Shown here: positions 1 through 64,000 of the stretch, one piece after another
How positions within the stretch are numbered: the first letter of the stretch is position 1
Layout: the number at the start of each line of letters is the position of its first letter
NCBI RefSeq assembly: GCF_003600835.1
Contig: NZ_NQYC01000001.1
Coordinates: forward strand, 2,436,001-2,500,000
Source of the DNA: Bacillus sp. PK3_68
Lineage (GTDB): Bacteria; Bacillota; Bacilli; Bacillales; Domibacillaceae
Length of the DNA stretch: 64,000 nucleotides
Direction of reading: 5' to 3'
The notes under the pieces: generated by a model
What the model saw: the letters and a program-made list of their open reading frames with translations, nothing else
The model's database searches: none
What the model was told of the DNA's origin: nothing
Program-made: the position numbers and the translations under genes

Positions 1-877
1 GATGGGCTTCGATATTGAGCGTATTCCTCCTGTTGATTATCACTTTTTGGGTGTTATTTGCGCTGATTGGCCCAATTGTGAATGAGCAAGGGGCAAGACT
101 GGCAAAAAATACGCCGCAGATGGTTCAAGTTGCAGAAGATGCCATCAATTATTTAATGAATGAGAAAGAACGTCTTCCTCAATTTGCGATTCAATCCCTT
201 GAAGACGCAGAAGGAAAAGTGGAAGATTGGGCAATGGCTTTTGGTACTTGGTTAATTAACTTTTTGCAAGGATTACTGCAAACGGTGTTCTTAACCGTAC
301 TCGTTCCATTTTTCCTATTTTATATGCTAAAGGATAGAGAAAGATTTGCGCCTTTTCTAGCTAACTTTTTTTCAGGTCACCGCCGGCAATGGATCCTCCG
401 AACGTTAAAAGATTTAGATGAAACCTTACAATCCTACATCCAAGGTCAGCTGCTCGTTAGCTTTCTTGTCGGCACCATGTTATTAATCGGCTACTTAATC
501 ATCGGCCTGGATTATTCATTAATTTTGGCGCTGATCGGCATGGCAACTAATGTGATTCCTTTCCTTGGGCCTTATCTGGCAGTAACACCGGCATTGTTAG
601 TCGCTTGGATTCAAGATCCACAAATGATTATCTGGGTCGCCCTCGTTATGCTGATTGCCCAGCAAATTGAATCAAACTTGATTTCCCCAAATGTCATGGG
701 AAAAGCGCTCGACATCCATCCGCTTACAGTTATTACCTTAATTTTAGCTGCTGGTAATATTGCGGGTATTTGGGGGTTATATTGGCCATCCCTACATATG
801 GAATTCTGAAAACGATCGCTGTGAATCTTTATGCAGCACGCCGGGAAATTAAAGATGTAGCTACGAAAGATATATAA
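1..877 (+). pseudogene. AI-2E family transporter, 5' end outside window, frameshifted near the 3' end
   Basis: Membrane permease of the AI-2E exporter/YueF-YtvI-like family. The reading frame is already open at base 3, so the true start lies upstream. Visible are repeated hydrophobic segments and the family's conserved ending HPLTVITLILAAGNIAGIWG. After Gly-Leu (about base 779) the frame runs into a short foreign tail and stops at 809. In another frame the expected ending continues (LAIPTYGILKTIAVNLYAA...), reaching a TAA at 875-877, so one base is missing around 777-782. This is either a genuine inactivating indel or a sequence error; the intact downstream codons favour a recent or artefactual event. 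Family assignment is good, substrate unknown. Confidence 0.8.
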
Positions 878-893
878 AATTTGCAACACCAGT

Positions 894-933
894 GTCTTCA
901 TCGTCAGATAGGCGCGATGAAGACCTCCTATCT
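894..933. other. overlapping alternative stem-loops between convergent genes
   Basis: GTCTTCATCG (894-903) pairs perfectly with CGATGAAGAC (915-924), while AGATAGG (906-912) inside its loop pairs with CCTATCT (927-933), so the two hairpins are mutually exclusive. It lies between the transporter stop and the end of the small minus-strand gene. There is no U-tract on either strand, so a classical terminator is doubtful. Confidence 0.35.
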
Positions 934-946
934 TTATAGGAAGCCT

Positions 947-1087
947 TCATATCTGCTTTCTCTCCTCCTGTTCAATGCATTCAAAGCAACAAGCAGAGCC
1001 ATCATCTTTTATTACACCATTAAAGAATCCGTCTAGACAGTAAAGGACTTTTCCACACCTTTTACATATGCTTACCTTCTCTTTCAT
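947..1087 (-). CDS. 46-aa CxxC/CCxxC small protein (zinc-ribbon-like)
   Basis: A small gene of 46 codons with a very strong ribosome site, AAGGAGGT at 1095-1102, seven bases before its ATG. The product begins MKEKVSICKRCGKVLYC and later has CCFEC, giving two Cys pairs (C8/C11 and C34/C37, with C17 and C33 nearby) spaced as in small zinc ribbons. The remainder is charged and ends in a basic/acidic helix-like stretch. It has no membrane segment and no recognisable family. A stem-loop region lies just downstream. The perfect Shine-Dalgarno and paired cysteines support a real gene; function is unknown, possibly a metal-binding adaptor. Confidence 0.6.
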   Translation of the reverse strand: MKEKVSICKRCGKVLYCLDGFFNGVIKDDGSACCFECIEQEERKQI

Positions 1088-1251
1088 TCTAACGACCTCC
1101 TTACTTTTTATATTAGAGATCTATTTTCATGTTCCTGTCATTATTTTCACATCGATAGCTTTTTATTTTCTGTATAATAAAAAACACTTGAATATCCTTG
1201 TTGTAAATGAAGAAAGCTAAAGAAAACCATCTAAGAAGGAGATTGCAGCTT

Positions 1252-2067
1252 GTGACAAAGCGAAATAGATTAATCATAGCCTCCCTGCTTGTTTCTCTTA
1301 TCATTCTTATCGGTTATGGGACCTTCACAGTCCATTCTAAGATAAATACTCCTCCTCCCAATGTGACAGTTTTTGTACATGGGTATAAAGGAACGGCTGT
1401 CTCTTTCCGCTCTATGCTGAATCGCTTTGAAAACGAACAACAGTGGGGCAAAAAAGCAATCGTTTGCCGTGTAACAGCTGACAGCCAAGTACTCTGTGAT
1501 GAAACAGGCCGTTTCTCCTCAAGCAGTCGGCTGTTCGTTCAACTGATCTTCGACAACAATCGGGCAAGCTTTGAAAATACAGCCTATTGGTTGTCCAAAG
1601 CCCTGCATACCTTACGTGAAAAATATAAATTCGAAGAAGTAAACATCGTGGGCCACTCAATGGGGGGCATCGTTTCTGTTAAATTTCTTGAGGAATATGC
1701 CAAAAAAACCGGCTACCCATTCATTAGCAAATTAGTCGTAATCGGTAGTCCGTTTTCAGGATTAAAAGATAGAAGTTATTTAAATCGAAACTCAGGGCCG
1801 GTAGCAATGGACTTAATGCCACAATCGGCAGCTCTGGAAAAACTGTTTAAACAAAAAGAAAATTTCCCCTCCGATGTACAAGTGATGGCCATTGCTAGTT
1901 CAGGAGATCAGCTTGTTTCTGTGGATAGTGCCCTTAGCTTAAATAAAATTGTACCAGCTTCAAACTTTCATCACGCCGTTATAACAGACCCTAGCCTTAA
2001 TCATAGCGGCCTGCATGAAAGTAAAAAAGTAGACCAGCTGATCGGCCGTTTTCTGTGGGCAGAGTAA
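1252..2067 (+). CDS. membrane-anchored alpha/beta hydrolase, DUF915-like
   Basis: Predicted lipase/esterase-type alpha/beta hydrolase of the DUF915 'cell surface hydrolase' group. I place the start at GTG 1252, which has AAGGAG nine bases upstream; an in-frame ATG at 1207 has no good ribosome site. From GTG the protein has 271 residues: an N-terminal hydrophobic anchor (about residues 6-25), an HGYKG oxyanion-type motif, the nucleophile elbow GHSMGG (Ser about 136), an Asp in SSGDQLV and a C-terminal His in NHSGLH. It is probably exposed on the outer face of the membrane. It is monocistronic and ends at a hairpin shared with the convergent ATPase gene. The natural substrate is unknown. Confidence 0.8.
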   Translation: MTKRNRLIIASLLVSLIILIGYGTFTVHSKINTPPPNVTVFVHGYKGTAVSFRSMLNRFENEQQWGKKAIVCRVTADSQVLCDETGRFSSSSRLFVQLIFDNNRASFENTAYWLSKALHTLREKYKFEEVNIVGHSMGGIVSVKFLEEYAKKTGYPFISKLVVIGSPFSGLKDRSYLNRNSGPVAMDLMPQSAALEKLFKQKENFPSDVQVMAIASSGDQLVSVDSALSLNKIVPASNFHHAVITDPSLNHSGLHESKKVDQLIGRFLWAE

Positions 2068-2077
2068 TCAACAAACG

Positions 2078-2110
2078 GATGTCCCTTACGCTTCTAGCGT
2101 CAGGGACATC
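2078..2110. terminator. bidirectional stem-loop terminator candidate
   Basis: GATGTCCCT...AGGGACATC with an inner ACGCT/AGCGT stem makes a hairpin of about 15 bp between the convergent hydrolase and ATPase genes. The U-tract is weak on both strands. Confidence 0.6.
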
Positions 2111-2135
2111 TGTTGAATATTATATAGCAGTATCT

Positions 2136-3194
2136 TTATAGCTTTGATCTAATTCCTTCGCATATATTAGTCAAAATGTGATGGCTCTCCATTTCAGGAT
2201 AGCAAGCCTGCAGCTTTTCTCTGCACTTTTTACTTTCAGCTAAATAGGCCGTGCCTTTATTCATAAGCATCCGGTAACGCCCAGCAATCTCTTGAATCTC
2301 AGCCGCATACCTTTCATCCGTGCCCTCTGCCACAATCTCTTCATACAAATCAATGATGCTATCAGTTGCTTTCTCTGGAAAATACTCATGCGGGGCTGTG
2401 CTGTCAAAAATAGCAAAACTGAGTTCACGTACAATTACCATATCGATGCTGGCGGGATCGAAGCCGCAATGATACATTTCTACGTCATATCCTCTCTGTT
2501 CAGCGGCAGAAGCGATCTTTTTTAACATCGTTGACTTGCCCGTTCCAGCACGGCCTTTAATAAAATATCTTTTAGCAAGGCCCTCTGTTAAGTTATCAAT
2601 AAAGTCCACCGCTCCTTTTGGTGTAGCAGCTCCTAAAAAGCGGTGTCTAATGAGGCCGCCTCCATTTTCAGAAAGACTTGGAACCAAGCGGGCAATCCAT
2701 TCATCTGCTAACTCATTGGCTCTTTTTTTATTCAGCTGTTGAATATAAATGCCTTCCCACTCATCATGGACAGCCAAGGCTTTGCGGAAACAAGCATAAG
2801 CATTTTGCCGGGCGATTTCTTCCTGCTCTGCTAATTCCATTATTTCTCGTTCCTTATCTGCCGGCACAGATGCCTGCTCTGGAATTCTCACCTCATGTAC
2901 ATGCGGGCCGGAAATAGATGGCGCCAACTGCTTCATTAAAATAGCTGTTTGTTTTTTCGTTGCAATGATTCCCTCCACTTGGTCAGGATCTCCCGGACAA
3001 TGCAACAATTCCATAGTTATTCCTTCCGCCATCAGCTGATCGGCTAGCTGCTTAAAACAAGCCGCTCTCTCTGCCGGTGTGCCTCCGTCCACGAGGAAGA
3101 CTTGCCTTAGCCCTTGTAGATTTGAATCAAGAAGGTTGTGCAGTCCTTTTGCCGTATTTCCCCTCGCAAAATAACGAATCACATTCCTGCTCAT
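2136..3194 (-). CDS. P-loop ATPase with tandem duplicated domains, N-terminal copy degenerate
   Basis: A 352-residue NTPase resembling the uncharacterised PRK06851 family. The protein is an internal duplication. Residues about 30-90 (VFLVDGG..., ELLHCPGDPD) align by eye with residues about 208-270 (YFIKGRAGTGKST, EMYHCGFDPAS). The C-terminal copy has a full Walker A, GRAGTGKST at 214-222. The N-terminal copy reads GGTPAERAA at the same place, so Lys and Ser/Thr are gone and it probably does not bind nucleotide. Start is ATG at 3194 with AGAGGTG upstream. It is monocistronic between hairpin and ybaK. Role unknown; the asymmetric pair of domains suggests one catalytic and one structural or regulatory half. 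Confidence 0.7.
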   Translation of the reverse strand: MSRNVIRYFARGNTAKGLHNLLDSNLQGLRQVFLVDGGTPAERAACFKQLADQLMAEGITMELLHCPGDPDQVEGIIATKKQTAILMKQLAPSISGPHVHEVRIPEQASVPADKEREIMELAEQEEIARQNAYACFRKALAVHDEWEGIYIQQLNKKRANELADEWIARLVPSLSENGGGLIRHRFLGAATPKGAVDFIDNLTEGLAKRYFIKGRAGTGKSTMLKKIASAAEQRGYDVEMYHCGFDPASIDMVIVRELSFAIFDSTAPHEYFPEKATDSIIDLYEEIVAEGTDERYAAEIQEIAGRYRMLMNKGTAYLAESKKCREKLQACYPEMESHHILTNICEGIRSKL

Positions 3195-3320
3195 TTTTGC
3201 ACCTCTTTGTATCAGTTTTAAGAATGGTCCTCTCTCACTATATGCAAGGGCATTTGTCTATGTGACATATAGAGCAGGCTGCCAATGGAGAAACAGCTGT
3301 TAGTTGCTACTTAGGTTGGT

Positions 3321-3797
3321 TTATTTTATGATTTCATGTTCTGTCACTGCATTTGTAATCGTGATTAAATCGCCTGTTTTTAATTCCATTTGCCTGCCGA
3401 TCTTGCCAGCGCTAACAATAACATTTTCCCGGGAAATAGTGCGCCGATCCAAAAAAGTAGGGTATAGTTTTTTCATGCCAATCGGTGAACAACCACCTCT
3501 TATGTAGCCCGTATATTTTTGAATGTCTTTTACAGGGATCATATCCAACTTTTTAGCCCCCGCTGCTTTAGCGGCTTTTTTCAAATCAAGCTCTTCAGCA
3601 ACCGGTATGACAAATACGTATATTTCTTTATCCGCTCCAATTGTAACGAGTGTTTTAAATACGCTGTCTTCGCTTTTGCCGATCTTTTCCGCGGCGGATA
3701 GACCATCAATTTTTCCGTCGGCAGGATCGTAAGCATACGTCTCATATGTTAGTCCAGCTTTATCAAGTATGCGCATCGCATTCGTTTTACCCTTCAC
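3321..3797 (-). CDS. ybaK: Cys-tRNA(Pro)/Cys-tRNA(Cys) deacylase, YbaK/EbsC family
   Basis: Editing enzyme that in this family hydrolyses Cys mis-attached to tRNA(Pro) in trans, backing up ProRS in the cytoplasm. The 158-residue length is typical. Key features are the catalytic lysine in SVFKTLV (Lys48) and the glycine-rich GYIRGGCSPIG loop of the YbaK/ProX fold near residue 97. It starts at ATG 3797. It is transcribed alone, divergent from the LytTR regulator with only 80 bp between, so the two genes share a promoter region. Assignment to the family is firm; editing specificity is inferred from family. Confidence 0.88.
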   Translation of the reverse strand: MKGKTNAMRILDKAGLTYETYAYDPADGKIDGLSAAEKIGKSEDSVFKTLVTIGADKEIYVFVIPVAEELDLKKAAKAAGAKKLDMIPVKDIQKYTGYIRGGCSPIGMKKLYPTFLDRRTISRENVIVSAGKIGRQMELKTGDLITITNAVTEHEIIK

Positions 3798-3877
3798 TTC
3801 TTTCAGCTTCCTTTCCTCTTAAAAATAAGCCTGTTATGATAATTAGTATAAACGATTAAAGAGATGAGGTGTAACCT

Positions 3878-4528
3878 GTGGATCATGTGACTGTCACATC
3901 TATTATGAATGTAATGAAAGAGTTTCTACCGCCGCATACATCTATTGCAGTAGCCGATTCAGAAAAATTTATCTACTACGAGCCAAGCAAGCTGATTGAT
4001 TTGCGCATTCGTCCCGGAGAGCCCTATAAAGAAGGCAGCGGAGCAGCAAAAGCCATTGCCAACAGACATGAAATTTCGGAATACATTAATAGCGATGTAT
4101 ATGGAATACCTTACTATGCCATATCTATCCCATTATTTAACGGCGCACAAGTCACAGGAGCCGTTACAACTATCTTTCCAGCAAAGCCTTCTCCGATCGC
4201 AGCAAAGTTTTTTACAATTAAAGCTGAAGACCGCTGGTATCCTGTTTCTTATGAAAAGATTGTTTATCTTGAGGCGGAAAACCGAAAAACAAAAGTACAG
4301 GCGATCGGCGGAGAAGGCTATCATAAAATGAGCTTAACAGAGCTTGAGTTTATGCTGCCAAACGATTTATTTATCCGTGTGCATCGTTCATATATTGTCA
4401 ACGTTAGTTTCATAGAAGAAATTCAACCGGACTCCCACTCCACTTTTTTGCTCGTTATGAAAGATCGGACAAAGATTCCTGTTAGCCAAACATACTCTAG
4501 TTCCTTCCGAAAAGCATTGAATTATTAA
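3878..4528 (+). CDS. LytTR-type DNA-binding regulator with N-terminal PAS-like sensor region
   Basis: Transcription regulator of 216 residues starting at GTG 3878 (GAGGTG seven bases upstream). Residues about 1-105 form a PAS/GAF-like ligand region (VADSEKFIYYEPS; SIPLFNGAQVTGAVTTIFP). Residues about 115-216 are a LytTR domain: KIVYLEAENRKT, the LFIRVHRSYIVN core, and a C-terminal strand. There is no receiver domain, so it is not a classic response regulator. Instead it looks like a one-component sensor. The CoA-transferase gene follows on the same strand 121 bp downstream, making it the likely target. Ligand unknown; something related to acyl-CoA or organic-acid metabolism is a reasonable guess. 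Confidence 0.8.
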   Translation: MDHVTVTSIMNVMKEFLPPHTSIAVADSEKFIYYEPSKLIDLRIRPGEPYKEGSGAAKAIANRHEISEYINSDVYGIPYYAISIPLFNGAQVTGAVTTIFPAKPSPIAAKFFTIKAEDRWYPVSYEKIVYLEAENRKTKVQAIGGEGYHKMSLTELEFMLPNDLFIRVHRSYIVNVSFIEEIQPDSHSTFLLVMKDRTKIPVSQTYSSSFRKALNY

Positions 4529-4649
4529 CTTCTGCTTTATGTACGTTTTTTTCTGCTTTGTCGCTTTTTAAAGGCTTTTCATGCAAAAACGAATGAGTAG
4601 ACGCAGGAAGGTTGCTAGAATTATAAAAAGTGGCAAAGGGGGAATTTTA

Positions 4650-6173
4650 ATGAACTCACGTATCACTAAACAGCTGCGCAGTGAAGAACTGCGAAAGAAA
4701 ATTGTTTCAGCAGACGAAGCAGCCTCATGGATTAAAGATGGCATGACTCTTGGTTTAAGCGGATTTACACGAGCCGGCGATGCAAAAGCAGTGCCGATGG
4801 CATTAGTTGACCGAGCCAAAGATGAAAACTTCAAAGTGGATGTATATACTGGTGCCTCTCTTGGGTCAGATATTGATAAAATGATGGCAGAAGCAGGCAT
4901 TATACATAAACGGCTACCTTTCCAAGCGGATGCTTCTATGCGAAAGAAAATCAATCAAAGAGAGCTGCTCTTTACCGATCAGCATTTATCACACGTGGCT
5001 GAAATGGTGCGTTCTGAGGTCTTGAATCCAATCGATTTTGCCATTATTGAAGCGGTTGCCATTACGAAAGAAGGCAATATTATTCCTTCTACTTCTGTAG
5101 GAAACTCATCTATTTTCTTGGAAAAAGCAAAGAACATTATTATCGAATTAAATCTTGCGCAGCCTGCTGCACTTGAGGGAATGCATGATATTTATGAAGT
5201 GGGTGAACAAGGAAAGCGTTTACCAATTTCTTTAACGTCTGTTGAGGGACGCATAGGTACATCCAGCCTGAAAGTGAGCATGAATAAAATTAGAGGGATT
5301 GTTTTAACAAATATGCTAGATTCTCCTTCAACGATTGTGCCGCCAGATGAAGAAACGGCCATTATAGCCGATCATTTAATCGGTTTTTTGCGTGAAGAAA
5401 TTAAAGCGGGACGACTTACTAACCAACTGGCTCCGTTGCAATCAGGAATTGGCTCTGTTGCCAACGCTGTGCTGCACGGATTAATTGATTCTGAGTTTGA
5501 AAATCTAAAAATCTATTCAGAGGTGTTACAGGACGCGGTGTTTGATTTACTGGACAGCGGGAAAGCCCGCTTTGCCTCAGGCTGTTCAATTACTCTGTCG
5601 CAGGAAAAGATGAAAACTATTTTTCCAAAGCTTGACCAATATAAAGAGCAGCTTGTGCTGCGGCCGCAGGAAATCTCCAATCATCCTGAGATTATTCGCC
5701 GGCTAGGACTTATTTCCATTAATACAGCATTGGAAGCAGATATATATGGAAACGTGAATTCCACCCATGTTTGCGGCACAAAAATGATGAACGGAATTGG
5801 CGGTTCAGGAGACTTCGCCCGCAACAGCCGGCTGGCAATCTTTGTAACAAAGTCTATCGCGAAAAATGGAGATATTTCAAGTGTTGTTCCTTTCGTCTCC
5901 CACGTAGACCACACGGAGCATGATGTGGATGTTCTAGTAACGGAGCAAGGGTATGCGGATCTGCGCGGACTCTCCCCCGTGGAGCGTGCTCGTCTCATTA
6001 TCCAGAACTGCATGCACCCAGCTTATAAAGAACAGATGACAGCTTATTTTGAAGAGGCTTTAACATATGGAGGCCAAACCCCTCATGTGTTGAATAAAGC
6101 TTTCTCCTGGCATCTGAATTATATGGAAAAGGGCACCATGCTGCAGCCTGAAGCTGCTTCCGCTAAAAAATAA
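4650..6173 (+). CDS. acetyl-CoA hydrolase/succinate:acetate CoA-transferase family protein
   Basis: Class I CoA-transferase of the acetyl-CoA hydrolase/SCACT family, moving CoA between acetate and succinate or a similar acid. The start chosen is ATG 4650, preceded by AAAGGGGGA; an in-frame ATG at 4581 lacks a ribosome site. The 507-residue protein has the two-domain arrangement, with the motif GIGSVANAVL and the conserved YSEVLQD, whose Glu291 corresponds in position to the active-site glutamate of AarC-type enzymes (Glu294). The C-terminal half has the NGIGGSGDF and HVDHTEHDVDV stretches typical of the family. It probably allows acetate overflow or reuse. Regulation by the upstream LytTR protein is inferred from position only. 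Confidence 0.87.
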   Translation: MNSRITKQLRSEELRKKIVSADEAASWIKDGMTLGLSGFTRAGDAKAVPMALVDRAKDENFKVDVYTGASLGSDIDKMMAEAGIIHKRLPFQADASMRKKINQRELLFTDQHLSHVAEMVRSEVLNPIDFAIIEAVAITKEGNIIPSTSVGNSSIFLEKAKNIIIELNLAQPAALEGMHDIYEVGEQGKRLPISLTSVEGRIGTSSLKVSMNKIRGIVLTNMLDSPSTIVPPDEETAIIADHLIGFLREEIKAGRLTNQLAPLQSGIGSVANAVLHGLIDSEFENLKIYSEVLQDAVFDLLDSGKARFASGCSITLSQEKMKTIFPKLDQYKEQLVLRPQEISNHPEIIRRLGLISINTALEADIYGNVNSTHVCGTKMMNGIGGSGDFARNSRLAIFVTKSIAKNGDISSVVPFVSHVDHTEHDVDVLVTEQGYADLRGLSPVERARLIIQNCMHPAYKEQMTAYFEEALTYGGQTPHVLNKAFSWHLNYMEKGTMLQPEAASAKK

Positions 6174-6223
6174 CCTTGTTTAGAATTCCTATTTTGTAAC
6201 GTCTGCAAGATGGGCTTCAGCCT

Positions 6224-6253
6224 AGATGAAAAGCCACCCCATTCTTTTCATCT
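6224..6253. other. isolated 10-bp stem-loop downstream of the CoA-transferase
   Basis: AGATGAAAAG and CTTTTCATCT form a perfect 10-bp stem with a ten-base loop. There is no U-run after it. It may be an RNA 3'-end structure or processing site ahead of the terminator at 6326. Confidence 0.3.
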
Positions 6254-6325
6254 TAACAAGCGCTTTCGCTGAGACCATCTGGCGTTAATGATAAAAGCAC
6301 TATTCTATCTTTTATGTAAGCTCTT

Positions 6326-6360
6326 AAAAAGCTGCCTGGCTGACAACCAGGCAGCTTTTT
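6326..6360. terminator. bidirectional rho-independent terminator
   Basis: AAAAAGCTGCCTGG / CCAGGCAGCTTTTT hairpin with U-tracts on both strands, between convergent CoA-transferase and antiporter genes. The antiporter stop codon lies in the T-run. Confidence 0.92.
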
Positions 6361-8182
6361 AGCTCTTCTGTTGCTTCTTGCATCCTTCTCTTGCAGGAGG
6401 AGAGAGACTAACAATGATATCCCCTTCTTCTCCTTTCGGACTATTGTCTTTTACATAAAATAATACTTTTCCATCCGGCTTTAATATAAGTAGCAAAATA
6501 GTCTCTCTTGCCCTCTCCTTCACATATTGCTCATAGCTATACCGGGCTGTCAGCTCGGTTTTCCGGAAAATATAATGTTGTTTCAGCTTTTTATTCAACT
6601 CTCCCCAGGTAGCCTCTTCGGAAAATAGAATGCTTCCTCCAATCGCGTGGCTATAGTCTCCTGAAGCAAGCTGGCGATCTGTATCAGCGCTCAATTGAAA
6701 TAAATTGTTTCTTCCCATTTCTGGCACAAAGGTGTTACAAACCAAGGCATTGTATGCATCATCATCCGTGGCAGCTATCATGTATTCATAGGGAGTACGG
6801 TCCATTTCGTATTCGGCCTGTTCTGACAAAATTTCACCGTGATAAAAAGAAAGGCCCGCCGCTCTTGCTTTTTGCAGTCTCCTCCATGACTCATCAACGA
6901 TTAACACAGGCACATTTGCCTCATTCAATGCCACAGCCAGCCCGACTGTAAAATCGTTGCTGCCAACAACTAATACTCCTGGTTGAGAATCAACAGCCAG
7001 CTTCCACCTTTTTGCCAACCAGCTAATTGAAAACCCATGGGCACACACAGTGGCAAACACTAGGGCGAGCGTGAGAGAAGTTACAATACGAGCATCTTCG
7101 TAACCGGCTCTAAGAAGTGAATCGGCAAAATAGCCCGATACTGTCAAGGCAACAATTCCCCGTGGAGCAATCCAGCCCACAAGCCCTCTTTCTTTCGCTG
7201 TCAAACCCGTTCCAATAGTGGATATCCAAATGGATAAAGGGCGAACGACAAAGAGCATGAGAGCGACAAACAGTAAAATATGCCAGTCAAAAATTTGCAC
7301 CAGGACATCCAGTGACAAAGAAGCTGTCAGCATAATGAAGATGGAGGAAATAAGTAAAATCGATACGTTTTCCTTAAAATGCCTCATATCTTTTATAGAA
7401 GATATTGGCATGTTAGCCATTGTCATTCCCATAGCTGTAACAGCGAGCAAGCCTGTTTCATGCATGAGTTCATCCGATATGGTAAAGCATGCAATGACCA
7501 ATACGAATACAAATGGAGCTTTTAAAAATTCGGGTATCGCTCCTTTTTCTACCATTAACCCAATACCTTTGCCGAGTGCCCAGCCGAGCAGCACGGCGAA
7601 TAATGAAGCAGCAAAAAAGATAAATAATGCCGTGAGGTGAAACTCGCTGTGCATAAAGACTTTAATAATTTCAAAAGCAAACACTGCTAGCAGCGCACCA
7701 AGCGGGTCTACAATAATACCTTCCCATTTTAATATCGCCGCTGTCCGCTGTTTTAACTTTGCCTGGCGCAATAGCGGCAAGATGACAGTCGGTCCCGTAA
7801 CAACGAATAAACCACCAATGACGAGAGCAGCAGCCCATGACAAGCCTGCAACATAGCGAGCAGCAAGTGAGCCAAAAATCCAGGCAAGCAATGCTCCCAG
7901 GGTGATAATCCGGATAATTGGCTGTTTAAGACCTTTGATTTCTTGAAGATTCAAATTTAAACTGCCTTCATATAAAATAATAGCTACCGCTATGGAAACA
8001 ACGGGTTTAAATAGCTGTTCAAAATCTTCTTCTGGATTGATTAGACCAAGCACAGGCCCGGCGATCAGTCCTGCTACTGACATAATGACAATGGCCGGAA
8101 GCCGAAAACGCCAGGAAATCCATTGAGAAATGATCCCCAACAATCCAATCATCATAAGATGAAATAGCATCGAATCAAGCAT
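6359..8182 (-). CDS. CPA1-type cation:proton antiporter with C-terminal nucleotide-binding-like domain
   Basis: Na+(K+)/H+ antiporter of the CPA1/NhaP group, 607 residues. About 12 membrane segments fill residues 5-400; the ion-binding region is recognisable in GGLFVVTGPTVILPLL and EGIIVDPLGALLA (Asp near residue 158). After the membrane part, residues about 405-510 form a TrkA-N/RCK-like Rossmann region (GVLVVGSNDFTVGLAVAL...), then a further soluble domain of about 80 residues. RCK-type tails usually couple transport to NAD(H) or nucleotide binding. Start ATG 8182 has AGAGGT upstream. It is monocistronic. Choice of ion cannot be told from sequence. Confidence 0.83.
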   Translation of the reverse strand: MLDSMLFHLMMIGLLGIISQWISWRFRLPAIVIMSVAGLIAGPVLGLINPEEDFEQLFKPVVSIAVAIILYEGSLNLNLQEIKGLKQPIIRIITLGALLAWIFGSLAARYVAGLSWAAALVIGGLFVVTGPTVILPLLRQAKLKQRTAAILKWEGIIVDPLGALLAVFAFEIIKVFMHSEFHLTALFIFFAASLFAVLLGWALGKGIGLMVEKGAIPEFLKAPFVFVLVIACFTISDELMHETGLLAVTAMGMTMANMPISSIKDMRHFKENVSILLISSIFIMLTASLSLDVLVQIFDWHILLFVALMLFVVRPLSIWISTIGTGLTAKERGLVGWIAPRGIVALTVSGYFADSLLRAGYEDARIVTSLTLALVFATVCAHGFSISWLAKRWKLAVDSQPGVLVVGSNDFTVGLAVALNEANVPVLIVDESWRRLQKARAAGLSFYHGEILSEQAEYEMDRTPYEYMIAATDDDAYNALVCNTFVPEMGRNNLFQLSADTDRQLASGDYSHAIGGSILFSEEATWGELNKKLKQHYIFRKTELTARYSYEQYVKERARETILLLILKPDGKVLFYVKDNSPKGEEGDIIVSLSPPAREGCKKQQKS

Positions 8183-8319
8183 AGTGACCTCTTTTCTTTG
8201 AGAAATACCGAAATGTCAACCATGTATTCCCTGATTCCGATGTTTATAAACTTCCTCTGTAAAGGCGACAGCCGAGAAATAAAAGCTTTCCCTTTACAAT
8301 TAATTGTTTCCTAACGCCA

Positions 8320-8357
8320 ACAAGCCTGATCTCCTTTTTTATGGAGATCAGGCTTGT
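8320..8357. terminator. stem-loop after the desaturase gene
   Basis: ACAAGCCTGATCTCC (8320-8334) pairs perfectly with GGAGATCAGGCTTGT (8343-8357), immediately after the desaturase stop codon on the minus strand. The stem is 15 bp but the following U-tract is poor. Confidence 0.65.
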
Positions 8358-8358
8358 C

Positions 8359-9459
8359 TTATTCATTCACTGTCATAGAACGTGGTGCATCTTTTTTTGC
8401 TGCGGAAACTGAATCGGCTTCCTTCGGCTTGATATCGGAAGGATTCAGTCCATGACCAAGCGTCCCATAAGTGTCTCCTCCGACAGGATCTACAAGCTCC
8501 ACTTGATTACTGTACAGCCGCGGTGTTTTATAAAGAGCAGCAAGCGCCTGAATCATCGGCATTTCATGGTATCTTTCCGGCCAGCGTTTTTTAAGCTCCG
8601 CTTTGACGAGCGGATAATATTTTGAACTCATTCCCGGATATAAATGATGTTCTGTATGATATGAAAAATTAAAGTGCAGCACATCTACCCACTTGGGTAC
8701 TGTTACTGTCAAACTGTTAGCAAGTGGATCATTAACAGGGACGAGCGGATTTAAGCGGTGATTCGTTGCAATATAGGCCATGACAATAAAATTGGCAATC
8801 AAGAGTGGAAGCAGAAAAGCAAATGTCCACTTTAACGGCCCGATTAACAGCAACAGCCCGATCCATGTAAGCCAAGGAAACAGCAGCTGCATCCAAACTG
8901 ACAAGCGCTTTTCTCGGTTAAATTCTTTTACAAAGCGCTTAAACATTCTTAAAGAATGCATCGTAAAAGTTATCGCTAAAAAGGCCATCCCTAAAAACCC
9001 TCGCAGTGACAGCGGAAGCCGATAAAAAGGTTTTAATATTTTAGCTTTTGAAAACTGTTCAATCGTTGGCCAGGCATCCGGATCTTTCTCCTCATCCTGC
9101 GTATGGCGATGATGTGTCATATTGTGCCACTTCACCCATAACTTCGGCCCGGTGCTTAGCGGAAAGAAAGCAATCCCTCCTGTTAATTCGCGAAGCCAGG
9201 CTTTTCTTACAACCGTTCCGTGCAGAATCTCATGTCCCAGAAATCCCATAGCTGCAAAAGAAGTACCTAATATCATAGAAATAGCTAAGCTTAGCCATAT
9301 GTTAAAATCGGTTAAACTAATCGTCAAAATCCCCGATACGACAATAACCAGATAGGCTAGTCCTCCCCAAAGACGCCCGGGAACAGGGCTGAATGCTTTT
9401 TTAGGCAGATGCGATGCTACACGAGCAGCATACCAACCGAATGATTGAAGCTCTTTCAA
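8359..9459 (-). CDS. membrane fatty acid desaturase
   Basis: Acyl-lipid desaturase that introduces a double bond into membrane fatty acids using a di-iron centre. All three histidine boxes are visible: HEILH (76-80), HNMTHHRH (112-119) and HTEHH (268-272), set between four hydrophobic spans (about 32-50, 55-72, 150-168, 192-230). The third box begins with His rather than Gln, arguing against a front-end desaturase. Length 366; the last 30 residues are polar and probably disordered. It starts at TTG 9459 with AGAGGG upstream. No DesK/DesR-type two-component pair is adjacent, so cold regulation cannot be read from the locus. Regiospecificity unknown. Confidence 0.88.
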   Translation of the reverse strand: MKELQSFGWYAARVASHLPKKAFSPVPGRLWGGLAYLVIVVSGILTISLTDFNIWLSLAISMILGTSFAAMGFLGHEILHGTVVRKAWLRELTGGIAFFPLSTGPKLWVKWHNMTHHRHTQDEEKDPDAWPTIEQFSKAKILKPFYRLPLSLRGFLGMAFLAITFTMHSLRMFKRFVKEFNREKRLSVWMQLLFPWLTWIGLLLLIGPLKWTFAFLLPLLIANFIVMAYIATNHRLNPLVPVNDPLANSLTVTVPKWVDVLHFNFSYHTEHHLYPGMSSKYYPLVKAELKKRWPERYHEMPMIQALAALYKTPRLYSNQVELVDPVGGDTYGTLGHGLNPSDIKPKEADSVSAAKKDAPRSMTVNE

Positions 9460-9692
9460 TGTGCTATCCCTCTTTTCAAATGTATCTTATCTATAAACTA
9501 TCGACTGACTGACACCTTCTCAACTAGGGCCAATCGTATCACTTTATTTTCACACTTGTCAATAAATTTGTTACTTGGTACTAAAAACAAGTTATATTCC
9601 TTGGTGATAACATTTATAGTAATTATTGTACAGAGCAGAATCTATTGATTTAAAATGAGGATAAACACTTTAGCCGGAAAGGAAGAAAATTT

Positions 9693-11342
9693 ATGAAAAA
9701 ATTCTCTCTTTACCGCATGTTTATTATTATAACAATGGCAGTTAAGTTCTTTTTGCAAGTAACTTTCTTTCACAAAAGATACCGAAAACGCTGGACAAGT
9801 AGAACCAATCAGAAATGGGAAGCGCTGCTGAAGCGCCAGGCAGCCGAATATCGGGAAACGGCTCTGCGTTTAGAAGGGCTATTAATTAAGCTTGGGCAGT
9901 TTTTAAGCACGCGAGCGGATATTATGCCAGCAGCTTTTATCGAAGAGTTAGAAGACTTAATTGATCGGGTACCTAGTGTTCCCTGGTCAGCAGCGAAGGC
10001 TGTAATGGAAAAAGAATGGAATAAATCCTATACTTCCATGCTCCAGCAAATCAATGAGGAGCCTGTCGCTTCCGCTTCTATCGGGCAAGTGTATAAGGCC
10101 CTTCTGCCGAACGGGACTACGGTTGCCGTCAAAGTTCAGCGGCCGGGAATTGACCGGATTATCTCAACTGACTTTAGAGCTGTCCGCATCGTCATGTGGC
10201 TGGCGGAGGTTTTTACCCCCTTCGGCAAGCAAACGGACTTGCCAGCCTTATATCAGGAAATGGAAGCAACGATCAGCCAAGAGCTCGATTTTCTAAAAGA
10301 ATCGCAAAATGGGTTGTACTTTAAAAAACGCTATGAATTATTTGATAAGATAAGTGTTCCTTTTTATTATGAAGAATATTCAACGAAAAAAGTACTTGTG
10401 ATGGAATGGATAGAGGGTGCGCGGATAACCGATTTAAAGTTCCTTGAACAAAATGGGATCGACCGCCGGAACTTAGCCGCCCGGCTTGTAGAAATATTTC
10501 TAGAACAGCTTCTTCAAGAAGGAAAGTTTCATGCTGATCCTCATCCAGGCAATATTTTAGTCAGAAAAGATGGAACGATCATTTTGATTGACTTTGGAAT
10601 GATCGGCGAAATTCAACGGAATGACGCTGCTTACATGCGCCAGCTTGTAGAAGGAGTTATCCTTGAGGATTATGATCAAGTTGTCTCCGCCCTAGAAAGC
10701 TTGCGCTTCCTGCTTCCTGGAGCGGACAAAGAATTATTGAAAAATATTATTCAGACACTCGTAGGTCATTATACAAAACATACGTTTTCGCTAACAGACG
10801 ACTTTTTAATGAAACAGCTGTTAGCTGATATTGAAAAAATAGTAAAGGATCAACCTATCCAAATGCCAAGCGAGTTTGCTTTTTTTGGCCGTGCTGTTTC
10901 TACGTTCGTCGGCATCTTATATATCCTTGACCCTGACGTCGACCTACTGGAGGTCAGCAAGCCGCTTATTTTTAAATGGCTACAGGAAAACCCTGAGCCT
11001 GGTCCTGTTTCTGACCGGACGGCCATCAACTTGCTTATGCAATCTGTTCGCCCTTTGTTGTCCATTCCACGGCAAATTCAGCAAACGCTGGATGAGCCGA
11101 GAAAATATCGGGAATGGAAACAGCGTCATGAGCATAATCGGCTTGAGCATGATTTTTTATTATCTAAAAAACGCGATGCCTTATTTTTTATCCTGCTCAG
11201 TTTCATTCTAACGGCTGTAACCAGCTTTTTTCAGCAGGAGTTATGGCTCTACGGAAGCGGCCTCCTCCTCGTCATTAGCTTTCTCTACTATATAATGAGC
11301 GTACGTGCCCATCGGAAGCTGCTGCGGCGAGGAAAAAAGTGA
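9693..11342 (+). CDS. ABC1/AarF/UbiB family protein kinase-like membrane protein
   Basis: Atypical kinase of the ABC1/UbiB family (549 residues). Family hallmarks are present: the KxGQ motif in KLGQFLSTRAD (66-69), the following ELEDLIDRVP element, the alanine-containing nucleotide loop ASASIGQVY, Lys147 in VAVKVQRPG, the catalytic HADPHPGNIL and the metal-binding IDFGM. Two hydrophobic spans at about 500-540 anchor it in the membrane. In other bacteria such proteins support isoprenoid quinone synthesis, but members in menaquinone-using Bacillaceae have no settled role. ATG 9693 follows a GGAAAGGAAG ribosome site. Monocistronic, ending at a strong terminator. Confidence 0.85.
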   Translation: MKKFSLYRMFIIITMAVKFFLQVTFFHKRYRKRWTSRTNQKWEALLKRQAAEYRETALRLEGLLIKLGQFLSTRADIMPAAFIEELEDLIDRVPSVPWSAAKAVMEKEWNKSYTSMLQQINEEPVASASIGQVYKALLPNGTTVAVKVQRPGIDRIISTDFRAVRIVMWLAEVFTPFGKQTDLPALYQEMEATISQELDFLKESQNGLYFKKRYELFDKISVPFYYEEYSTKKVLVMEWIEGARITDLKFLEQNGIDRRNLAARLVEIFLEQLLQEGKFHADPHPGNILVRKDGTIILIDFGMIGEIQRNDAAYMRQLVEGVILEDYDQVVSALESLRFLLPGADKELLKNIIQTLVGHYTKHTFSLTDDFLMKQLLADIEKIVKDQPIQMPSEFAFFGRAVSTFVGILYILDPDVDLLEVSKPLIFKWLQENPEPGPVSDRTAINLLMQSVRPLLSIPRQIQQTLDEPRKYREWKQRHEHNRLEHDFLLSKKRDALFFILLSFILTAVTSFFQQELWLYGSGLLLVISFLYYIMSVRAHRKLLRRGKK

Positions 11343-11386
11343 CTTATCCTCATTTTACAATATACAGTCACTAGTCATTGTTGAAT

Positions 11387-11421
11387 AAAAAAGTCCAGAA
11401 GAGAGTCTTCTGGACTTTTTC
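11387..11421. terminator. bidirectional rho-independent terminator
   Basis: AGTCCAGAAGA / TCTTCTGGACT stem with flanking A and T runs, between convergent aarF-like and trpB genes. Confidence 0.92.
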
Positions 11422-11425
11422 TTTA

Positions 11426-12586
11426 TTATTTTAGCATTTCAAATACTTGCTCAACGTCCTTGTCGCCTCGACCGGAAATATTTACAATAATAATTTGATC
11501 TTTTTCCATATGTGGAGCGAGTTTAATTGCTTGAGCAACAGCGTGGGCACTTTCCAAAGCAGGAATAATCCCCTCTGTACGCGACAGCTTCTGGAATGCC
11601 TCCAATACTTCCTTGTTCGTCACGGTATAATACTCTGCGCGCCCGGTTTCTTTCATATAGCTATGTTCCGGGCCGACTCCCGGGTAATCTAACCCAGCAG
11701 CAATTGAATAAGTAGGCAGTGGATTTCCCTGCTCATCCATTAGAACAAGACATTTGAAACCATGTAGTTCAGCTGGCTTCCCTTTCGTAAGCGTAGCTGC
11801 CTGCTCTGGCTCAGCACCAATGAGACGGACAGATGGCTCATCAATATAATGGGCAAAAGCGCCAATGGCATTGCTGCCGCCGCCAACACAAGCGATGACA
11901 GCATCCGGCAAACGGCCTTCTTTTTCGAGAATCTGTTTCTTCGACTCTTCGCTAATCACACCGTGGAAATGCTTCACCATGGTTGGGTACGGGTGAGGTC
12001 CTACGGCGGAGCCAAGCAAGTAAAAGGTCGTTTTATAGTTTGCTACATAATCACCTAACGCCGCATCAACGGCATCCTTCAAGCGTCCCTGCCCGCTTTT
12101 CACAGCTACAACTTGGGCTCCAAGAAGCTCCATTCGAAAGACATTCAGTGCCTGGCGCCGGGTATCTTCTGCCCCCATATAGATCACGCATTCCATACCG
12201 AACATAGCACAAACGGTAGCGGTGGCTACCCCGTGCTGTCCAGCACCAGTTTCGGCAATAATCCGCTTGGCTCCCATCTTTTTCGCCAGCAAAATCTGGC
12301 CCATTACATTATTAATTTTGTGAGAGCCTGTATGGTTTAAATCTTCCCGCTTTAAATAAATTTTCGCACCGCCGAGCTGCTCAGTTAACTGGCTGGCATA
12401 GGTTAACGGGTTTTCTCGACCAACGTATTCTTTTAAATAATATTTATATTCATTCATAAATTCAGGTTCATCTTTGTATGCCTCAAACTGCTCAGCTAAA
12501 TATTCTAAAGCTTCCTTTAATTCTGGCGGAACGAAGCTGCCGCCAAACTGTCCAAAATAGCCTTTTTCTGTCTCAACTCTACTCAT
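11426..12586 (-). CDS. trpB: tryptophan synthase beta chain, solitary
   Basis: PLP enzyme joining indole (from TrpA) and L-serine to tryptophan. The 386-residue protein shows the PLP lysine in HTGSHKINN (Lys90), the catalytic Glu in AETGAGQHG, the phosphate-binding GGGSNAIG and the C-terminal NISGRGDKD. It is of the TrpB1 type. The TrpA-facing region reads [19 protein letters not shown], somewhat unlike the usual MVRDFQSVIGEE. No trpA or other trp gene is next to it, and no T-box or TRAP-like leader is visible in the 217 bp upstream. It may be a second copy, for instance scavenging indole. Start ATG 12586 has a GGAGAGGAG site. Confidence 0.93.
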
Positions 12587-12803
12587 CTCTCTCTTCTCCT
12601 CTCCGCAATAAAACTATTCTGAAAATTATCTATTACTATACCAATCCTGCGTTTATCAGTCAATTCACCTTTTCTTTTATTTTCACTATTTTATTAAAAT
12701 GATCCATTTTTTGCCGATATATAAATAGCAAGAAAATTCATTTTCCTCGCTGCCTCTTAGTCTCTTACTCTCAAATTTAGTATATAGGGGATGAAATATA
12801 TAG

Positions 12804-14489
12804 ATGAAACAACAACTGTTTAAATGTCTCGCTGTTCCTGCACTTATTTTATCGCTTGCCTCTCACCCGCTTGCTGCTCAGCCCCAGACAGCTGACCAGA
12901 AAAAAGAAGAAGTCATTGTAGTCTATAAAAATGCGACTGGAAAGAAGAAGGCATTGCTCAACAGTGTAGAAGTCGACCATCAATTCAAGTATGCCCCCGC
13001 TGTATCGGTTACTATGGAGCAAGGAGACATCAATCAACTGAAGAAAGACCGTAATATTGCTTATATTGAAAAAAACGTAGTCTTTAAATTAAAGGGAACA
13101 AAAAAGAAGGTACTCACAAAAAAGCAAGTAGATAATGCTAAAACAAGTGCTTTTATCTCCAGTGAAGAATCCCAATGGAGCTACCAAGCAGTAAAAGCTA
13201 ATGAAGCTGCCCAAAAAGGCATGACTGGAAAAGGTGTGAAAGTAGCCGTTATTGATTCTGGCATCTCCCCTCACCCTGAGTTAACCATTGCCGGTGGAAC
13301 TTCTACCGTTGACTACACATCCTCCTGGGCTGATGACAATGGACACGGCACTCACGTAGCCGGTATCATCGGAGCTCATCGGAATAGAACCGGCATCATC
13401 GGCATAGCACCAGACGCCAATCTCTTTGCCGTCAAAGCAATGGATCAACAAGGAGAAGGGACACTCCAAGATATTCTTGAAGGAATCGACTGGTCGATCG
13501 CTAACGGGATGGATATTATTAATCTAAGTCTTGGAACTGAAGCTGATTCTCGAATGATGCATGACATGATTAATAAAGCCTATGAAAAGGGCATCGTGCT
13601 TGTTGGAGCAGCAGGGAATGACGGGTTAGCAGCTGGGACTGGCAACACTGTTGACTATCCCGCTAAGTATGACAGCGTTATAGCAGTAGCAGCCGTTGAT
13701 CGCTATTTAAAAAGAGGAAGTTTCTCTTCTACTGGGAATGAAGTGGAAGTGTCAGCGCCGGGAGTTGATGTTCTTAGCACATATACAGATGGACGTTATG
13801 CCTACATGAGCGGGACGTCTCAAGCCACTCCTCATATTGCCGGTCTACTTGCTCTCTTGAAACAGCAACATCCCGCTCTTTCAGGAAGTACTCTGCGAAA
13901 TGAATTACTAAAACAAACGACAGACCTTGGTACACCCGGAAGAGATCCTTGGTATGGGTACGGATTAGCTACTTATGGAGAAACAAGTCCGTCTTCTGTT
14001 CAAGAACCTGCTGTAGATAACAGATTGCTATCCGCTTTTGAAGAAGCAGCAAATAAAATCGTCCAGGCCAACACCACTAAAAAGCTATGGGACTATGACT
14101 CTGCTCGTCATGCTATTAGCAAACTTCCAGATCAACAAGAAAAAGCAGAACTGCAGCTTGGGCTGAACAACATTCGCCAACAACTTGGCTTAATAGAGTT
14201 TTCTTCTCTCCTAAATCTTAAGCCAACCCACACATTGACGATTCGCTTCAGCCAAAGCATCGATTCAAAAACTGTTAATTCTTCGAGCGTTTTCGTGCGA
14301 AATGAAGGAGAATTTGTAGATGGCCTTGCTTTATCAACAAGCTCCGACGGAAAAACAGTGACAGTCAAAGCTCCGCCAGCCGGCTATACATCCGGACAAA
14401 CTTATTTTCTCTATATAGATACGACGATTGCGTCACCAACAGGAAAAGCTCTAAAGGCTCCTGTTATCGTTAGATTTACTATTTCCTAA
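12804..14489 (+). CDS. secreted subtilisin-like serine protease with C-terminal Ig-like domain
   Basis: Extracellular S8 family endopeptidase of 561 residues. In order: signal peptide (1 to about 25, ending LAA), inhibitor I9 propeptide (about 35-97), catalytic domain (about 125-385) with Asp151 (VAVIDSG), His181 (NGHGTHVAG), oxyanion Asn272 (AAGND) and Ser339 (SGTSQATPH), then a helical linker and an SbsA-type Ig-like domain (about 465-561). GTSQA replaces the commoner GTSMA around the nucleophile. The Ig-like domain may bind cell wall or substrate. It is monocistronic and ends at an unusually long hairpin. Substrates unknown, presumably general proteins. Confidence 0.92.
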   Translation: MKQQLFKCLAVPALILSLASHPLAAQPQTADQKKEEVIVVYKNATGKKKALLNSVEVDHQFKYAPAVSVTMEQGDINQLKKDRNIAYIEKNVVFKLKGTKKKVLTKKQVDNAKTSAFISSEESQWSYQAVKANEAAQKGMTGKGVKVAVIDSGISPHPELTIAGGTSTVDYTSSWADDNGHGTHVAGIIGAHRNRTGIIGIAPDANLFAVKAMDQQGEGTLQDILEGIDWSIANGMDIINLSLGTEADSRMMHDMINKAYEKGIVLVGAAGNDGLAAGTGNTVDYPAKYDSVIAVAAVDRYLKRGSFSSTGNEVEVSAPGVDVLSTYTDGRYAYMSGTSQATPHIAGLLALLKQQHPALSGSTLRNELLKQTTDLGTPGRDPWYGYGLATYGETSPSSVQEPAVDNRLLSAFEEAANKIVQANTTKKLWDYDSARHAISKLPDQQEKAELQLGLNNIRQQLGLIEFSSLLNLKPTHTLTIRFSQSIDSKTVNSSSVFVRNEGEFVDGLALSTSSDGKTVTVKAPPAGYTSGQTYFLYIDTTIASPTGKALKAPVIVRFTIS

Positions 14490-14492
14490 GAT

Positions 14493-14584
14493 AAAAAAAC
14501 TGTTCTTCGCTAAGATTTCTTTACTTTTCATCATTTTAAGGACGAAAGTTTTAGATGAAAGAGAATCCGAAGGACAGTTTTTTG
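14493..14584 (+). terminator. very long stem-loop terminator after the subtilase gene
   Basis: AAAAACTGTTCTTCG (near 14495-14509) pairs with CGAAGGACAGTTTTT (14568-14582), with an inner TTTTCATC/GATGAAAG stem, enclosing about 60 bases. The right arm ends in a T-run, so it should terminate on the plus strand. Confidence 0.75.
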
Positions 14585-14688
14585 ATTCCTTGTGAAAAAT
14601 TGTCTATATTTTAAGAACAAACAGTTTTGCAAATCGCAAAAAAGGGTATAGGTCATAGGAGTTTATATCTATATAGGAGAAAACCATC

Positions 14689-16251
14689 ATGTCTCTTCGC
14701 AAAAAAATAATCTTATTTTTTACTGCTGCTGTTGTCATAGGCCTATCCGTTTTATATTTTTCTGCTCATTTTTTTATATTAACTCACTTCAAAGCTCTTG
14801 AAGACGCTCAGGCAAAGGAAAACATGCAACGCATTTTGCATGCGCTTACAACCTTTGAGGAGCACCTTGTCTCCCGCTCCTTAGATTATTCGGCATGGGA
14901 TGATACATATCAATATGCCTTGAAACCGAACAAAATGTATGAGAAGAACAACCTATTGAACCAAACCTTTTTTACCAATGAGTTTAATGTGCTTCTTATC
15001 CTAAATAACGAGCAAAAGATTCTATTTAAAAAGGCCATAAGGTTAGAAGAAGAAAGAGAAGCGGTTGTTTCTAAATCTCTTTTAGAAAAATTAGCAACTG
15101 ATCCTCTCCTTTCTCGCATTTCAAAGCAAGATTCTTTTTCAGGTATTATTCGTCTGCAAGAAGGACCGATGCTGCTAGTCTCTCAACCTATTTTAAAAAG
15201 CGACTTAACCGGTCCACGCGCTGGTACAATGATTGTCGGACACTATTTGGATAAGCAGCTGGTTGATGAACTTCGTGATGATACTCTTTTACCGGTGGAA
15301 CTGGCTGACTTAAAACGGACAGTGCTTCCAAAGGAAGTAGAATCAGATGATAGCTCGACTATTATCTGGATGGATACGCAAAAAACAGACGAATATAGTG
15401 CCTATGCTGCCCTTCCGGATTTACATGGTAACCCCGCAGCTATACTGCACATTAAAGCCGACCGGCATCTCTACAATCAAGGCCGGAAAAGCGTTTTCTA
15501 CTTGTTGCTTTTAATTGTAGCAGCTGCTTTGTTATTGCTAAAAGGCGCCCTTTCCTTTATTAACCGCATGGTGTTTCGCCGTCTTAACCGCTTGATGAAA
15601 AATATGATTGCCATTCAACAACACAATGATTTATCTGCCCGTATACGTGTAAGAGGAAAAGATGAAATTTCTTTGCTAGAGCTTGAATTTAACACAATGG
15701 TGGATTCTCTTGAAAATTATCGTCGTCATATTATGAATCTTGCCTATAAGGATAGCTTGACTCATTTACCAAATCGCACGTTTTTCTACAGCGAAGTTTC
15801 CATGCTGCTGGATAATTTAAAGGGCATGAAACGGATGGGCGCCATGTTATTTATCGATCTTGACGGATTTAAGGACGTAAATGACAGCTACGGACACGAC
15901 CAAGGTGACTTACTGCTGCAAAAGACGGCTGTACGAATAAAAGGAGTGATCCGTGAGCAAGATATCGTATCCCGTCTCGGCGGAGATGAATTTATTGTTT
16001 TTCTATTCGATTTAAGAAGTGAAGAGGAAGCAGCTTGTATCGCCAACCGAATTTGCCAGCTCGTTGCTCAGCCTGTTCACTTAAATGAAGGACAAGCAGT
16101 AGTATCGGCCAGTATCGGCATTAGCTTATTTCCACAGGACGGCCAGCATCCCGATGAATTAATAACAAAGGCAGACCAGGCAATGTACGAGGCAAAGCGG
16201 AAAGGTAAAAATCAGCTGCATGTCTTTAAGAAAAAAGCCCACCATTTATAG
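14689..16251 (+). CDS. diguanylate cyclase with CHASE4 sensor, HAMP and GGDEF domains
   Basis: Makes cyclic di-GMP from two GTP in response to an extracellular cue. The 520-residue protein has a first membrane helix (about 8-32), an outside CHASE4-like domain carrying the hallmark DYSAWDDTY (66-74), a second membrane helix (about 267-290), a HAMP linker (about 292-345) and a GGDEF domain from about 350. GGDEF is intact at 431-435 and the inhibitory I-site RxxD is present as REQD (422-425), so product inhibition is expected. The stop codon lies inside a terminator shared with purU. A PAS-GGDEF-EAL protein at 33.8-35.5 kb is a possible antagonist. Confidence 0.9.
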   Translation: MSLRKKIILFFTAAVVIGLSVLYFSAHFFILTHFKALEDAQAKENMQRILHALTTFEEHLVSRSLDYSAWDDTYQYALKPNKMYEKNNLLNQTFFTNEFNVLLILNNEQKILFKKAIRLEEEREAVVSKSLLEKLATDPLLSRISKQDSFSGIIRLQEGPMLLVSQPILKSDLTGPRAGTMIVGHYLDKQLVDELRDDTLLPVELADLKRTVLPKEVESDDSSTIIWMDTQKTDEYSAYAALPDLHGNPAAILHIKADRHLYNQGRKSVFYLLLLIVAAALLLLKGALSFINRMVFRRLNRLMKNMIAIQQHNDLSARIRVRGKDEISLLELEFNTMVDSLENYRRHIMNLAYKDSLTHLPNRTFFYSEVSMLLDNLKGMKRMGAMLFIDLDGFKDVNDSYGHDQGDLLLQKTAVRIKGVIREQDIVSRLGGDEFIVFLFDLRSEEEAACIANRICQLVAQPVHLNEGQAVVSASIGISLFPQDGQHPDELITKADQAMYEAKRKGKNQLHVFKKKAHHL

Positions 16252-16262
16252 GTGGGCTTTTT
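16234..16262. terminator. bidirectional rho-independent terminator
   Basis: AAAGCCCACC / GGTGGGCTTT stem with A and T runs, overlapping the 3' end of the cyclase gene and facing the end of purU. Confidence 0.92.
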
Positions 16263-16263
16263 C

Positions 16264-17166
16264 TTATTGAAAAACAATCGTTTTGTTTTCGTGGACAATT
16301 ACTCGATCTTCCAAGTGCCATTTTACTGCTCTCGCCAGAACACGGCGTTCAATAGAACGGCCAATCTTCTTCAAATCGGCTATATGATCCCGGTGATTGA
16401 CCCGCTCGATATCCTGCTCAATGATGGGACCTTCATCAAGATCATTTGTCACATAATGCGAGGTTGCACCGATTAACTTTACTCCTCTGCCGTAAGCGCG
16501 CTCATAAGGACGGGCGCCGATAAAGGCCGGAAGGAACGAATGATGGATATTAATGATTTGATTCGGAAATTCGCTGACAAAATCCGAAGTTAAAATTTGC
16601 ATGTAGCGTGCAAGAACAATCAAATCAATATTGTTCTCTTTTAACAAAGCGATTTGCTCTTGTTCCACCTGCTTCCGGATGTCTTTGTTAGCCGGGATGT
16701 AGTAGAACGGGATACCTAAAGACTCAACCATGTCTCTGGCCGCCTCATGATTGCTGACAACGAGGGCAATATCCGTTGGCAAGTCTCCACTTTGCCACTC
16801 CCATAATAGCTCAAGCAAACAATGCGGCTCTTTTGAAACAAAGATCGCTGTCCGCTTCCTATCTTTTGTATAAGTGAACCGGTATTCCATAGCGAATGTA
16901 TCTGCCAACCCTTTGAAATCCGCTTCCATAGCTGTTCGCTTCTCTGTTAAACCAGGGCAGTCAAACTCAATGCGAATAAAGAATGTCCCGCCTTCCGGAT
17001 CACTGGAATACTGGCTGGATTCAATAATGTTCGCCTGAAAGTCTGATAAAAACTTAGAGATGGCTGCGACAATGCCTGGCCGATCTGGACATTTAACGAG
17101 CAATCTGCCCCGGTCCTTTCGTCCTTTTTCTTCTATTAAAGGGGTTGATGTTACGTTTGTTTCCAT
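16264..17166 (-). CDS. purU: formyltetrahydrofolate deformylase
   Basis: Hydrolyses 10-formyl-THF to formate and THF, balancing one-carbon pools. The 300-residue protein has an N-terminal ACT regulatory domain (about 20-95) followed by a formyltransferase-fold catalytic domain with the active-site INIHHSFLPAF and the GATSHYVTNDLDEGPII region, which carries the conserved Asp. It is divergent from kynB with 214 bp between. A TATAAT-like -10 (AGTATAATGG on the minus strand) sits near 17207. Both PurU and kynurenine formamidase release formate, which may explain the neighbourhood, but this is only a positional remark. Confidence 0.92.
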   Translation of the reverse strand: METNVTSTPLIEEKGRKDRGRLLVKCPDRPGIVAAISKFLSDFQANIIESSQYSSDPEGGTFFIRIEFDCPGLTEKRTAMEADFKGLADTFAMEYRFTYTKDRKRTAIFVSKEPHCLLELLWEWQSGDLPTDIALVVSNHEAARDMVESLGIPFYYIPANKDIRKQVEQEQIALLKENNIDLIVLARYMQILTSDFVSEFPNQIINIHHSFLPAFIGARPYERAYGRGVKLIGATSHYVTNDLDEGPIIEQDIERVNHRDHIADLKKIGRSIERRVLARAVKWHLEDRVIVHENKTIVFQ

Positions 17167-17252
17167 AAATAAAGCCCTGCCTTCTTCTGATCATTAATTA
17201 TCCATTATACTGTAAAAAAAATAAATGAAAATAGTTTTCTTCCGCTACTGTA

Positions 17253-17282
17253 TTGGCATCTCTCTCCAGTTACATTATAGTC
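17253..17282 (+). promoter_or_regulatory. candidate sigma-A promoter of the kyn operon
   Basis: TTGGCA at 17253-17258 and TATAGT at 17277-17282 with 18 bases between (or TTATAG at 17275 with 16). It lies about 100 bp before kynB. Confidence 0.45.
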
Positions 17283-17380
17283 AAGTTAGGAATACAGCTC
17301 AGGAGGAGATGATAAACCATCCATAACTGAATAGTTTGCTTTTAATAAAAATACAAATACGATGAGGAGGATGAAGCTCA

Positions 17381-18046
17381 ATGACAGCAAAATGGCTAGA
17401 TATCTCTCAGCCGCTTAACAGCCGAATTGCCCACTGGCCTGGCGATGTTCCTTTTTCTTATGATGTCTCTTTCACAAAGGAGCAAACGGGCTCTGTTACT
17501 ATCGGCAAAATAACGACCAGTCTTCACACCGGCACACATGTTGACGCACCATTTCACTTTGACTCCAGTGCTCCGACGATTCTTGACCTTGACTTATCTA
17601 TCTTTATTGGCAAAGCCCGAGTAATTGATGTATCTCACCTAAAAAAAGTTGGAGCAGAACAAATGAAAGCTTTCCCTTTAGAGGGAGCGGAACGGCTGCT
17701 TCTAAAAACCACACCTGTAAGCAGCCTTGAAATATTCCCTGAAAAAGTCCTTTCGCTCGATCCAGATCTTGGTCCCCTTTTAAAAAAATACAACATTCGT
17801 TTGATTGGCGTGGACGTTCCATCTGTTGATGCACTAGATAGTAAGGAGATGGCTGTCCATCATTCTTTCAGCCAGCATAATATTCATATCCTTGAAAATA
17901 TTGTGCTCGATCACATAGCACCTGACGATTATGAATTAATCGCTTTACCTTTGCCCATTGAGGGTGCAGATGGCAGCCCTGTCCGTGCCGTTTTACGCCC
18001 TCTTGCAAATCGAGCAGAGAGGAAGGGGAAATATGACAATCAATAA
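17381..18046 (+). CDS. kynB: kynurenine formamidase
   Basis: Second step of tryptophan breakdown: hydrolyses N-formylkynurenine to kynurenine and formate. Cyclase-family metal hydrolase of 221 residues, with the metal-binding [12 protein letters not shown] motif near residue 50 and the conserved GVDVPSVD further on. ATG 17381 is preceded by GATGAGGAGG. The gene overlaps kynA by 14 bases, so the two are probably translated together. The last 15 residues or so are unusually basic and encode the kynA ribosome site. No kynU (kynureninase) follows. Confidence 0.93.
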
Positions 18047-18875
18047 AAACGATCCCTTGCAAGAATCATCCATTCATACTGATTTCACAAACAATATGAC
18101 TTACGGCGAGTATTTAGACCTCAACCGACTGCTCTCCAGCCAAAGACGGCTATCCGGCCACCATGATGAAATGTTATTTATTATTATTCACCAGGTTAGC
18201 GAGCTATGGATGAAGCTTATTATTCATGAAATACAAGGAGCCATTGTTTGCATCCAAAAGAATGAGCTGCAGCCGGCATTCAAAATGCTGGCGCGCGTCT
18301 CTAAGATCCAAACTCAAATTATTCAGGCATGGGATGTTTTATCTACGCTTACTCCCTCTGAATACATGGAATTTCGCGACAAACTTGGGCAGGCTTCAGG
18401 TTTCCAGTCATACCAATACAGACAAATTGAATTTCTGCTTGGCTACAAAACATCCCACATTTTAACCATTTACAAAAAAAACCCTGAACTTCATGCCCTT
18501 CTAGAAAAAACTTATCACGCACCGAGTATTTATGATGCGGCTATTGAAGCCTTGGCCCGAGCTGGCTTTCCAATTGACGTTGACTTGCTTCAGCGCGATT
18601 ATTCCATCACTTACACAGGCCATCCAACAGTGGAAGCAGCATGGTTAAGCGTATATAATGATGTGAACGCTTATTGGGACTTATATCAGCTGGCTGAAAA
18701 GTTAATTGATATAGAAGACTGGCTTCAGCAGTGGCGGTTTCGCCACATGAAAACTGTTGAGCGGATTATCGGATTTAAGATGGGCACAGGCGGCTCATCA
18801 GGTGTACAATATTTAAAAAAAGTGCTTGATCACCGCTTCTTTCCGGAATTGTGGGACTTGCGCACAAAGCTTTAG
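18033..18875 (+). CDS. kynA: tryptophan 2,3-dioxygenase
   Basis: Haem dioxygenase opening the indole ring of tryptophan to N-formylkynurenine, the first step of the kynurenine route. I use ATG 18033, which follows AGGAAGGGG inside kynB; the longer upstream open frame lacks a site. The resulting 280 residues match the bacterial enzyme. Recognisable parts are the N-terminal [15 protein letters not shown] and [10 protein letters not shown], and the C-terminal [14 protein letters not shown] with the proximal haem histidine, followed by the GTGGSSG loop. Order here is kynB-kynA, then a Na+ symporter, rather than the kynA-B-U of some Bacillus. Confidence 0.94.
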
Positions 18876-18909
18876 TGTTTTAGCAGACAGATAGAAAAGG
18901 TGAGTGTTT

Positions 18910-20250
18910 ATGGAAAAAAAAGAACAATGGTCTTCTCGTCTCGGCTTTATTTTATCCTCCGCCGGTGCGGCGATAGGCCTTGGAGCAATCTGGAAGTTCC
19001 CTTATGTGACCGGTCAAAGCGGCGGCGGAGCTTTCCTGTTATTGTTTATTGTATTTACCTTATTAATCGGATTACCGATGTTGATTTCTGAATTTATCAT
19101 TGGACGCGGTTCTGGCCGAGAAGCTGTCAGTGCTTATAAGAAACTGGCCCCAAATAGCTTTTGGACCATTATTGGCAAATTAGGTGTAATCGGCTGTTTT
19201 CTCCTTCTTTCGTTTTATAGCGTAGTAGGCGGCTGGGTGCTCATCTATACCGTGATGGCGCTTGGCGGGCAAGTCATTAAAAGCGGAGCAGATTATAGCA
19301 ACCTCTTCGGACACGTTACCGGTTCTCCATCCATTACCATCGCCGGTCTTGCTGTCTTTCTTGTTATTAATGTTGTCGTGGTTGCTTCCGGTGTGCAAAA
19401 CGGAATCGAAAAAGCAAACAAGTATATGATGCCGCTCTTATTTTTGTTTTTTGTTGTGCTCGTCATCCGGGCATTAACTCTTGACGGAGCAATGGAAGGT
19501 ATCCGCTTTTTCTTGCAGCCTGACTTTTCAAAAATAACGGCAGAAGCTGTGCTTTATGCCCTCGGGCAATCGTTCTTTTCTCTTGCTGTTGGGTTTTCAT
19601 GCATGGTCACGTACAGCTCCTATTTAAACAAAAGCGTCAGCCTCCCGACTTCAGCCGGTTCAGTTGCCATAATGAACATTTTTGTCTCTGTCCTTGCCGG
19701 CCTGGCGATCTTCCCGGTCGTTTTCGCTTTTGGCTTTGAACCGGCAGAAGGGCCGGGACTGCTGTTTATCGTTCTCCCTTCCGTGTTCTCGCACATGCCA
19801 TTTGGCAGCTTGTTTTTATTTATTTTCTTAACACTGTTTTTATTCGCTACCTTAACCTCTTCCTTCAGTCTGTTGGAAATTATCGTAGCTGCTTTTCTTA
19901 AAAACGGTGCTTCCAGAAAAAAAATAGCGGCTATTGCAGGCACAATCGTCTTTTTTGCAGGCATTCCGGCAGCACTTTCCTTCAGTCTGCTGGCAGATGT
20001 TCAACTTTTCGGCAAAACCGTTTTTGATACGACAGATTACCTTGTGAGCAACATTCTTCTACCGCTTGGCAATTTATTAATCGCCTTGTTTATTGCTTGG
20101 CGAATGAATCGTGAACTTGTAAAAGAAGAATTTATGCTTAGCCGCCGGTTGAGCCCTGGGATCTACTCCACTTGGTACTTATTAATGAGATGGCTCGTGC
20201 CGTTAACTATTATTATTGTGTTTATTAATACGCTTGGTTTTCTAGGTTAA
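18910..20250 (+). CDS. Na+-dependent neurotransmitter:sodium symporter family (SNF) amino acid transporter
   Basis: LeuT/MhsT/TnaT-like Na+-coupled amino acid importer. I start at ATG 18910, spaced about eight bases from AAAAGGTGA; a GTG six bases earlier is less likely. About 446 residues with the family opening QWSSRLGFILSSAGAAIGLG, the unwound helix-1 NSS signature, and some 11-12 membrane spans. The gap to kynA is 34 bp without terminator, so it is co-transcribed. Tryptophan is the obvious candidate substrate because characterised relatives (TnaT, MhsT) carry tryptophan; this is inferred from context. A terminator follows. Confidence 0.88.
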   Translation: MEKKEQWSSRLGFILSSAGAAIGLGAIWKFPYVTGQSGGGAFLLLFIVFTLLIGLPMLISEFIIGRGSGREAVSAYKKLAPNSFWTIIGKLGVIGCFLLLSFYSVVGGWVLIYTVMALGGQVIKSGADYSNLFGHVTGSPSITIAGLAVFLVINVVVVASGVQNGIEKANKYMMPLLFLFFVVLVIRALTLDGAMEGIRFFLQPDFSKITAEAVLYALGQSFFSLAVGFSCMVTYSSYLNKSVSLPTSAGSVAIMNIFVSVLAGLAIFPVVFAFGFEPAEGPGLLFIVLPSVFSHMPFGSLFLFIFLTLFLFATLTSSFSLLEIIVAAFLKNGASRKKIAAIAGTIVFFAGIPAALSFSLLADVQLFGKTVFDTTDYLVSNILLPLGNLLIALFIAWRMNRELVKEEFMLSRRLSPGIYSTWYLLMRWLVPLTIIIVFINTLGFLG

Positions 20251-20264
20251 TGGTTCGTGTCTTT

Positions 20265-20297
20265 GAGCCTTCCCCATGTGGAAGGCTCTCTTTTTAA
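20265..20297 (+). terminator. rho-independent terminator of the kyn operon
   Basis: GAGCCTTCC / GGAAGGCTC stem followed by TCTTTTT. Confidence 0.9.
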
Positions 20298-20379
20298 TCT
20301 CATTTCAGCATTGATTACATATCTTAATGGCATTGACGATATTATTTAGCGTACCGTAAGATATAGATATATCGTTTAA

Positions 20380-21801
<1,422 letters not shown>

Positions 21802-21817
21802 GAGAACGAGTGACCCC

Positions 21818-21862
21818 AAAGAGCCAGGCATCTCCTGTCCGACGGAGATATCTGGCTCTTTG
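21818..21862 (+). terminator. rho-independent terminator of gdhA
   Basis: AAAGAGCCAG..ATCTCC paired with GGAGAT..CTGGCTCTTT around an eight-base loop, directly after the gene. Confidence 0.85.
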
Positions 21863-21946
21863 CTTTGAGGGAAACCCTTTTCACAGCTTCTCAAACGTAA
21901 TATGATAAGGAAGTTGTATATTCTCTAAGAAAGGCTGGAAAATTCG

Positions 21947-23209
21947 TTGAAACGTTTTCTGAAAAGCTATCGATTTACTTTTTTATTGCTCACAGCTATT
22001 CTTCTTGGCGGAGTTGCCGGTGTTCTGTTCGGCCCAAAAGCAGCAGTAGTCAAACCGCTAGGAGATTTGTTTTTAAACCTGATGTTCATGATCATTATCC
22101 CGCTCGTCTTTTTTAGCATCTCTTCAGCTATTGCCAGCATGGACGGAATGAAGCGGCTGGGAAAAATCATGGCCAGCATTGTGATTGTCTTCCTGTTCAC
22201 AGCGGCTACTGCAGCTGTTATCGGCTTGGCGGGCGCTTTTTTATTTAATCCACTTGAGGGAACAGACCTGACGGCGATTAAAAATATTATGGCTGAGTTT
22301 GATCCTGCAGAAGCGGAAACAGACAATGTGTCATTTGCTGCTCAGCTAGTAAATACATTTACTGTTAATGATTTTTCCTTGCTTTTGTCGAAAAGCAACA
22401 TGCTGCAACTGATTGTCTTTTCCATTTTGTTCGGGCTGGCTACTGCTATGACAAAAGAAAAGGGAAAACCAGTAGCTGACTTTCTGGCATCTGGCACAGC
22501 TGTTATGATGAAAGTCGTTTCTATTATTATGTATTATGCGCCTATTGGGCTTGGTTGTTATTTCGCCGCTGTTATTGGCGAACTTGGACCACAAATTCTT
22601 AGTGGCTATGCCCGGACATTTGCTCTTTACCTTGGCCTGACAGCCCTTTACTACTTTGTTTTCTTTACACTGTATGCCTTTATTGCGGGTGGAAAAAATG
22701 GGGTAAAAATCTTCTGGAAACATGCTGCAGCCCCTTCTATTACAGCCATTGCGACCTGTTCAAGCGCGGCAAGCATTCCTGTGAACTTAACTGCTGCTAA
22801 AAAAATGGGGGTGCCAAAAGATATTGCAGAAACGGTTATTCCGCTTGGCGCTAATACGCATAAAGACGGATCTGTTTTTGGTGGTGTGTTAAAGGTCGTC
22901 TTTTTGTTTGCTCTTTTTAACAAGGATATGACAAGCCTGACGAGCATCTTAGCTATTCTCGGTGTTTCATTTCTCGTTGGTGCGGTTATGGGAGCGATTC
23001 CCGGCGGCGGCATGATTGGAGAAATGCTAATTCTAAGTGTATTCGGATTTCCACCGGAGGCACTGCCAATTATCGCTGTGATCAGTACGATTATTGATGC
23101 GCCTGCTACTCTATTAAACTCCACCGGGAATACGGTCTGCGCCATGCTTGTCACTCGTCTGGTAGAGGGGAGAAATTGGCTGCAACGCCAGCTGGCCATA
23201 GGCTCTTAA
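21947..23209 (+). CDS. dicarboxylate/amino acid:cation symporter (DAACS, GltP/GltT-like)
   Basis: Glutamate/aspartate/C4-dicarboxylate importer driven by Na+ or H+. The 420-residue protein begins at TTG 21947 (AAAGG upstream), has about eight membrane helices plus two hairpins, the serine-rich hairpin region (CSSAASIPVNL) near residue 270, the PLGANTHKDGS motif and the conserved STGNTV near the end. Its position just after gdhA fits glutamate uptake. Which cation and substrate cannot be told from sequence. Confidence 0.88.
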   Translation: MKRFLKSYRFTFLLLTAILLGGVAGVLFGPKAAVVKPLGDLFLNLMFMIIIPLVFFSISSAIASMDGMKRLGKIMASIVIVFLFTAATAAVIGLAGAFLFNPLEGTDLTAIKNIMAEFDPAEAETDNVSFAAQLVNTFTVNDFSLLLSKSNMLQLIVFSILFGLATAMTKEKGKPVADFLASGTAVMMKVVSIIMYYAPIGLGCYFAAVIGELGPQILSGYARTFALYLGLTALYYFVFFTLYAFIAGGKNGVKIFWKHAAAPSITAIATCSSAASIPVNLTAAKKMGVPKDIAETVIPLGANTHKDGSVFGGVLKVVFLFALFNKDMTSLTSILAILGVSFLVGAVMGAIPGGGMIGEMLILSVFGFPPEALPIIAVISTIIDAPATLLNSTGNTVCAMLVTRLVEGRNWLQRQLAIGS

Positions 23210-23214
23210 CAACG

Positions 23215-23248
23215 GGAGTGCCTCGCTTTGCGGCACTCTCTCTTTATT
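23215..23248 (+). terminator. rho-independent terminator
   Basis: GAGTGCC / GGCACTC stem followed by TCTCTTTATT, after the symporter gene. Confidence 0.82.
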
Positions 23249-23308
23249 ATTCTCTGTTTCTTTTATAGCCCAGGAGAAAAACATATTGTCCAAATGGAGG
23301 TGACACAT

Positions 23309-24214
23309 GTGGAATTGCTGATGATTGTATTGCCAGCCTTCATGATCTTCTTTGCCGGCTTTCTCGGCCAAAAAATAATCGGGTTTGATATCCGATCCAT
23401 TTCCAAAGCCGCTCTTTATATTATGTCCCCTTTTCTTGCCTTCCGGACTTTCTATACGAACGAGCTGACGATGGAGTATTTCTATATTATCTTATTTTGC
23501 CTTTTGCTTTGTCTTGCCCTTGTTTTGATGATTGGGCTCACAGGTTACTGGATGAAAGCATCAAAACCACAGTTGTCTGCAATGATGCTCGGCGGCGCTT
23601 TCATGAACAGTGGAAATTACGGCGCTCCTGTCATACTCTTCGCCTTCGGAGCAGCTGGCTTTGACTATGCTGTTATTATGATGGTCTTTCAGTCGCTTCT
23701 CATGAATACAGTCGGGCTCTTTTTTGCGTCGCTCGGCGGGAAGGACGAGTCTTCTCTCATCCAATCTCTTAAAAGCGTAGTACGCATGCCAGTCATTCAT
23801 GGGGCATTGGCCGGTGTTACTCTACAAATTTTATCTATACATATTCCAAAAGCGTTCATGGAAGCGATCAGTCTCGTGGCCGATGCTTCCATCCCAACAG
23901 TTATGCTCGTCCTCGGTATGCAGCTGGCCGTTATTGCCCGCAAGCGTGTCGCCTATCGCTATGTCTCTGCGGTTACCCTTATTCGAATGTTTGCATCACC
24001 AGTGCTCGCAGTTGCTATCCTTGCTTTCATACCTGTCAATGAACTGCTAAAAAATGTGCTCATCTTACAGGCAGCAATGCCTGCTGCAGCCAATACGACG
24101 ATGTTTGCCATTCAATTCGGAACGGAGCCCGACCTCGTATCTTTCACCACACTGGTCACTACTTTACTAAGCATTGGAACGATTCCTGTGGTGCTTTTTT
24201 ATCTAGGAGCTTAA
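23309..24214 (+). CDS. AEC (auxin efflux carrier) family transporter
   Basis: Ten-helix carrier of the AEC/YfdV type, in bacteria associated with malate, malonate or amino-acid export. The start is GTG 23309, which has a perfect GGAGGTGA six bases upstream; the longer open frame begins within the preceding terminator and is rejected. From GTG the protein has 301 residues with two five-helix repeats, the motif GGAFMNSGNYGAPV in the first and QAAMPAAANTTMFA in the second. It is monocistronic and flanked by terminators. Substrate unknown; nearby genes suggest organic or amino acids. Confidence 0.83.
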   Translation: MELLMIVLPAFMIFFAGFLGQKIIGFDIRSISKAALYIMSPFLAFRTFYTNELTMEYFYIILFCLLLCLALVLMIGLTGYWMKASKPQLSAMMLGGAFMNSGNYGAPVILFAFGAAGFDYAVIMMVFQSLLMNTVGLFFASLGGKDESSLIQSLKSVVRMPVIHGALAGVTLQILSIHIPKAFMEAISLVADASIPTVMLVLGMQLAVIARKRVAYRYVSAVTLIRMFASPVLAVAILAFIPVNELLKNVLILQAAMPAAANTTMFAIQFGTEPDLVSFTTLVTTLLSIGTIPVVLFYLGA

Positions 24215-24220
24215 ATGATG

Positions 24221-24266
24221 AAAGACAGCCCCAAACGGATTACATTCGGGGCTGTCCTCTTTATTA
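24221..24266. terminator. bidirectional terminator
   Basis: GACAGCCCC / GGGGCTGTC stem with CTCTTTATT following on the plus strand. It lies between the AEC gene and the convergent amidohydrolase operon. Confidence 0.82.
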
Positions 24267-24306
24267 ATACCCGCCGCAAACTTTAAAAGCAGGCACTCGT
24301 TTTTGT

Positions 24307-25935
24307 TTATTTCAAAGCAGCAGTAGGGGTTTTTTCCCAAACCACTTCGCCATCCATTACTGTAACTTCCACTTCTGTTTGCAGAATTTCTTCCGCTGAC
24401 ACTTCAAATAAGTTGCGATCCAATACAACTAAGTCAGCAAGTTTGCCTTCTTCAATCGTACCTAATTCATCTTCCCGGAAGACACTATAGGCAGAACCCG
24501 CAGTATAAGCCTTCAAAGCCTCGGCAAGCGTGACTCGCTCCTGCTCGTTCCAAGTATCATCCAGCATGAAATCCTTCCTTGTCACTGCATGGTAAATTTC
24601 AATCATCGGTTCAAGCGGAACAATTGGATAATCACTGCTATAAGATACAACGGCTCCAGATCTTAATAGAGTGGCATTCGGGTAAATATACGTTTGCTTC
24701 TCTTCACCGACACGTGTTGTATGGCTTTCCCTTGGCATCAAAGCCATATGATACGGCTGAATAGACGGCATGACACCCAGCTCTTTAAAGCGTGGAATGT
24801 CCTCTGGCGCAATGACCTCAATATGCTCAAGCGCATGACGAGCATCCCGTTTCCCATTCACTTGTTGGGCTGTTTCATATAAGTCCAATCCCAACCGGAC
24901 AGCTCCATCACCAATGGTATGAAAACGAATTTGGAACCCTTCCTTGTCTGCCTCTACTACCCACTTTTCCAGTTGCTCTTTTGTATAGGCGATTTCTCCT
25001 CTGGTTTCTGGTTTGTCAACATATGGATCAAGCATATAAGCTGTATAACCGGTCACTACCCCGTCAATAAATTGCTTCAGCCCCGCAGTCCGAAGCTTAT
25101 CTGAAGAGTAATCTTCCCTGAATTTTTTTGCTTGTTCTATTTGGCCATTCAATGGCGGATAAAGATGGAAGCGGCATGTTAATTGTCCGTTATCTTCAAA
25201 CTCCTTAAACACAGAATAAGCTTCTAGCTTTTCATGGGCACGGCTCGCATACAGGTCATTGACAGATGTTACACCAAGCTTTGCTGCATGCTGCAAAAAC
25301 TGGCTCACCATATCGTGCAGCTGCTCCTTCGGAAAATCATAAGCAAAGTCCGCAGCCAAAGCGATGGCAGTTTCAATTAAAATGCCTGTTGGTTCTCCTT
25401 GATCACCTTTGTAAATAACTCCATATTCCGGATTAGGTGTCTCACTTGTAATATTGGCAATTTCAAGCGCCTTTGAGTTTACCCAGCCATAATGTCCTTC
25501 CGCATGTAATAGCATAACAGGACGGTCTGGCAGTTCCTGATCCAGGATATAACGGTCGGGGAACTCTTTCTTGTCCCATGCCGTATGATCCCAACCTGTG
25601 CCGATCACCCACTGTCCATCTGGTTTCCCTTCAGCATATTCTCTTACTTTAACCGCTGCCTCTTCAGCTGATTTGACATCTGTTAAAGACACACAATAAT
25701 GGCTGAAGAGACTGCCGAGCATAATATGCAAGTGAGCATCGTGGAATCCAGGCATTACAAGCTTATTGCCGGCATCTATTACTTTCGTCTCCTCACTTTT
25801 CAGCGCTTCGATCTTTTCTGGCGTGTCGACTCTAATAATCTTGTTGTCTTTAACAGCAATGGCTAGGGCCTCCGGTTCGTCCTTTAATCCTGTAAAAACT
25901 GCCTTGCTTTTTATAATTACATCCGCTTTCAACAT
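24307..25935 (-). CDS. YtcJ-like metal-dependent amidohydrolase
   Basis: Amidohydrolase-superfamily enzyme of the YtcJ/COG1574 group, 542 residues. It has the small beta-sandwich at both ends and a TIM barrel with metal ligands HLH (in PGFHDAHLHI, about residue 66), the lysine in LKQFIDG, HTIGDGA, HALEHIEV and a late Asp in SSDYPI. Relatives act on amides or cyclic amides; exact substrate unknown. It lies 27 bp after an APC permease and is the last gene of the most distal of three sigma-54 units. Start ATG 25935 has AAAGGAGA. It probably processes what the permease brings in. Confidence 0.85.
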   Translation of the reverse strand: MLKADVIIKSKAVFTGLKDEPEALAIAVKDNKIIRVDTPEKIEALKSEETKVIDAGNKLVMPGFHDAHLHIMLGSLFSHYCVSLTDVKSAEEAAVKVREYAEGKPDGQWVIGTGWDHTAWDKKEFPDRYILDQELPDRPVMLLHAEGHYGWVNSKALEIANITSETPNPEYGVIYKGDQGEPTGILIETAIALAADFAYDFPKEQLHDMVSQFLQHAAKLGVTSVNDLYASRAHEKLEAYSVFKEFEDNGQLTCRFHLYPPLNGQIEQAKKFREDYSSDKLRTAGLKQFIDGVVTGYTAYMLDPYVDKPETRGEIAYTKEQLEKWVVEADKEGFQIRFHTIGDGAVRLGLDLYETAQQVNGKRDARHALEHIEVIAPEDIPRFKELGVMPSIQPYHMALMPRESHTTRVGEEKQTYIYPNATLLRSGAVVSYSSDYPIVPLEPMIEIYHAVTRKDFMLDDTWNEQERVTLAEALKAYTAGSAYSVFREDELGTIEEGKLADLVVLDRNLFEVSAEEILQTEVEVTVMDGEVVWEKTPTAALK

Positions 25936-25962
25936 TTTTCATTCTCCTTTGCTATTTATATA

Positions 25963-27297
25963 CTAAGCTGACAAATCCATTACAGGCGGTTTTTGTCTAA
26001 ACCCTTTTGTTAAAACCACCATATAGATAAGACCAAGAGCAAACCAAATGCTCCCTAGTACCTTTGAATGGATATCTAAATTAATAAGAAGCCATAAATC
26101 AAGCAAGGCTCCAGCTGCTGGAATAATTAAATAAAGCAGCGTTCCTTTTAGAGAACGTTCCTTTTTCCGAACAAAGTAATACGTAATAACGGCGATATTT
26201 ACACTTGTAAATGCAAGAAAAGCGCCAAAGTTAATGAATGAAGCAACGAGTGATAGGCTTAAGAACAATGCAAGCAAGGAAATAGCGCTAATTAATAGGA
26301 TGTTGTTCACAGGGGTGTTATATTTTTGATGCAAGGTTCCAAAGAACTTATTAGGGAGCTGTCCATCACGACCCATAGCATAAAGCACACGCGAAGCACT
26401 TGCCTGAGAAGACATCGCAGAACCAAATGCCGTAACGGCATAGACAGCTAGAAAAGCAGAAGCGAGGGCTTTGCCACCGACAAACTTAATGATTTCATGA
26501 GCTGCAGAGTCCGGATCAACAAATGAGTTGTAATTTGGCCAGACATTTTGGGCAAAGTATGAAACGGTAATAAAGATAGCTCCTCCTACTAGCGTGATAA
26601 TGAAAACTGCCCGTGGGATATTTTTTTGCGGATTCACAGTTTCCTCTGCAAACGCTGTAGCTGAATCAAAGCCAAGGAAAGAAAAACATAGAAGGGCAGC
26701 ACCCGAAATAATAAATGAAAGCGGCTCTTCCGAATTATAAAACGGTTTCAAAGAAAAGAGAGTGCCAGTGCCCGCCCCTCCTGCAATTTCTTTAATGGAT
26801 AGCCCAATAAAAAGAAGGATAAATGCAATGGAGAAAATCGTGATAAAAGCATTGGCCTTTGTTGCCAGCTTCACACCTCTCACATTAATAACGGTCACTA
26901 ATAACAACATGCTAAGTATCCAAACATAGTTTGGCACAGATGGAAAAGCAGCAGAAAAAAAGATGCCAAATAACAGATAATTAACCATAGGAATGAAAAG
27001 ATAATCCATTAAAATAGCCCAGCCAACAAGAAAGCCCACATACGGGTTTATCGCCTTTTGTGTATAGGCATAAGCAGAGCCGGCAGACGGGATAGATTTA
27101 GACATCTGTCCATAACTGTATGCAGTAAACAGCATGACAATCAAGGCCAATAAATAGGCTCCTGGCACCATTCCGTGCGATAATTGGGCCGCAATTCCAT
27201 ACGTGCTGAAAACTGTGGCAAGTGCCATAAACGAAAAACCAAAGAGAACAACGTGGATAAGCCCTAGCGACCTGTTCATTTCTTTTGTCTGTGACAT
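25963..27297 (-). CDS. APC-superfamily amino acid/polyamine permease (PuuP-like)
   Basis: Twelve-helix cation-coupled importer, 444 residues, close to putrescine-importer-like APC permeases: SAGSAYAYTQKAINP in helix 3, WAILMDYLFIPM, and SRVLYAMGRDGQLP before the late helices. Start ATG 27297 follows AAGGGGG. Twenty-one bases upstream of the ATG is the predicted start site of a sigma-54 promoter (27329-27345). It is the first gene of a two-gene operon with the YtcJ-like amidohydrolase. It is clearly similar to the permease at 28.6-29.9 kb, so the cluster holds a duplicated transporter. Substrate not determined by sequence. Confidence 0.85.
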   Translation of the reverse strand: MSQTKEMNRSLGLIHVVLFGFSFMALATVFSTYGIAAQLSHGMVPGAYLLALIVMLFTAYSYGQMSKSIPSAGSAYAYTQKAINPYVGFLVGWAILMDYLFIPMVNYLLFGIFFSAAFPSVPNYVWILSMLLLVTVINVRGVKLATKANAFITIFSIAFILLFIGLSIKEIAGGAGTGTLFSLKPFYNSEEPLSFIISGAALLCFSFLGFDSATAFAEETVNPQKNIPRAVFIITLVGGAIFITVSYFAQNVWPNYNSFVDPDSAAHEIIKFVGGKALASAFLAVYAVTAFGSAMSSQASASRVLYAMGRDGQLPNKFFGTLHQKYNTPVNNILLISAISLLALFLSLSLVASFINFGAFLAFTSVNIAVITYYFVRKKERSLKGTLLYLIIPAAGALLDLWLLINLDIHSKVLGSIWFALGLIYMVVLTKGFRQKPPVMDLSA

Positions 27298-27328
27298 AAC
27301 AAACCCCCTTAACCCTTTTTATAATTAT

Positions 27329-27345
27329 TGCAAATATTGTGCCAA
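27329..27345 (-). promoter_or_regulatory. sigma-54 promoter, permease-amidohydrolase unit
   Basis: On the minus strand TTGGCACAATATTTGCA: GG at 27343-27342 and GC at 27331-27330 are exactly 12 bases apart, as in the TGGCAC-N5-TTGCA consensus. Predicted start near 27318. Confidence 0.88.
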
Positions 27346-27390
27346 TTAAAAATAATAAAAAAACGAGCTGGTCTATCCTTTTTCGACACA

Positions 27391-27435
27391 TTTTTTATTC
27401 GAATATGCATATTTTATGACTGTATGAATAAAAAA
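27391..27435. promoter_or_regulatory. candidate upstream activator site: inverted repeat and palindrome
   Basis: TTTTTTATTC (27391-27400) and GAATAAAAAA (27426-27435) are perfect 10-bp arms. Between them is the palindrome AATATGCATATT (27402-27413). The centre is about 95 bp upstream of the predicted sigma-54 start, a usual place for an enhancer. Confidence 0.45.
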
Positions 27436-27451
27436 CCTGATTGCTTAGTCC

Positions 27452-27486
27452 AAAAAAGCCGTTCACTTATAGTGAACGGCTTTTTA
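27452..27486. terminator. terminator separating two sigma-54 units
   Basis: AAAAAAGCCGTTCAC / GTGAACGGCTTTTT hairpin just after the AguB-like amidase stop codon; U-tracts on both strands. Confidence 0.93.
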
Positions 27487-27499
27487 GAGTCTATATTTG

Positions 27500-28369
27500 C
27501 TATTCTATTACACGCTTAAGCAATTCTCCGTAGCTATCCGGGCGTCGGTCTCTATGAAACTGCAATACATTGCGGGCGTGGGTAATCTCTGCAAGATCAA
27601 TTTCAGCCATAATGATCTCATCTTCTTTTGTTTCAGCTTCCTTAATAATGGTTCCCCATGGATTGCTAATAAAGCTCCGTCCATAAAATGTCATATGGCC
27701 TTCATTGCTGTCCTCGCGACCGACACGGTTTACCGCAGCAATAAACATATTATTATGGATCCCGTGAGCACGGATCGCATCTACCCATGTTTGCGATGTA
27801 TCTAAATCGGGATTGTCAGGTTCTGAACCAATGGCTGAAGGATAAAATACTACATCTGCTCCTTTTAAAGCCAAGATACGGGATGGTTCCGGGAACCATT
27901 CATCCCAACAAATTAACACGCCAATCGTTCCATACTTCGTTTTGAAGACTGGATAGCCGGTGTCTCCTTCAGTAAAGTAATATTTTTCAATATACTGAGG
28001 GCCTTCAGGAATATGATGCTTGCGGTACTTTCCTAAATATTCTCCATCCTCGTATACAACTACCGTATTAAAATATAAACCATCGCGCACATATTCATAC
28101 AGTGAAACGATAATGACTACGCCAAGCTCCTGCGACAATCTTTGCATCCGGTCACAAGTCGGTCCTGGAATTGGTTCAGCCCACTCATATTTATTAACAT
28201 CAATCGTCTGCGGAAAGTATTGACCGCCAAAAAGCTCCTCTGTACAAATAATTTGCGCTCCTCTATTTGCCGCTTCCCGTATTAACCCTTCAGCTGTTTC
28301 TACATTTTTTTCGCGGTCTTCTACGCACTTATGCTGGATTAATGCAATGTTCATTTTTCCTCTTCCCAT
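27500..28369 (-). CDS. nitrilase-superfamily amidase, N-carbamoylputrescine amidase-like
   Basis: Carbon-nitrogen hydrolase of 289 residues with the complete Glu-Lys-Cys triad: Glu45 (CTEELF), Lys117 (KYRKHHIPEG) and Cys154 (LICWDEWFPE). The CWDEWFPE and KHHIPEGP variants resemble the N-carbamoylputrescine amidase/beta-ureidopropionase branch, so it may release ammonia and CO2 from an N-carbamoyl amine. That specificity is inferred. ATG 28369 is used; an ATG five codons later is also possible. It is a single-gene unit with its own sigma-54 promoter at 28459-28475 and its own terminator. Confidence 0.85.
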   Translation of the reverse strand: MGRGKMNIALIQHKCVEDREKNVETAEGLIREAANRGAQIICTEELFGGQYFPQTIDVNKYEWAEPIPGPTCDRMQRLSQELGVVIIVSLYEYVRDGLYFNTVVVYEDGEYLGKYRKHHIPEGPQYIEKYYFTEGDTGYPVFKTKYGTIGVLICWDEWFPEPSRILALKGADVVFYPSAIGSEPDNPDLDTSQTWVDAIRAHGIHNNMFIAAVNRVGREDSNEGHMTFYGRSFISNPWGTIIKEAETKEDEIIMAEIDLAEITHARNVLQFHRDRRPDSYGELLKRVIE

Positions 28370-28458
28370 TAGTCTCTCCCTTTCTATGTATGGTACCTAT
28401 CTAATGTTTAAAGACCAGTAGAAGATTGTTTGCTCTCTACGATCATTTAACTGATAAA

Positions 28459-28475
28459 TGCAAATATTATGCCAA
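28459..28475 (-). promoter_or_regulatory. sigma-54 promoter of the AguB-like amidase
   Basis: Minus strand TTGGCATAATATTTGCA, identical at 16 of 17 bases to the promoter at 27329 and with the same 12-base GG-to-GC spacing. Predicted start near 28447, giving a leader of about 80 bases. Confidence 0.85.
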
Positions 28476-28501
28476 TAAAAAAGTAGTTCTGGAAAACAAA
28501 C

Positions 28502-28537
28502 AAAAAAGGCCTACGGATATCTTCCATTAGCCCTTTT
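28502..28537 (-). terminator. terminator of the upstream amidase-permease unit
   Basis: On the minus strand GGCTAATGGA pairs with TCCGTAGGCC (two G-U pairs, one mismatch) and is followed by TTTTTT. Confidence 0.7.
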
Positions 28538-28568
28538 CGTTCTTCCCTATTCTTTATCACTCTTTTTT

Positions 28569-29921
28569 CTATGAGGCTGCATCGACGTCATCGATCGCCA
28601 TTTCTGGAGGGGCCTCACGAAAAAGCTTCGTTAAAAACAGTAAGTAGATAAATCCAATCAAGGCCCATGCACCTCCAAGGATCAATGCATGTTTGTCCAA
28701 ATTGATAAGCAGCCAAGCATCAAACGCGGCTCCAATTAATGGGAGGACCAAATAGGAAAAGGCATGTTTCCCCGATCGCAGTCCTTTCTTAAAATAGTAA
28801 TGACCAATAACGGATAGGTTCACAAAAATAAATGTAACAAAGGCACCAAAGTTAATAAATGAAGTGGAGGTAGCTATGTCCATTTTTAATGCCAGCAAAG
28901 CAATGATTGCTATTGTAAACAGATTAAGAACAGGTGTGCTGAAGCGTGGATGAATAAAGCCAAATATTTTCTTCGGCAACACGTTGTCACGTCCCATCGC
29001 GAATAACAGGCGGGCCGCACTCGCTTGAGCAGATAAACCAGAAGCAAATTGTGCGGTAATCATTCCCGCAAGAAAAATAGCACTAAACAAGTTGCCCCCA
29101 ACCAAAGCAGCAATCTCAAATCCGGCTGAATCAATATTTTGGAATTTAGTAAAATCCGGATAGACAAGATAAATAAAGTAAGAAGTAATAACGAAAATGC
29201 CTCCGCCAATCAAAGCGACAAGAAAGATCGCTCGCGGAATGGTCTTCTTAGGGTCGATAGTTTCTTCCGATAAAGTAGTCACCGCGTCAAAGCCAAGAAA
29301 TGAATAACAAGCGACAGAGGCACCCGCCAAGACTAGAGAAAAAGACATGTCACTATGAATAAAGGCACTTGCGGAAAAAAGCGTTCCCATTCCCTCTCCA
29401 CTCATTAAACTTACTGTGGAAAAAATGATAAATAAAAGAATAACGAGAAATTGAAACACCATCATGAGAAAATTCACTCGGGAAGTCGTCCGAATACCAA
29501 TGAGATTGATAAGAGTAGTTATTACTATAAATGATAAGACCCATATCCACACGGGCACAGTTGGAAAAGCAGCTTGCAAGTATACGCTTCCAATTAACCA
29601 TATCACCATGGGAAGAAATAAATAATCGAGTAAAACTGCCCATCCTACAAGAAAACCTAAATTCGGATGAATCGATTTACGCGTATATGTGTAGGCGGAG
29701 CCGGATACAGGGTAGGCCTTCACCATCTTTCCATAACTATATGCCGTAAATAGCATGGCTATTAATGCGACAAGATAGGCTATTGGTACCAATCCACTTG
29801 TTGCTTCAGCCAGCACGCCATAAATGCCAAATGAAATCATCGGTGTCATATAAGCTAATCCAAATAAAACAAGCGGTGCTAATGTCAGTGTTCTTTTTAA
29901 AGAGTTTCTACCATTTTCCAT
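28569..29921 (-). CDS. APC-superfamily amino acid/polyamine permease (PuuP-like), second copy
   Basis: Paralogue of the permease at 26-27.3 kb: about 450 residues, twelve helices, with PVSGSAYTYTRKSIHP, WAVLLDYLFLPM and AARLLFAMGRDNVLP in the same places. I prefer ATG 29921, seven bases after AAAGGGTG; a GTG three codons upstream is an alternative. It sits 60-70 bp downstream of an amidase gene with no terminator between, so both belong to the unit read from the sigma-54 promoter at 30821-30837. It presumably imports the amidase substrate or a related amide/amine. Confidence 0.85.
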   Translation of the reverse strand: MENGRNSLKRTLTLAPLVLFGLAYMTPMISFGIYGVLAEATSGLVPIAYLVALIAMLFTAYSYGKMVKAYPVSGSAYTYTRKSIHPNLGFLVGWAVLLDYLFLPMVIWLIGSVYLQAAFPTVPVWIWVLSFIVITTLINLIGIRTTSRVNFLMMVFQFLVILLFIIFSTVSLMSGEGMGTLFSASAFIHSDMSFSLVLAGASVACYSFLGFDAVTTLSEETIDPKKTIPRAIFLVALIGGGIFVITSYFIYLVYPDFTKFQNIDSAGFEIAALVGGNLFSAIFLAGMITAQFASGLSAQASAARLLFAMGRDNVLPKKIFGFIHPRFSTPVLNLFTIAIIALLALKMDIATSTSFINFGAFVTFIFVNLSVIGHYYFKKGLRSGKHAFSYLVLPLIGAAFDAWLLINLDKHALILGGAWALIGFIYLLFLTKLFREAPPEMAIDDVDAAS

Positions 29922-29950
29922 CAATTTCACCCTTTCCCCTCATCCTTTTC

Positions 29951-29981
29951 TTTGCCTCCCCGCTTTGTGTAGAGAGGCAAA
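29951..29981 (-). other. intra-operon stem-loop between amidase and permease
   Basis: TTTGCCTC / GAGGCAAA perfect eight-base arms in the 60-bp gap; no U-tract. It may stabilise or mark processing of the amidase mRNA. Confidence 0.4.
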
Positions 29982-29990
29982 GTAGACTGA

Positions 29991-30776
29991 TTAAATCAAA
30001 TGAGTTAAACGTTTTTTAACAAGCGAATGCAAATTACTCGTATAAGCCAGCTTAGGATCCCGCTCTTCATCCATTTGAATATCAATGGTGCGGATTCCCT
30101 CTTCTGAGTCAAGCTTGAACAATATTTCCCCTTCGTTATTGACAGCCATGCTATGGCCAAAAAAGTCAAGCTCTCCTTCTTTTCCTGTTCGGTTGCAAAT
30201 AACAACCGGCACCTCGTTCTCCATCGCTCTGCTTTGCATATACACATGCTGATGCTTTTCATAAGGAACCATATTAGCAGTGTTCACTAAAATAATGTCC
30301 GCCCCATTTAAGCGAAGAAGCCTGGATACCTCGGGAAATTCCAGATCGTAGCAAATCATCGCCCCTACTTTTCCGAATTTCGTTTGGAATACGGGCCATC
30401 CTTCGCCACGTGTAAAGTAATTTGTTTCTGCATGAAATAAATGGGTCTTGCGATAAACACCAACAATTAGTCCATTTTCGTCAATTAATGTGCTTGAGAT
30501 ATAATAACGCCCCTCTTCTTCTTCAGGAAAGGATATAAGGGCATGAATCTGCAGACTTTTGCAATATAGCGCAATGGTTTTTAATGAGTCTCCTTCTCTT
30601 GTTTCCGCCATAAGCGGTAACCTTTCGCCTATGGAATAGCCGGTAAGCGCTAACTCTGGAAAAACAACAATCTCTGCTGCCTGCCGCTTCGCTTCCTTTA
30701 AAAAACGAATGATTTTTTTAATATTCTCTTGTTTATCTCCGAGAACTGGAGAGAACTGTGCTACTGCAACCTTCAT
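29991..30776 (-). CDS. nitrilase-superfamily amidase, active triad
   Basis: Carbon-nitrogen hydrolase of 261 residues with Glu41 (VVFPELALTGY), Lys110 (VYRKTHLFH) and Cys142 (AMICYDLEFPE), so it should be catalytically competent. By eye it is closely related to the coupled homologue at 32.0-32.8 kb, which has lost the Cys. It is the first gene of the unit with the permease at 28569. Start ATG 30776 follows GAAGGGAG; the sigma-54 start is predicted about 34 bases upstream. It likely hydrolyses a short amide to acid plus ammonia, fitting nitrogen-scavenging control by sigma-54; substrate unknown. Confidence 0.85.
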   Translation of the reverse strand: MKVAVAQFSPVLGDKQENIKKIIRFLKEAKRQAAEIVVFPELALTGYSIGERLPLMAETREGDSLKTIALYCKSLQIHALISFPEEEEGRYYISSTLIDENGLIVGVYRKTHLFHAETNYFTRGEGWPVFQTKFGKVGAMICYDLEFPEVSRLLRLNGADIILVNTANMVPYEKHQHVYMQSRAMENEVPVVICNRTGKEGELDFFGHSMAVNNEGEILFKLDSEEGIRTIDIQMDEERDPKLAYTSNLHSLVKKRLTHLI

Positions 30777-30820
30777 GATTGATACTCCCTTCTAGTTCTA
30801 ATGACGGTGGTTCTCCTTAT

Positions 30821-30837
30821 TGCAAGTTCTGTACCAA
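30821..30837 (-). promoter_or_regulatory. sigma-54 promoter, amidase-permease unit
   Basis: Minus strand TTGGTACAGAACTTGCA, with GG and GC 12 bases apart. It deviates at the C of TGGCAC (T here) but keeps TTGCA. Predicted start near 30810. Confidence 0.8.
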
Positions 30838-30887
30838 AATAAAAAGGCCGATTTATTAGTATTTTCTGATATAATTATTGATAAATT

Positions 30888-30990
30888 AATGATTTTTTTC
30901 ATTGTTTTTTATTTCCAACCGCATATTCCATCGTTTAAAACTTGGATTTAATCAAAATAATGATTTTTTTCCTCATAATGATAAAAATCA
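30888..30990. promoter_or_regulatory. repeated TGATTTTT elements, candidate enhancer sites
   Basis: AATGATTTTTTTCATT (30888-30903, interrupted palindrome), a second AATGATTTTTTT at 30959-30970, and an inverted copy AAAAATCA at 30983-30990 pairing with TGATTTTT at 30961-30968. They lie in the divergent region about 80-180 bp upstream of the predicted sigma-54 start and just ahead of the activator gene, so could be bound by the activator and also autoregulate it. Confidence 0.45.
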
Positions 30991-31011
30991 TCAGCAAGGA
31001 GTGAAAGGAAA

Positions 31012-31998
31012 TTGACTTCACTAGAAGACTATTCAGTAAATACATCGGCTGGTCCATTAATAGCAAAATCAGAAAAAATGAGAAAGATCATTGACGTCAT
31101 TCACCGCATTGCTAATGTCGATTCAACGGTTCTTTTGCTTGGCGAGTCCGGAGTCGGCAAAACCATGCTGGCAAAATACGTTCATCAGCAAAGCATGCGA
31201 CACGAACAACCTTTTATCTCTATTAATTGCAGTACGCTTCCTGAAAACTTAATAGAATCTGAACTATTTGGCTACGAACCGGGATCATTTACGGGTGGAA
31301 AAAGAGAAGGAAAAACAGGACTCATTGAATCAGCTGAAGGCGGTACGCTATTTTTAGATGAAATAGCTGAACTTCCTTTTGCGGCACAATCAAAGTTACT
31401 GGAGGTTATTCAAGAGAATAAATACCGGAAAATCGGAAGTATTCATGAGAAAGCAGCTAATATCCGGATTATCGCAGCAACGAACAAAAATTTAAAAGAG
31501 CTCGTGCAAAAGAAAGAGTTTCGGGAAGATCTCTATTACCGTTTATACGTAGTTCCCTTAATGGTCCCCCCTCTTCGTGAGCGCCGTGACGAAATTCCGT
31601 ACCTCTCTCAATATTTTGTGCAGAAATTCAACCAAAAATATCATCGGCAGTTCAATCTGTCGTCCCTGCTGATGGAGAAGTTTCAATCCTACAACTGGCC
31701 CGGCAACATTCGTGAATTAGAAAATACAATTGAACAAATCGTTGTCACCCAATCCGATCAAACAGGCGAAAGCTGGCTTCTAACAGACGCTTTAACCGAT
31801 ACTGTCTTTTTATCTAAAGAACATATCCTTCCGCTGAAACAAGCGAAACAACAATTTGAAAAAGAGTTAATTTTGCGTGTGTACCATTTATATAAAAGCA
31901 CTTATAAAGCAGCAGAAGTGCTACAAGTCGATCAATCAACGATTGCTAAAAAACTAAAGAAATATCGAGAAGAAGAGAAAAAAGGAGTAAAACCATGA
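31012..31998 (+). CDS. sigma-54-dependent transcriptional activator lacking an N-terminal sensory domain
   Basis: Bacterial enhancer-binding AAA+ protein, 328 residues from TTG 31012 (AAGGAG ten bases upstream). The AAA+ core starts almost at once: Walker A GESGVGKT (44-51), sigma-54-contact loop GSFTGG (91-96, a variant of GAFTGA keeping F, T and G), Walker B GTLFLDEI (111-118), arginine-finger region REDLYYRL (171-178), WPGNIRELEN (229-238) and a Fis-like HTH (about 296-318). Only some 20 residues precede the core, so there is no receiver, PAS or GAF input, as in PspF. Control must come from another protein. Its stop overlaps the next gene by four bases. Three sigma-54 promoters nearby are its evident targets. 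Confidence 0.93.
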   Translation: MTSLEDYSVNTSAGPLIAKSEKMRKIIDVIHRIANVDSTVLLLGESGVGKTMLAKYVHQQSMRHEQPFISINCSTLPENLIESELFGYEPGSFTGGKREGKTGLIESAEGGTLFLDEIAELPFAAQSKLLEVIQENKYRKIGSIHEKAANIRIIAATNKNLKELVQKKEFREDLYYRLYVVPLMVPPLRERRDEIPYLSQYFVQKFNQKYHRQFNLSSLLMEKFQSYNWPGNIRELENTIEQIVVTQSDQTGESWLLTDALTDTVFLSKEHILPLKQAKQQFEKELILRVYHLYKSTYKAAEVLQVDQSTIAKKLKKYREEEKKGVKP

Positions 31999-32798
31999 TT
32001 AAAATCGCTATTGCACAGTTGCGCTGCGAATTAAAAAAGAAAGAAGCAAATTTAAACCGAATTTTACAAACAATCGAGGAAGCAAAGGAAAAGCAGGCAG
32101 ACTATGTACTTTTTCCGGAGTTATATTTAAGCGGGTATGCACTAGATGAAGACTTATATTCTTTGGCAGAGCCAGAGAATGGAGAAAGTATCCGACGCAT
32201 TCAGCTGCAGGCTAAATCCAGCAATGTTGGCGCTATCGTAGGCTTTCCAGAACTAGATAACAGCCTCTTGTATAATTCAGCTTTATTAATTGGGAAAAAT
32301 GGCAACATACTTGGGAAATATCGAAAGGTTCATTTATATCATCAAGAAAAACAATGGTTTACAGCCGGAGATTCCTTTCCTGTATTCTCCCTTCCGGAAG
32401 GAGATGTCGGCCTTATGATTACCTATGATATGGAATTTCCGGAGGCTTCTCGGATATTAGCTTTAAAAAACGCTCAGCTTCTACTCGTACTTGCAGCTAA
32501 TATGCTTCCTTACCAGCATTATCAGGACGCCTTTTTACGTGCCCGGGCCCTAGAAAATCATATCTATATAGGAGCGGCTAACATGGTTGGTTTAGACAGT
32601 GAGAATATCTTTTTTGGTGAAAGCCAAGTTGTTCACCCTAGCGGCAAGACCATATACAAAGGACGAAACAATGAAGAACTGCCTGTTCTTCCCATCAATT
32701 TAAAGGAAATCAACCGCGAGCAGGGGCTGCTCAATTATCTGCAAAACCGTCGTCCAGATGTGTATCAATCTGAACAACTAGAGGCCAATAAAAATTGA
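31995..32798 (+). CDS. nitrilase-superfamily homologue with the catalytic Cys replaced by Thr
   Basis: A 267-residue member of the carbon-nitrogen hydrolase fold. Glu42 (LFPELYLSGY) and Lys111 (KYRKVHLYH) of the triad remain, but the nucleophile position reads MITYDMEFPE: Thr143, codon ACC, instead of Cys. A Cys codon would need at least two base changes, so a single read error does not explain it. The rest of the fold, including the HQEKQWFTAG loop, is intact and the frame is undamaged, implying selection for a non-hydrolytic role. ATGA overlap with the sigma-54 activator (four bases, AAAGGAG site) couples their synthesis. I infer a ligand-sensing partner of the activator; weak or altered catalysis through Thr is the alternative. 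Confidence 0.85.
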   Translation: MIKIAIAQLRCELKKKEANLNRILQTIEEAKEKQADYVLFPELYLSGYALDEDLYSLAEPENGESIRRIQLQAKSSNVGAIVGFPELDNSLLYNSALLIGKNGNILGKYRKVHLYHQEKQWFTAGDSFPVFSLPEGDVGLMITYDMEFPEASRILALKNAQLLLVLAANMLPYQHYQDAFLRARALENHIYIGAANMVGLDSENIFFGESQVVHPSGKTIYKGRNNEELPVLPINLKEINREQGLLNYLQNRRPDVYQSEQLEANKN

Positions 32799-32804
32799 AA
32801 CAGC

Positions 32805-32837
32805 AAAAAAGCCTTCCTAATGATTAGGAAGGCTTTT
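32805..32837. terminator. bidirectional rho-independent terminator
   Basis: AAAAGCCTTCCTAA / TTAGGAAGGCTTTT stem between the pseudo-amidase and the convergent SGNH hydrolase. Confidence 0.92.
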
Positions 32838-32842
32838 CCCCT

Positions 32843-33769
32843 TTAAGTATATTCACCGCGCTTACAGCTTTTCCCCTGTTCTTTGGCAGCTGTTTTTCCA
32901 TTCTCCTTTTTCGCTGGTTTCTCTTTCCTGCTGTTCTCTGAAGTTTCTCTGCTTGCTGATCGGCTGGGATGGCTTTTTTTCAGCTTAGAAAAAGGCACTG
33001 GTGCTGGCAGCTGCGATAATATACTTGTCGGAATTAGTCGGCTTCCAGGCGCATACACTTCGATGAAACTGTTTGCCATCTCCAAATAACCGCCTGGTGC
33101 CGGATGCACATCTGCCGGGTTAGGAATAAGCGAACGGGCATTTGTTCCGAACCGCCCAGAAACCGGTACGAAATAAGCACCTGCTCTTTTTGCTTCCTGC
33201 TCAATAATTTCATTTAAAAGCGTCAGCTGGCTTGCAACGGATGGCTTCTGTTCTTCTTTCACATGAGGGAACGGAAAATAATAACCCATGACATAAATAT
33301 CCGCCTGCCGATTCATTTTTCGTATCTTTTCAAATATTTTTACATAGTTTTTTCGTACCCCGTTAAGTGCAAAAGCCACTGGGATAGGCTGGTAGCTTAA
33401 CATTCTCCGGGTAGAGTCGTTTTGAATAAGCGGCAGCATATCGTTTGCTCCCGCAGAAATGGTGATCAAATCGGCTGTTTTGATCAAGGCCTGTGCTTCT
33501 TTCTTTTCCAACTGCTCCAATACTTGCCCGGTTGAATACCCGGGAAAAGCCAATTGCTTTGAAAAGCTAGATAACTGTCCCGTTTGCTGCAGAGACAGGG
33601 CAATTAAGTCTGTATAGCTGGCACCAATTTCTTTATGAGGTGTTTGCCCTGCAGCGAGCGAATCACCAAGCGCCACATACCGAACTCCGTCTGCTTTCCC
33701 ATTAAGTGGAAACAAGGAGGCGACCAGTAGAAAAACAGTGACTACACTTAGAAAAAACTGTTTCTTCAT
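32843..33769 (-). CDS. secreted SGNH/GDSL-type hydrolase
   Basis: Esterase/lipase-like SGNH hydrolase exported by a signal peptide (MKKQFFLSVVTVFLLVAS..., cleavage about residue 27). I start at this ATG (33769) with AAAGGCAGG upstream; an ATG at 33802 overlaps the stop of the preceding gene as TAATG and could allow coupled translation with an 11-residue extension. Block I is GDSLAAG, the oxyanion Asn is in SAGANDM and the catalytic Asp-His in NPADVHPAPGGY. The C-terminal 60 residues are very basic and Lys/Ser/Glu rich, perhaps a wall-binding tail. It follows the PAS-GGDEF-EAL gene directly, hinting at shared control. Confidence 0.87.
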   Translation of the reverse strand: MKKQFFLSVVTVFLLVASLFPLNGKADGVRYVALGDSLAAGQTPHKEIGASYTDLIALSLQQTGQLSSFSKQLAFPGYSTGQVLEQLEKKEAQALIKTADLITISAGANDMLPLIQNDSTRRMLSYQPIPVAFALNGVRKNYVKIFEKIRKMNRQADIYVMGYYFPFPHVKEEQKPSVASQLTLLNEIIEQEAKRAGAYFVPVSGRFGTNARSLIPNPADVHPAPGGYLEMANSFIEVYAPGSRLIPTSILSQLPAPVPFSKLKKSHPSRSASRETSENSRKEKPAKKENGKTAAKEQGKSCKRGEYT

Positions 33770-33801
33770 AAAGACCTGCCTTTCCATTTTATTAAAGTGC
33801 A

Positions 33802-35544
33802 TTATTTAACTTGGCTGTTTCTCATGTAATTTAAAAAAGCATCAGCATCCAGCGGCCGGCTGATAAAGTACCCTTGAGCGGTGTCACAATCAGCTGATTC
33901 TAAAATTTTCATTTGCTTTTCATTTTCTACCCCTTCAGCGACGATCATTAGCCCTAAATTTCGAGCAAGACTAATCATCGCTTTAGCGATGGCCTTATCA
34001 GCTTCTTCTTCCTCAATGTTTTGAATAAATGACCGATCGATTTTCAAGGCATTCATCGGAAACTGTTTTAAATAGCTAAATGAAGAAAAGCCCGTTCCAA
34101 AATCATCAATTGAAATAGACACTCCAAGCTGCTGCAATCGAAGAAGAATCACTGCCGCTTCCTTTGGCTTTTCCATTACTGTACTTTCGGTTAATTCTAA
34201 TTCAAGGGCAGCCGGCTCCAAGCCTGTTTCCTCTAAAATCTGGGCCGCAAGCTCGGCAAAGTCCTGCTTTTGGAATTGCACGGCCGACACATTAACACTC
34301 ACTTTTAAATGAGTATACCCCATCTCATGCCATTCCTTGCATTGACGACAAGCCTCCCGCAGTACCCACTCTCCTAAAGGAACAATCAATCCCGTTTCCT
34401 CAGCCAGTCCAATAAATTCTCCCGGATAAATTAACCCTTGTTCACTATTCCAGCGAACCAACGCCTCCACACCGTATAACTCTTTTGTCCTAATGGATAT
34501 TTTGGGCTGATAGTGAAGAAGAAATTCTCCCTTTTCCAACCCTTGAGAAAGCAGAATTTCTTTTTCTAAACGCTGATTGGCAGACTCTTTCATCGAAACA
34601 GCAAAAAATTGATAGCCATTTTTTCCACTATTTTTCAAAACATTTACGGCGAGGTCGGCATGAACCAAAAGCGAATATAAGCTTTCGCCATCACGCGGGT
34701 AAACGCTGACACCAATGCTTGCCGATATAGGTACTTTTTTTTCTAAAACAACGAACGGCTGGCGAAATAGCTCCAACAGTTTTTCGCATAGCTCCGAAAT
34801 CTCACTTATACAATTTGCGCGGGAAACGAGAAGCGCAAACTCGTCCCCGCTAATACGCGCGGCTAAGATATTTTCTGTTTCAAGTGTTCGCAAACGGCGG
34901 GCTGTTTCTTGAAGAAGCAGGTCACCCGCCTCATACCCAAGGCTATCATTAATCTTTTTAAAATAATCTAAATCGAAAACAAGCAGCGCCGATAACCCTT
35001 CCTGATCAGTCATTAAATAACCGTCACCATAATGCTCGATATAGCGACGGTTTGGCAAACCAGTTAGCGGATCATAAAACGCCAGCTTTGCCAGTTTTTC
35101 TTCTGCTTCTATTCGTTCACTAATATCAAAAGAAAAGCCGAGCAAATATTCTTCGCCATCCTCTTCGCCTTGAATAATGGTTGTACCCGCAAGCATATGG
35201 GTCGGCTTTCCATCAAAGTCTACAATTGCCTCTTTCATTCTCAATTGTTTAGACTCCCATATTTCAAGGTCATTGCAGCGTATTTCCTCAGCGACAGAAG
35301 GGGAGAAAAAGTCGAACGAGGTCTTGCCAATCAGCTCGTGGAGTTCTTTGCCATTTTTCTCACAGGCCAGTTTATTAGCAAAGAGCGTCCGCCCGTGCCG
35401 ATCTTCCAAAAAGATATGAACCGGCAAAGCATCTAATATACTGATGTTTAACGGAGACATAGCACGGATCAAACCAGCAAACGCTTCTGCCTGGTGGAAG
35501 GCGTTCTTTTTCTCTTCAGCGCTACCCTGTTTGGATGGATTCAT
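33802..35544 (-). CDS. PAS-GGDEF-EAL cyclic di-GMP protein, probable phosphodiesterase
   Basis: Cytoplasmic signalling protein of 580 residues without membrane spans: PAS domain (about 35-145), GGDEF domain (about 150-315) and EAL domain (about 325-570). The cyclase signature reads SGDEF (232-236) rather than GGDEF, so synthesis may be weak or lost. The EAL half keeps EAL (360-362), ELTES, DDFGTG, LKID and VAEGVE, so hydrolysis of c-di-GMP is the likely activity, possibly with GTP-regulated control by the GGDEF half. ATG 35544 follows GGGGAGAAA. The SGNH hydrolase gene starts at its stop codon (TAATG). Confidence 0.9.
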   Translation of the reverse strand: MNPSKQGSAEEKKNAFHQAEAFAGLIRAMSPLNISILDALPVHIFLEDRHGRTLFANKLACEKNGKELHELIGKTSFDFFSPSVAEEIRCNDLEIWESKQLRMKEAIVDFDGKPTHMLAGTTIIQGEEDGEEYLLGFSFDISERIEAEEKLAKLAFYDPLTGLPNRRYIEHYGDGYLMTDQEGLSALLVFDLDYFKKINDSLGYEAGDLLLQETARRLRTLETENILAARISGDEFALLVSRANCISEISELCEKLLELFRQPFVVLEKKVPISASIGVSVYPRDGESLYSLLVHADLAVNVLKNSGKNGYQFFAVSMKESANQRLEKEILLSQGLEKGEFLLHYQPKISIRTKELYGVEALVRWNSEQGLIYPGEFIGLAEETGLIVPLGEWVLREACRQCKEWHEMGYTHLKVSVNVSAVQFQKQDFAELAAQILEETGLEPAALELELTESTVMEKPKEAAVILLRLQQLGVSISIDDFGTGFSSFSYLKQFPMNALKIDRSFIQNIEEEEADKAIAKAMISLARNLGLMIVAEGVENEKQMKILESADCDTAQGYFISRPLDADAFLNYMRNSQVK

Positions 35545-35671
35545 GAGCGTTTCTCCCCTTGTTATAAAATAGGTAATTTTTTGTCGAAATATTACATTTT
35601 TCTTTCATTTTACCAGAGGCGATACAAAAAGTAATTACTAAAGTCACGAAATTTAAGAAATAGCGGCGTTT

Positions 35672-35686
35672 TGGGTATGTTATAAT
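35672..35686 (+). promoter_or_regulatory. extended -10 promoter of the 157-aa gene
   Basis: TATAAT at 35681-35686 preceded by TG one base away (TGTTATAAT); no good -35. The ATG follows 36 bases later after TTGGAGG. Confidence 0.55.
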
Positions 35687-35721
35687 GAAGGCTTATTCTA
35701 CCTTTAAACTTTGGAGGCACT

Positions 35722-36195
35722 ATGCTGAATTTCAATGAAAAATTGTCGATTATTGAATCTTTTCCTCAACTTCAACGGAAAAATGTCTCTCTCGGCAGGG
35801 TCAATTTTCAATTTGCCGACAGTGTGTCAGAAAAAAAGAACATCGTCTACCATCTTCACCCGAATGGAAATGGTTTTGTATATGCGGGAGAATTGGCTGG
35901 TTACCCCACAGATGCCAAAGGGATGGTAAATATCCGTGAATTTTCTGCTGAGGAATTAAAGCAGATTATCCATGAATCTATTCAATCCCTTTCTCCAAGA
36001 ACAGTTGAAGAAGAAGCCGTCGCAGGAGATGCCTATGAAGAAACATGGGTTAATAGAGACGGCCAGACTCTTCTTCTAGTGGAGGAAGAAGATATGTGGA
36101 ATGTGTATGCCGGTTTGAATTTAGACGGCACCTTTAACTCTTACGGAGAAGCCATTCAATACTTAGATGAAGAAGGCTTCCAGCTCTTGTCTTAA
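35722..36195 (+). CDS. conserved-looking protein of unknown function, 157 aa
   Basis: Not recognised. Soluble, acidic protein of 157 residues with no membrane span, signal peptide or cysteine pair. The first half alternates beta-type segments (VSLGRVNFQFAD, NIVYHLHPNGNGFVYAGEL). A helical EFSAEELKQIIHESIQ follows, and the end is a repeat-like pattern (TLLLVEEEDMWNVYAG, FNSYGEAIQYLDEEGF). A good GGAGG site, an extended -10 promoter and a strong terminator support expression as a single gene. It is divergent from the PAS-GGDEF-EAL gene, so a shared intergenic region of 177 bp could co-regulate them. Confidence 0.75.
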   Translation: MLNFNEKLSIIESFPQLQRKNVSLGRVNFQFADSVSEKKNIVYHLHPNGNGFVYAGELAGYPTDAKGMVNIREFSAEELKQIIHESIQSLSPRTVEEEAVAGDAYEETWVNRDGQTLLLVEEEDMWNVYAGLNLDGTFNSYGEAIQYLDEEGFQLLS

Positions 36196-36196
36196 T

Positions 36197-36245
36197 AAAA
36201 ACCCAGGCCTCCCTGCATAAAGCGGCAGAAAGGCCTGGGTTTTTA
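36197..36245. terminator. bidirectional rho-independent terminator
   Basis: AAAACCCAGGCCT / AGGCCTGGGTTTT stem between the convergent 157-aa gene and dat. Confidence 0.9.
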
Positions 36246-37085
36246 TGAAACTTTATTTCGTTTTTTGTTGAAAGCATTCGTGTAGCCGACCAGTAATAGA
36301 ACCCGGCCCCCGTTCCCGATCTCACGTCCATCAGCAACAGTCACGGCAAGAACTTCTGACGTCGTACTCGTTAAAAAGACTTCGTCCGCCTGATAAAGCT
36401 CTTCAGGTGTAAAATCTTTTTCCACAAACGGAACCCTTAATTCCTCCGCCGCTTCTTTAACCGCGAGGCGAGTAATCCCAGCCAAAATCCGGTTGGAAAG
36501 AGGGGTTGTTTGTATCTTTCCGTCTTTTACAATAAATACGTTTGTACTCGATCCTTCTGTAATCCGGCCATCCCGCACGAGTACTGCTTCAAAGCAGCCC
36601 TGCTCAAAAGCCTCCTGCTTCGCTAAAATATTTGGCAATAAATTTAATGATTTAATATAGCAATTTTGCCAGCGCTCGTCAGGCAGCACCGCTACTTTAA
36701 CTCCTTCTCTGCGCATGCTCTCCGATAGCTCTCGAGCCGGCTTCACCGTCATCGAAATAGAGGCTGGACACTTTGGAAACAAATGATTTCTGGGCGCTAT
36801 CCCCCTCGTTGCCTGCATATAAAGATCCGCTTGAGCCAAGCCGCTTTTTTCTACTAATTGCAGGATCAGTGCTTCCAGCTCATCTGGTTCTTTTCCAATC
36901 TCCAGCTTAATGGCCTTAGCACTCATATATAGGCGGTCAAGATGCTCTTTCATCATAAACGGTTTACCTTGATAGAAACGAATAACTTCATACACCCCGT
37001 CGCCAAATTGATGGCCTCGTTCATCAATCGGAATTACCGGATCGTCTACGCCGACAATTTTTCCATTAAAATATGCCAATGCCAT
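36243..37085 (-). CDS. dat: D-amino acid aminotransferase, C-terminus frameshifted
   Basis: Fold-type IV PLP transaminase making D-amino acids (D-Ala, D-Glu) for cell wall. From ATG 37085 (AAGGAGGTG eight bases upstream; 37088 also possible) the numbering places the PLP lysine at 145 (NCYIKSLNL), as in Bacillus D-AAT, and RGxxxRNHLFP (94-104) supplies the D-specific Arg/His carboxylate trap. Within a C5 run on the plus strand at 36307-36311 the expected ending (GPGSITGRLHECFQQ...) moves to another frame that stops at 36253; the frame given ends in an unrelated tail. One base appears missing from the homopolymer, so a sequence error or a very recent mutation is likely. Confidence 0.85.
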   Translation of the reverse strand: MALAYFNGKIVGVDDPVIPIDERGHQFGDGVYEVIRFYQGKPFMMKEHLDRLYMSAKAIKLEIGKEPDELEALILQLVEKSGLAQADLYMQATRGIAPRNHLFPKCPASISMTVKPARELSESMRREGVKVAVLPDERWQNCYIKSLNLLPNILAKQEAFEQGCFEAVLVRDGRITEGSSTNVFIVKDGKIQTTPLSNRILAGITRLAVKEAAEELRVPFVEKDFTPEELYQADEVFLTSTTSEVLAVTVADGREIGNGGRVLLLVGYTNAFNKKRNKVS

Positions 37086-37317
37086 CATCGGCACCTCCTT
37101 TTTTACAAACAAGAAAAGCGGTCCTTTCACTGAAATGTATGCCTTTTTTAGCAATACATTCATTGAAAAGCTCTCCTTTTTATTATACATAAAAACAAAC
37201 ATACCTAAGTAAAGAAAGACCCTGTGGCTTTCAGTGATTTTTATGAGAAACCTGTACGTTTGTTTCAAGAACAAACGGGTAGGATAAGGGAAAAGAAAAG
37301 AGGGGGAAATGACATTG

Positions 37318-38328
37318 ATGAAAAACCGTGAAATACTTTTTTTAAAACGCCCCGATGGCGAACCAACAACCGAACACTTGTCTGTTCAGGAAACCTCTGT
37401 TCCGGAATTATCAGAGGGAGAAGCACTCGTCCGGCTACTATATGTATCAGTCGATCCGTATATGCGCGGTCGGATGAATGAAGGAAAATCTTATGTAGAG
37501 CCTTTTCAGTTAAACCAGCCTATCGAGGGAGGAGCAATAGCTGAAGTAATAAAGTCTCAATCTGACCAGCTGCAGGAAGGAGACATTGTAACTGGTTCCC
37601 TCCCATGGAGAGAATACACAACCATTTCTGCTGAATCTGTTCGTAAAATAGATCCAGCACTTGGACCGCTAACAACTTCTCTGCATATTCTCGGCATGAC
37701 CGGCCTTACTGCCTATTTTGGGTTAATGGATATTGGCCGGCCACAAGAAGGAGAAACAGTGGTTGTTTCTGGTGCAGCGGGTGCTGTCGGTTCTACTGTT
37801 GTCCAAATCGCTACTATTGTCGGCGCCAGGGTGGTAGGGATTGCGGGCTCCGATGAAAAAGTTCAATTGTTGAGACAGCTAGGGGCTGATGCCGTTATTA
37901 ATTATCAAACAGAGGATGTGAATACGGCACTTATGGAAGCCTGTCCAGATGGTGTGGATGTGTATTTCGATAATGTCGGCGGTGACATCTCTGACGCCGT
38001 ATATCCGCTCCTGAACAAATTCGCCCGGATCATTCAATGCGGAGCCATCTCTTCCTATAATAAAAGAGAGGATCACGGCCCTCGCATTCAGCATTACTTA
38101 ATTAAGTCCAGCGCCTTGATTAAAGGCTTTACTGTTGGGGATTATCGTGAACGCTATCCGGAAGGCTTTCAACACCTATCCAAGTGGCTTCAAGAAGGCA
38201 AACTTACTTATGAAGAAACCATTACAGAAGGATTTGAAAATATTCCGCAAGCATTTTTCGGTTTATTTACAGGCGAAAATATCGGCAAGCAGCTTGTAAA
38301 AGTAAATGAGCCCTCCCATAAAGAGTAA
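37318..38328 (+). CDS. NADP-dependent MDR-family oxidoreductase (YfmJ/CurA-like)
   Basis: Zinc-free medium-chain reductase of the leukotriene B4 dehydrogenase/curcumin reductase group, reducing alpha,beta-unsaturated ketones or aldehydes with NADPH. I prefer ATG 37318 (or TTG 37315) because AGGGGG at 37301-37306 is too near the ATG at 37309. About 336 residues: the N-terminal VSVDPYMRGRM signature, then a Rossmann domain with SGAAGAVGSTVVQIA and the YFDNVGG motif. It is divergent from dat and monocistronic. A role in detoxifying reactive carbonyls is inferred from the family. Confidence 0.88.
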   Translation: MKNREILFLKRPDGEPTTEHLSVQETSVPELSEGEALVRLLYVSVDPYMRGRMNEGKSYVEPFQLNQPIEGGAIAEVIKSQSDQLQEGDIVTGSLPWREYTTISAESVRKIDPALGPLTTSLHILGMTGLTAYFGLMDIGRPQEGETVVVSGAAGAVGSTVVQIATIVGARVVGIAGSDEKVQLLRQLGADAVINYQTEDVNTALMEACPDGVDVYFDNVGGDISDAVYPLLNKFARIIQCGAISSYNKREDHGPRIQHYLIKSSALIKGFTVGDYRERYPEGFQHLSKWLQEGKLTYEETITEGFENIPQAFFGLFTGENIGKQLVKVNEPSHKE

Positions 38329-38375
38329 ACAGTTAGCCTGCAAGCAAGACTCTGCGGCTCGTAAATGATCGGCTA

Positions 38376-38405
38376 TGATCAGTAAAATTTCTATCTGATC
38401 AGTAA
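38376..38405. repeat. direct repeat TGATCAGTAA, two copies 20 bp apart
   Basis: TGATCAGTAA at 38376-38385 and 38396-38405, each with a palindromic TGATCA core, on the same face of the helix. A third half-site ATGATC lies at 38365-38370. It is upstream of the GyrI-like gene, before a terminator. Confidence 0.45.
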
Positions 38406-38435
38406 TTTATTTATTTCCTGCAACTCTATACGTTT

Positions 38436-38464
38436 AAAAAGCCGGTGTAAAAACCGGCTTTTCT
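38436..38464 (+). terminator. rho-independent terminator of the oxidoreductase gene
   Basis: AAAAGCCGGT / ACCGGCTTTT hairpin. Confidence 0.88.
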
Positions 38465-38567
38465 AATGAACAAACTATTTTTATAATTTTCAATTTATTG
38501 TAATTATTCTCCGAAATTTTATTGTAAAATAAAAGAACAAGCAATTATTTTAAGCGGAGGTGTCCGA

Positions 38568-39041
38568 ATGATCCCGAAAGTTGTCGAAATTGAGGAGATC
38601 AAAGTAATTGGCTTGCAAAAAACATGTCAGACTACTGACCTAGAAACGGAGAAAGCAATACTTTGGAAACAGTTCAAGCAATTTGCTAGTGATATTTTAG
38701 ATCAAACAAACGGTGAATTAATGGAGATTTGTCGCCAAAAACAAGGAAGCCTAGTGACACACTGTGTTGCCCTGGAAGTAAACAACGTTGATATTGTGCC
38801 CGCAGGCATGATTAGTTTTAATATTCCTCCCCAAAGCTATATTTATATGAAGCACAATGGATACACTCACACATTATGGAAATCTCTTAATGAAATAAAA
38901 CAGTGGGCCAAGGAGCATCACTGCCGCCTGGATCCAAATCAATTCATGATTCATGTAAAAATTTCTGAAGAACCTCCTGTACACGAGCTATATGTAAAGC
39001 TTGAAGACAAAAAGAGGGAATCTACCGAAATTGTTATTTAA
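38568..39041 (+). CDS. GyrI-like/effector-binding domain protein
   Basis: Stand-alone ligand-binding domain of the GyrI/Rob-C/BmrR type, 157 residues with no DNA-binding part. The pattern VIGLQKTC, LWKQFKQF, CVALEVNN, PAGMISFNIPPQSYIYMKHNG and LNEIKQWAKE follows the two repeated strand-helix units of this fold. Such proteins bind small hydrophobic or cationic molecules and act as sensors or sequestration proteins. ATG 38568 has AGCGGAGGTG. It is a single gene ending at a terminator; the TGATCAGTAA repeats lie 160 bp upstream beyond the previous terminator. Ligand unknown. Confidence 0.72.
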   Translation: MIPKVVEIEEIKVIGLQKTCQTTDLETEKAILWKQFKQFASDILDQTNGELMEICRQKQGSLVTHCVALEVNNVDIVPAGMISFNIPPQSYIYMKHNGYTHTLWKSLNEIKQWAKEHHCRLDPNQFMIHVKISEEPPVHELYVKLEDKKRESTEIVI

Positions 39042-39046
39042 GCCAT

Positions 39047-39083
39047 AAAAGCCCCGTACCTTTTGCTGGTAACGGGGCTTTAT
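39047..39083. terminator. bidirectional rho-independent terminator
   Basis: AAAAGCCCCGTACC / GGTAACGGGGCTTT stem between the GyrI-like gene and the ZIP transporter. Confidence 0.88.
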
Positions 39084-39084
39084 A

Positions 39085-39900
39085 TTAACCGAGAGCCACA
39101 TCCAATATCATCATGACCGTAAACCCTGCCATTAAGCCCAGCGTTGCCCAATCTTTGCTGCCGGCTGATTGTGATTGCGGAATCAACTGTTCGACAACAA
39201 CAAAGATCATGGCACCCGCTGCAAATGCAAGGGCATAAGGCATGATGGGCTGTACAGCGAGCACAGCAGCGGCTCCAATTACAGCAGCAACCGGCTCTAC
39301 AATGGCAGACAACTGGCCATAATTAAATGCCCGCAGTCGCGACATCCCTTCTCCCCTTAATGGAACGGAGAGCGCAGCGCCTTCCGGCATATTTTGGATA
39401 CCAATGCCGATAGCGAGCCCGAGAGCCCCTATTACAGAGGCTTCTCCGAGACCAATGGCTGCGGCCCCAAATGCCACACCAATAGCCAGCCCTTCAGGAA
39501 TATTATGGAGCGTAATGGCAAGGAAGAGCAGCATTGATTTAGGCAAACCAGTCTTCGGTCCTTCTGCTTCATTTTCTGACAAACCAGAATCCAGGTGAGG
39601 AACAACAAAGTCTAGCAGCCGGATAAAAAGGCCGCCAAGCAGAAAGCCAATTGCAGGCGGAAGCCACGGGATCTGCCCGTTTTGTTCACTGAATACGATG
39701 GAAGGAGCTAAAAGAGACCAGAAAGAAGCAGCAATCATGACACCAGCAGCAAAACCAAGCATCGTATTCATTACATTTTGATTAATGTGGCGAAAGAAAA
39801 AAACAATGGATGCCCCTAACATCGTTAATCCCCATGTTAATAAACCGCCAAGCAATGCTTGAACAGCCGGATTCAAATTGATGAACCAGTCCATTACCAT
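39085..39900 (-). CDS. ZIP family metal transporter
   Basis: Divalent metal importer of the ZIP/ZupT-GufA type, 271 residues and eight membrane helices. The metal-binding helices carry LHNIPEGLAIGVAFG and QNMPEGAALSVPL, which supply the His and Glu ligands of the transport site. Start ATG 39900 (AAAGGAAAG eight bases upstream). Its TATAAT-like -10 lies near 39935. Zinc is the usual substrate but iron or manganese are possible. A CDF exporter at 47.2 kb could balance it, though they are not linked in one operon. Confidence 0.88.
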   Translation of the reverse strand: MVMDWFINLNPAVQALLGGLLTWGLTMLGASIVFFFRHINQNVMNTMLGFAAGVMIAASFWSLLAPSIVFSEQNGQIPWLPPAIGFLLGGLFIRLLDFVVPHLDSGLSENEAEGPKTGLPKSMLLFLAITLHNIPEGLAIGVAFGAAAIGLGEASVIGALGLAIGIGIQNMPEGAALSVPLRGEGMSRLRAFNYGQLSAIVEPVAAVIGAAAVLAVQPIMPYALAFAAGAMIFVVVEQLIPQSQSAGSKDWATLGLMAGFTVMMILDVALG

Positions 39901-40117
39901 CCGAATCTTTCCTTTCTGACAAGCCGTTATATTCTATAATATGGTGAAAGTGAAATATTATCTAGCTTATTTTTCCCTAGGCAAACTTTTATTCTCAATC
40001 CCAATTCTTATTAAAGCATTTAGCAGCTGCCTGATTTATTTTATTATTTATTAAATAAATGGGTGTCTTAAATTTTTTTGTTACACTAATGGAAAACAGA
40101 TAGGACGGAGGATTTAA

Positions 40118-40873
40118 ATGATCAGTCAATTGGATAGTCCGTTCATAAAAAAAGTTCAATTTAAGACGGAGAGTATCCCTTCTTTCGATGAATATCCTTT
40201 TCATCTGCCTTTTATCCAATCAGCAGGAATTGAATTTCATCCCCGGGTTACTTACATTATTGGCGAAAATGGTATGGGCAAATCTACTTTGCTAGAAGCA
40301 ATAGCGGTTGCTTCTGGTTTTAATCCGGAAGGAGGTACGCTTAACTTTAACTTCTCCACCCATGATTCCCACTCTGAACTTGGGAACTATATAAAGCTTA
40401 TCAAAGGTATAAAACGTCCCAAAGACGGCTTCTTCTTAAGAGCGGAAACTTTTTATAATGTGGCAACAAACATTGAAGAGTTGGATAGCGAGCCAGGCGG
40501 AGGCCGAATCATTGATTCTTTTGGGGGGAAATCGCTTCATCGGCAATCACATGGTGAATCTTTTTTTGCGGTATTTAATCATCGCTTCAGAGGAAATGGC
40601 ATTTATATTCTGGATGAGCCTGAGGCAGCTCTTTCACCATTAAGGCAGCTTTCCATGCTTTCGAGGATGCATGACTTAATGATGGCAAACTCTCAATTTA
40701 TTATTGCTACGCATTCCCCGTTGTTGATGGCGTATCCTGATTCTAAAATACTAGAGGTGACTGAAGACGGGCTATGTGAGAAACCACTCGAAGAAACGAG
40801 CCATTATGTTATGATGAAACAATTTTTCGATGATAAAGAGCGACTGCTTCATCATTTGCTTCATACAAATTAG
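40118..40873 (+). CDS. small ABC-type AAA ATPase (COG3910-like)
   Basis: Soluble ATPase of 251 residues with an ABC/RecF-like head and no membrane partner: Walker A GENGMGKST (about 49-57), signature-like RQSHGESF, Walker B YILDEPEAALSP and the switch histidine in IIATHSPLLM. The insert between Walker A and signature is short, so there is no long coiled coil. Families of this size occur widely in bacteria, mostly uncharacterised. ATG 40118 has ACGGAGGA. It is probably monocistronic; the next small gene is 82 bp further with its own ribosome site. A defence or DNA-repair role is possible but unsupported here. Confidence 0.82.
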   Translation: MISQLDSPFIKKVQFKTESIPSFDEYPFHLPFIQSAGIEFHPRVTYIIGENGMGKSTLLEAIAVASGFNPEGGTLNFNFSTHDSHSELGNYIKLIKGIKRPKDGFFLRAETFYNVATNIEELDSEPGGGRIIDSFGGKSLHRQSHGESFFAVFNHRFRGNGIYILDEPEAALSPLRQLSMLSRMHDLMMANSQFIIATHSPLLMAYPDSKILEVTEDGLCEKPLEETSHYVMMKQFFDDKERLLHHLLHTN

Positions 40874-40955
40874 CATAGCTTTCACCTCTTGCCGCAGCCA
40901 TATAAGCGCCTTAGCACTAATAAACTTTTAAAGAGAAAACGGAGGAGGGTTGAAA

Positions 40956-41231
40956 TTGACTATTTCTCTCATTATTTTGGTGGTCCTATTTGCTATAGGG
41001 ATGATTTTTTCAATGAATTCCAATCGAAAATGGAAACTGGTGCGGACTGTACATGGCCATGAAAGCTATTATATGGTAGTCGGGAAGCTGAAGAGTAATG
41101 GCGTTTCCTATAAAACTAAAACTCCGATTAACTTCGGACACAGAAGTTTTAGCGATAACACTCAATATGATATTTATGTAAAAAAAGAGGAGGAACATAA
41201 AGCTATTACAGCCTTGCGGGAGCAGCAATAA
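40956..41231 (+). CDS. small membrane-anchored protein with DUF2007-like domain
   Basis: A 91-residue protein. TTG 40956 is chosen because GGAGGA (40941-40946) is nine bases away; TTG 40950 is too close. Residues about 2-20 form one membrane helix; the cytosolic remainder (HESYYMVVGKLKSNGVSYKTK ... QYDIYVKKEEEHKAITAL) resembles the DUF2007 'putative signal transducing' fold in its helix-strand pattern ending in V-x-x-E-x-x-x-A. Function unknown. It may be co-transcribed with the ATPase upstream, since no terminator is seen between them. A strong terminator follows. Confidence 0.68.
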   Translation: MTISLIILVVLFAIGMIFSMNSNRKWKLVRTVHGHESYYMVVGKLKSNGVSYKTKTPINFGHRSFSDNTQYDIYVKKEEEHKAITALREQQ

Positions 41232-41241
41232 TACCATTCAC

Positions 41242-41288
41242 AAAAAAGGCCGGCAGAGAGCTTTTTCTTCTCTGCCGGCCTTTTTTAT
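41242..41288. terminator. bidirectional terminator, end of the rbs operon
   Basis: AAAAAAGGCCGGCAGAGA / TCTCTGCCGGCCTTTTTT, an 18-bp perfect stem with T-runs on both strands. Confidence 0.95.
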
Positions 41289-42203
41289 TTACTTCGTTAC
41301 CATTTTCAATGGAGCTGGCATGGTTTTTTCTACTTTCTTCCCTTTCATTGTATCTCCGGCCGCCTGCACAGCGAGCTGGCCGATGAGTTCCGGCTGCTGT
41401 GCAACTGTCCCTGCTAGCTGACCAGCCTTTACAGATTTAATAGCATCGTCATTGCCGTCAAACCCAATAACAAGAATGTCCTTGCCGGAGCTTGCAATGG
41501 CTTCAATCGCTCCAAGTGCCATTTCATCGTTATGGGCAAAAACTGCCTGAATATCTGGATGACCCTGCAAAATGTTTTCCATGACATTCAATCCTTTGGT
41601 CCGGTCAAAATCGGCTGATTGCTTGGCAACAACTTTTAGCTTTTTATCTGCTGTTAAATGGAAGCCTTTTCCTCGCTCACGTGTAGCGGATGCTCCTGGA
41701 ACTCCTTCGAGCTCAGCTACCTTCGCTCCTTCTCCAAGCTTCTCAACGATAAAATCCCCGGCCAGCTGTCCGCCTTTTACGTTGTCTGAAGCGACAAGGG
41801 TCACGGTGTCTCCTTTGTCAGCCGAACGATCAAGCGTGATCACTGGAATACCGATGGCGTTCGCTGATTGCACAGCTGTAGAAATAGCGGATGAATCAGT
41901 CGGATTGATGAGCAACACATCAACACCTTGCTGAATTAAATCTTCCACATCATTCACTTGTTTTGCGGAATCGTTCTGTGCATCTACAATGATTGTTTCC
42001 ATATGGTTCTTCTTCGCTTCTTTGACCACTCCGTCTTTTAAAGAAACGAAGAACGGATTGTTTAACGTCGACACAGATAAACCAATTTTTATATCTTCAA
42101 GCTTGTCTTTTTTCGCCGGCTTGGCCCATTGAGGTGGCTCAAGCGAGCAGCCTCCGAGCATAAATAACGAAAATGACAGCAAAATGATCCATAATTTTTT
42201 CAA
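41289..42203 (-). CDS. rbsB: ribose ABC transporter, substrate-binding lipoprotein
   Basis: Extracytoplasmic ribose receptor feeding RbsAC. The 304-residue precursor starts at TTG 42203 (AGGAGGGG upstream) and has a lipoprotein signal ending in LGGC (Cys19). The type I periplasmic-binding fold shows the sugar-binding sequences NPFFVSLKDG, DAQNDSAKQ, LDRSAD and NDEMALGA. It is the last gene of rbsR-K-D-A-C-B, 12 bp after rbsC, and ends at a strong terminator. Confidence 0.95.
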   Translation of the reverse strand: MKKLWIILLSFSLFMLGGCSLEPPQWAKPAKKDKLEDIKIGLSVSTLNNPFFVSLKDGVVKEAKKNHMETIIVDAQNDSAKQVNDVEDLIQQGVDVLLINPTDSSAISTAVQSANAIGIPVITLDRSADKGDTVTLVASDNVKGGQLAGDFIVEKLGEGAKVAELEGVPGASATRERGKGFHLTADKKLKVVAKQSADFDRTKGLNVMENILQGHPDIQAVFAHNDEMALGAIEAIASSGKDILVIGFDGNDDAIKSVKAGQLAGTVAQQPELIGQLAVQAAGDTMKGKKVEKTMPAPLKMVTK

Positions 42204-42215
42204 GCCAATCCCCTC

Positions 42216-43169
42216 CTACGCTGCTTTTTTACGGTCAATTAATACAGCAATCACGATGACAATTCCTTTAACGACCATTTGGAAGAAGGAAGAGACACCC
42301 AACAAATTGAGACCGTTGTTCAATGTGCCAATGATTAAAGCGCCGATGAGCGTGCCGATGATAAGACCTCGGCCGCCTGAAAGGCTCGTTCCGCCAAGCA
42401 CAACAGCGGCAATGGCGTCTAGTTCATAAGAAGTTCCCGCTGTCGGCTGGGCCGAATTAAGCCGTGAGGTTAGGATAGCACCGGCCAATGCAGCGAGCAG
42501 ACCTGCTAAGGAGTAAATCATAATTTTCACTCTTGATACTTTAATACCTGAAATCCAGGCAGCTTTTTCATTACCGCCAATCGCATAAGTCTGACGGCCA
42601 AACGGAGTTTTGTGCAAAATTACCCATAGGATCACAAAGGCAAGCAACATCGTAACAGCTGGTACAGGAATACCTAGAAAATAACCGCGGCCAAACAATT
42701 GGAATAAGTAATTGTCTCCAAGACCGGTGATCGGGTTTCCATCAGTATAGACGAGCGTTAACCCCCGATAGATCGTCATGGTTGCCAGTGTAGCGATAAA
42801 AGGCGCCATTTTTCCTTTTGTAATTAAGAGGCCATTAATTGCTCCCATAATTGCGCCAAGCAGACAGCCAATGAAAATGGCAAGTATCGGATCGATGCCT
42901 GAAACAATCATGCCAGCCATTAGCGCACTAGACAGCGCCAAGATGGAACCGACCGATAAATCGATTCCGCCTGTTAAAATAACAAACGTCATGCCATAGG
43001 CAATCAGCGCATTGATCGCCACTTGCCGAAGCAAATTCAAAATATTTAAAGGCGCCAAGAAGCTGGGATTTAAAATAGAAACGATCAAAATTAAAATAAT
43101 TAATCCAAGCAGCGGTCCAAGCTTCTGTGTCAGATCGTTCAGTGGTTTTACACCTGTTTTATTCATCAT
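42216..43169 (-). CDS. rbsC: ribose ABC transporter permease
   Basis: Membrane channel of the ribose importer, 317 residues with about eight to ten helices. The family motifs TGGIDLSVGSILALS and AVVLGGTSLSGGRG (the cytoplasmic EAA-like loop) are present. The ATG at 43169 shares one base with the rbsA stop codon (TAATG) and follows GGAGGG, so translation is coupled. It presumably dimerises and works with RbsA and RbsB. Confidence 0.95.
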   Translation of the reverse strand: MMNKTGVKPLNDLTQKLGPLLGLIILILIVSILNPSFLAPLNILNLLRQVAINALIAYGMTFVILTGGIDLSVGSILALSSALMAGMIVSGIDPILAIFIGCLLGAIMGAINGLLITKGKMAPFIATLATMTIYRGLTLVYTDGNPITGLGDNYLFQLFGRGYFLGIPVPAVTMLLAFVILWVILHKTPFGRQTYAIGGNEKAAWISGIKVSRVKIMIYSLAGLLAALAGAILTSRLNSAQPTAGTSYELDAIAAVVLGGTSLSGGRGLIIGTLIGALIIGTLNNGLNLLGVSSFFQMVVKGIVIVIAVLIDRKKAA

Positions 43170-44650
43170 TACTGCCCTCCTGCAGCGAACGTCATGATTT
43201 TCTCCTGCGTCGCTTCTTCTTTCGTTAATTCCCCGCTAATTTTTCCTTCATGGAAAACAAGAATGCGGTCGCTCATTCCAAGTACTTCAGGCAATTCAGA
43301 AGACACCATAACAATGGCTACGCCCCGGTCAGTCAGTTCATTCATCAGCGAATAAATCTCCCGCTTGGCACCAACATCCACACCTCTTGTCGGTTCGTCT
43401 AAAATCAACACTTTTGGGCCAATGCCAATCCATTTAGCGAGCACCACTTTTTGCTGGTTACCACCCGATAGATTTTTAGCACTTGTTTCTGCCGACTCCG
43501 TTTTGATGGTTAATCGTTTAATTAACATCTCTACAAATTCCCGTTCATTTTTCCGGTCGATGATTCCTTTTGGAGCAAAGCTCTTAACACTTGGCAGGGA
43601 AATGTTCTCACGGATAGGGAAATCAAGAATGAGTCCCTCGTCTTTCCGGTCCTCGGTAATAAAGCCGATTCCTTTCCTAACGGCTTCATTTGGCGAGTGA
43701 ATAACCGCTTTTTGCCCCTTTATATATAGCTCGCCGCTGTCTATTTGATCTAACCCAAAAATTGCCCGCATCACTTCTGTTCGTCCGGCGCCCATCAAGC
43801 CGGAAACACCAATAATCTCCCCTGCTTTCACAGAGAAACTGATATTCTCAAATGCCCCTTTTCTCGTAAAGTCTTTTACTTCTAATACTGTTTCACCAGG
43901 AGAAGGCTTTCGTGCAGGAAAGCGGTCTTCGAGTTCACGGCCTACCATTTTTTTAACAACCTCGTCAAAGTTAGTTTCCTTTATCATCTTGGTGTCAACT
44001 GTTTTGCCGTCACGCATCACGGTAATTCGGTCACAGATCGTAAAAATTTCTTCCATGCGGTGAGAAATGTAAACGATGGAGACACCTTGCTTGCTCAGTG
44101 CGCGGATAACGTCGAACAACTTGGAAATCTCCCTTTCTGTTAGAGCAGCCGTCGGTTCATCCATAATAATAACTTCCGCATTTGTCATGAGTGCCTTGGC
44201 AATTTCAATCATTTGTTGCTGTCCGACTGAGCAAAGTCCTGCTTCCTTTTCGAGAGGAATAGTAACCGCCAGCTTCTCAAACTGTGCGCTTGCCATCTCT
44301 TTCATTTCTTTCATTTTCAGCAAACCGAAAGCATTTTTCCGTTCGCGACCAATAAAGAGATTTTCCAATACGGACATATCCGGCCAAATATTTAACTCCT
44401 GATGAATAAAAGCAATGCCGCCTTCTTCTGCTTCTTTCGGGCTGGAGAAAGAACGGTCTTGCCCGTTAATGGTAATCGTTCCTTCGTTCTGCTGATGAAG
44501 GCCTGTCAGGATATTCATTAGCGTTGATTTTCCTGCCCCGTTTTCTCCCATAAGCGCATGGACTTCACCGGGAAGCAGCTCAAAGTCCACGCCGGTAAGC
44601 ACCTGATTCGCGCCAAATCTTTTATGGATATTTCTCATTTCAATTTGCAT
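43169..44650 (-). CDS. rbsA: ribose ABC transporter ATPase, two nucleotide-binding domains
   Basis: Tandem ATPase energising ribose import, about 493 residues from ATG 44650 (AGAGGTG six bases upstream; a GTG three codons earlier is possible). First domain: Walker A GENGAGKST, signature SVGQQQM, Walker B IIMDEPTAAL. Second domain: GLMGAGRTE in place of a full Walker A, as usual for the RbsA/MglA family, then LSGGNQQK and LILDEPTRGVD. It starts 16 bp after rbsD. Confidence 0.95.
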   Translation of the reverse strand: MQIEMRNIHKRFGANQVLTGVDFELLPGEVHALMGENGAGKSTLMNILTGLHQQNEGTITINGQDRSFSSPKEAEEGGIAFIHQELNIWPDMSVLENLFIGRERKNAFGLLKMKEMKEMASAQFEKLAVTIPLEKEAGLCSVGQQQMIEIAKALMTNAEVIIMDEPTAALTEREISKLFDVIRALSKQGVSIVYISHRMEEIFTICDRITVMRDGKTVDTKMIKETNFDEVVKKMVGRELEDRFPARKPSPGETVLEVKDFTRKGAFENISFSVKAGEIIGVSGLMGAGRTEVMRAIFGLDQIDSGELYIKGQKAVIHSPNEAVRKGIGFITEDRKDEGLILDFPIRENISLPSVKSFAPKGIIDRKNEREFVEMLIKRLTIKTESAETSAKNLSGGNQQKVVLAKWIGIGPKVLILDEPTRGVDVGAKREIYSLMNELTDRGVAIVMVSSELPEVLGMSDRILVFHEGKISGELTKEEATQEKIMTFAAGGQ

Positions 44651-44665
44651 GACATTCACCTCTTT

Positions 44666-45061
44666 CTAGAAGAATACTCCGGCATGTAAAATGCAGTTCG
44701 CGTATGGGGAAGCTTCTCCTGTTCGAATGACTGCTTTTGCCTGCTTTGTTAATGTCTTGAACGCCTCATGTGTAACCCATTCCATAGCTGTATCTGAAAA
44801 GGTTTCCTTCATATAATCAAAAATTGGTCCGTTTGCTGTCTTTACTTCTTCAGCCATTGTTACTTTCTCCACTACCATATCTGCGGCAACAGCTGCCAGC
44901 GTCTGCTCAAAGCTCGGCACACCAACGGTTAAAGCCAAATCGATTTTCGGAATATTATCTGGAACAGGAAGACCAGCGTCAGCTATTACAATAAAATCGG
45001 TATGGCCCAAATCAGCAAGTACTTTAGCAATATGGCTGTTTAAGATGCCTTGCTTTTTCAT
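44666..45061 (-). CDS. rbsD: D-ribose pyranase
   Basis: Converts beta-pyranose ribose to the furanose form used by RbsK. The 131-residue length is typical; the active-site N-terminal region [20 protein letters not shown] (catalytic His at 20) and the [12 protein letters not shown] segment are characteristic. Its ATG overlaps the rbsK TGA stop in an ATGA, implying coupled translation. Confidence 0.94.
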
Positions 45062-45939
45062 TCCATTTTATCCTCCACTTCTTTTCTCAATGGCATGCCG
45101 CCTTGCGCGCCAAACTTCATGACGGATAATGAAGCCGCCCGATTAGCAAAACGAAGGCTTTCTTCGATTGTTTTTCCTTCTGCTAAAGCTACGGCAAGCG
45201 CGGCATTGAAAGTATCCCCTGCACCTGTCGTATCAACTGCTTCTACAGCATAAGAAGGAATGAGCACTTCACTTTTGCCATTAAAATAACGGACGCCCCG
45301 CTTCCCCTCCGTAATAAATAATTTTTCGGGATATTTTGTTAATGCTTCTCCCGCACTGATCCCCGCAAATAATAATGCTGCTTCATGTTCATTCGGGGTA
45401 ATGTAGGCCGCTTTCTCGATTACATTTTCACTGATCAGACGGGCTGGGGCTGGGTTCAACAGCAGTGGCACACCAAGCTCATAACATAAATCCGCTACAT
45501 ATTCTACCGTTTCTTCGGGAATCTCCTGCTGGATTAAAACAATATCTGCCTGCTCAATAGCCCGCTTGGCATGTTTTACATAGGCGGGTGTCACAGCATC
45601 GTTCGCTCCTTTTACGACAACAATGCTGTTGTCTCCTTCTGCTAAAATAATGTGGGCTGTTCCGCTTTCCATTTCGGTAACCGGTTCCACATAGTTGATT
45701 CGCACCTGATTATCAGCAAAGTTTTTAAGTATTTCCTTTCCGTAATGATCATCTCCGACACAGCCGACCATATATACTTCTGCGCCAAGCCGGGCGGCAG
45801 CTACCGCCTGATTTGCCCCTTTGCCACCAGGAACGGTCTTAAATGACTCTCCAAGTACCGTCTCTCCTGCTTCTGGCCGTTTGGCCGATGTAACGACTAA
45901 ATCCATGGATGAACTGCCAATTACTGCAACTTTAACCAT
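45058..45939 (-). CDS. rbsK: ribokinase
   Basis: PfkB-family kinase phosphorylating ribose to ribose-5-phosphate, 293 residues. Signatures are [15 protein letters not shown] near residue 38 and [14 protein letters not shown] near 250, which contains the catalytic Asp and anion hole. It overlaps rbsR by eight bases and rbsD by four, so the first three genes of the operon are tightly coupled. Confidence 0.95.
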
Positions 45940-46921
45940 CCTTCTTCACCTTCCTCGTTGTATTTCTTTCTACAAATGTAACTGGCAGTTGAATGTTCTG
46001 CTCGGTCACCTGCTCTTTTTTGATTAACTTTAACAAAAGTTGGGCTGCTTGTTTTCCCATTTCATATACCGGTTGTCGTATTGTCGATAAGGCGGGGAAA
46101 AGCAGTCTGCTCATTGGAATATCATCAAAACCAATAATTTGGACCTCATCCGGAATCGACTTGCCAATTCGTAAAGCTTCATGAAGCACGGCCGCAGCCG
46201 TCATATCATTGCTTGCAAGAATTCCATCCGTTCCAGGATAATGGCTAAAAAGCTCCTTTGCTCTCTGCTCTGCTTCTTCATATGTTAAGGAGGCCATCTG
46301 TATCACATGAAAATCTACATTTGCACCTGCCAGCACCTCAACAGCGCCAAGGAAACGGTCCTGCACCGGGGAAATGTTCCCTGGTCCTTTTAATAGGGTA
46401 ATGTTATGGCTGCCACGGCTGATCAACTCACGAGCAGCAATTCTGCCGCCTTCCCTGCCATCTGCATATACCGTATAATTTCCCCCGTGTGTCCGGTCAA
46501 GCAATACAGTTGGAATGACGTGCGGCTCATCCTTGTGCAAACCGGATGTCTGCGTGGCGGAAATCATGCCAACTACCTGATTTTGCAAAAATGTATCTAT
46601 ATAGGCCTGCTCTTTTTCCGGATTTTCATCACTGTTGCCAAATAAAAGGCGAAATCCCTGCTTTTGTAGCTCATCCTCCACTCCTCTTGCCAGTTCTGGG
46701 AAAAAAGGATTCGTAATATCAGGGAGAAGCAGGCCGACAAGCTTTGATTTTCTCTTGAAAAGTGACCTGGCTACTTCATTGGGGCTGTAATTTAACTTTT
46801 CTATCGCTTGCTGAACTTTTTTTAAGGTATCCTCATGCACATACCCTTTGCCGTTTAGCACACGGGACACGGTTGCTACTGAAACCCCTGCTTCCGAGGC
46901 AACATCTCTTATCGTAGCCAT
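45932..46921 (-). CDS. rbsR: ribose operon repressor, LacI family
   Basis: DNA-binding regulator with an N-terminal LacI-type HTH (ATIRDVASEAGVSVATVSRVLNG, split here only for description) and a ribose-binding-protein-like effector domain. ATG 46921 with AAAGGACG upstream is the correct start; the longer open frame would run through the operator and promoter region. The resulting 329 residues match the family. As first gene of rbsRKDACB it represses its own operon until ribose binds. A LacI/CcpA-type palindrome lies at the transcription start. Confidence 0.94.
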   Translation of the reverse strand: MATIRDVASEAGVSVATVSRVLNGKGYVHEDTLKKVQQAIEKLNYSPNEVARSLFKRKSKLVGLLLPDITNPFFPELARGVEDELQKQGFRLLFGNSDENPEKEQAYIDTFLQNQVVGMISATQTSGLHKDEPHVIPTVLLDRTHGGNYTVYADGREGGRIAARELISRGSHNITLLKGPGNISPVQDRFLGAVEVLAGANVDFHVIQMASLTYEEAEQRAKELFSHYPGTDGILASNDMTAAAVLHEALRIGKSIPDEVQIIGFDDIPMSRLLFPALSTIRQPVYEMGKQAAQLLLKLIKKEQVTEQNIQLPVTFVERNTTRKVKKDG

Positions 46922-46939
46922 TTTTTTCGTCCTTTCTAT

Positions 46940-46955
46940 GTGTAACCGTTTACAC
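46940..46955. promoter_or_regulatory. RbsR operator / cre-like palindrome
   Basis: GTGTAACCGTTTACAC, arms GTGTAA/TTACAC around a central CCGT; on the minus strand it matches the cre consensus TGWAANCGNTNWCA. It covers the predicted transcription start, suiting repression by RbsR and possibly CcpA. Confidence 0.85.
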
Positions 46956-46957
46956 AA

Positions 46958-46986
46958 ATTGTATCATAATTTTTCTCCTGCTTCAA
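46958..46986 (-). promoter_or_regulatory. sigma-A promoter of the rbs operon
   Basis: TTGAAG (46986-46981) and TACAAT (46963-46958) on the minus strand with a 17-base spacer; the operator follows at once. Confidence 0.85.
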
Positions 46987-47150
46987 TTTAAAATATAACT
47001 ATTTAGCCTATATTCTTTTTCACTACTTTCAATACTATTTAGCCGAGGCACGAAAGTTCACCTGCTGCAATCCTGTTGCTCTAGACTCACTCAAATTCTA
47101 CCTGTTATGCTTATATTACAAGAGACAAGTAAGTTTGCGGAGGCTTAAAA

Positions 47151-48023
47151 ATGGATACTTACAAGGATTTAAAACAAGGAGAGAAAGGTGCCTGGCTCAG
47201 TATTATTGCTTACATTTTCCTTTCTATCCTAAAACTTTCTGTTGGATATATCGGCCATTCAAAAGCTTTGCAAGCGGATGGTTTAAATAATACTACGGAT
47301 GTCATCGCTTCTATTGCTATTTTAATCGGTTTGAAAATTGCCCGTAAGCCGCCTGATGCCGATCATCAGTATGGGCATTTTCGCGCTGAAACCATCGCTT
47401 CGCTCATTGCTGCTTTTATTATGATCAGTGTTGGTTTTCAGGTTCTGCTTGAAGCAGGTCGCTCTTTCTTTCTGGTCGAGGAGAAATCACCTGACATGTT
47501 GACTGCATGGACTGCCCTGTTTAGCGCAGGCATCATGTATGCCGTTTATCGTTACAATCTTCGTTTGGCAAAAAAAATTAGCAGCCAATCTATTATGGCA
47601 GCTGCTCAAGACAATCGCTCGGATGCACTAGTAAGTATAGGCGCCTTCGTCGGTATCGCTGGAACCAAATTTGGATTAAACTGGCTTGATACATTTACAG
47701 CTTTTATTGTCGGGCTTTTAATTATAAAAACAGCATGGGAGATTTTTAAACAATCGACACATGCGTTAACCGATGGCTTCGACCAAGCACTTGTGGAGGA
47801 GATACGGGACACGATTGCTCTCGTTTCTGGTGTACAGCAGGTACGCAGCGTAAAGGCCAGGATGCATGGCAATTCTACTCTTGTCGATGTAACCGTTACA
47901 GTCAACCCACAACTTAATGTAGTTGACAGCCATTTAATTACTGAACAAATCGAAGAAATTCTGCTAGAAAAATACAATGTTCAATATGCGATCGTTCATA
48001 CTGAACCGGATACTTCCTCTTAA
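47151..48023 (+). CDS. cation diffusion facilitator, Mn-exporter-like
   Basis: Metal/H+ antiporter exporting divalent cations, 290 residues with six helices and a C-terminal cytoplasmic ferredoxin-like domain (about 205-288). The metal site in helices 2 and 5 reads ADGLNNTTDV and QDNRSDALVS, with Asn replacing the His of zinc transporters. This resembles the B. subtilis manganese exporters MneS (YeaB) and MneP (YdfM), so manganese is the best guess. ATG 47151 has GCGGAGG eight bases upstream. No yybP-ykoY-type manganese riboswitch is visible in the 190 bp upstream. It ends at a strong terminator. Confidence 0.88.
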   Translation: MDTYKDLKQGEKGAWLSIIAYIFLSILKLSVGYIGHSKALQADGLNNTTDVIASIAILIGLKIARKPPDADHQYGHFRAETIASLIAAFIMISVGFQVLLEAGRSFFLVEEKSPDMLTAWTALFSAGIMYAVYRYNLRLAKKISSQSIMAAAQDNRSDALVSIGAFVGIAGTKFGLNWLDTFTAFIVGLLIIKTAWEIFKQSTHALTDGFDQALVEEIRDTIALVSGVQQVRSVKARMHGNSTLVDVTVTVNPQLNVVDSHLITEQIEEILLEKYNVQYAIVHTEPDTSS

Positions 48024-48154
48024 ACGCATGACCCTGCTCATAGTGAATGTTGGTTTGCCCTCTAGCCGCTTCGCTTTTCACTCTAATCAACCTGCAAAAA
48101 ATTAATACGGTCCTTTAACAAGGATAACTGAATAACAAATCGCTATCTCTAAAA

Positions 48155-48196
48155 AATAAGAAAAGAAGGGTCAATTCTGACCCTTCTTTTCTTATT
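48155..48196. terminator. bidirectional terminator, end of the Ter operon
   Basis: AATAAGAAAAGAAGGGTCA pairs perfectly over 19 bp with its complement around ATTC. It overlaps the last codons of the convergent Ter gene. Confidence 0.93.
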
Positions 48197-48806
48197 TTGA
48201 ACCGGCTACCCAGTTCATTCCCCAATTATAAGCCCGATCCATTTGCTTGTGTCCCGGGAAATATTCAACTAGCCTTTTAACGCTGAACGTTTCATTTTGG
48301 ACATTTTCAATCATGGCGATCGCACACATAATCTGACCGTTGCGATGCTCATCAAGCTTTACAACAATTTCCTCTCCATGAGAGTAGGTTAACCTAACGA
48401 CTCCATCTGCCTCTGACCAGTTAGCTGCCCCTTCATAAATGAAGGCATATACGAGTACTCGCTTAATGTCAGCGAGGCGGGAGCCATTGATTCGTAGGTT
48501 TTCTCCTCCGGCAGAAGCCCCTGTCCTATCATCGTGATCAAGCTGGATATAAGGCCGATTATTTAATGAGCCAAAGGCATTTCCCAGTGCCTGGACGCAC
48601 CCTTTCTCTCCTGAATTTAATTCAAACAAACAGCCAAGGTCTAAATCAAAGTTTTTTGTACCTCCGCCAAACAGGGATGATAAAAACCCACCGCCTTTAG
48701 CTGCTTTTGAGCTTTGATTCCAATTTAAATTAACTAAGACTTCCCCAATGTCACTGCCTTTTTTAGACAGATTAATGGACTGCCCTTTTTTCTTTAATTC
48801 AATCAT
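48192..48806 (-). CDS. TerD/TerA-like tellurium-resistance domain protein
   Basis: Last gene of the Ter operon, 204 residues. The opening KKGQSINLSKKG is TerD-like and is followed by a glycine-rich insert (GGGFLSSLFGGG) also seen in the TerD at 58.2-58.8 kb. FDLDLGCLFEL and IQLDHDDRTGASAGGENLRI correspond to the metal-binding strands and loop. The loop is closer to TerA than to the GDGDDEQ loop of the TerD trio. The final 40 residues (FSVKRLVEYFPGHKQMDRAYNWGMNW) are unlike the trio. Probably a Ca2+-binding scaffold of the membrane-associated Ter complex. Twelve bp separate it from telA. Confidence 0.85.
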   Translation of the reverse strand: MIELKKKGQSINLSKKGSDIGEVLVNLNWNQSSKAAKGGGFLSSLFGGGTKNFDLDLGCLFELNSGEKGCVQALGNAFGSLNNRPYIQLDHDDRTGASAGGENLRINGSRLADIKRVLVYAFIYEGAANWSEADGVVRLTYSHGEEIVVKLDEHRNGQIMCAIAMIENVQNETFSVKRLVEYFPGHKQMDRAYNWGMNWVAGSK

Positions 48807-48818
48807 CTACGTTCACCT

Positions 48819-49895
48819 CTATCTCCCGTAATTTTTCATGCTTTCCTGCAGTTGGGCAATTCGCTTCATGCCGTCTTCTCTGGCTCGTTTATTTTCTTCT
48901 TCAATGGCTATTGTTTCATCCAGCCCTTTGACAATCGTATTCCAGCTTTCCTCAATCGTTTCAATTTTGATGCTTGGGCCGCCGGCAAGCCGGGCAATGT
49001 CTGCACTTTGGTTAGCAATATTTTGGGAATTGCGCAGCAGCATTTCATTCGTCCGTTTGTCCAGCTCACTCATTGAATCGGCAACCAGCTTCTGTCGCTT
49101 GGCAGCCACTGCTTGGATAATGCCATTTTTAAAGATCGGGATGGTGGTGATGAATGCCGAGTTAATCTTACCGATCAGCTTGGTGTTTCCTCGTTGCAAA
49201 AGGCGGATTTGTGGAGCTGTTTGTAAGGCAACCATTCTTGCCATCTCTAAATCATAGACACGCTCTTCGAGCGCCTGAATAGCATTATTTAACGTGCTGA
49301 GCTCCATCTGTGCCAGCTGGTCGCCGCTGGATACTCGCTGTTCAAGCCCAGGAACCATCTTTTTCAGTTCCTCAATCTTCATTTGTCCCGCAACTACATA
49401 CTTTTCCAATGCCATGTAATATTGATAGTTCTGTTCATACATTTGATCCATGTTGTTAGTAGAGCGGATCATTTCATCTTTGTATTTAGAAATCTCAATA
49501 TGAATTTTTTCAATTTCTTTGCCGAGTGTCTGATATTTACCGAAGATTTTTTCAATCATTTTTTCTCCGCGGTTAAACAGCTTGCCTAAAAAACCTTTTG
49601 GCTCTTCAAAATCGTTTTTGTCAAACTTGTCCATCGTTTTTCCGAGCTGTTTCAACAATGCGCCAGAATCGGTCACACTGGAGGAACGCATGGAAGCCAA
49701 AATCCGGTCTGAAAAAGCTGAAATTTCCTCAGCTGGTTCTTTTCCAAATTCTAGTAGAGCCGTTTGGTTTCTTGGATCAATCGTCCGGACAAGATTTTGC
49801 ACTTCCGGTTCATTGCGAAGCTGCAGACGCATCTCCTCGGCTTTATTTTCATTTTCCGCTAATAATTCAATTTCATTTTTCGTGATTTCCGGCAT
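48819..49895 (-). CDS. yceH: toxic anion resistance protein TelA/YceH
   Basis: TelA-family protein of 358 residues, highly helical with predicted coiled coils at about 120-220 and 325-356. KGFLGKLFNRGEK is the amphipathic segment near residue 105 and DPRNQTALLEFG the conserved N-terminal motif. Known as a partner of TerC/TerD in tellurite, phage and stress resistance, acting at the membrane. It follows yceG by 18 bp, as in B. subtilis yceG-yceH. Symbol given by gene order and length. Confidence 0.88.
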   Translation of the reverse strand: MPEITKNEIELLAENENKAEEMRLQLRNEPEVQNLVRTIDPRNQTALLEFGKEPAEEISAFSDRILASMRSSSVTDSGALLKQLGKTMDKFDKNDFEEPKGFLGKLFNRGEKMIEKIFGKYQTLGKEIEKIHIEISKYKDEMIRSTNNMDQMYEQNYQYYMALEKYVVAGQMKIEELKKMVPGLEQRVSSGDQLAQMELSTLNNAIQALEERVYDLEMARMVALQTAPQIRLLQRGNTKLIGKINSAFITTIPIFKNGIIQAVAAKRQKLVADSMSELDKRTNEMLLRNSQNIANQSADIARLAGGPSIKIETIEESWNTIVKGLDETIAIEEENKRAREDGMKRIAQLQESMKNYGR

Positions 49896-49913
49896 GATTT
49901 TCCTCCCCTTCCA

Positions 49914-51530
49914 CTAAAAAATTTGTTTTAAAATCCGGCTAAAAATGGAATGATCTTTTTTTCCGTTATTAAATGGCAAGTCAAATACCATGTCTTCAAG
50001 CAAATGATGATCAAAATACTGTTTATCAATAAACCTTTCCAAATCATTGTGGCCGGGTGGATTATACAAAATAATGTCCAGCCCGAACTCACTGAGCATC
50101 AAGAGTAAAGCTGCATCTGCCCGCGATAGATCACCATTTTTTTCGTTGTTGTACAAAATGATTTTTGGTATGTCCTGCGAATAGTCAAATGTTTGCAGCA
50201 AATTTAGGATCTCTTGCGGAATAGTGATTGCTTGTGTAAACAAATACAGCTGAACATCCTCTTCCGCCTCTCCTGAAAGCGGCTTAAGTTTTGGATGGGC
50301 ACACATCCGAGAAATAGCAGCAGCGATTCCCATTTGCAAGCCATCATGTAGCTGACCGTATTGCCACCAATTGCTTTCGATCATTTTTTTAGGATCGAGC
50401 AGGCCCTCTTTATTCAATGCATGACGATAGTGAAACTGATTATTCGCTTTTCCTTCCTGCTTATAAGGAAATTTCCTGATGGTTAAAGCATTTGAACAGC
50501 TTGTCAGCCTGTTCATATTTTCCCAATATTCTTTTCTGTTCTTAGATACGCCGGAAATTTTGGCAAATAAGTTAGGGATTTTCACTTCTTCTGCATCAGC
50601 CGAGAAGCCTGGCCGGATAAATGCTTTTTCTTTTGCCAGCAAGAAAACCTCATCATATGTGGTCTTCAAGATAACAGATACCGGAAGATGGTTGCGAAAT
50701 TGCCACGGTTTATAGAAAGCTGATCCCTCATGGTTCAGTACTTGTTCAATTTCCTTTGAAGCACGATAAGCGACCGTTCCCTGGCGCTTCGGCTCTTCCT
50801 CAGGAAAAGGCTGCATTTTCATTGTAGAAGGATAGTCTGCCCGTACTGTCCACTTGTTCTCTGGATCGACTTCCCGAAAGTCGTCTTTTCCTTCAGGATG
50901 TAGAATAACAACATCCATGCCCAAAAGAATTAAATAGTATAAGAAATATACTTGGCTCTTACTCATGTCACCATACCAAATCACATGTGGCACGTCTTGT
51001 TCAATCGGTGTCTCTTTCACCCATGGATCTAAATGATTCCAAATCCATTTCACTATATCTAGAAACACTCGTCTAAATTCTGGATGGCTAAAGGATCCAG
51101 CATGATTCGCTTGAAAGAGAGAGAAAACATCGATCAGTGCTGAACGAACAAGCCGGTTAAAATCCGGGTCTTTCTTATACTTTGGCAGCAATTCAGCGCC
51201 TTCAAGGAAAGCGACAAACCGGTTAACAGAAAGGCCGGGTTCATGTTGAATCACATGATAAATCTTTTGGATCGATTGAAAGCGGTCATTGGGCATCGTC
51301 TTATCGAGTGTTTCCGATAGAACGCATACGTGAGGCTGCTGGCTAAGTAAATAAAGTGAAAGCAAATATTCGGTTTCATCAAAGCCGGCACCTAGTATCC
51401 GTGCTGCTACCCGACTATATTGCACGTCCTCTTCTGTTTGATAGTAGTCAGACCGATCAGTAATCGGTTTAGCTAATTCGTTTGCCCAGTTTGTGTAATC
51501 GACCTGCATTGTAATAGGTTCTCTTTTCAT
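49914..51530 (-). CDS. yceG: YceG-type component of the Ter biosynthetic module
   Basis: Protein of 538 residues, similar by length and context to B. subtilis YceG (Pfam family YceG_bac, described as a putative part of the Ter 'biosynthetic module'). ATG 51530 is chosen, seven bases from AAGGAGG; the ATG at 51536 is too close. No catalytic motif is obvious. Two similar segments (VPHVIWYGDMSKSQVYFLYYLILLGMDVVILHPEG and IPKIILYNNEKNGDLSRAD... LLMLSEFGLDIILYNPPG in shortened form) suggest an internal repeat of a Rossmann-like fold. Function unknown. Confidence 0.85.
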   Translation of the reverse strand: MKREPITMQVDYTNWANELAKPITDRSDYYQTEEDVQYSRVAARILGAGFDETEYLLSLYLLSQQPHVCVLSETLDKTMPNDRFQSIQKIYHVIQHEPGLSVNRFVAFLEGAELLPKYKKDPDFNRLVRSALIDVFSLFQANHAGSFSHPEFRRVFLDIVKWIWNHLDPWVKETPIEQDVPHVIWYGDMSKSQVYFLYYLILLGMDVVILHPEGKDDFREVDPENKWTVRADYPSTMKMQPFPEEEPKRQGTVAYRASKEIEQVLNHEGSAFYKPWQFRNHLPVSVILKTTYDEVFLLAKEKAFIRPGFSADAEEVKIPNLFAKISGVSKNRKEYWENMNRLTSCSNALTIRKFPYKQEGKANNQFHYRHALNKEGLLDPKKMIESNWWQYGQLHDGLQMGIAAAISRMCAHPKLKPLSGEAEEDVQLYLFTQAITIPQEILNLLQTFDYSQDIPKIILYNNEKNGDLSRADAALLLMLSEFGLDIILYNPPGHNDLERFIDKQYFDHHLLEDMVFDLPFNNGKKDHSIFSRILKQIF

Positions 51531-51577
51531 CTCCATCCCTCCTTTCAGTGAATAAAATAAAGGAATGCAAGCGATAC

Positions 51578-52384
51578 TTAATAGGATTTAGAAACGGCTT
51601 CCAGCCTCTTTGCCAGCGCCGCCTCTAATATTTCTTCTGCCGCCAAAATGCCGGATGCCTTCGTCAGTCCTAAATGCCCGTGCTTGGCTGCTGCCTCACC
51701 ATGGCGCGGAATCAACCCGCAGCCGGATTTCTCAATTAAACATAGATCCAGATAAGAATCTCCCGCCGTAAAGACTTGTTTCTTTCCCTCTTTCTCAGAA
51801 AGGTATTGAACAGCATCCCATTTGTTGACAAAGCTAGGGATAAAATATACTTTTCTTCCTTGAAGAGAAAAGATCCAGCCACATTCAGCTGCCCACTCCG
51901 CATACTCATTCATCACTTCTGCTGGAGCAAGCTCCGGTTTAATAATTAAATAAATGAAAAAGTGATCTACTACCCGGATAGATTCCAGCCAGACGGAATC
52001 TGCCGTTTGGCTAATTTTCTTTTTTACTTCCTCTAAAGGCGTAGAGTTTTGATTAATTTTCGCTTCCATATAGCCCTGCCAATCACGGTCCACTTGCCCA
52101 TTTTCAAGAATCACGCCGCCATTGCATGTCACTGCATATTTCGGTCGGATTTCTTCCTGAAATAGCGAAATCCGCTTGTATTGGTCCACGGTTCGCGTTG
52201 TCACCGGAAGAAACATCATCTGTTCTGACAGCTCCCGCAAAAGGTCGATCGCCTTTTCAGTCATAAATGAAATTTCTTTGCCCTTATATATTTCAACATT
52301 GCGGATAGGCATGTCTGGCTTAGTTGCGTCAAAAAACCTGTTTGAGTAAATCAGGGTCCGATCTAAATCACTCGCAAAAATCAC
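51578..52384 (-). CDS. HAD-superfamily phosphatase of the Ter biosynthetic module
   Basis: Cof-type HAD hydrolase of 268 residues. Motif I is DLDRT (Asp6 nucleophile, Asp8), motif II VTTRT, motif III a Lys in NKWDAV, motif IV GDSYLDLCLI. The cap between about 85 and 185 is C2-type. It starts at GTG 52384, which overlaps the stop of the StiP-like gene as GTGA, so translation is coupled. In the published analysis of Ter systems a HAD phosphatase accompanies two phosphoribosyltransferase-like proteins and is thought to dephosphorylate a nucleotide-like product. Confidence 0.87.
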   Translation of the reverse strand: MIFASDLDRTLIYSNRFFDATKPDMPIRNVEIYKGKEISFMTEKAIDLLRELSEQMMFLPVTTRTVDQYKRISLFQEEIRPKYAVTCNGGVILENGQVDRDWQGYMEAKINQNSTPLEEVKKKISQTADSVWLESIRVVDHFFIYLIIKPELAPAEVMNEYAEWAAECGWIFSLQGRKVYFIPSFVNKWDAVQYLSEKEGKKQVFTAGDSYLDLCLIEKSGCGLIPRHGEAAAKHGHLGLTKASGILAAEEILEAALAKRLEAVSKSY

Positions 52385-53496
52385 TTGTTCTCCTCCATTG
52401 GCTTAATTAATCCACAGCATGTATAAGACATTTGTTTATATTCCTCCACAGGGACATTTCTTTCTTTTGCTAATTGAAAAATATGTTTTAGCCGAATATC
52501 CTCTTTGTCTTTCACCAGTATTTTCCAAGGGACACGACGGAGGAGAACTCTGGTCGTTTCTCCTGCACCTGGCTTAATCAGATTAATATCTTTGATGCCA
52601 AATTCTTTTTGAATCGCTTCAATGGAGCGGAGACCTTCCCATGTAGGTGTCCGATTTGCTTTTTGCAAGTCTGCTTTTGCTTGTTTAACAAGCGGCAAAA
52701 CAGCCGCAAACTCCCCCGCAATGATGTCAATATAGTAATTAGACAAGTCTTTATCTGCTAACTCCCTATATACTTTCGCCCCGTGGAAGTCACCGGCCTT
52801 TATCCAATGATCATTTAAGACCGTCCGGCTGACAAGCCCTGATACAGTAGAATTAAGACAGGCGCTTGGAATAAGAAAATCCTCTCTCGTACCGAACAAA
52901 GAAGAGCAATGGCCGGGATCAGCCAGCACAGCGAGCTCATCATCCAGTGTAACGCCATACTTTTCTTTAAATAAGCGTGCGGAACGCGTTAACTCCTTGG
53001 AGATGGCTCCTTTTCCTGTCCAGCCATCGACAAATACAAGGCGCTTGCCCGGGTGCTGCTCCAGTAAGTATAAAAGAGCATTCTCATCAATTCCCCGCCC
53101 ACGAATAATAGACACACTATAATGAGGCACTGTCCACCCATAAGCTTCTTTTACATACCGTTTCATTAAAATGCCGATAGGCGTACCTGCTCTAGCGAGA
53201 GAAACAAACACTATATCCCGGCCTTTTTCATCGATAATTAACTCAGAAACTACGCCAGCAGCAGTCGCTACCTTTTGCTTATAAATCTCAAGGGATTCAT
53301 GAAATAGCTGTAAATATTCTTCTGACGGCTGATACTCTACTGGCAGCATTTCAGAATAATGCACCCCTTGCTGAATGGCCCATTCCCTTTCCTTGGTATC
53401 CTTTTCTAAAGCTGCTTCAGACAAGTCTTTTAACAAAAAAATCACATCTTCCACAGAATAGCTGCCGGTAACCGTTTGTCTGGCATTCTCTATCAT
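52381..53496 (-). CDS. StiP-like protein (PRTase-related fold) with C-terminal PELOTA-like domain
   Basis: Ter-module protein of 371 residues. The segment RLVFVDGWTGKGAIS (around residue 150) is the altered PRPP-loop of the StiP/'PRTase_1' family, where Trp and Gly replace the acidic pair of true phosphoribosyltransferases. The C-terminal 75 residues (RVLLRRVPWKILVKDKEDIRLKHI split, then LAKERNVPVEEY) look like a PELOTA-type RNA-binding domain with the usual ending SYTCCGLIKP. Some databases call the family a predicted cysteine protease. It starts 13 bp after the TRSP-PRTase gene. Reaction unproven. Confidence 0.8.
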   Translation of the reverse strand: MIENARQTVTGSYSVEDVIFLLKDLSEAALEKDTKEREWAIQQGVHYSEMLPVEYQPSEEYLQLFHESLEIYKQKVATAAGVVSELIIDEKGRDIVFVSLARAGTPIGILMKRYVKEAYGWTVPHYSVSIIRGRGIDENALLYLLEQHPGKRLVFVDGWTGKGAISKELTRSARLFKEKYGVTLDDELAVLADPGHCSSLFGTREDFLIPSACLNSTVSGLVSRTVLNDHWIKAGDFHGAKVYRELADKDLSNYYIDIIAGEFAAVLPLVKQAKADLQKANRTPTWEGLRSIEAIQKEFGIKDINLIKPGAGETTRVLLRRVPWKILVKDKEDIRLKHIFQLAKERNVPVEEYKQMSYTCCGLIKPMEENK

Positions 53497-53509
53497 CTAA
53501 ACGCTCCTC

Positions 53510-54886
53510 TCAAATAAAGTCAACGATGTGAATGTGCGGCAGGCTGCTGAACTGGCGCAAAAGCGAAAGGCGTCTTTCTTCCCCGACCGGCCTTTCAAAA
53601 AAGATGAATACTTCTTCATAATCCCCATCCAAAATGTTATAAGCATAATTGATAATAGCGGGATCGTCGGGACTTTCAAATGCAACCCGGTTTTTCACTG
53701 GATATCCGGCTTGGTTAAGAGGAAAGATGGGGCTTCTCGTCGTTGAGTGATAAAGAATTCCTTCCCCCATATAAGCAGCGACCTTCATAGGGAGGTACAT
53801 AAACTCTCCCGTGCCGAGACAAAGTGTTTTCTCTCCTCTTCGCTGTGTCTGTAAATAATGGCCGATATCACAGCAATAGTTTTCTATCACTTCTTTCTTT
53901 TCAGAGGAAAGGCCGAAGCGCCCCGTCATTGCTAAATATGGCGCCTCATTGTTTTGGCTGAGTGAGTCAACGGATGAATAAGCCATATGCGGCACAGGAG
54001 GAAAAAAATTATGAAGACGGATGTGGTTATACTTCAGCTCTTTACAGATTGGCTGAGCATGGCTGTCCGATGTCTCTTCCCTGCTGGGCGCGCCCTGTAC
54101 CTGGATGGAACCCGACAGTAAAGAATAGGTTTTAATCTCAATTCCCCACTCTTTCTCAAAGTCCCTGAAGCGCTTCTGGTCTTCTTTTGTACGCCAATCT
54201 AAAAGGGATAAGACAGCATACTGTTTCCGCGGGTATTTTTTTTGAATTGATGCTATGATGTTCAAGGCTGTTTTGCCAGTCGTAATTTCATCATCTACAA
54301 GACAAATGGTCCTTTCATTGTTCAGGCTCTCTTCTGGTGCATAGCAGCGCTGATCTGTAGCATGTGAATGCTCTTCTTCAAAATAAAGAGTAACTTCTTT
54401 ATTACACAGCACTTCCCGGGTGGAATGGATATAAGTTGATTGGCTGAAACAGTCAAACACCCCGTGGCCAAGTGCTGTTGCTGTTTCCGCAAAGCCGATG
54501 AATAAAAGGGGCGCTTCCGGAGAATAGCTTACATTTTTCACAAGGGAGTAGGCTGCTTCAAGCTGCTCCGCCGACCTGCCTTTTAATGCCTCTATGAACG
54601 TTTCTTTAACGCTTGATTGACAGCCGGTTTCACTTTCATAGTAAAGAGTGGCAAGTAAAGCTGACGCAATGGATGGAATGTACGGATGAAGCGGAATATG
54701 CTTTCCGAGCACTTTACTAACAAACAGAAAAGACCGCTTCTTGTTGATTCGTGCAGCCATTTCATATAACGCGTCTGCTGGAAGTCTGTATGGATTTGCA
54801 TCTATTTGTACGTTCACTTCTAATGACTCGCCGATTTTATGTGTATACTGGTTCGGATAATAAATCGATGAATGTGCTATGTTCAT
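53510..54886 (-). CDS. phosphoribosyltransferase with C-terminal TRSP domain, Ter module
   Basis: A 458-residue protein with an orotate-PRTase-like domain. The 13-residue PRPP motif is complete: ICLVDDEITTGKTALNI (about 193-209), with the acidic pair. The C-terminal TRSP region (about 300-458) contains the hallmark STTRSPIFP and a GTGEFMYLP stretch. It should make a phosphoribosylated, nucleotide-like product. The ATG at 54886 lies 50 bases inside the preceding lyase gene, an unusually long overlap, with GGGGTG upstream. An internal start further down is possible but would trim the N-terminus conserved in charge pattern. Confidence 0.83.
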   Translation of the reverse strand: MNIAHSSIYYPNQYTHKIGESLEVNVQIDANPYRLPADALYEMAARINKKRSFLFVSKVLGKHIPLHPYIPSIASALLATLYYESETGCQSSVKETFIEALKGRSAEQLEAAYSLVKNVSYSPEAPLLFIGFAETATALGHGVFDCFSQSTYIHSTREVLCNKEVTLYFEEEHSHATDQRCYAPEESLNNERTICLVDDEITTGKTALNIIASIQKKYPRKQYAVLSLLDWRTKEDQKRFRDFEKEWGIEIKTYSLLSGSIQVQGAPSREETSDSHAQPICKELKYNHIRLHNFFPPVPHMAYSSVDSLSQNNEAPYLAMTGRFGLSSEKKEVIENYCCDIGHYLQTQRRGEKTLCLGTGEFMYLPMKVAAYMGEGILYHSTTRSPIFPLNQAGYPVKNRVAFESPDDPAIINYAYNILDGDYEEVFIFFERPVGEERRLSLLRQFSSLPHIHIVDFI

Positions 54887-56027
54887 GGAACACCCCGTAA
54901 ATATCTGATTTCATTAATATTTTTTCAGCCCATTTTAAATGGGGCTTAATTTCATTCATTTTATTTTGAAACTCGCTTTTGAAAACACCTTTCTGACCAT
55001 TTGCCTGCTGGACGATACTCAAAGCATCTACATATTCTTCCTTGGAAACGACATGCATAGCCTGGACAGGAAGAAGATGGGACGGATGAATAATAGTTTT
55101 TCCGACGAGCCCATTAGCTTTGTCAAGCAGCGTTTCCTGAATTAAGCCATCAAAATTCTTGCTGATCAATTCTTTTCTTAAGCGCAGTCCTTCCGAGCCA
55201 AATTGCTTTTCAAAAGGCGTTTGGCGCAGCTGCGGCTTTAAAATCCGCTCATGGTTGGAGAAATACTCCCAGACCGGCCCTGATACAACATAGCCGTCCG
55301 GTTCTCTACTGAACAAATTAACAATGTCGGTAATCAGTTCATTAACAAGCGAAATTTCATACACCGTCGTTTGGCTGTTTCTTCTTAATCCGTACAACCC
55401 GCATAAATCGGTGGCTCCAATACGGATGTTCAGAATTCGTTCCTTATAACAATCAACCAGCTCTTTTATGCGCAACAATTCCTCAATCCGTTTTTCTTTA
55501 TAAAGCACTGCAGGTGATTCCAATATCGGCATCCCATACACAACGGTTCCTGATTGAACATTGATGCGCTGTAATTCAGAGAGAAAGCTTTCGCCGTTTT
55601 CTGAGGAAAATTTCGGGAACACAAAGCCCGCCAGCTGCTCTAAAGAGGGACCAAGTCGTTCAGCCAACCTGCGCATTTGCCGGGCACTTCTAATCCGGGT
55701 AAAAATGAGCGGAGTTGTTTCATCCGTAAGCTGTCCAGCTGCTACTGCTCTATTTATTTCCTCCATATGAGAAATCAACTGTTCTTCTGCCTGCTCTACC
55801 TCTAGATCCCCGACTGCGTCTTCCAGGCAGATGACAAGAGCAACAAGCTCTTTGTACTTATTGGAAATAATCAATTGGGCAATATCCGGTCTCGTTGCCG
55901 GCATGTAGAGTAAAGGGCCAAGACTGCAGGCTAGTTTTCTCCTATTTGTGTATTTACTAATCACTTTCGGTTTTTGATGAAAAAAACCTTCCAATTGCAG
56001 TTCCGGCAAATGATTAAAGTATTTCAA
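54837..56027 (-). CDS. HpcH/HpaI aldolase / citrate lyase beta-like protein, Ter module
   Basis: TIM-barrel C-C lyase of the CitE/HpcH type, 396 residues from TTG 56027 (AAGGTG six bases upstream). Conserved elements are LYMPATRPDI, the metal-binding LEDAVGD (Glu/Asp near residue 70), FTRIRS with the substrate Arg, PKFSSENGES and RIGATDLCGLYGLRR. CitE homologues cleave or form acyl-CoA-linked acids; in Ter modules the enzyme is predicted to add a carboxylate moiety to the nucleoside-like product. It is 107 bp after yceF, the only large gap in the operon, which carries a stem-loop. Confidence 0.83.
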   Translation of the reverse strand: MKYFNHLPELQLEGFFHQKPKVISKYTNRRKLACSLGPLLYMPATRPDIAQLIISNKYKELVALVICLEDAVGDLEVEQAEEQLISHMEEINRAVAAGQLTDETTPLIFTRIRSARQMRRLAERLGPSLEQLAGFVFPKFSSENGESFLSELQRINVQSGTVVYGMPILESPAVLYKEKRIEELLRIKELVDCYKERILNIRIGATDLCGLYGLRRNSQTTVYEISLVNELITDIVNLFSREPDGYVVSGPVWEYFSNHERILKPQLRQTPFEKQFGSEGLRLRKELISKNFDGLIQETLLDKANGLVGKTIIHPSHLLPVQAMHVVSKEEYVDALSIVQQANGQKGVFKSEFQNKMNEIKPHLKWAEKILMKSDIYGVFHEHSTFIDLLSEPVYT

Positions 56028-56048
56028 ACTTTACACCTTCTTATAAAT

Positions 56049-56073
56049 AAAGAAGGAGGTGGTCTCCTTCTTT
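56049..56073 (-). other. intra-operon stem-loop between yceF and the biosynthetic module
   Basis: AAAGAAGGAG / CTCCTTCTTT, 10 perfect bp with a five-base loop, followed on the minus strand by ATTTATAAG. Probably a partial terminator or processing site lowering expression of the downstream genes. Confidence 0.55.
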
Positions 56074-56134
56074 AAAAATGTAAATAAACGTCTATTTAAA
56101 TATATCAGGGGAAGGATACATGCCCCTTTCTATC

Positions 56135-56926
56135 TTATTCCTTCTTCTTGCCTGCAGCTGCTTCCTGTTCAGCCAGCTTGCGCTGATTGATGCGGTGCAC
56201 CACAAAAGTCGCAAGGAAAGTAATAATTAAAATAATAAAGAATGCATAATGCGAAACTTCATATCCTGCCACACCTGCTCCCATTTTCAGAGCGATGATA
56301 GCAATCAAAATATACGCTGTTGTCTCCAGTTCCGGTACCCTCTCAATGAGTTTCAAAAATACGCCCGCAATACCGCGCATCATTAGAACACCAAGCATTC
56401 CTCCAATTAAGAGTACCCAGATTTCCTCACTGACACCGAAAGCCGCCAGCACGCTGTCCACAGAAAAGGCAATATCCATGATTTCAACCGCTACGACCGT
56501 TCCCCAGAATGCGCCGAACATCCGGATTAATATTCCTTCTGTCTTCAATCCGCCTTCTGCATCTTCTTCTTCGCTTGCCCCTTTCGATTTATCGATAAAG
56601 TATTTAATCGACAACCAGGCAAGATAAGCGGCTCCTAAAATTTTTACCCACCACAATTTAATCAGGTATACACCAATACCGATGGCAATGAAGCGGAAAG
56701 CATACGCCCCTATTAAACCGTAAAATAGTGCTTTTTTTCGCTTGTCAGGCGGCAGATGCTTTACCATAACGGCCAATACAAGAGCGTTATCCGCTGAAAG
56801 TAGTCCTTCTAAAATGACAAGTGTGCCGATCAATCCCCAGCTAACCGGGTCAGTTAATACCTCCGCCCACATATGCCAATCGAAGAAGGCAGCATACGTG
56901 TTAAAAATACCATGAATAATGTCCAT
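56135..56926 (-). CDS. yceF: TerC family integral membrane protein (YceF-like)
   Basis: Membrane anchor of the Ter system, 263 residues with about seven helices. The acidic-in-membrane motifs LLSADNALVLAVMVKHLP and IMDIAFSVDSVLAAFGVSEE, with their paired Asp residues, are diagnostic of TerC and are thought to bind metal. The C-terminal tail is charged. It follows the third terD paralogue by 61 bp and starts at ATG 56926 after AGGAGGAA. TerC homologues are linked to manganese handling at the membrane and complex formation with TerD/TerB proteins. Symbol from order and similarity to the yceCDEF set. Confidence 0.9.
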   Translation of the reverse strand: MDIIHGIFNTYAAFFDWHMWAEVLTDPVSWGLIGTLVILEGLLSADNALVLAVMVKHLPPDKRKKALFYGLIGAYAFRFIAIGIGVYLIKLWWVKILGAAYLAWLSIKYFIDKSKGASEEEDAEGGLKTEGILIRMFGAFWGTVVAVEIMDIAFSVDSVLAAFGVSEEIWVLLIGGMLGVLMMRGIAGVFLKLIERVPELETTAYILIAIIALKMGAGVAGYEVSHYAFFIILIITFLATFVVHRINQRKLAEQEAAAGKKKE

Positions 56927-56987
56927 TCGTTCCTCCTGTTGAAAAAAACCAATAAAAGGCTTTCCCGCCCTTTATTGGCTTTAAAAA

Positions 56988-57566
56988 TTAAACTTCTAAC
57001 CCGTAGTTTCGGCAAAGTGCAGCTAATCCTCCAGAGAAGCCGCTGCCTACCGCGCTGAATTTCCAGTCATTTCCGTGTTTATACAATTCACAAAAAACGA
57101 CCGCTGTTTCAATCGAGAAATCCTCTCCCAGATCAAAGCGCAGAAGCTCTTGGCCAGTTGCTTCATCAGCAAGACGAACAAATGCATTGGATACTTGTCC
57201 AAAGTTTTGGTTGCGTAAGTCTGCATCATGAATCGTTACCGTGATGCCGATTCTCTCCACATAATCTGGAATCTTTGAGAAGTCCACAACCAGCTGTTCG
57301 TCATCTCCTTCCCCCTCACCTGTCCGGTTATCGCCTGTATGAATCACCGCACCGCTTGGATGTTGGAGGTTGTTGTAAAAAATAAAGTCGTGATCATTTT
57401 GGCAACGATGGCTAGCATTAACAAGAAACGCGGATGCGTCCAGGTCAAACTCTTGCCCGCCGGAATATTTATTTGTATCCCATCCGAGACCAATCACTGC
57501 TTTTACAAGGCCAGGGTTTGTTTTGGTTAAATCAATCTTTTGTCCTTTTGATAATGTAATACCCAT
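56988..57566 (-). CDS. yceE: TerD family Ca2+-binding stress protein (third paralogue)
   Basis: TerD protein of 192 residues starting at ATG 57566, nine bases after GGGGAGGG; an ATG six codons earlier is unlikely. It has [33 protein letters not shown] and the acidic Ca2+ loop [14 protein letters not shown]. It ends with [13 protein letters not shown]. About two thirds identical by eye to the next upstream paralogue, showing tandem duplication. Soluble; expected to bind calcium and associate with TerC at the membrane. Confidence 0.92.
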
Positions 57567-57611
57567 CTTCAAATCCCTCCCCATTTATTGATAAAGTGAT
57601 GTTACATTTTA

Positions 57612-58190
57612 TCAGGCTTGCAATCCATAATCTTTAACGAGTGAAGCCAGTCCACCTTGGTAGCCGCTGCCGATAGCATTGAACTTCCACTCGCCATTAT
57701 GTCTGTATAGCTCTCCTACCACTACTGCTGTCTCAATTGAGAAGTCTTCGCCTAAGTCATAACGGATTAATTCTTCATTGTTTTCACTGTTAACAATACG
57801 AACATAGCTGTTGGACACCTGTCCAAAATTTTGGTTGCGCTGTTCTGCTTCGTGAATAGTAATAGTAAAAGCAATTCTTTCAATAGCAGCAGGAACATCA
57901 GCTAGGCTGATCTGTACTTGTTCATCATCGCCATCGCCTTCACCTGTTAAGTTATCTCCTGAATGGACGACTGAACCATTGCCGCCTTCTAAATTATTGT
58001 AAAAAATAAAGTCCTGTTCGCTTCCACACTTGCCTGCCCCATTTAAAAGGAACACAGAAGAATCCAAATCGAATGAATGACCGCCATCATATTTGTTCGT
58101 ATCCCAACCAAGGCCAACTGTAATGTTTTTCAATCCTGGATTGCCTTTTGTTAAATCGACCTTTTGTCCTTTGCTCAATGAAATTGCCAT
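57612..58190 (-). CDS. yceD: TerD family Ca2+-binding stress protein (second paralogue)
   Basis: Typical TerD of 192 residues: [37 protein letters not shown], Ca2+ loop [30 protein letters not shown] and [16 protein letters not shown] 58190 follows AAAGAGGG. It is separated from its neighbours by 27 and 45 bp in one operon. The acidic loop carries all Asp/Glu residues used for double calcium binding in the family. Confidence 0.93.
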
Positions 58191-58217
58191 ATTAAAAACC
58201 CTCTTTCCTATTTTTTA

Positions 58218-58820
58218 TTAAGCGTAACGGCGTACCATTTCGCGTAACCCTGTATCACGTGTGCCGGTACCAACGGCTGCAAACTTCCAGTCAGCGCCAT
58301 GACGGTAAATCTCTGCTACTGTTAAACTTGTAGAACCGGAGTAGTCCTCGGATAAATTAAATTTAAGCAGTTCCTCTCGATTTGCCGAGTTGACTACACG
58401 AATAAATGCATTTTGGACCATGCCAAAATCCTGCTTTCGAGAAACACAGTCATAAATGTTAACAACAAACACAAGCTTGTTAATATGAGAAGGCACACTC
58501 TTTAAATCAATGAGAATTTGCTCATCGTCGCCGTCGCCGTCGCCTGTTAAATTATCTCCTGTATGTACAATGCTGCCGCAGTTGCTTTTTAAGTTACCAA
58601 AATAAATGAGATTTTCATTGCTTACAAACTTGTCGTCTTGCAGCATAATGACCGAAGCATCAATGTCAAAATTCGCACCTCCACCTCCGCCAAACATGCC
58701 AAGCAACCCGCCAGATTTCCTCTGTACCGGATCCCATCCAAGACCAACCATAATTTTTTCAAGTCCCGGATTGCCTTTTGTTAAATCAATTCTCTGCCCT
58801 TTCTGGAGGACAATAGCCAA
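58218..58820 (-). CDS. yceC: TerD family Ca2+-binding stress protein (first paralogue, Gly-rich insert)
   Basis: First gene of the Ter operon. I start at TTG 58820, eight bases after GAGGGAG, giving 200 residues that begin (M)[18 protein letters not shown] like other TerD proteins; the open frame reaching 58886 lacks a site. The insert GGLLGMFGGGGGANFDID replaces the short loop of the paralogues and recalls the insert in the last gene of the operon. The Ca2+ loop GDNLTGDGDGDDEQ is intact. The distinct C-terminus reads RDTGLREMVRRYA. Confidence 0.9.
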   Translation of the reverse strand: MAIVLQKGQRIDLTKGNPGLEKIMVGLGWDPVQRKSGGLLGMFGGGGGANFDIDASVIMLQDDKFVSNENLIYFGNLKSNCGSIVHTGDNLTGDGDGDDEQILIDLKSVPSHINKLVFVVNIYDCVSRKQDFGMVQNAFIRVVNSANREELLKFNLSEDYSGSTSLTVAEIYRHGADWKFAAVGTGTRDTGLREMVRRYA

Positions 58821-58901
58821 ATCAATCACTCCCTCAAAGTCAGCAAGAGACAAGGACTCCTGCTTCAAATGGCTTTCTTTTTCCATTTTACTACACGTAC
58901 T

Positions 58902-58958
58902 ATCATACTACAAAAGATAAGCAATTTCGCTAATTTTCAATTAGTTTTAATTGGAAAA
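58902..58958 (-). promoter_or_regulatory. candidate Ter operon promoter with upstream inverted repeat
   Basis: TATGAT on the minus strand at 58907-58902 is a plausible -10 about 80 bases before the TTG start, without a good -35. Upstream, TTTTCAATTA (58934-58943) and TAATTGGAAAA (58948-58958) form an inverted repeat with one bulge, placed where an activator would sit. No clear ECF (sigma-W type) or sigma-B promoter was found. Confidence 0.35.
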
Positions 58959-59065
58959 GCGTCCCTCTTTGCTTCTATTTTTCTACCAGGCTGACTTTGC
59001 CATGCACTGCCTCTCAGCAAAACAGGTACCGAATCATGATTTAATACCAGTTTAAAGGCCAGCAA

Positions 59066-59749
59066 TTACATCTCCAGCATCATTTTCTCAAGCCGAAGCG
59101 GCTCTATATATTCTCCTTGTTTGTATGCCCGCATATTTCCACCGGAAATTTCATCAATTAATAGTACTTGTCCGTCCTTTGCACGGCCGAATTCAAACTT
59201 AATATCATACAAATCTATCTCTTTTTTAGCGAGCTCTTCTTTTACCGTGCCGGCAATCTTTCTTGTGAGTTCTTTCAGCTCTTTGTATTCTTCATGCGAA
59301 AGGATACCAAGCATTGCAAGCGCATCTTCGGAAATTGGCGGATCTTGGCGTTCATCGTCCTTCAATGTCACCTCTACAAACCCGTCAAGCCGTTGCCCTT
59401 CTTCCGCATACATGCCGTAACGGCGCAAGAAACTTCCGACCGCCCGGTAACGGCAAATCACTTCCAGTCCCTTGCCAAATACAGTAGCCGGCTGAACCGT
59501 CATCGTCGCTTCATCAATATCAGCCTCAATATAATGAGTAGGAATGCCTTTTTCTTTTAAAATCTCAAAAAAGTGTTTCGTTAACCGGAGCCCCGCTCGG
59601 CCTGCCCCTTCCATTGTCAAACCGACTGTGTTGGCACCAGGATCAAACACACCGTTTTCGCCTGTTACATCGTCCTTAAATTTCAACAAATAATTTCCAT
59701 CTTCCAATTCATAGACATCTTTTGTTTTACCTGTATACATACGTTTCAC
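59066..59749 (-). CDS. purC: SAICAR synthetase-like protein, solitary and divergent
   Basis: ATP-dependent ligase of the PurC family (CAIR plus aspartate to SAICAR), 227 residues. The start is GTG 59749, eight bases after a perfect GAGGAGG; the upstream TTG is rejected. It keeps MYTGKTKDVYEL, FKDDVTGENG, the ICRYRAVGSFLRR core and LIDEISGGNMR near the end, where the usual PurC reads DEISPDTCR-like. No other pur gene is nearby. It lies 179 bp upstream of the Ter operon on the same strand and divergent from the terD-terA gene. It may be a second PurC or a ligase recruited to the Ter nucleoside pathway, which here lacks an ATP-grasp gene. Confidence 0.8.
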   Translation of the reverse strand: MKRMYTGKTKDVYELEDGNYLLKFKDDVTGENGVFDPGANTVGLTMEGAGRAGLRLTKHFFEILKEKGIPTHYIEADIDEATMTVQPATVFGKGLEVICRYRAVGSFLRRYGMYAEEGQRLDGFVEVTLKDDERQDPPISEDALAMLGILSHEEYKELKELTRKIAGTVKEELAKKEIDLYDIKFEFGRAKDGQVLLIDEISGGNMRAYKQGEYIEPLRLEKMMLEM

Positions 59750-59919
59750 ACAATCCGCCTCCTCTGCATTTTTCAAATAACTCTTTCATTATGCAGGATT
59801 TTTTCTGAAAATTTAATAGTTTACTTTGTTTTCATCCCATGTAACAAACTCCAATATTAAGAGTACCTTGGAAAGGTTATATTTGATATGCTCATGGAAA
59901 GCAAAAGGAGGAGATAACA

Positions 59920-60660
59920 ATGAACCTCGTTAAAGGCGCGCGTGCAGATATCACTAAAAATGAACCGGGTTTAGACGAAATCATTATTCAAGTCAGCTGG
60001 GAAGCAGATCCTTCACTTGATATTGATGCTTCTATTTTCATGATTGATGAATCGGGGAAATGCCCAGGGGATCCTTATATGATCTTTTATGGCAATGCCA
60101 GTTCCGCTAACCAATCTGTCTGTCATTCAGTAAACAACCAGTCTTCCGAAAAGACCGAATCATTTTCCATTAAATTGGATACAATAGAACCTATTGTGCA
60201 GAAGCTGGTCCTTACATTAACTATTTTTGAAGAGGAGCAGAAGGGACAGACATTTGCACAAATGAACCATGCCTCTATGAAAATCTTAAATAAAAAAAAT
60301 GGCACAGAACTAATTCATTATGACCTTGGTCCATTCACAGTAGAGAACTCGCTCGTCGTCGCAGAGGCTTACCGCCGGAATGGCGGATGGAAAATTTCCG
60401 CCAACACAGGCGGGTTCGCTGGAGGGCTTGCCCAGCTGTGCCAGCATTTCGGCTTAGAAGTAGCAGAGGAAACTGAGCCAACTGCTAGTATGAAACAGGC
60501 TCAAAAAGAAGCGGCCCCTGCTATTGAAAATGAGAACATAAATGTTGACCAAGCTCCATCGGTAATTCAGCTGTCGAAAATTACCCTCGAAAAACCGGGT
60601 GACTCCATTTCTTTAAAAAAAGCCGATAAAATTAAACATATAGCCATTAAGTTGCAATGA
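59920..60660 (+). CDS. TerD-like domain, 5' part of a TerD-TerA gene cut by an in-frame TGA
   Basis: Starts at ATG 59920 after AAAGGAGGAG. Residues 1 to about 185 form a TerD domain (NEPGLDEIIIQVSWEAD, DIDASIFMID, QTFAQMNHASMKIL, GGFAGGLAQLCQHFG). The acidic GDGDDEQ calcium loop of the other paralogues is missing; the place reads CHSVNNQSSEKTESF. After a linker a second domain begins (LEKPGDSISLKKADKIKHIAIKLQ split) and is cut at codon 247 by TGA, exactly where this family has Trp (TGG) before the DLD strand. The remaining domain follows in the same frame. Confidence 0.75.
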   Translation: MNLVKGARADITKNEPGLDEIIIQVSWEADPSLDIDASIFMIDESGKCPGDPYMIFYGNASSANQSVCHSVNNQSSEKTESFSIKLDTIEPIVQKLVLTLTIFEEEQKGQTFAQMNHASMKILNKKNGTELIHYDLGPFTVENSLVVAEAYRRNGGWKISANTGGFAGGLAQLCQHFGLEVAEETEPTASMKQAQKEAAPAIENENINVDQAPSVIQLSKITLEKPGDSISLKKADKIKHIAIKLQ

Positions 60661-61098
60661 ACGAAAGGCGTCGATCTTGATATGCACGCTTTCTATAAAA
60701 CAAAAAATGGTAGAACAGGTCATATCTTCTTCGGAAACAAAGGGAAGGCAAACGAGTCTCCTTATATCGCTCTCGATAAAGATGCTGGTGTTGGCAATAA
60801 GTCCGGCCATAACGAAGAAAATCTAGTGATTAAAACCTTGGAAGATATAGAATCTGTTATCATTGCAACTAACATTTTCCGCTTTTTTCGTTTTAAGAAA
60901 GACGACAATTTTGCCAAGTATGACGGCAAAGTAACGATTAAAACAAATACGGGTGATGAGATAGACGTGCCATTAACCTCTGAAGAACCAGGCAGATGGT
61001 GCGTCATTTCTAAAATTGATAATTCCCATTCTTCTGCCCCAAAAGTCATTAATATCAACCGTGTACAAAAAGGCGAACCGAGCATAAACAAATATTAA
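60661..61098 (+). pseudogene. TerA-like C-terminal domain, in frame after the TGA
   Basis: Directly after the TGA at 60658-60660 the same frame continues TKGVDLDMHAFYKTKNG and runs to 61098, so the intact gene would have 392 codons. The segment matches the TerA/TerD second domain: GHIFFGNKG, YIALDKDAGVGN and ENLVIK parallel the corresponding strands of the gene at 48.2-48.8 kb. Its only ATG (60682) lies inside the conserved DLDMHAF strand and has no ribosome site, so it is not an independent gene. A G-to-A change, sequence error, or readthrough product are the options. Confidence 0.72.
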
Positions 61099-61223
61099 CA
61101 GGGCAGGGATGGAAAACGATAACAGAGCATTATGCTACCAATAACTCCAATCATGAATTTTTATAACAAATAAATGCCTGCCACTATTGAGAAAACTGGA
61201 GATAAAATATGTTAATAACGTAT

Positions 61224-61252
61224 AAAAGAAGCACCATGAGTGCTTCTTTTAT
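61224..61252. terminator. bidirectional rho-independent terminator
   Basis: AAAAGAAGCAC / GTGCTTCTTTT stem between terD-terA and the convergent histidine kinase gene. Confidence 0.88.
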
Positions 61253-61292
61253 AGTGTAGACAAAGTCTATTTTATATACTTGCAGACAATTG

Positions 61293-63497
61293 TTAAGCTA
61301 TATTCAGAGCAACAGTCACTTTGAAAAGATCGCCATCAACTTCAATATCAAGCGTCCCTTCATGCAGGTCGATGATCGACTTAGCAATGGCCAGCCCGAG
61401 TCCCGAGCCTTCTGTGTGGCGTGACTGATCTCCCCGTTTAAAACGCTCAAACATTTCATCAACATTGTCACCAAGCTCGTATTTAGTCACGTTTTTAAAG
61501 GTGATAACCGCCTGCTCATTCTCTGTTTTAATGGAAATATACACCCGCGTATTTTCCAGGGAATATTTTAAAATATTGCCGATCAAATTATCAAATACCC
61601 GCCAAATCTTCTGCCCATCTACCATGGCAAAAACAGGTTCGTCAGGATTTGTCACTCGAAACTGTAGGCTTGATTCATCAATGGCTTCATTGTATTCTGC
61701 AAGCGCCTGCTGAAGAAGCTGGACGAGATCGGCTTTTTCTTTCACCAGTTCCGCATTGCCGCTCGCCATCTTGGATGCTTCAAACAAGTCATCAATCAAT
61801 CCTTTCAACCGCTTGGATTTGCGGTCGATAATTTCTGTGTACGCCAGCCTTTCTTCATCGGAAATCGTTTCATTCTTTAATAGCTCTGTGTAGCTAATAA
61901 TAGATGTGAGCGGTGTTCGCAGATCATGGCTCACGTTAGTAATCAGTTCAGTCTTTAAGCGTTCGCTTTTTGCCTGTTCTTTTTGTGATACTCTCACATC
62001 TTTCTTCAGCAGGTTAATGTTCTCTGCCAGTTTGGCAAAGACGGATTTTCCTCGGACTGGCAGGTCAGCCGCCAAATGACCGGATGCCAGTCTCCCTGTA
62101 TGAAGGATAATGTTGTTTAAATAAGCCATGCCCCTGAACAATAACACCAGCGCCGGCAAGGATATAAGCAGAAACAGAATGCAATAAAACGGCAATAACA
62201 CTGTGTGCTGTATAACAATCGGCACCCCAAACCCCGTGAAGAAAAAGACCGCCAGCAAGAAAAAGAACTGGATACCAACCGAACGAACCGCAAAAGCATT
62301 GGTTAAAAGGCGGCCCGTCTTCGCCAGCAAGCTGTGATTCCATTCCTCCTGAGGCTCTTCTGCCTGCTTCCACCTTTCCCAGAGCATTTTCCCCTGCACT
62401 AATGAAAGCAGCACTAAGATAAAGGAGGTGAGCGCCAGTTTTACGATATACTGTATGAACGTATACGTATAATCATAGTAAATGAGCGACCTGCTCCACT
62501 CCAGTGACAAAAACGCAATGAATAACGTCAACAGAGCGGCTGCAACCACAGCGTCAATCGGCAGCCGGTTATAAAAGGGCTGCAGCTTCTCTGTCATTCC
62601 TGCCGGAAAAACAGAAAGTTTTCTGCTCATATATAAACTAACAATAAGAAGAATAAGCCCGCTAGCTGTGTAAATAAGAAAAGCCTTTTGTTCGCGCTGA
62701 AACATTTTGTAATCGCTATAAACGAGACTTGTTTCAGAGGGAGGATTTACAGCCGCGATCCTTCCTTCAAATGCTCCTTCTGTTCCCACAAACAGCTCTT
62801 CTCCGTTCTCTCCATAGCTGATTGCCCTTTGATCTACATGGAGTCGGTTAGATCCTTCATATTTACGGACAAACAGCATGTCCTTGTCGTTGAATACCTC
62901 TTTAACTGAACTATCCGCCAGGTTGACGTTCGTGTAGACCTTTCCTGTCGAAGTGTTCTTGAAATAATATTTAAAAAATGCTTGATAGTCGTCCAGATTA
63001 GAGCGTTCTGTTTCCAATAAACGGTAATATTCATCAATGGCCTGTTCTTTCTCTGCCTGGACTTTTTGTCGCACATAATCTTCATCTTGGAAGTTTTTCG
63101 TAGCATCTGTTATCTTTTGATCCCGTGTCTTTATTAATGCTTGTTCGGCTTCTTTGCTGCTTGCACCAGACGCCTCCTGAATGTCCATTTCGTATTGGCT
63201 TTTTATATTGGCAATTTGTTCAGCTAAACTCCCATATCGATAACGGTACCCCTTGATTTCCTCAGGAGTGACGACTATCGATTTTTTGGCTTCTTCCTTC
63301 GAGACAGCCCCTAATTCGTAAGTCTCTAAATCAGAGATAAATTGATTCAGGTGACTGTCAAACTCCTCAGTGTGAAAATAATCTTTCTTAAAATACATGC
63401 TTCCATCATTTATAGCTGACACTACACTGCTCAGACCGATGACAAGCAAAAGCAGCCATCCGGCGAATAACACTCTACTTTTCCATTTTGTATCCAA
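61293..63497 (-). CDS. membrane sensor histidine kinase
   Basis: Two-component sensor of 734 residues. One N-terminal helix (about 10-28), an extracytoplasmic region of some 240 residues rich in charged helices and probable coiled coil (about 35-265), then a block of about six membrane helices to about residue 460, a HAMP-like region, and the kinase: H-box NVSHDLRTPLTS, N-box FDNLIGNILKYS, and G2 EGSGLGLAIAKS. The F/G1 region is shortened (NVTKYELGDNVDEMFERFKRGD). It overlaps the response regulator gene by 23 bases, so the two form a cognate pair. The stimulus is unknown; cell-envelope sensing is a guess from the topology. Confidence 0.88.
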   Translation of the reverse strand: MDTKWKSRVLFAGWLLLLVIGLSSVVSAINDGSMYFKKDYFHTEEFDSHLNQFISDLETYELGAVSKEEAKKSIVVTPEEIKGYRYRYGSLAEQIANIKSQYEMDIQEASGASSKEAEQALIKTRDQKITDATKNFQDEDYVRQKVQAEKEQAIDEYYRLLETERSNLDDYQAFFKYYFKNTSTGKVYTNVNLADSSVKEVFNDKDMLFVRKYEGSNRLHVDQRAISYGENGEELFVGTEGAFEGRIAAVNPPSETSLVYSDYKMFQREQKAFLIYTASGLILLIVSLYMSRKLSVFPAGMTEKLQPFYNRLPIDAVVAAALLTLFIAFLSLEWSRSLIYYDYTYTFIQYIVKLALTSFILVLLSLVQGKMLWERWKQAEEPQEEWNHSLLAKTGRLLTNAFAVRSVGIQFFFLLAVFFFTGFGVPIVIQHTVLLPFYCILFLLISLPALVLLFRGMAYLNNIILHTGRLASGHLAADLPVRGKSVFAKLAENINLLKKDVRVSQKEQAKSERLKTELITNVSHDLRTPLTSIISYTELLKNETISDEERLAYTEIIDRKSKRLKGLIDDLFEASKMASGNAELVKEKADLVQLLQQALAEYNEAIDESSLQFRVTNPDEPVFAMVDGQKIWRVFDNLIGNILKYSLENTRVYISIKTENEQAVITFKNVTKYELGDNVDEMFERFKRGDQSRHTEGSGLGLAIAKSIIDLHEGTLDIEVDGDLFKVTVALNIA

Positions 63498-64000
63498 TTC
63501 CCCATACCACCTTTAAATACCTCGGATTTTTTGGATCAATCTCTATCTTTCCTCGGATTTTTCGAATATGGACAGCCACTGTATTTTCTGCATTATAACC
63601 TGGCTCGTTCCATACACGTTCATAAATCTCATCAATTGAAAACACCCGGCCAGCATTAACCATTAATAATTCAACGATTTTGTATTCAATTGGCGTCAGT
63701 TTGACCGGCTCTCCGTGAACCGTCACTTCTTTAGCTGATTGGTCAAGCGTCAGTCCATTTAAATCAATTGTTTTTTTCATCCCTTCATATGTGCCGAGCG
63801 CTACATATCTTCTCAACTGTGATTTTACCCGGGCAATTAATTCCATTGGATTAAATGGCTTTGTGACATAATCATCGGCCCCCATTTGCAAGCCGAGGAT
63901 CTTGTCCGTGTCCTCTGTTTTGGCACTTAAAATAATAATAGGAATGTTTTTCTCTTCTCTGATCTTGAACGTGGTGGATATTCCATCCATCCTTGGCATC
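63475..64000 (-). CDS. OmpR/PhoB-type response regulator, N-terminus outside window
   Basis: Partner of the adjacent histidine kinase. The visible 174 residues start at MPRMDG, just after the phosphoacceptor Asp, and include the switch Thr/Ser region IIILSAKTED, the conserved Lys in VTKPFNPMEL, and a winged-helix DNA-binding domain (LTPIEYKIVELLM; NTVAVHIRKIRGKIE; VWGIGYKME). The frame is open to the window edge, so about 50 N-terminal residues lie beyond it. Target genes unknown. Confidence 0.9.
   Translation of the reverse strand, partial: MPRMDGISTTFKIREEKNIPIIILSAKTEDTDKILGLQMGADDYVTKPFNPMELIARVKSQLRRYVALGTYEGMKKTIDLNGLTLDQSAKEVTVHGEPVKLTPIEYKIVELLMVNAGRVFSIDEIYERVWNEPGYNAENTVAVHIRKIRGKIEIDPKNPRYLKVVWGIGYKMEK

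Follow-up and report, generated by a model that had tools for sequence, protein, structure and literature searches.

The question raised by this locus is whether an in-frame TGA in a terA-like gene of Bacillus sp. PK3_68 is a genuine mutation, a sequence error or a codon that is read through. The window analysed is a stretch of 64,000 nucleotides in contig 1 of this genome, which comprises two contigs (4.83 Mb) and contains a single DNA copy of this gene. On the forward strand, positions 59920–61098 form a single 393-codon frame with a TGA at codon 247 (60658–60660). The first-pass annotation had placed this TGA within a frame open on both sides, as was confirmed by the 246 codons that precede it and the 145 that follow. 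The 5′ part (59920–60660, forward strand, 246 amino acids) contains the whole N-terminal TerD domain (residues 1–177), a linker and the ∼25 starting residues of a C-terminal domain, and belongs to the TerD superfamily, with a score of 169.8 bits against Pfam TerD (PF02342; gathering cut-off 25.3; E = 5.9e-50). The 3′ part (60661–61098, forward strand), which holds the remainder of the C-terminal TerD-like (TerA) domain in 145 codons followed by TAA (61096–61098), matched no Pfam family and no solved structure when searched alone, and an NCBIfam search returned no match. Directly read from the sequence, a Shine-Dalgarno element, AAAGGAGGAG (59904–59913, forward strand), lies 5′ of the ATG at 59920 and constitutes a strong ribosome site.

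The closest relative used for comparison was the terA-like gene of the sister species, Bacillus wudalianchiensis FJAT-27215 (NZ_MAYT01000012.1), which was 77% identical over a 392-residue match. The two genes are alike in their upstream neighbours and the order of these, but in B. wudalianchiensis a Trp codon replaces the stop and the frame is open throughout. The alignment contained no indels 3′ of the TGA and the frame beyond it was homologous to the sister throughout, which rules out an open frame arising by chance. The intact sister protein has two TerD stretches, the second TerD-like domain following a linker within the ∼385–393 codons typical of TerA, and matches plasmid TerA over its whole length at 30% identity; the gene is thus a terA homologue, and most of its second domain in the window lies beyond the TGA. 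Plasmid terA (terZABCDE type; NZ_CP042362.1, CDS 49940–51097, annotated as TerD family) likewise encodes two TerD-like domains in ∼385–393 codons and has Trp at the codon matching the TGA, but it is an uninterrupted gene of 385 codons situated between terZ and terB in a terZ-A-B-C-D operon, whereas the window gene is broken at 60658–60660, is divergent from the terC/terD block and is separated from it by a purC-like gene. The earlier name "TerD-TerA" was corrected accordingly: this is a two-domain TerA-type protein, as in plasmid terA, rather than a fusion of separate TerD and TerA genes.

At the interrupted codon, TGG was present in 19 of 19 homologues (30%–77% identical, enterobacterial plasmid TerA included) and a stop in none. 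Besides the sister species, these included Neobacillus niacini (56% identical), nine genomes of one further family within the order (56%–60%) and seven more distant homologues (∼30%), all of them intact two-domain relatives to which the window gene aligned over its whole length. In the Bacillales sequences, the Trp opens a W-x(4)-DLD motif of the second domain. Because the first domain carries an equivalent W...DID and the single-domain TerD neighbours at 56988–57584 and 57612–58190 carry LGWD...DLD, the Trp is part of a shared fold motif, and the earlier expectation of Trp at the stop position was borne out. Conversion of TGG to TGA takes one step, a G-to-A transition. Separately, a terA homologue in another family seems to end early, at a TAG ∼27 codons short of the usual end.

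The presence of an in-frame TGA with the frame open on both sides is what selenocysteine insertion or genome-wide UGA recoding would produce, and both were assessed from the decoding machinery. A tRNA search of the genome gave 121 matches, one of which was weak and under the cut-off; the tRNA clusters held 120 tRNAs, of which one was a tRNA-Trp(CCA) and none carried a UCA anticodon. An over-wide scan also returned a tRNA-SeC (UCA) match, which lay outside the tRNA clusters and was taken as spurious. The tRNA-Trp(CCA) is canonical, with an anticodon stem of 5 bp, so the UGA recoding mechanism that depends on a tRNA-Trp with a 4-bp anticodon stem (PMC13092985) is not applicable. Release factor RF2 matched its profile without interruption across positions 9–353, and TGA was the terminal stop in 26 of the 161 orthologous genes with a readable stop. 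These results upheld the earlier exclusion of general UGA recoding. A selenoprotein was rejected in turn, as the relatives have Trp and not Cys at this position and the UCA tRNA is lacking from the set of 120; taken together, selenocysteine or genome-wide recoding was given a vanishingly small probability.

The first-pass annotation had also proposed readthrough, programmed or leaky, giving a short and a long form. Selected readthrough, in which the stop would be maintained so that a short form with the TerD domain and a long form with both domains are made in a set ratio, is improbable: the stop is not conserved in any of the 19 homologues and falls inside the second domain, away from the domain junction. 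Neither a stimulatory structure nor a suppressor tRNA of the kind expected for programmed readthrough was found; the fold of the RNA downstream of the TGA was not unusual (z = −0.93), the locus matched no Rfam element, and the tRNA-Trp is the canonical one described above. Promoter and terminator scans of the locus also returned nothing. In favour of selected readthrough are the purifying selection on the downstream domain, the reported wide occurrence in bacteria of in-frame stops with dN/dS below 1 (PMC7918605), and the basal decoding of UGA as Trp in Bacillus subtilis, stated as ∼6% in the part of PMC6316719 that cites Lovett (1991). A normal tRNA-Trp reading this UGA would insert the very residue that is conserved here, although the figure comes from B. 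subtilis, another organism and another context. Of the readthrough proposals, therefore, leakiness at a basal Bacillus rate remains plausible and a programmed switch with selected short and long forms is unsupported. Nothing at the locus points to a special decoding signal, and the case is an ordinary one.

A further alternative is a split gene whose 3′ half is translated separately from the first ATG past the stop (60682–60684, forward strand). This codon lies 8 codons beyond the TGA but is a poor restart candidate: the sole AAAGG ends 13 nt upstream, a long spacing, a start here would leave out the W-x(4)-DLD motif, and none of the relatives is split at this point. Separate translation is accordingly regarded as highly improbable.

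Decay in the downstream codons had been set by the first-pass annotation as a test, and when the test was run no decay was found. The 145 codons past the TGA contained no frameshift and no further stop. When Neobacillus niacini and one other genome served as outgroups, strict unique residues of the window lineage were found at 7 of 180 sites in the first domain versus 4 of 143 after the stop, so that the part past the stop shows no excess. Codon models fitted to each domain with its own branch lengths set no bound on the neutral fraction because synonymous sites were saturated. A joint codon model was used in which both domains share neutral branch lengths; its figures are rough, synonymous sites being near saturation, and gave omega on the window branch of 0.077 for the first domain and 0.070 for the second. 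For the second domain, the likelihood was best with 1%–2% of the window branch neutral (lnL = −3850.60 at 1%, −3853.00 at 6% and −3867.86 at 100%), with a loss of >2 log units at 6% and 17 at 100%, so that a neutral share above ∼5% was rejected. A neutral share this small means that the stop is young compared with the divergence of the two species, or is not real, or is being bypassed. With no second lesion and with purifying selection kept, the gene lacks the marks of a decayed pseudogene, and judged from its sequence would be at most a very young one. The lack of decay suits a very recent mutation and an error equally, and alone does not show that the base is real.

The quality of the assembly was surveyed by comparing ∼295 orthologues each in the window genome and the sister, using the same pipeline, over ∼0.6 Mb in stretches around the window. 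Frame changes numbered 13 in the window genome versus 3 in the sister, a few on each side being start-codon artefacts; each of the inspected changes adds or removes one base, in most cases within or next to a short homopolymer. This excess is most simply read as indel error left over in the assembly. The only fructose-bisphosphate aldolase gene (fbaA; contig 1, 2393429–2394288) has lost one base within a run of A and is thereby split, and no second copy was found in the genome. Fructose-bisphosphate aldolase is essential in B. subtilis, and a broken single-copy fbaA is a strong sign of residual indel errors. Within the window, at ∼761–779 (reverse strand), a gene that matches a 359-residue sister ORF, by eye an AI-2E-type transporter, is frameshifted near its C terminus by a single-base loss beside GGGG, which is probably an assembly error as well. 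Single-base oddities of this assembly thus need to be checked against reads before they are interpreted biologically.

That the A of the TGA is likewise a base-calling or assembly error, the real gene being intact, was considered somewhat unlikely. The roughly fourfold excess of frame changes over the sister and the disrupted aldolase gene both speak for such an error, and the absence of decay in the 3′ part of terA is what an error predicts. However, the errors detected are indels, and the terA frame has none. Interior nonsense changes comprised one convincing case (terA) and two weaker candidates in the window genome versus one or two in the sister. By our own estimate ∼4% of random substitutions create a stop, so that even with a few substitution errors in every 200 kb such a hit would seldom result. 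As nonsense changes are not clearly enriched, a real mutation is moderately favoured over a base error.

Mutation or sequence error had been named at the outset as the chief options, and the analysis supports these two. The TGA is probably a recent, private TGG-to-TGA nonsense allele in the terA homologue of a chromosomal ter stress cluster, and we infer that the base is real. In the sister species the corresponding locus has the same neighbours and is intact, as expected of a private allele, and since nonsense changes inside genes are about equally rare in the two genomes such an allele needs no special cause; the residual single-base errors elsewhere in the assembly count against it, as the A could be wrong. 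In-frame stops flanked by sequence under purifying selection (dN/dS below 1) are reported to be common across bacteria and for the most part short-lived (PMC7918605), a pattern that the window case matches. The nonsense alleles in that study were likewise in-frame stops made by one substitution, with purifying selection retained before and after the stop, but the stops used there were common to two or more genomes, whereas the window stop is known from one. Under a real nonsense allele, translation would begin at the strong ribosome site and most ribosomes would halt after 246 residues, with a predicted product in which the complete N-terminal TerD domain is followed by the linker and a short remnant of the second domain. 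TerA function would probably be lost or strongly reduced, and near-cognate decoding of UGA by tRNA-Trp may yield normal full-length TerA at a level of a few per cent.

The surroundings of the gene are otherwise conserved. TerC and three single-domain TerD genes (56135–58886, reverse strand) are intact and follow one another as they do in the sister, terA being divergent from this block. The terD block and terA are separated by a SAICAR-synthetase (purC-like) gene (59066–59776, reverse strand), which holds that place in the sister too. Further along are genes for C-C bond lyase, PRTase/TRSP, StiP/PELOTA, HAD and YceG proteins, which are usual companions of ter genes. Directly 3′ of terA, the sister has a 234-residue ORF (6381–7085 of its sequence piece) resembling a polysaccharide deacetylase, which is missing at the matching window site (61099–61290). 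A TerA-like protein of 204 residues (48192–48806, reverse strand) aligns to the second domain (31% identity over residues 247–372), and together with the three intact TerD proteins it makes some redundancy conceivable.

The biological weight of the finding is small: one private nonsense allele, or a base error, in a stress gene with paralogues nearby. A reading in which the TGA has become fixed in the species and is maintained by selection as a leaky stop, decoded as Trp and setting the ratio of single-domain to two-domain Ter proteins, is quite improbable; if it were true, the locus would illustrate cleanly how Trp-inserting UGA leakiness is used to make two Ter isoforms.
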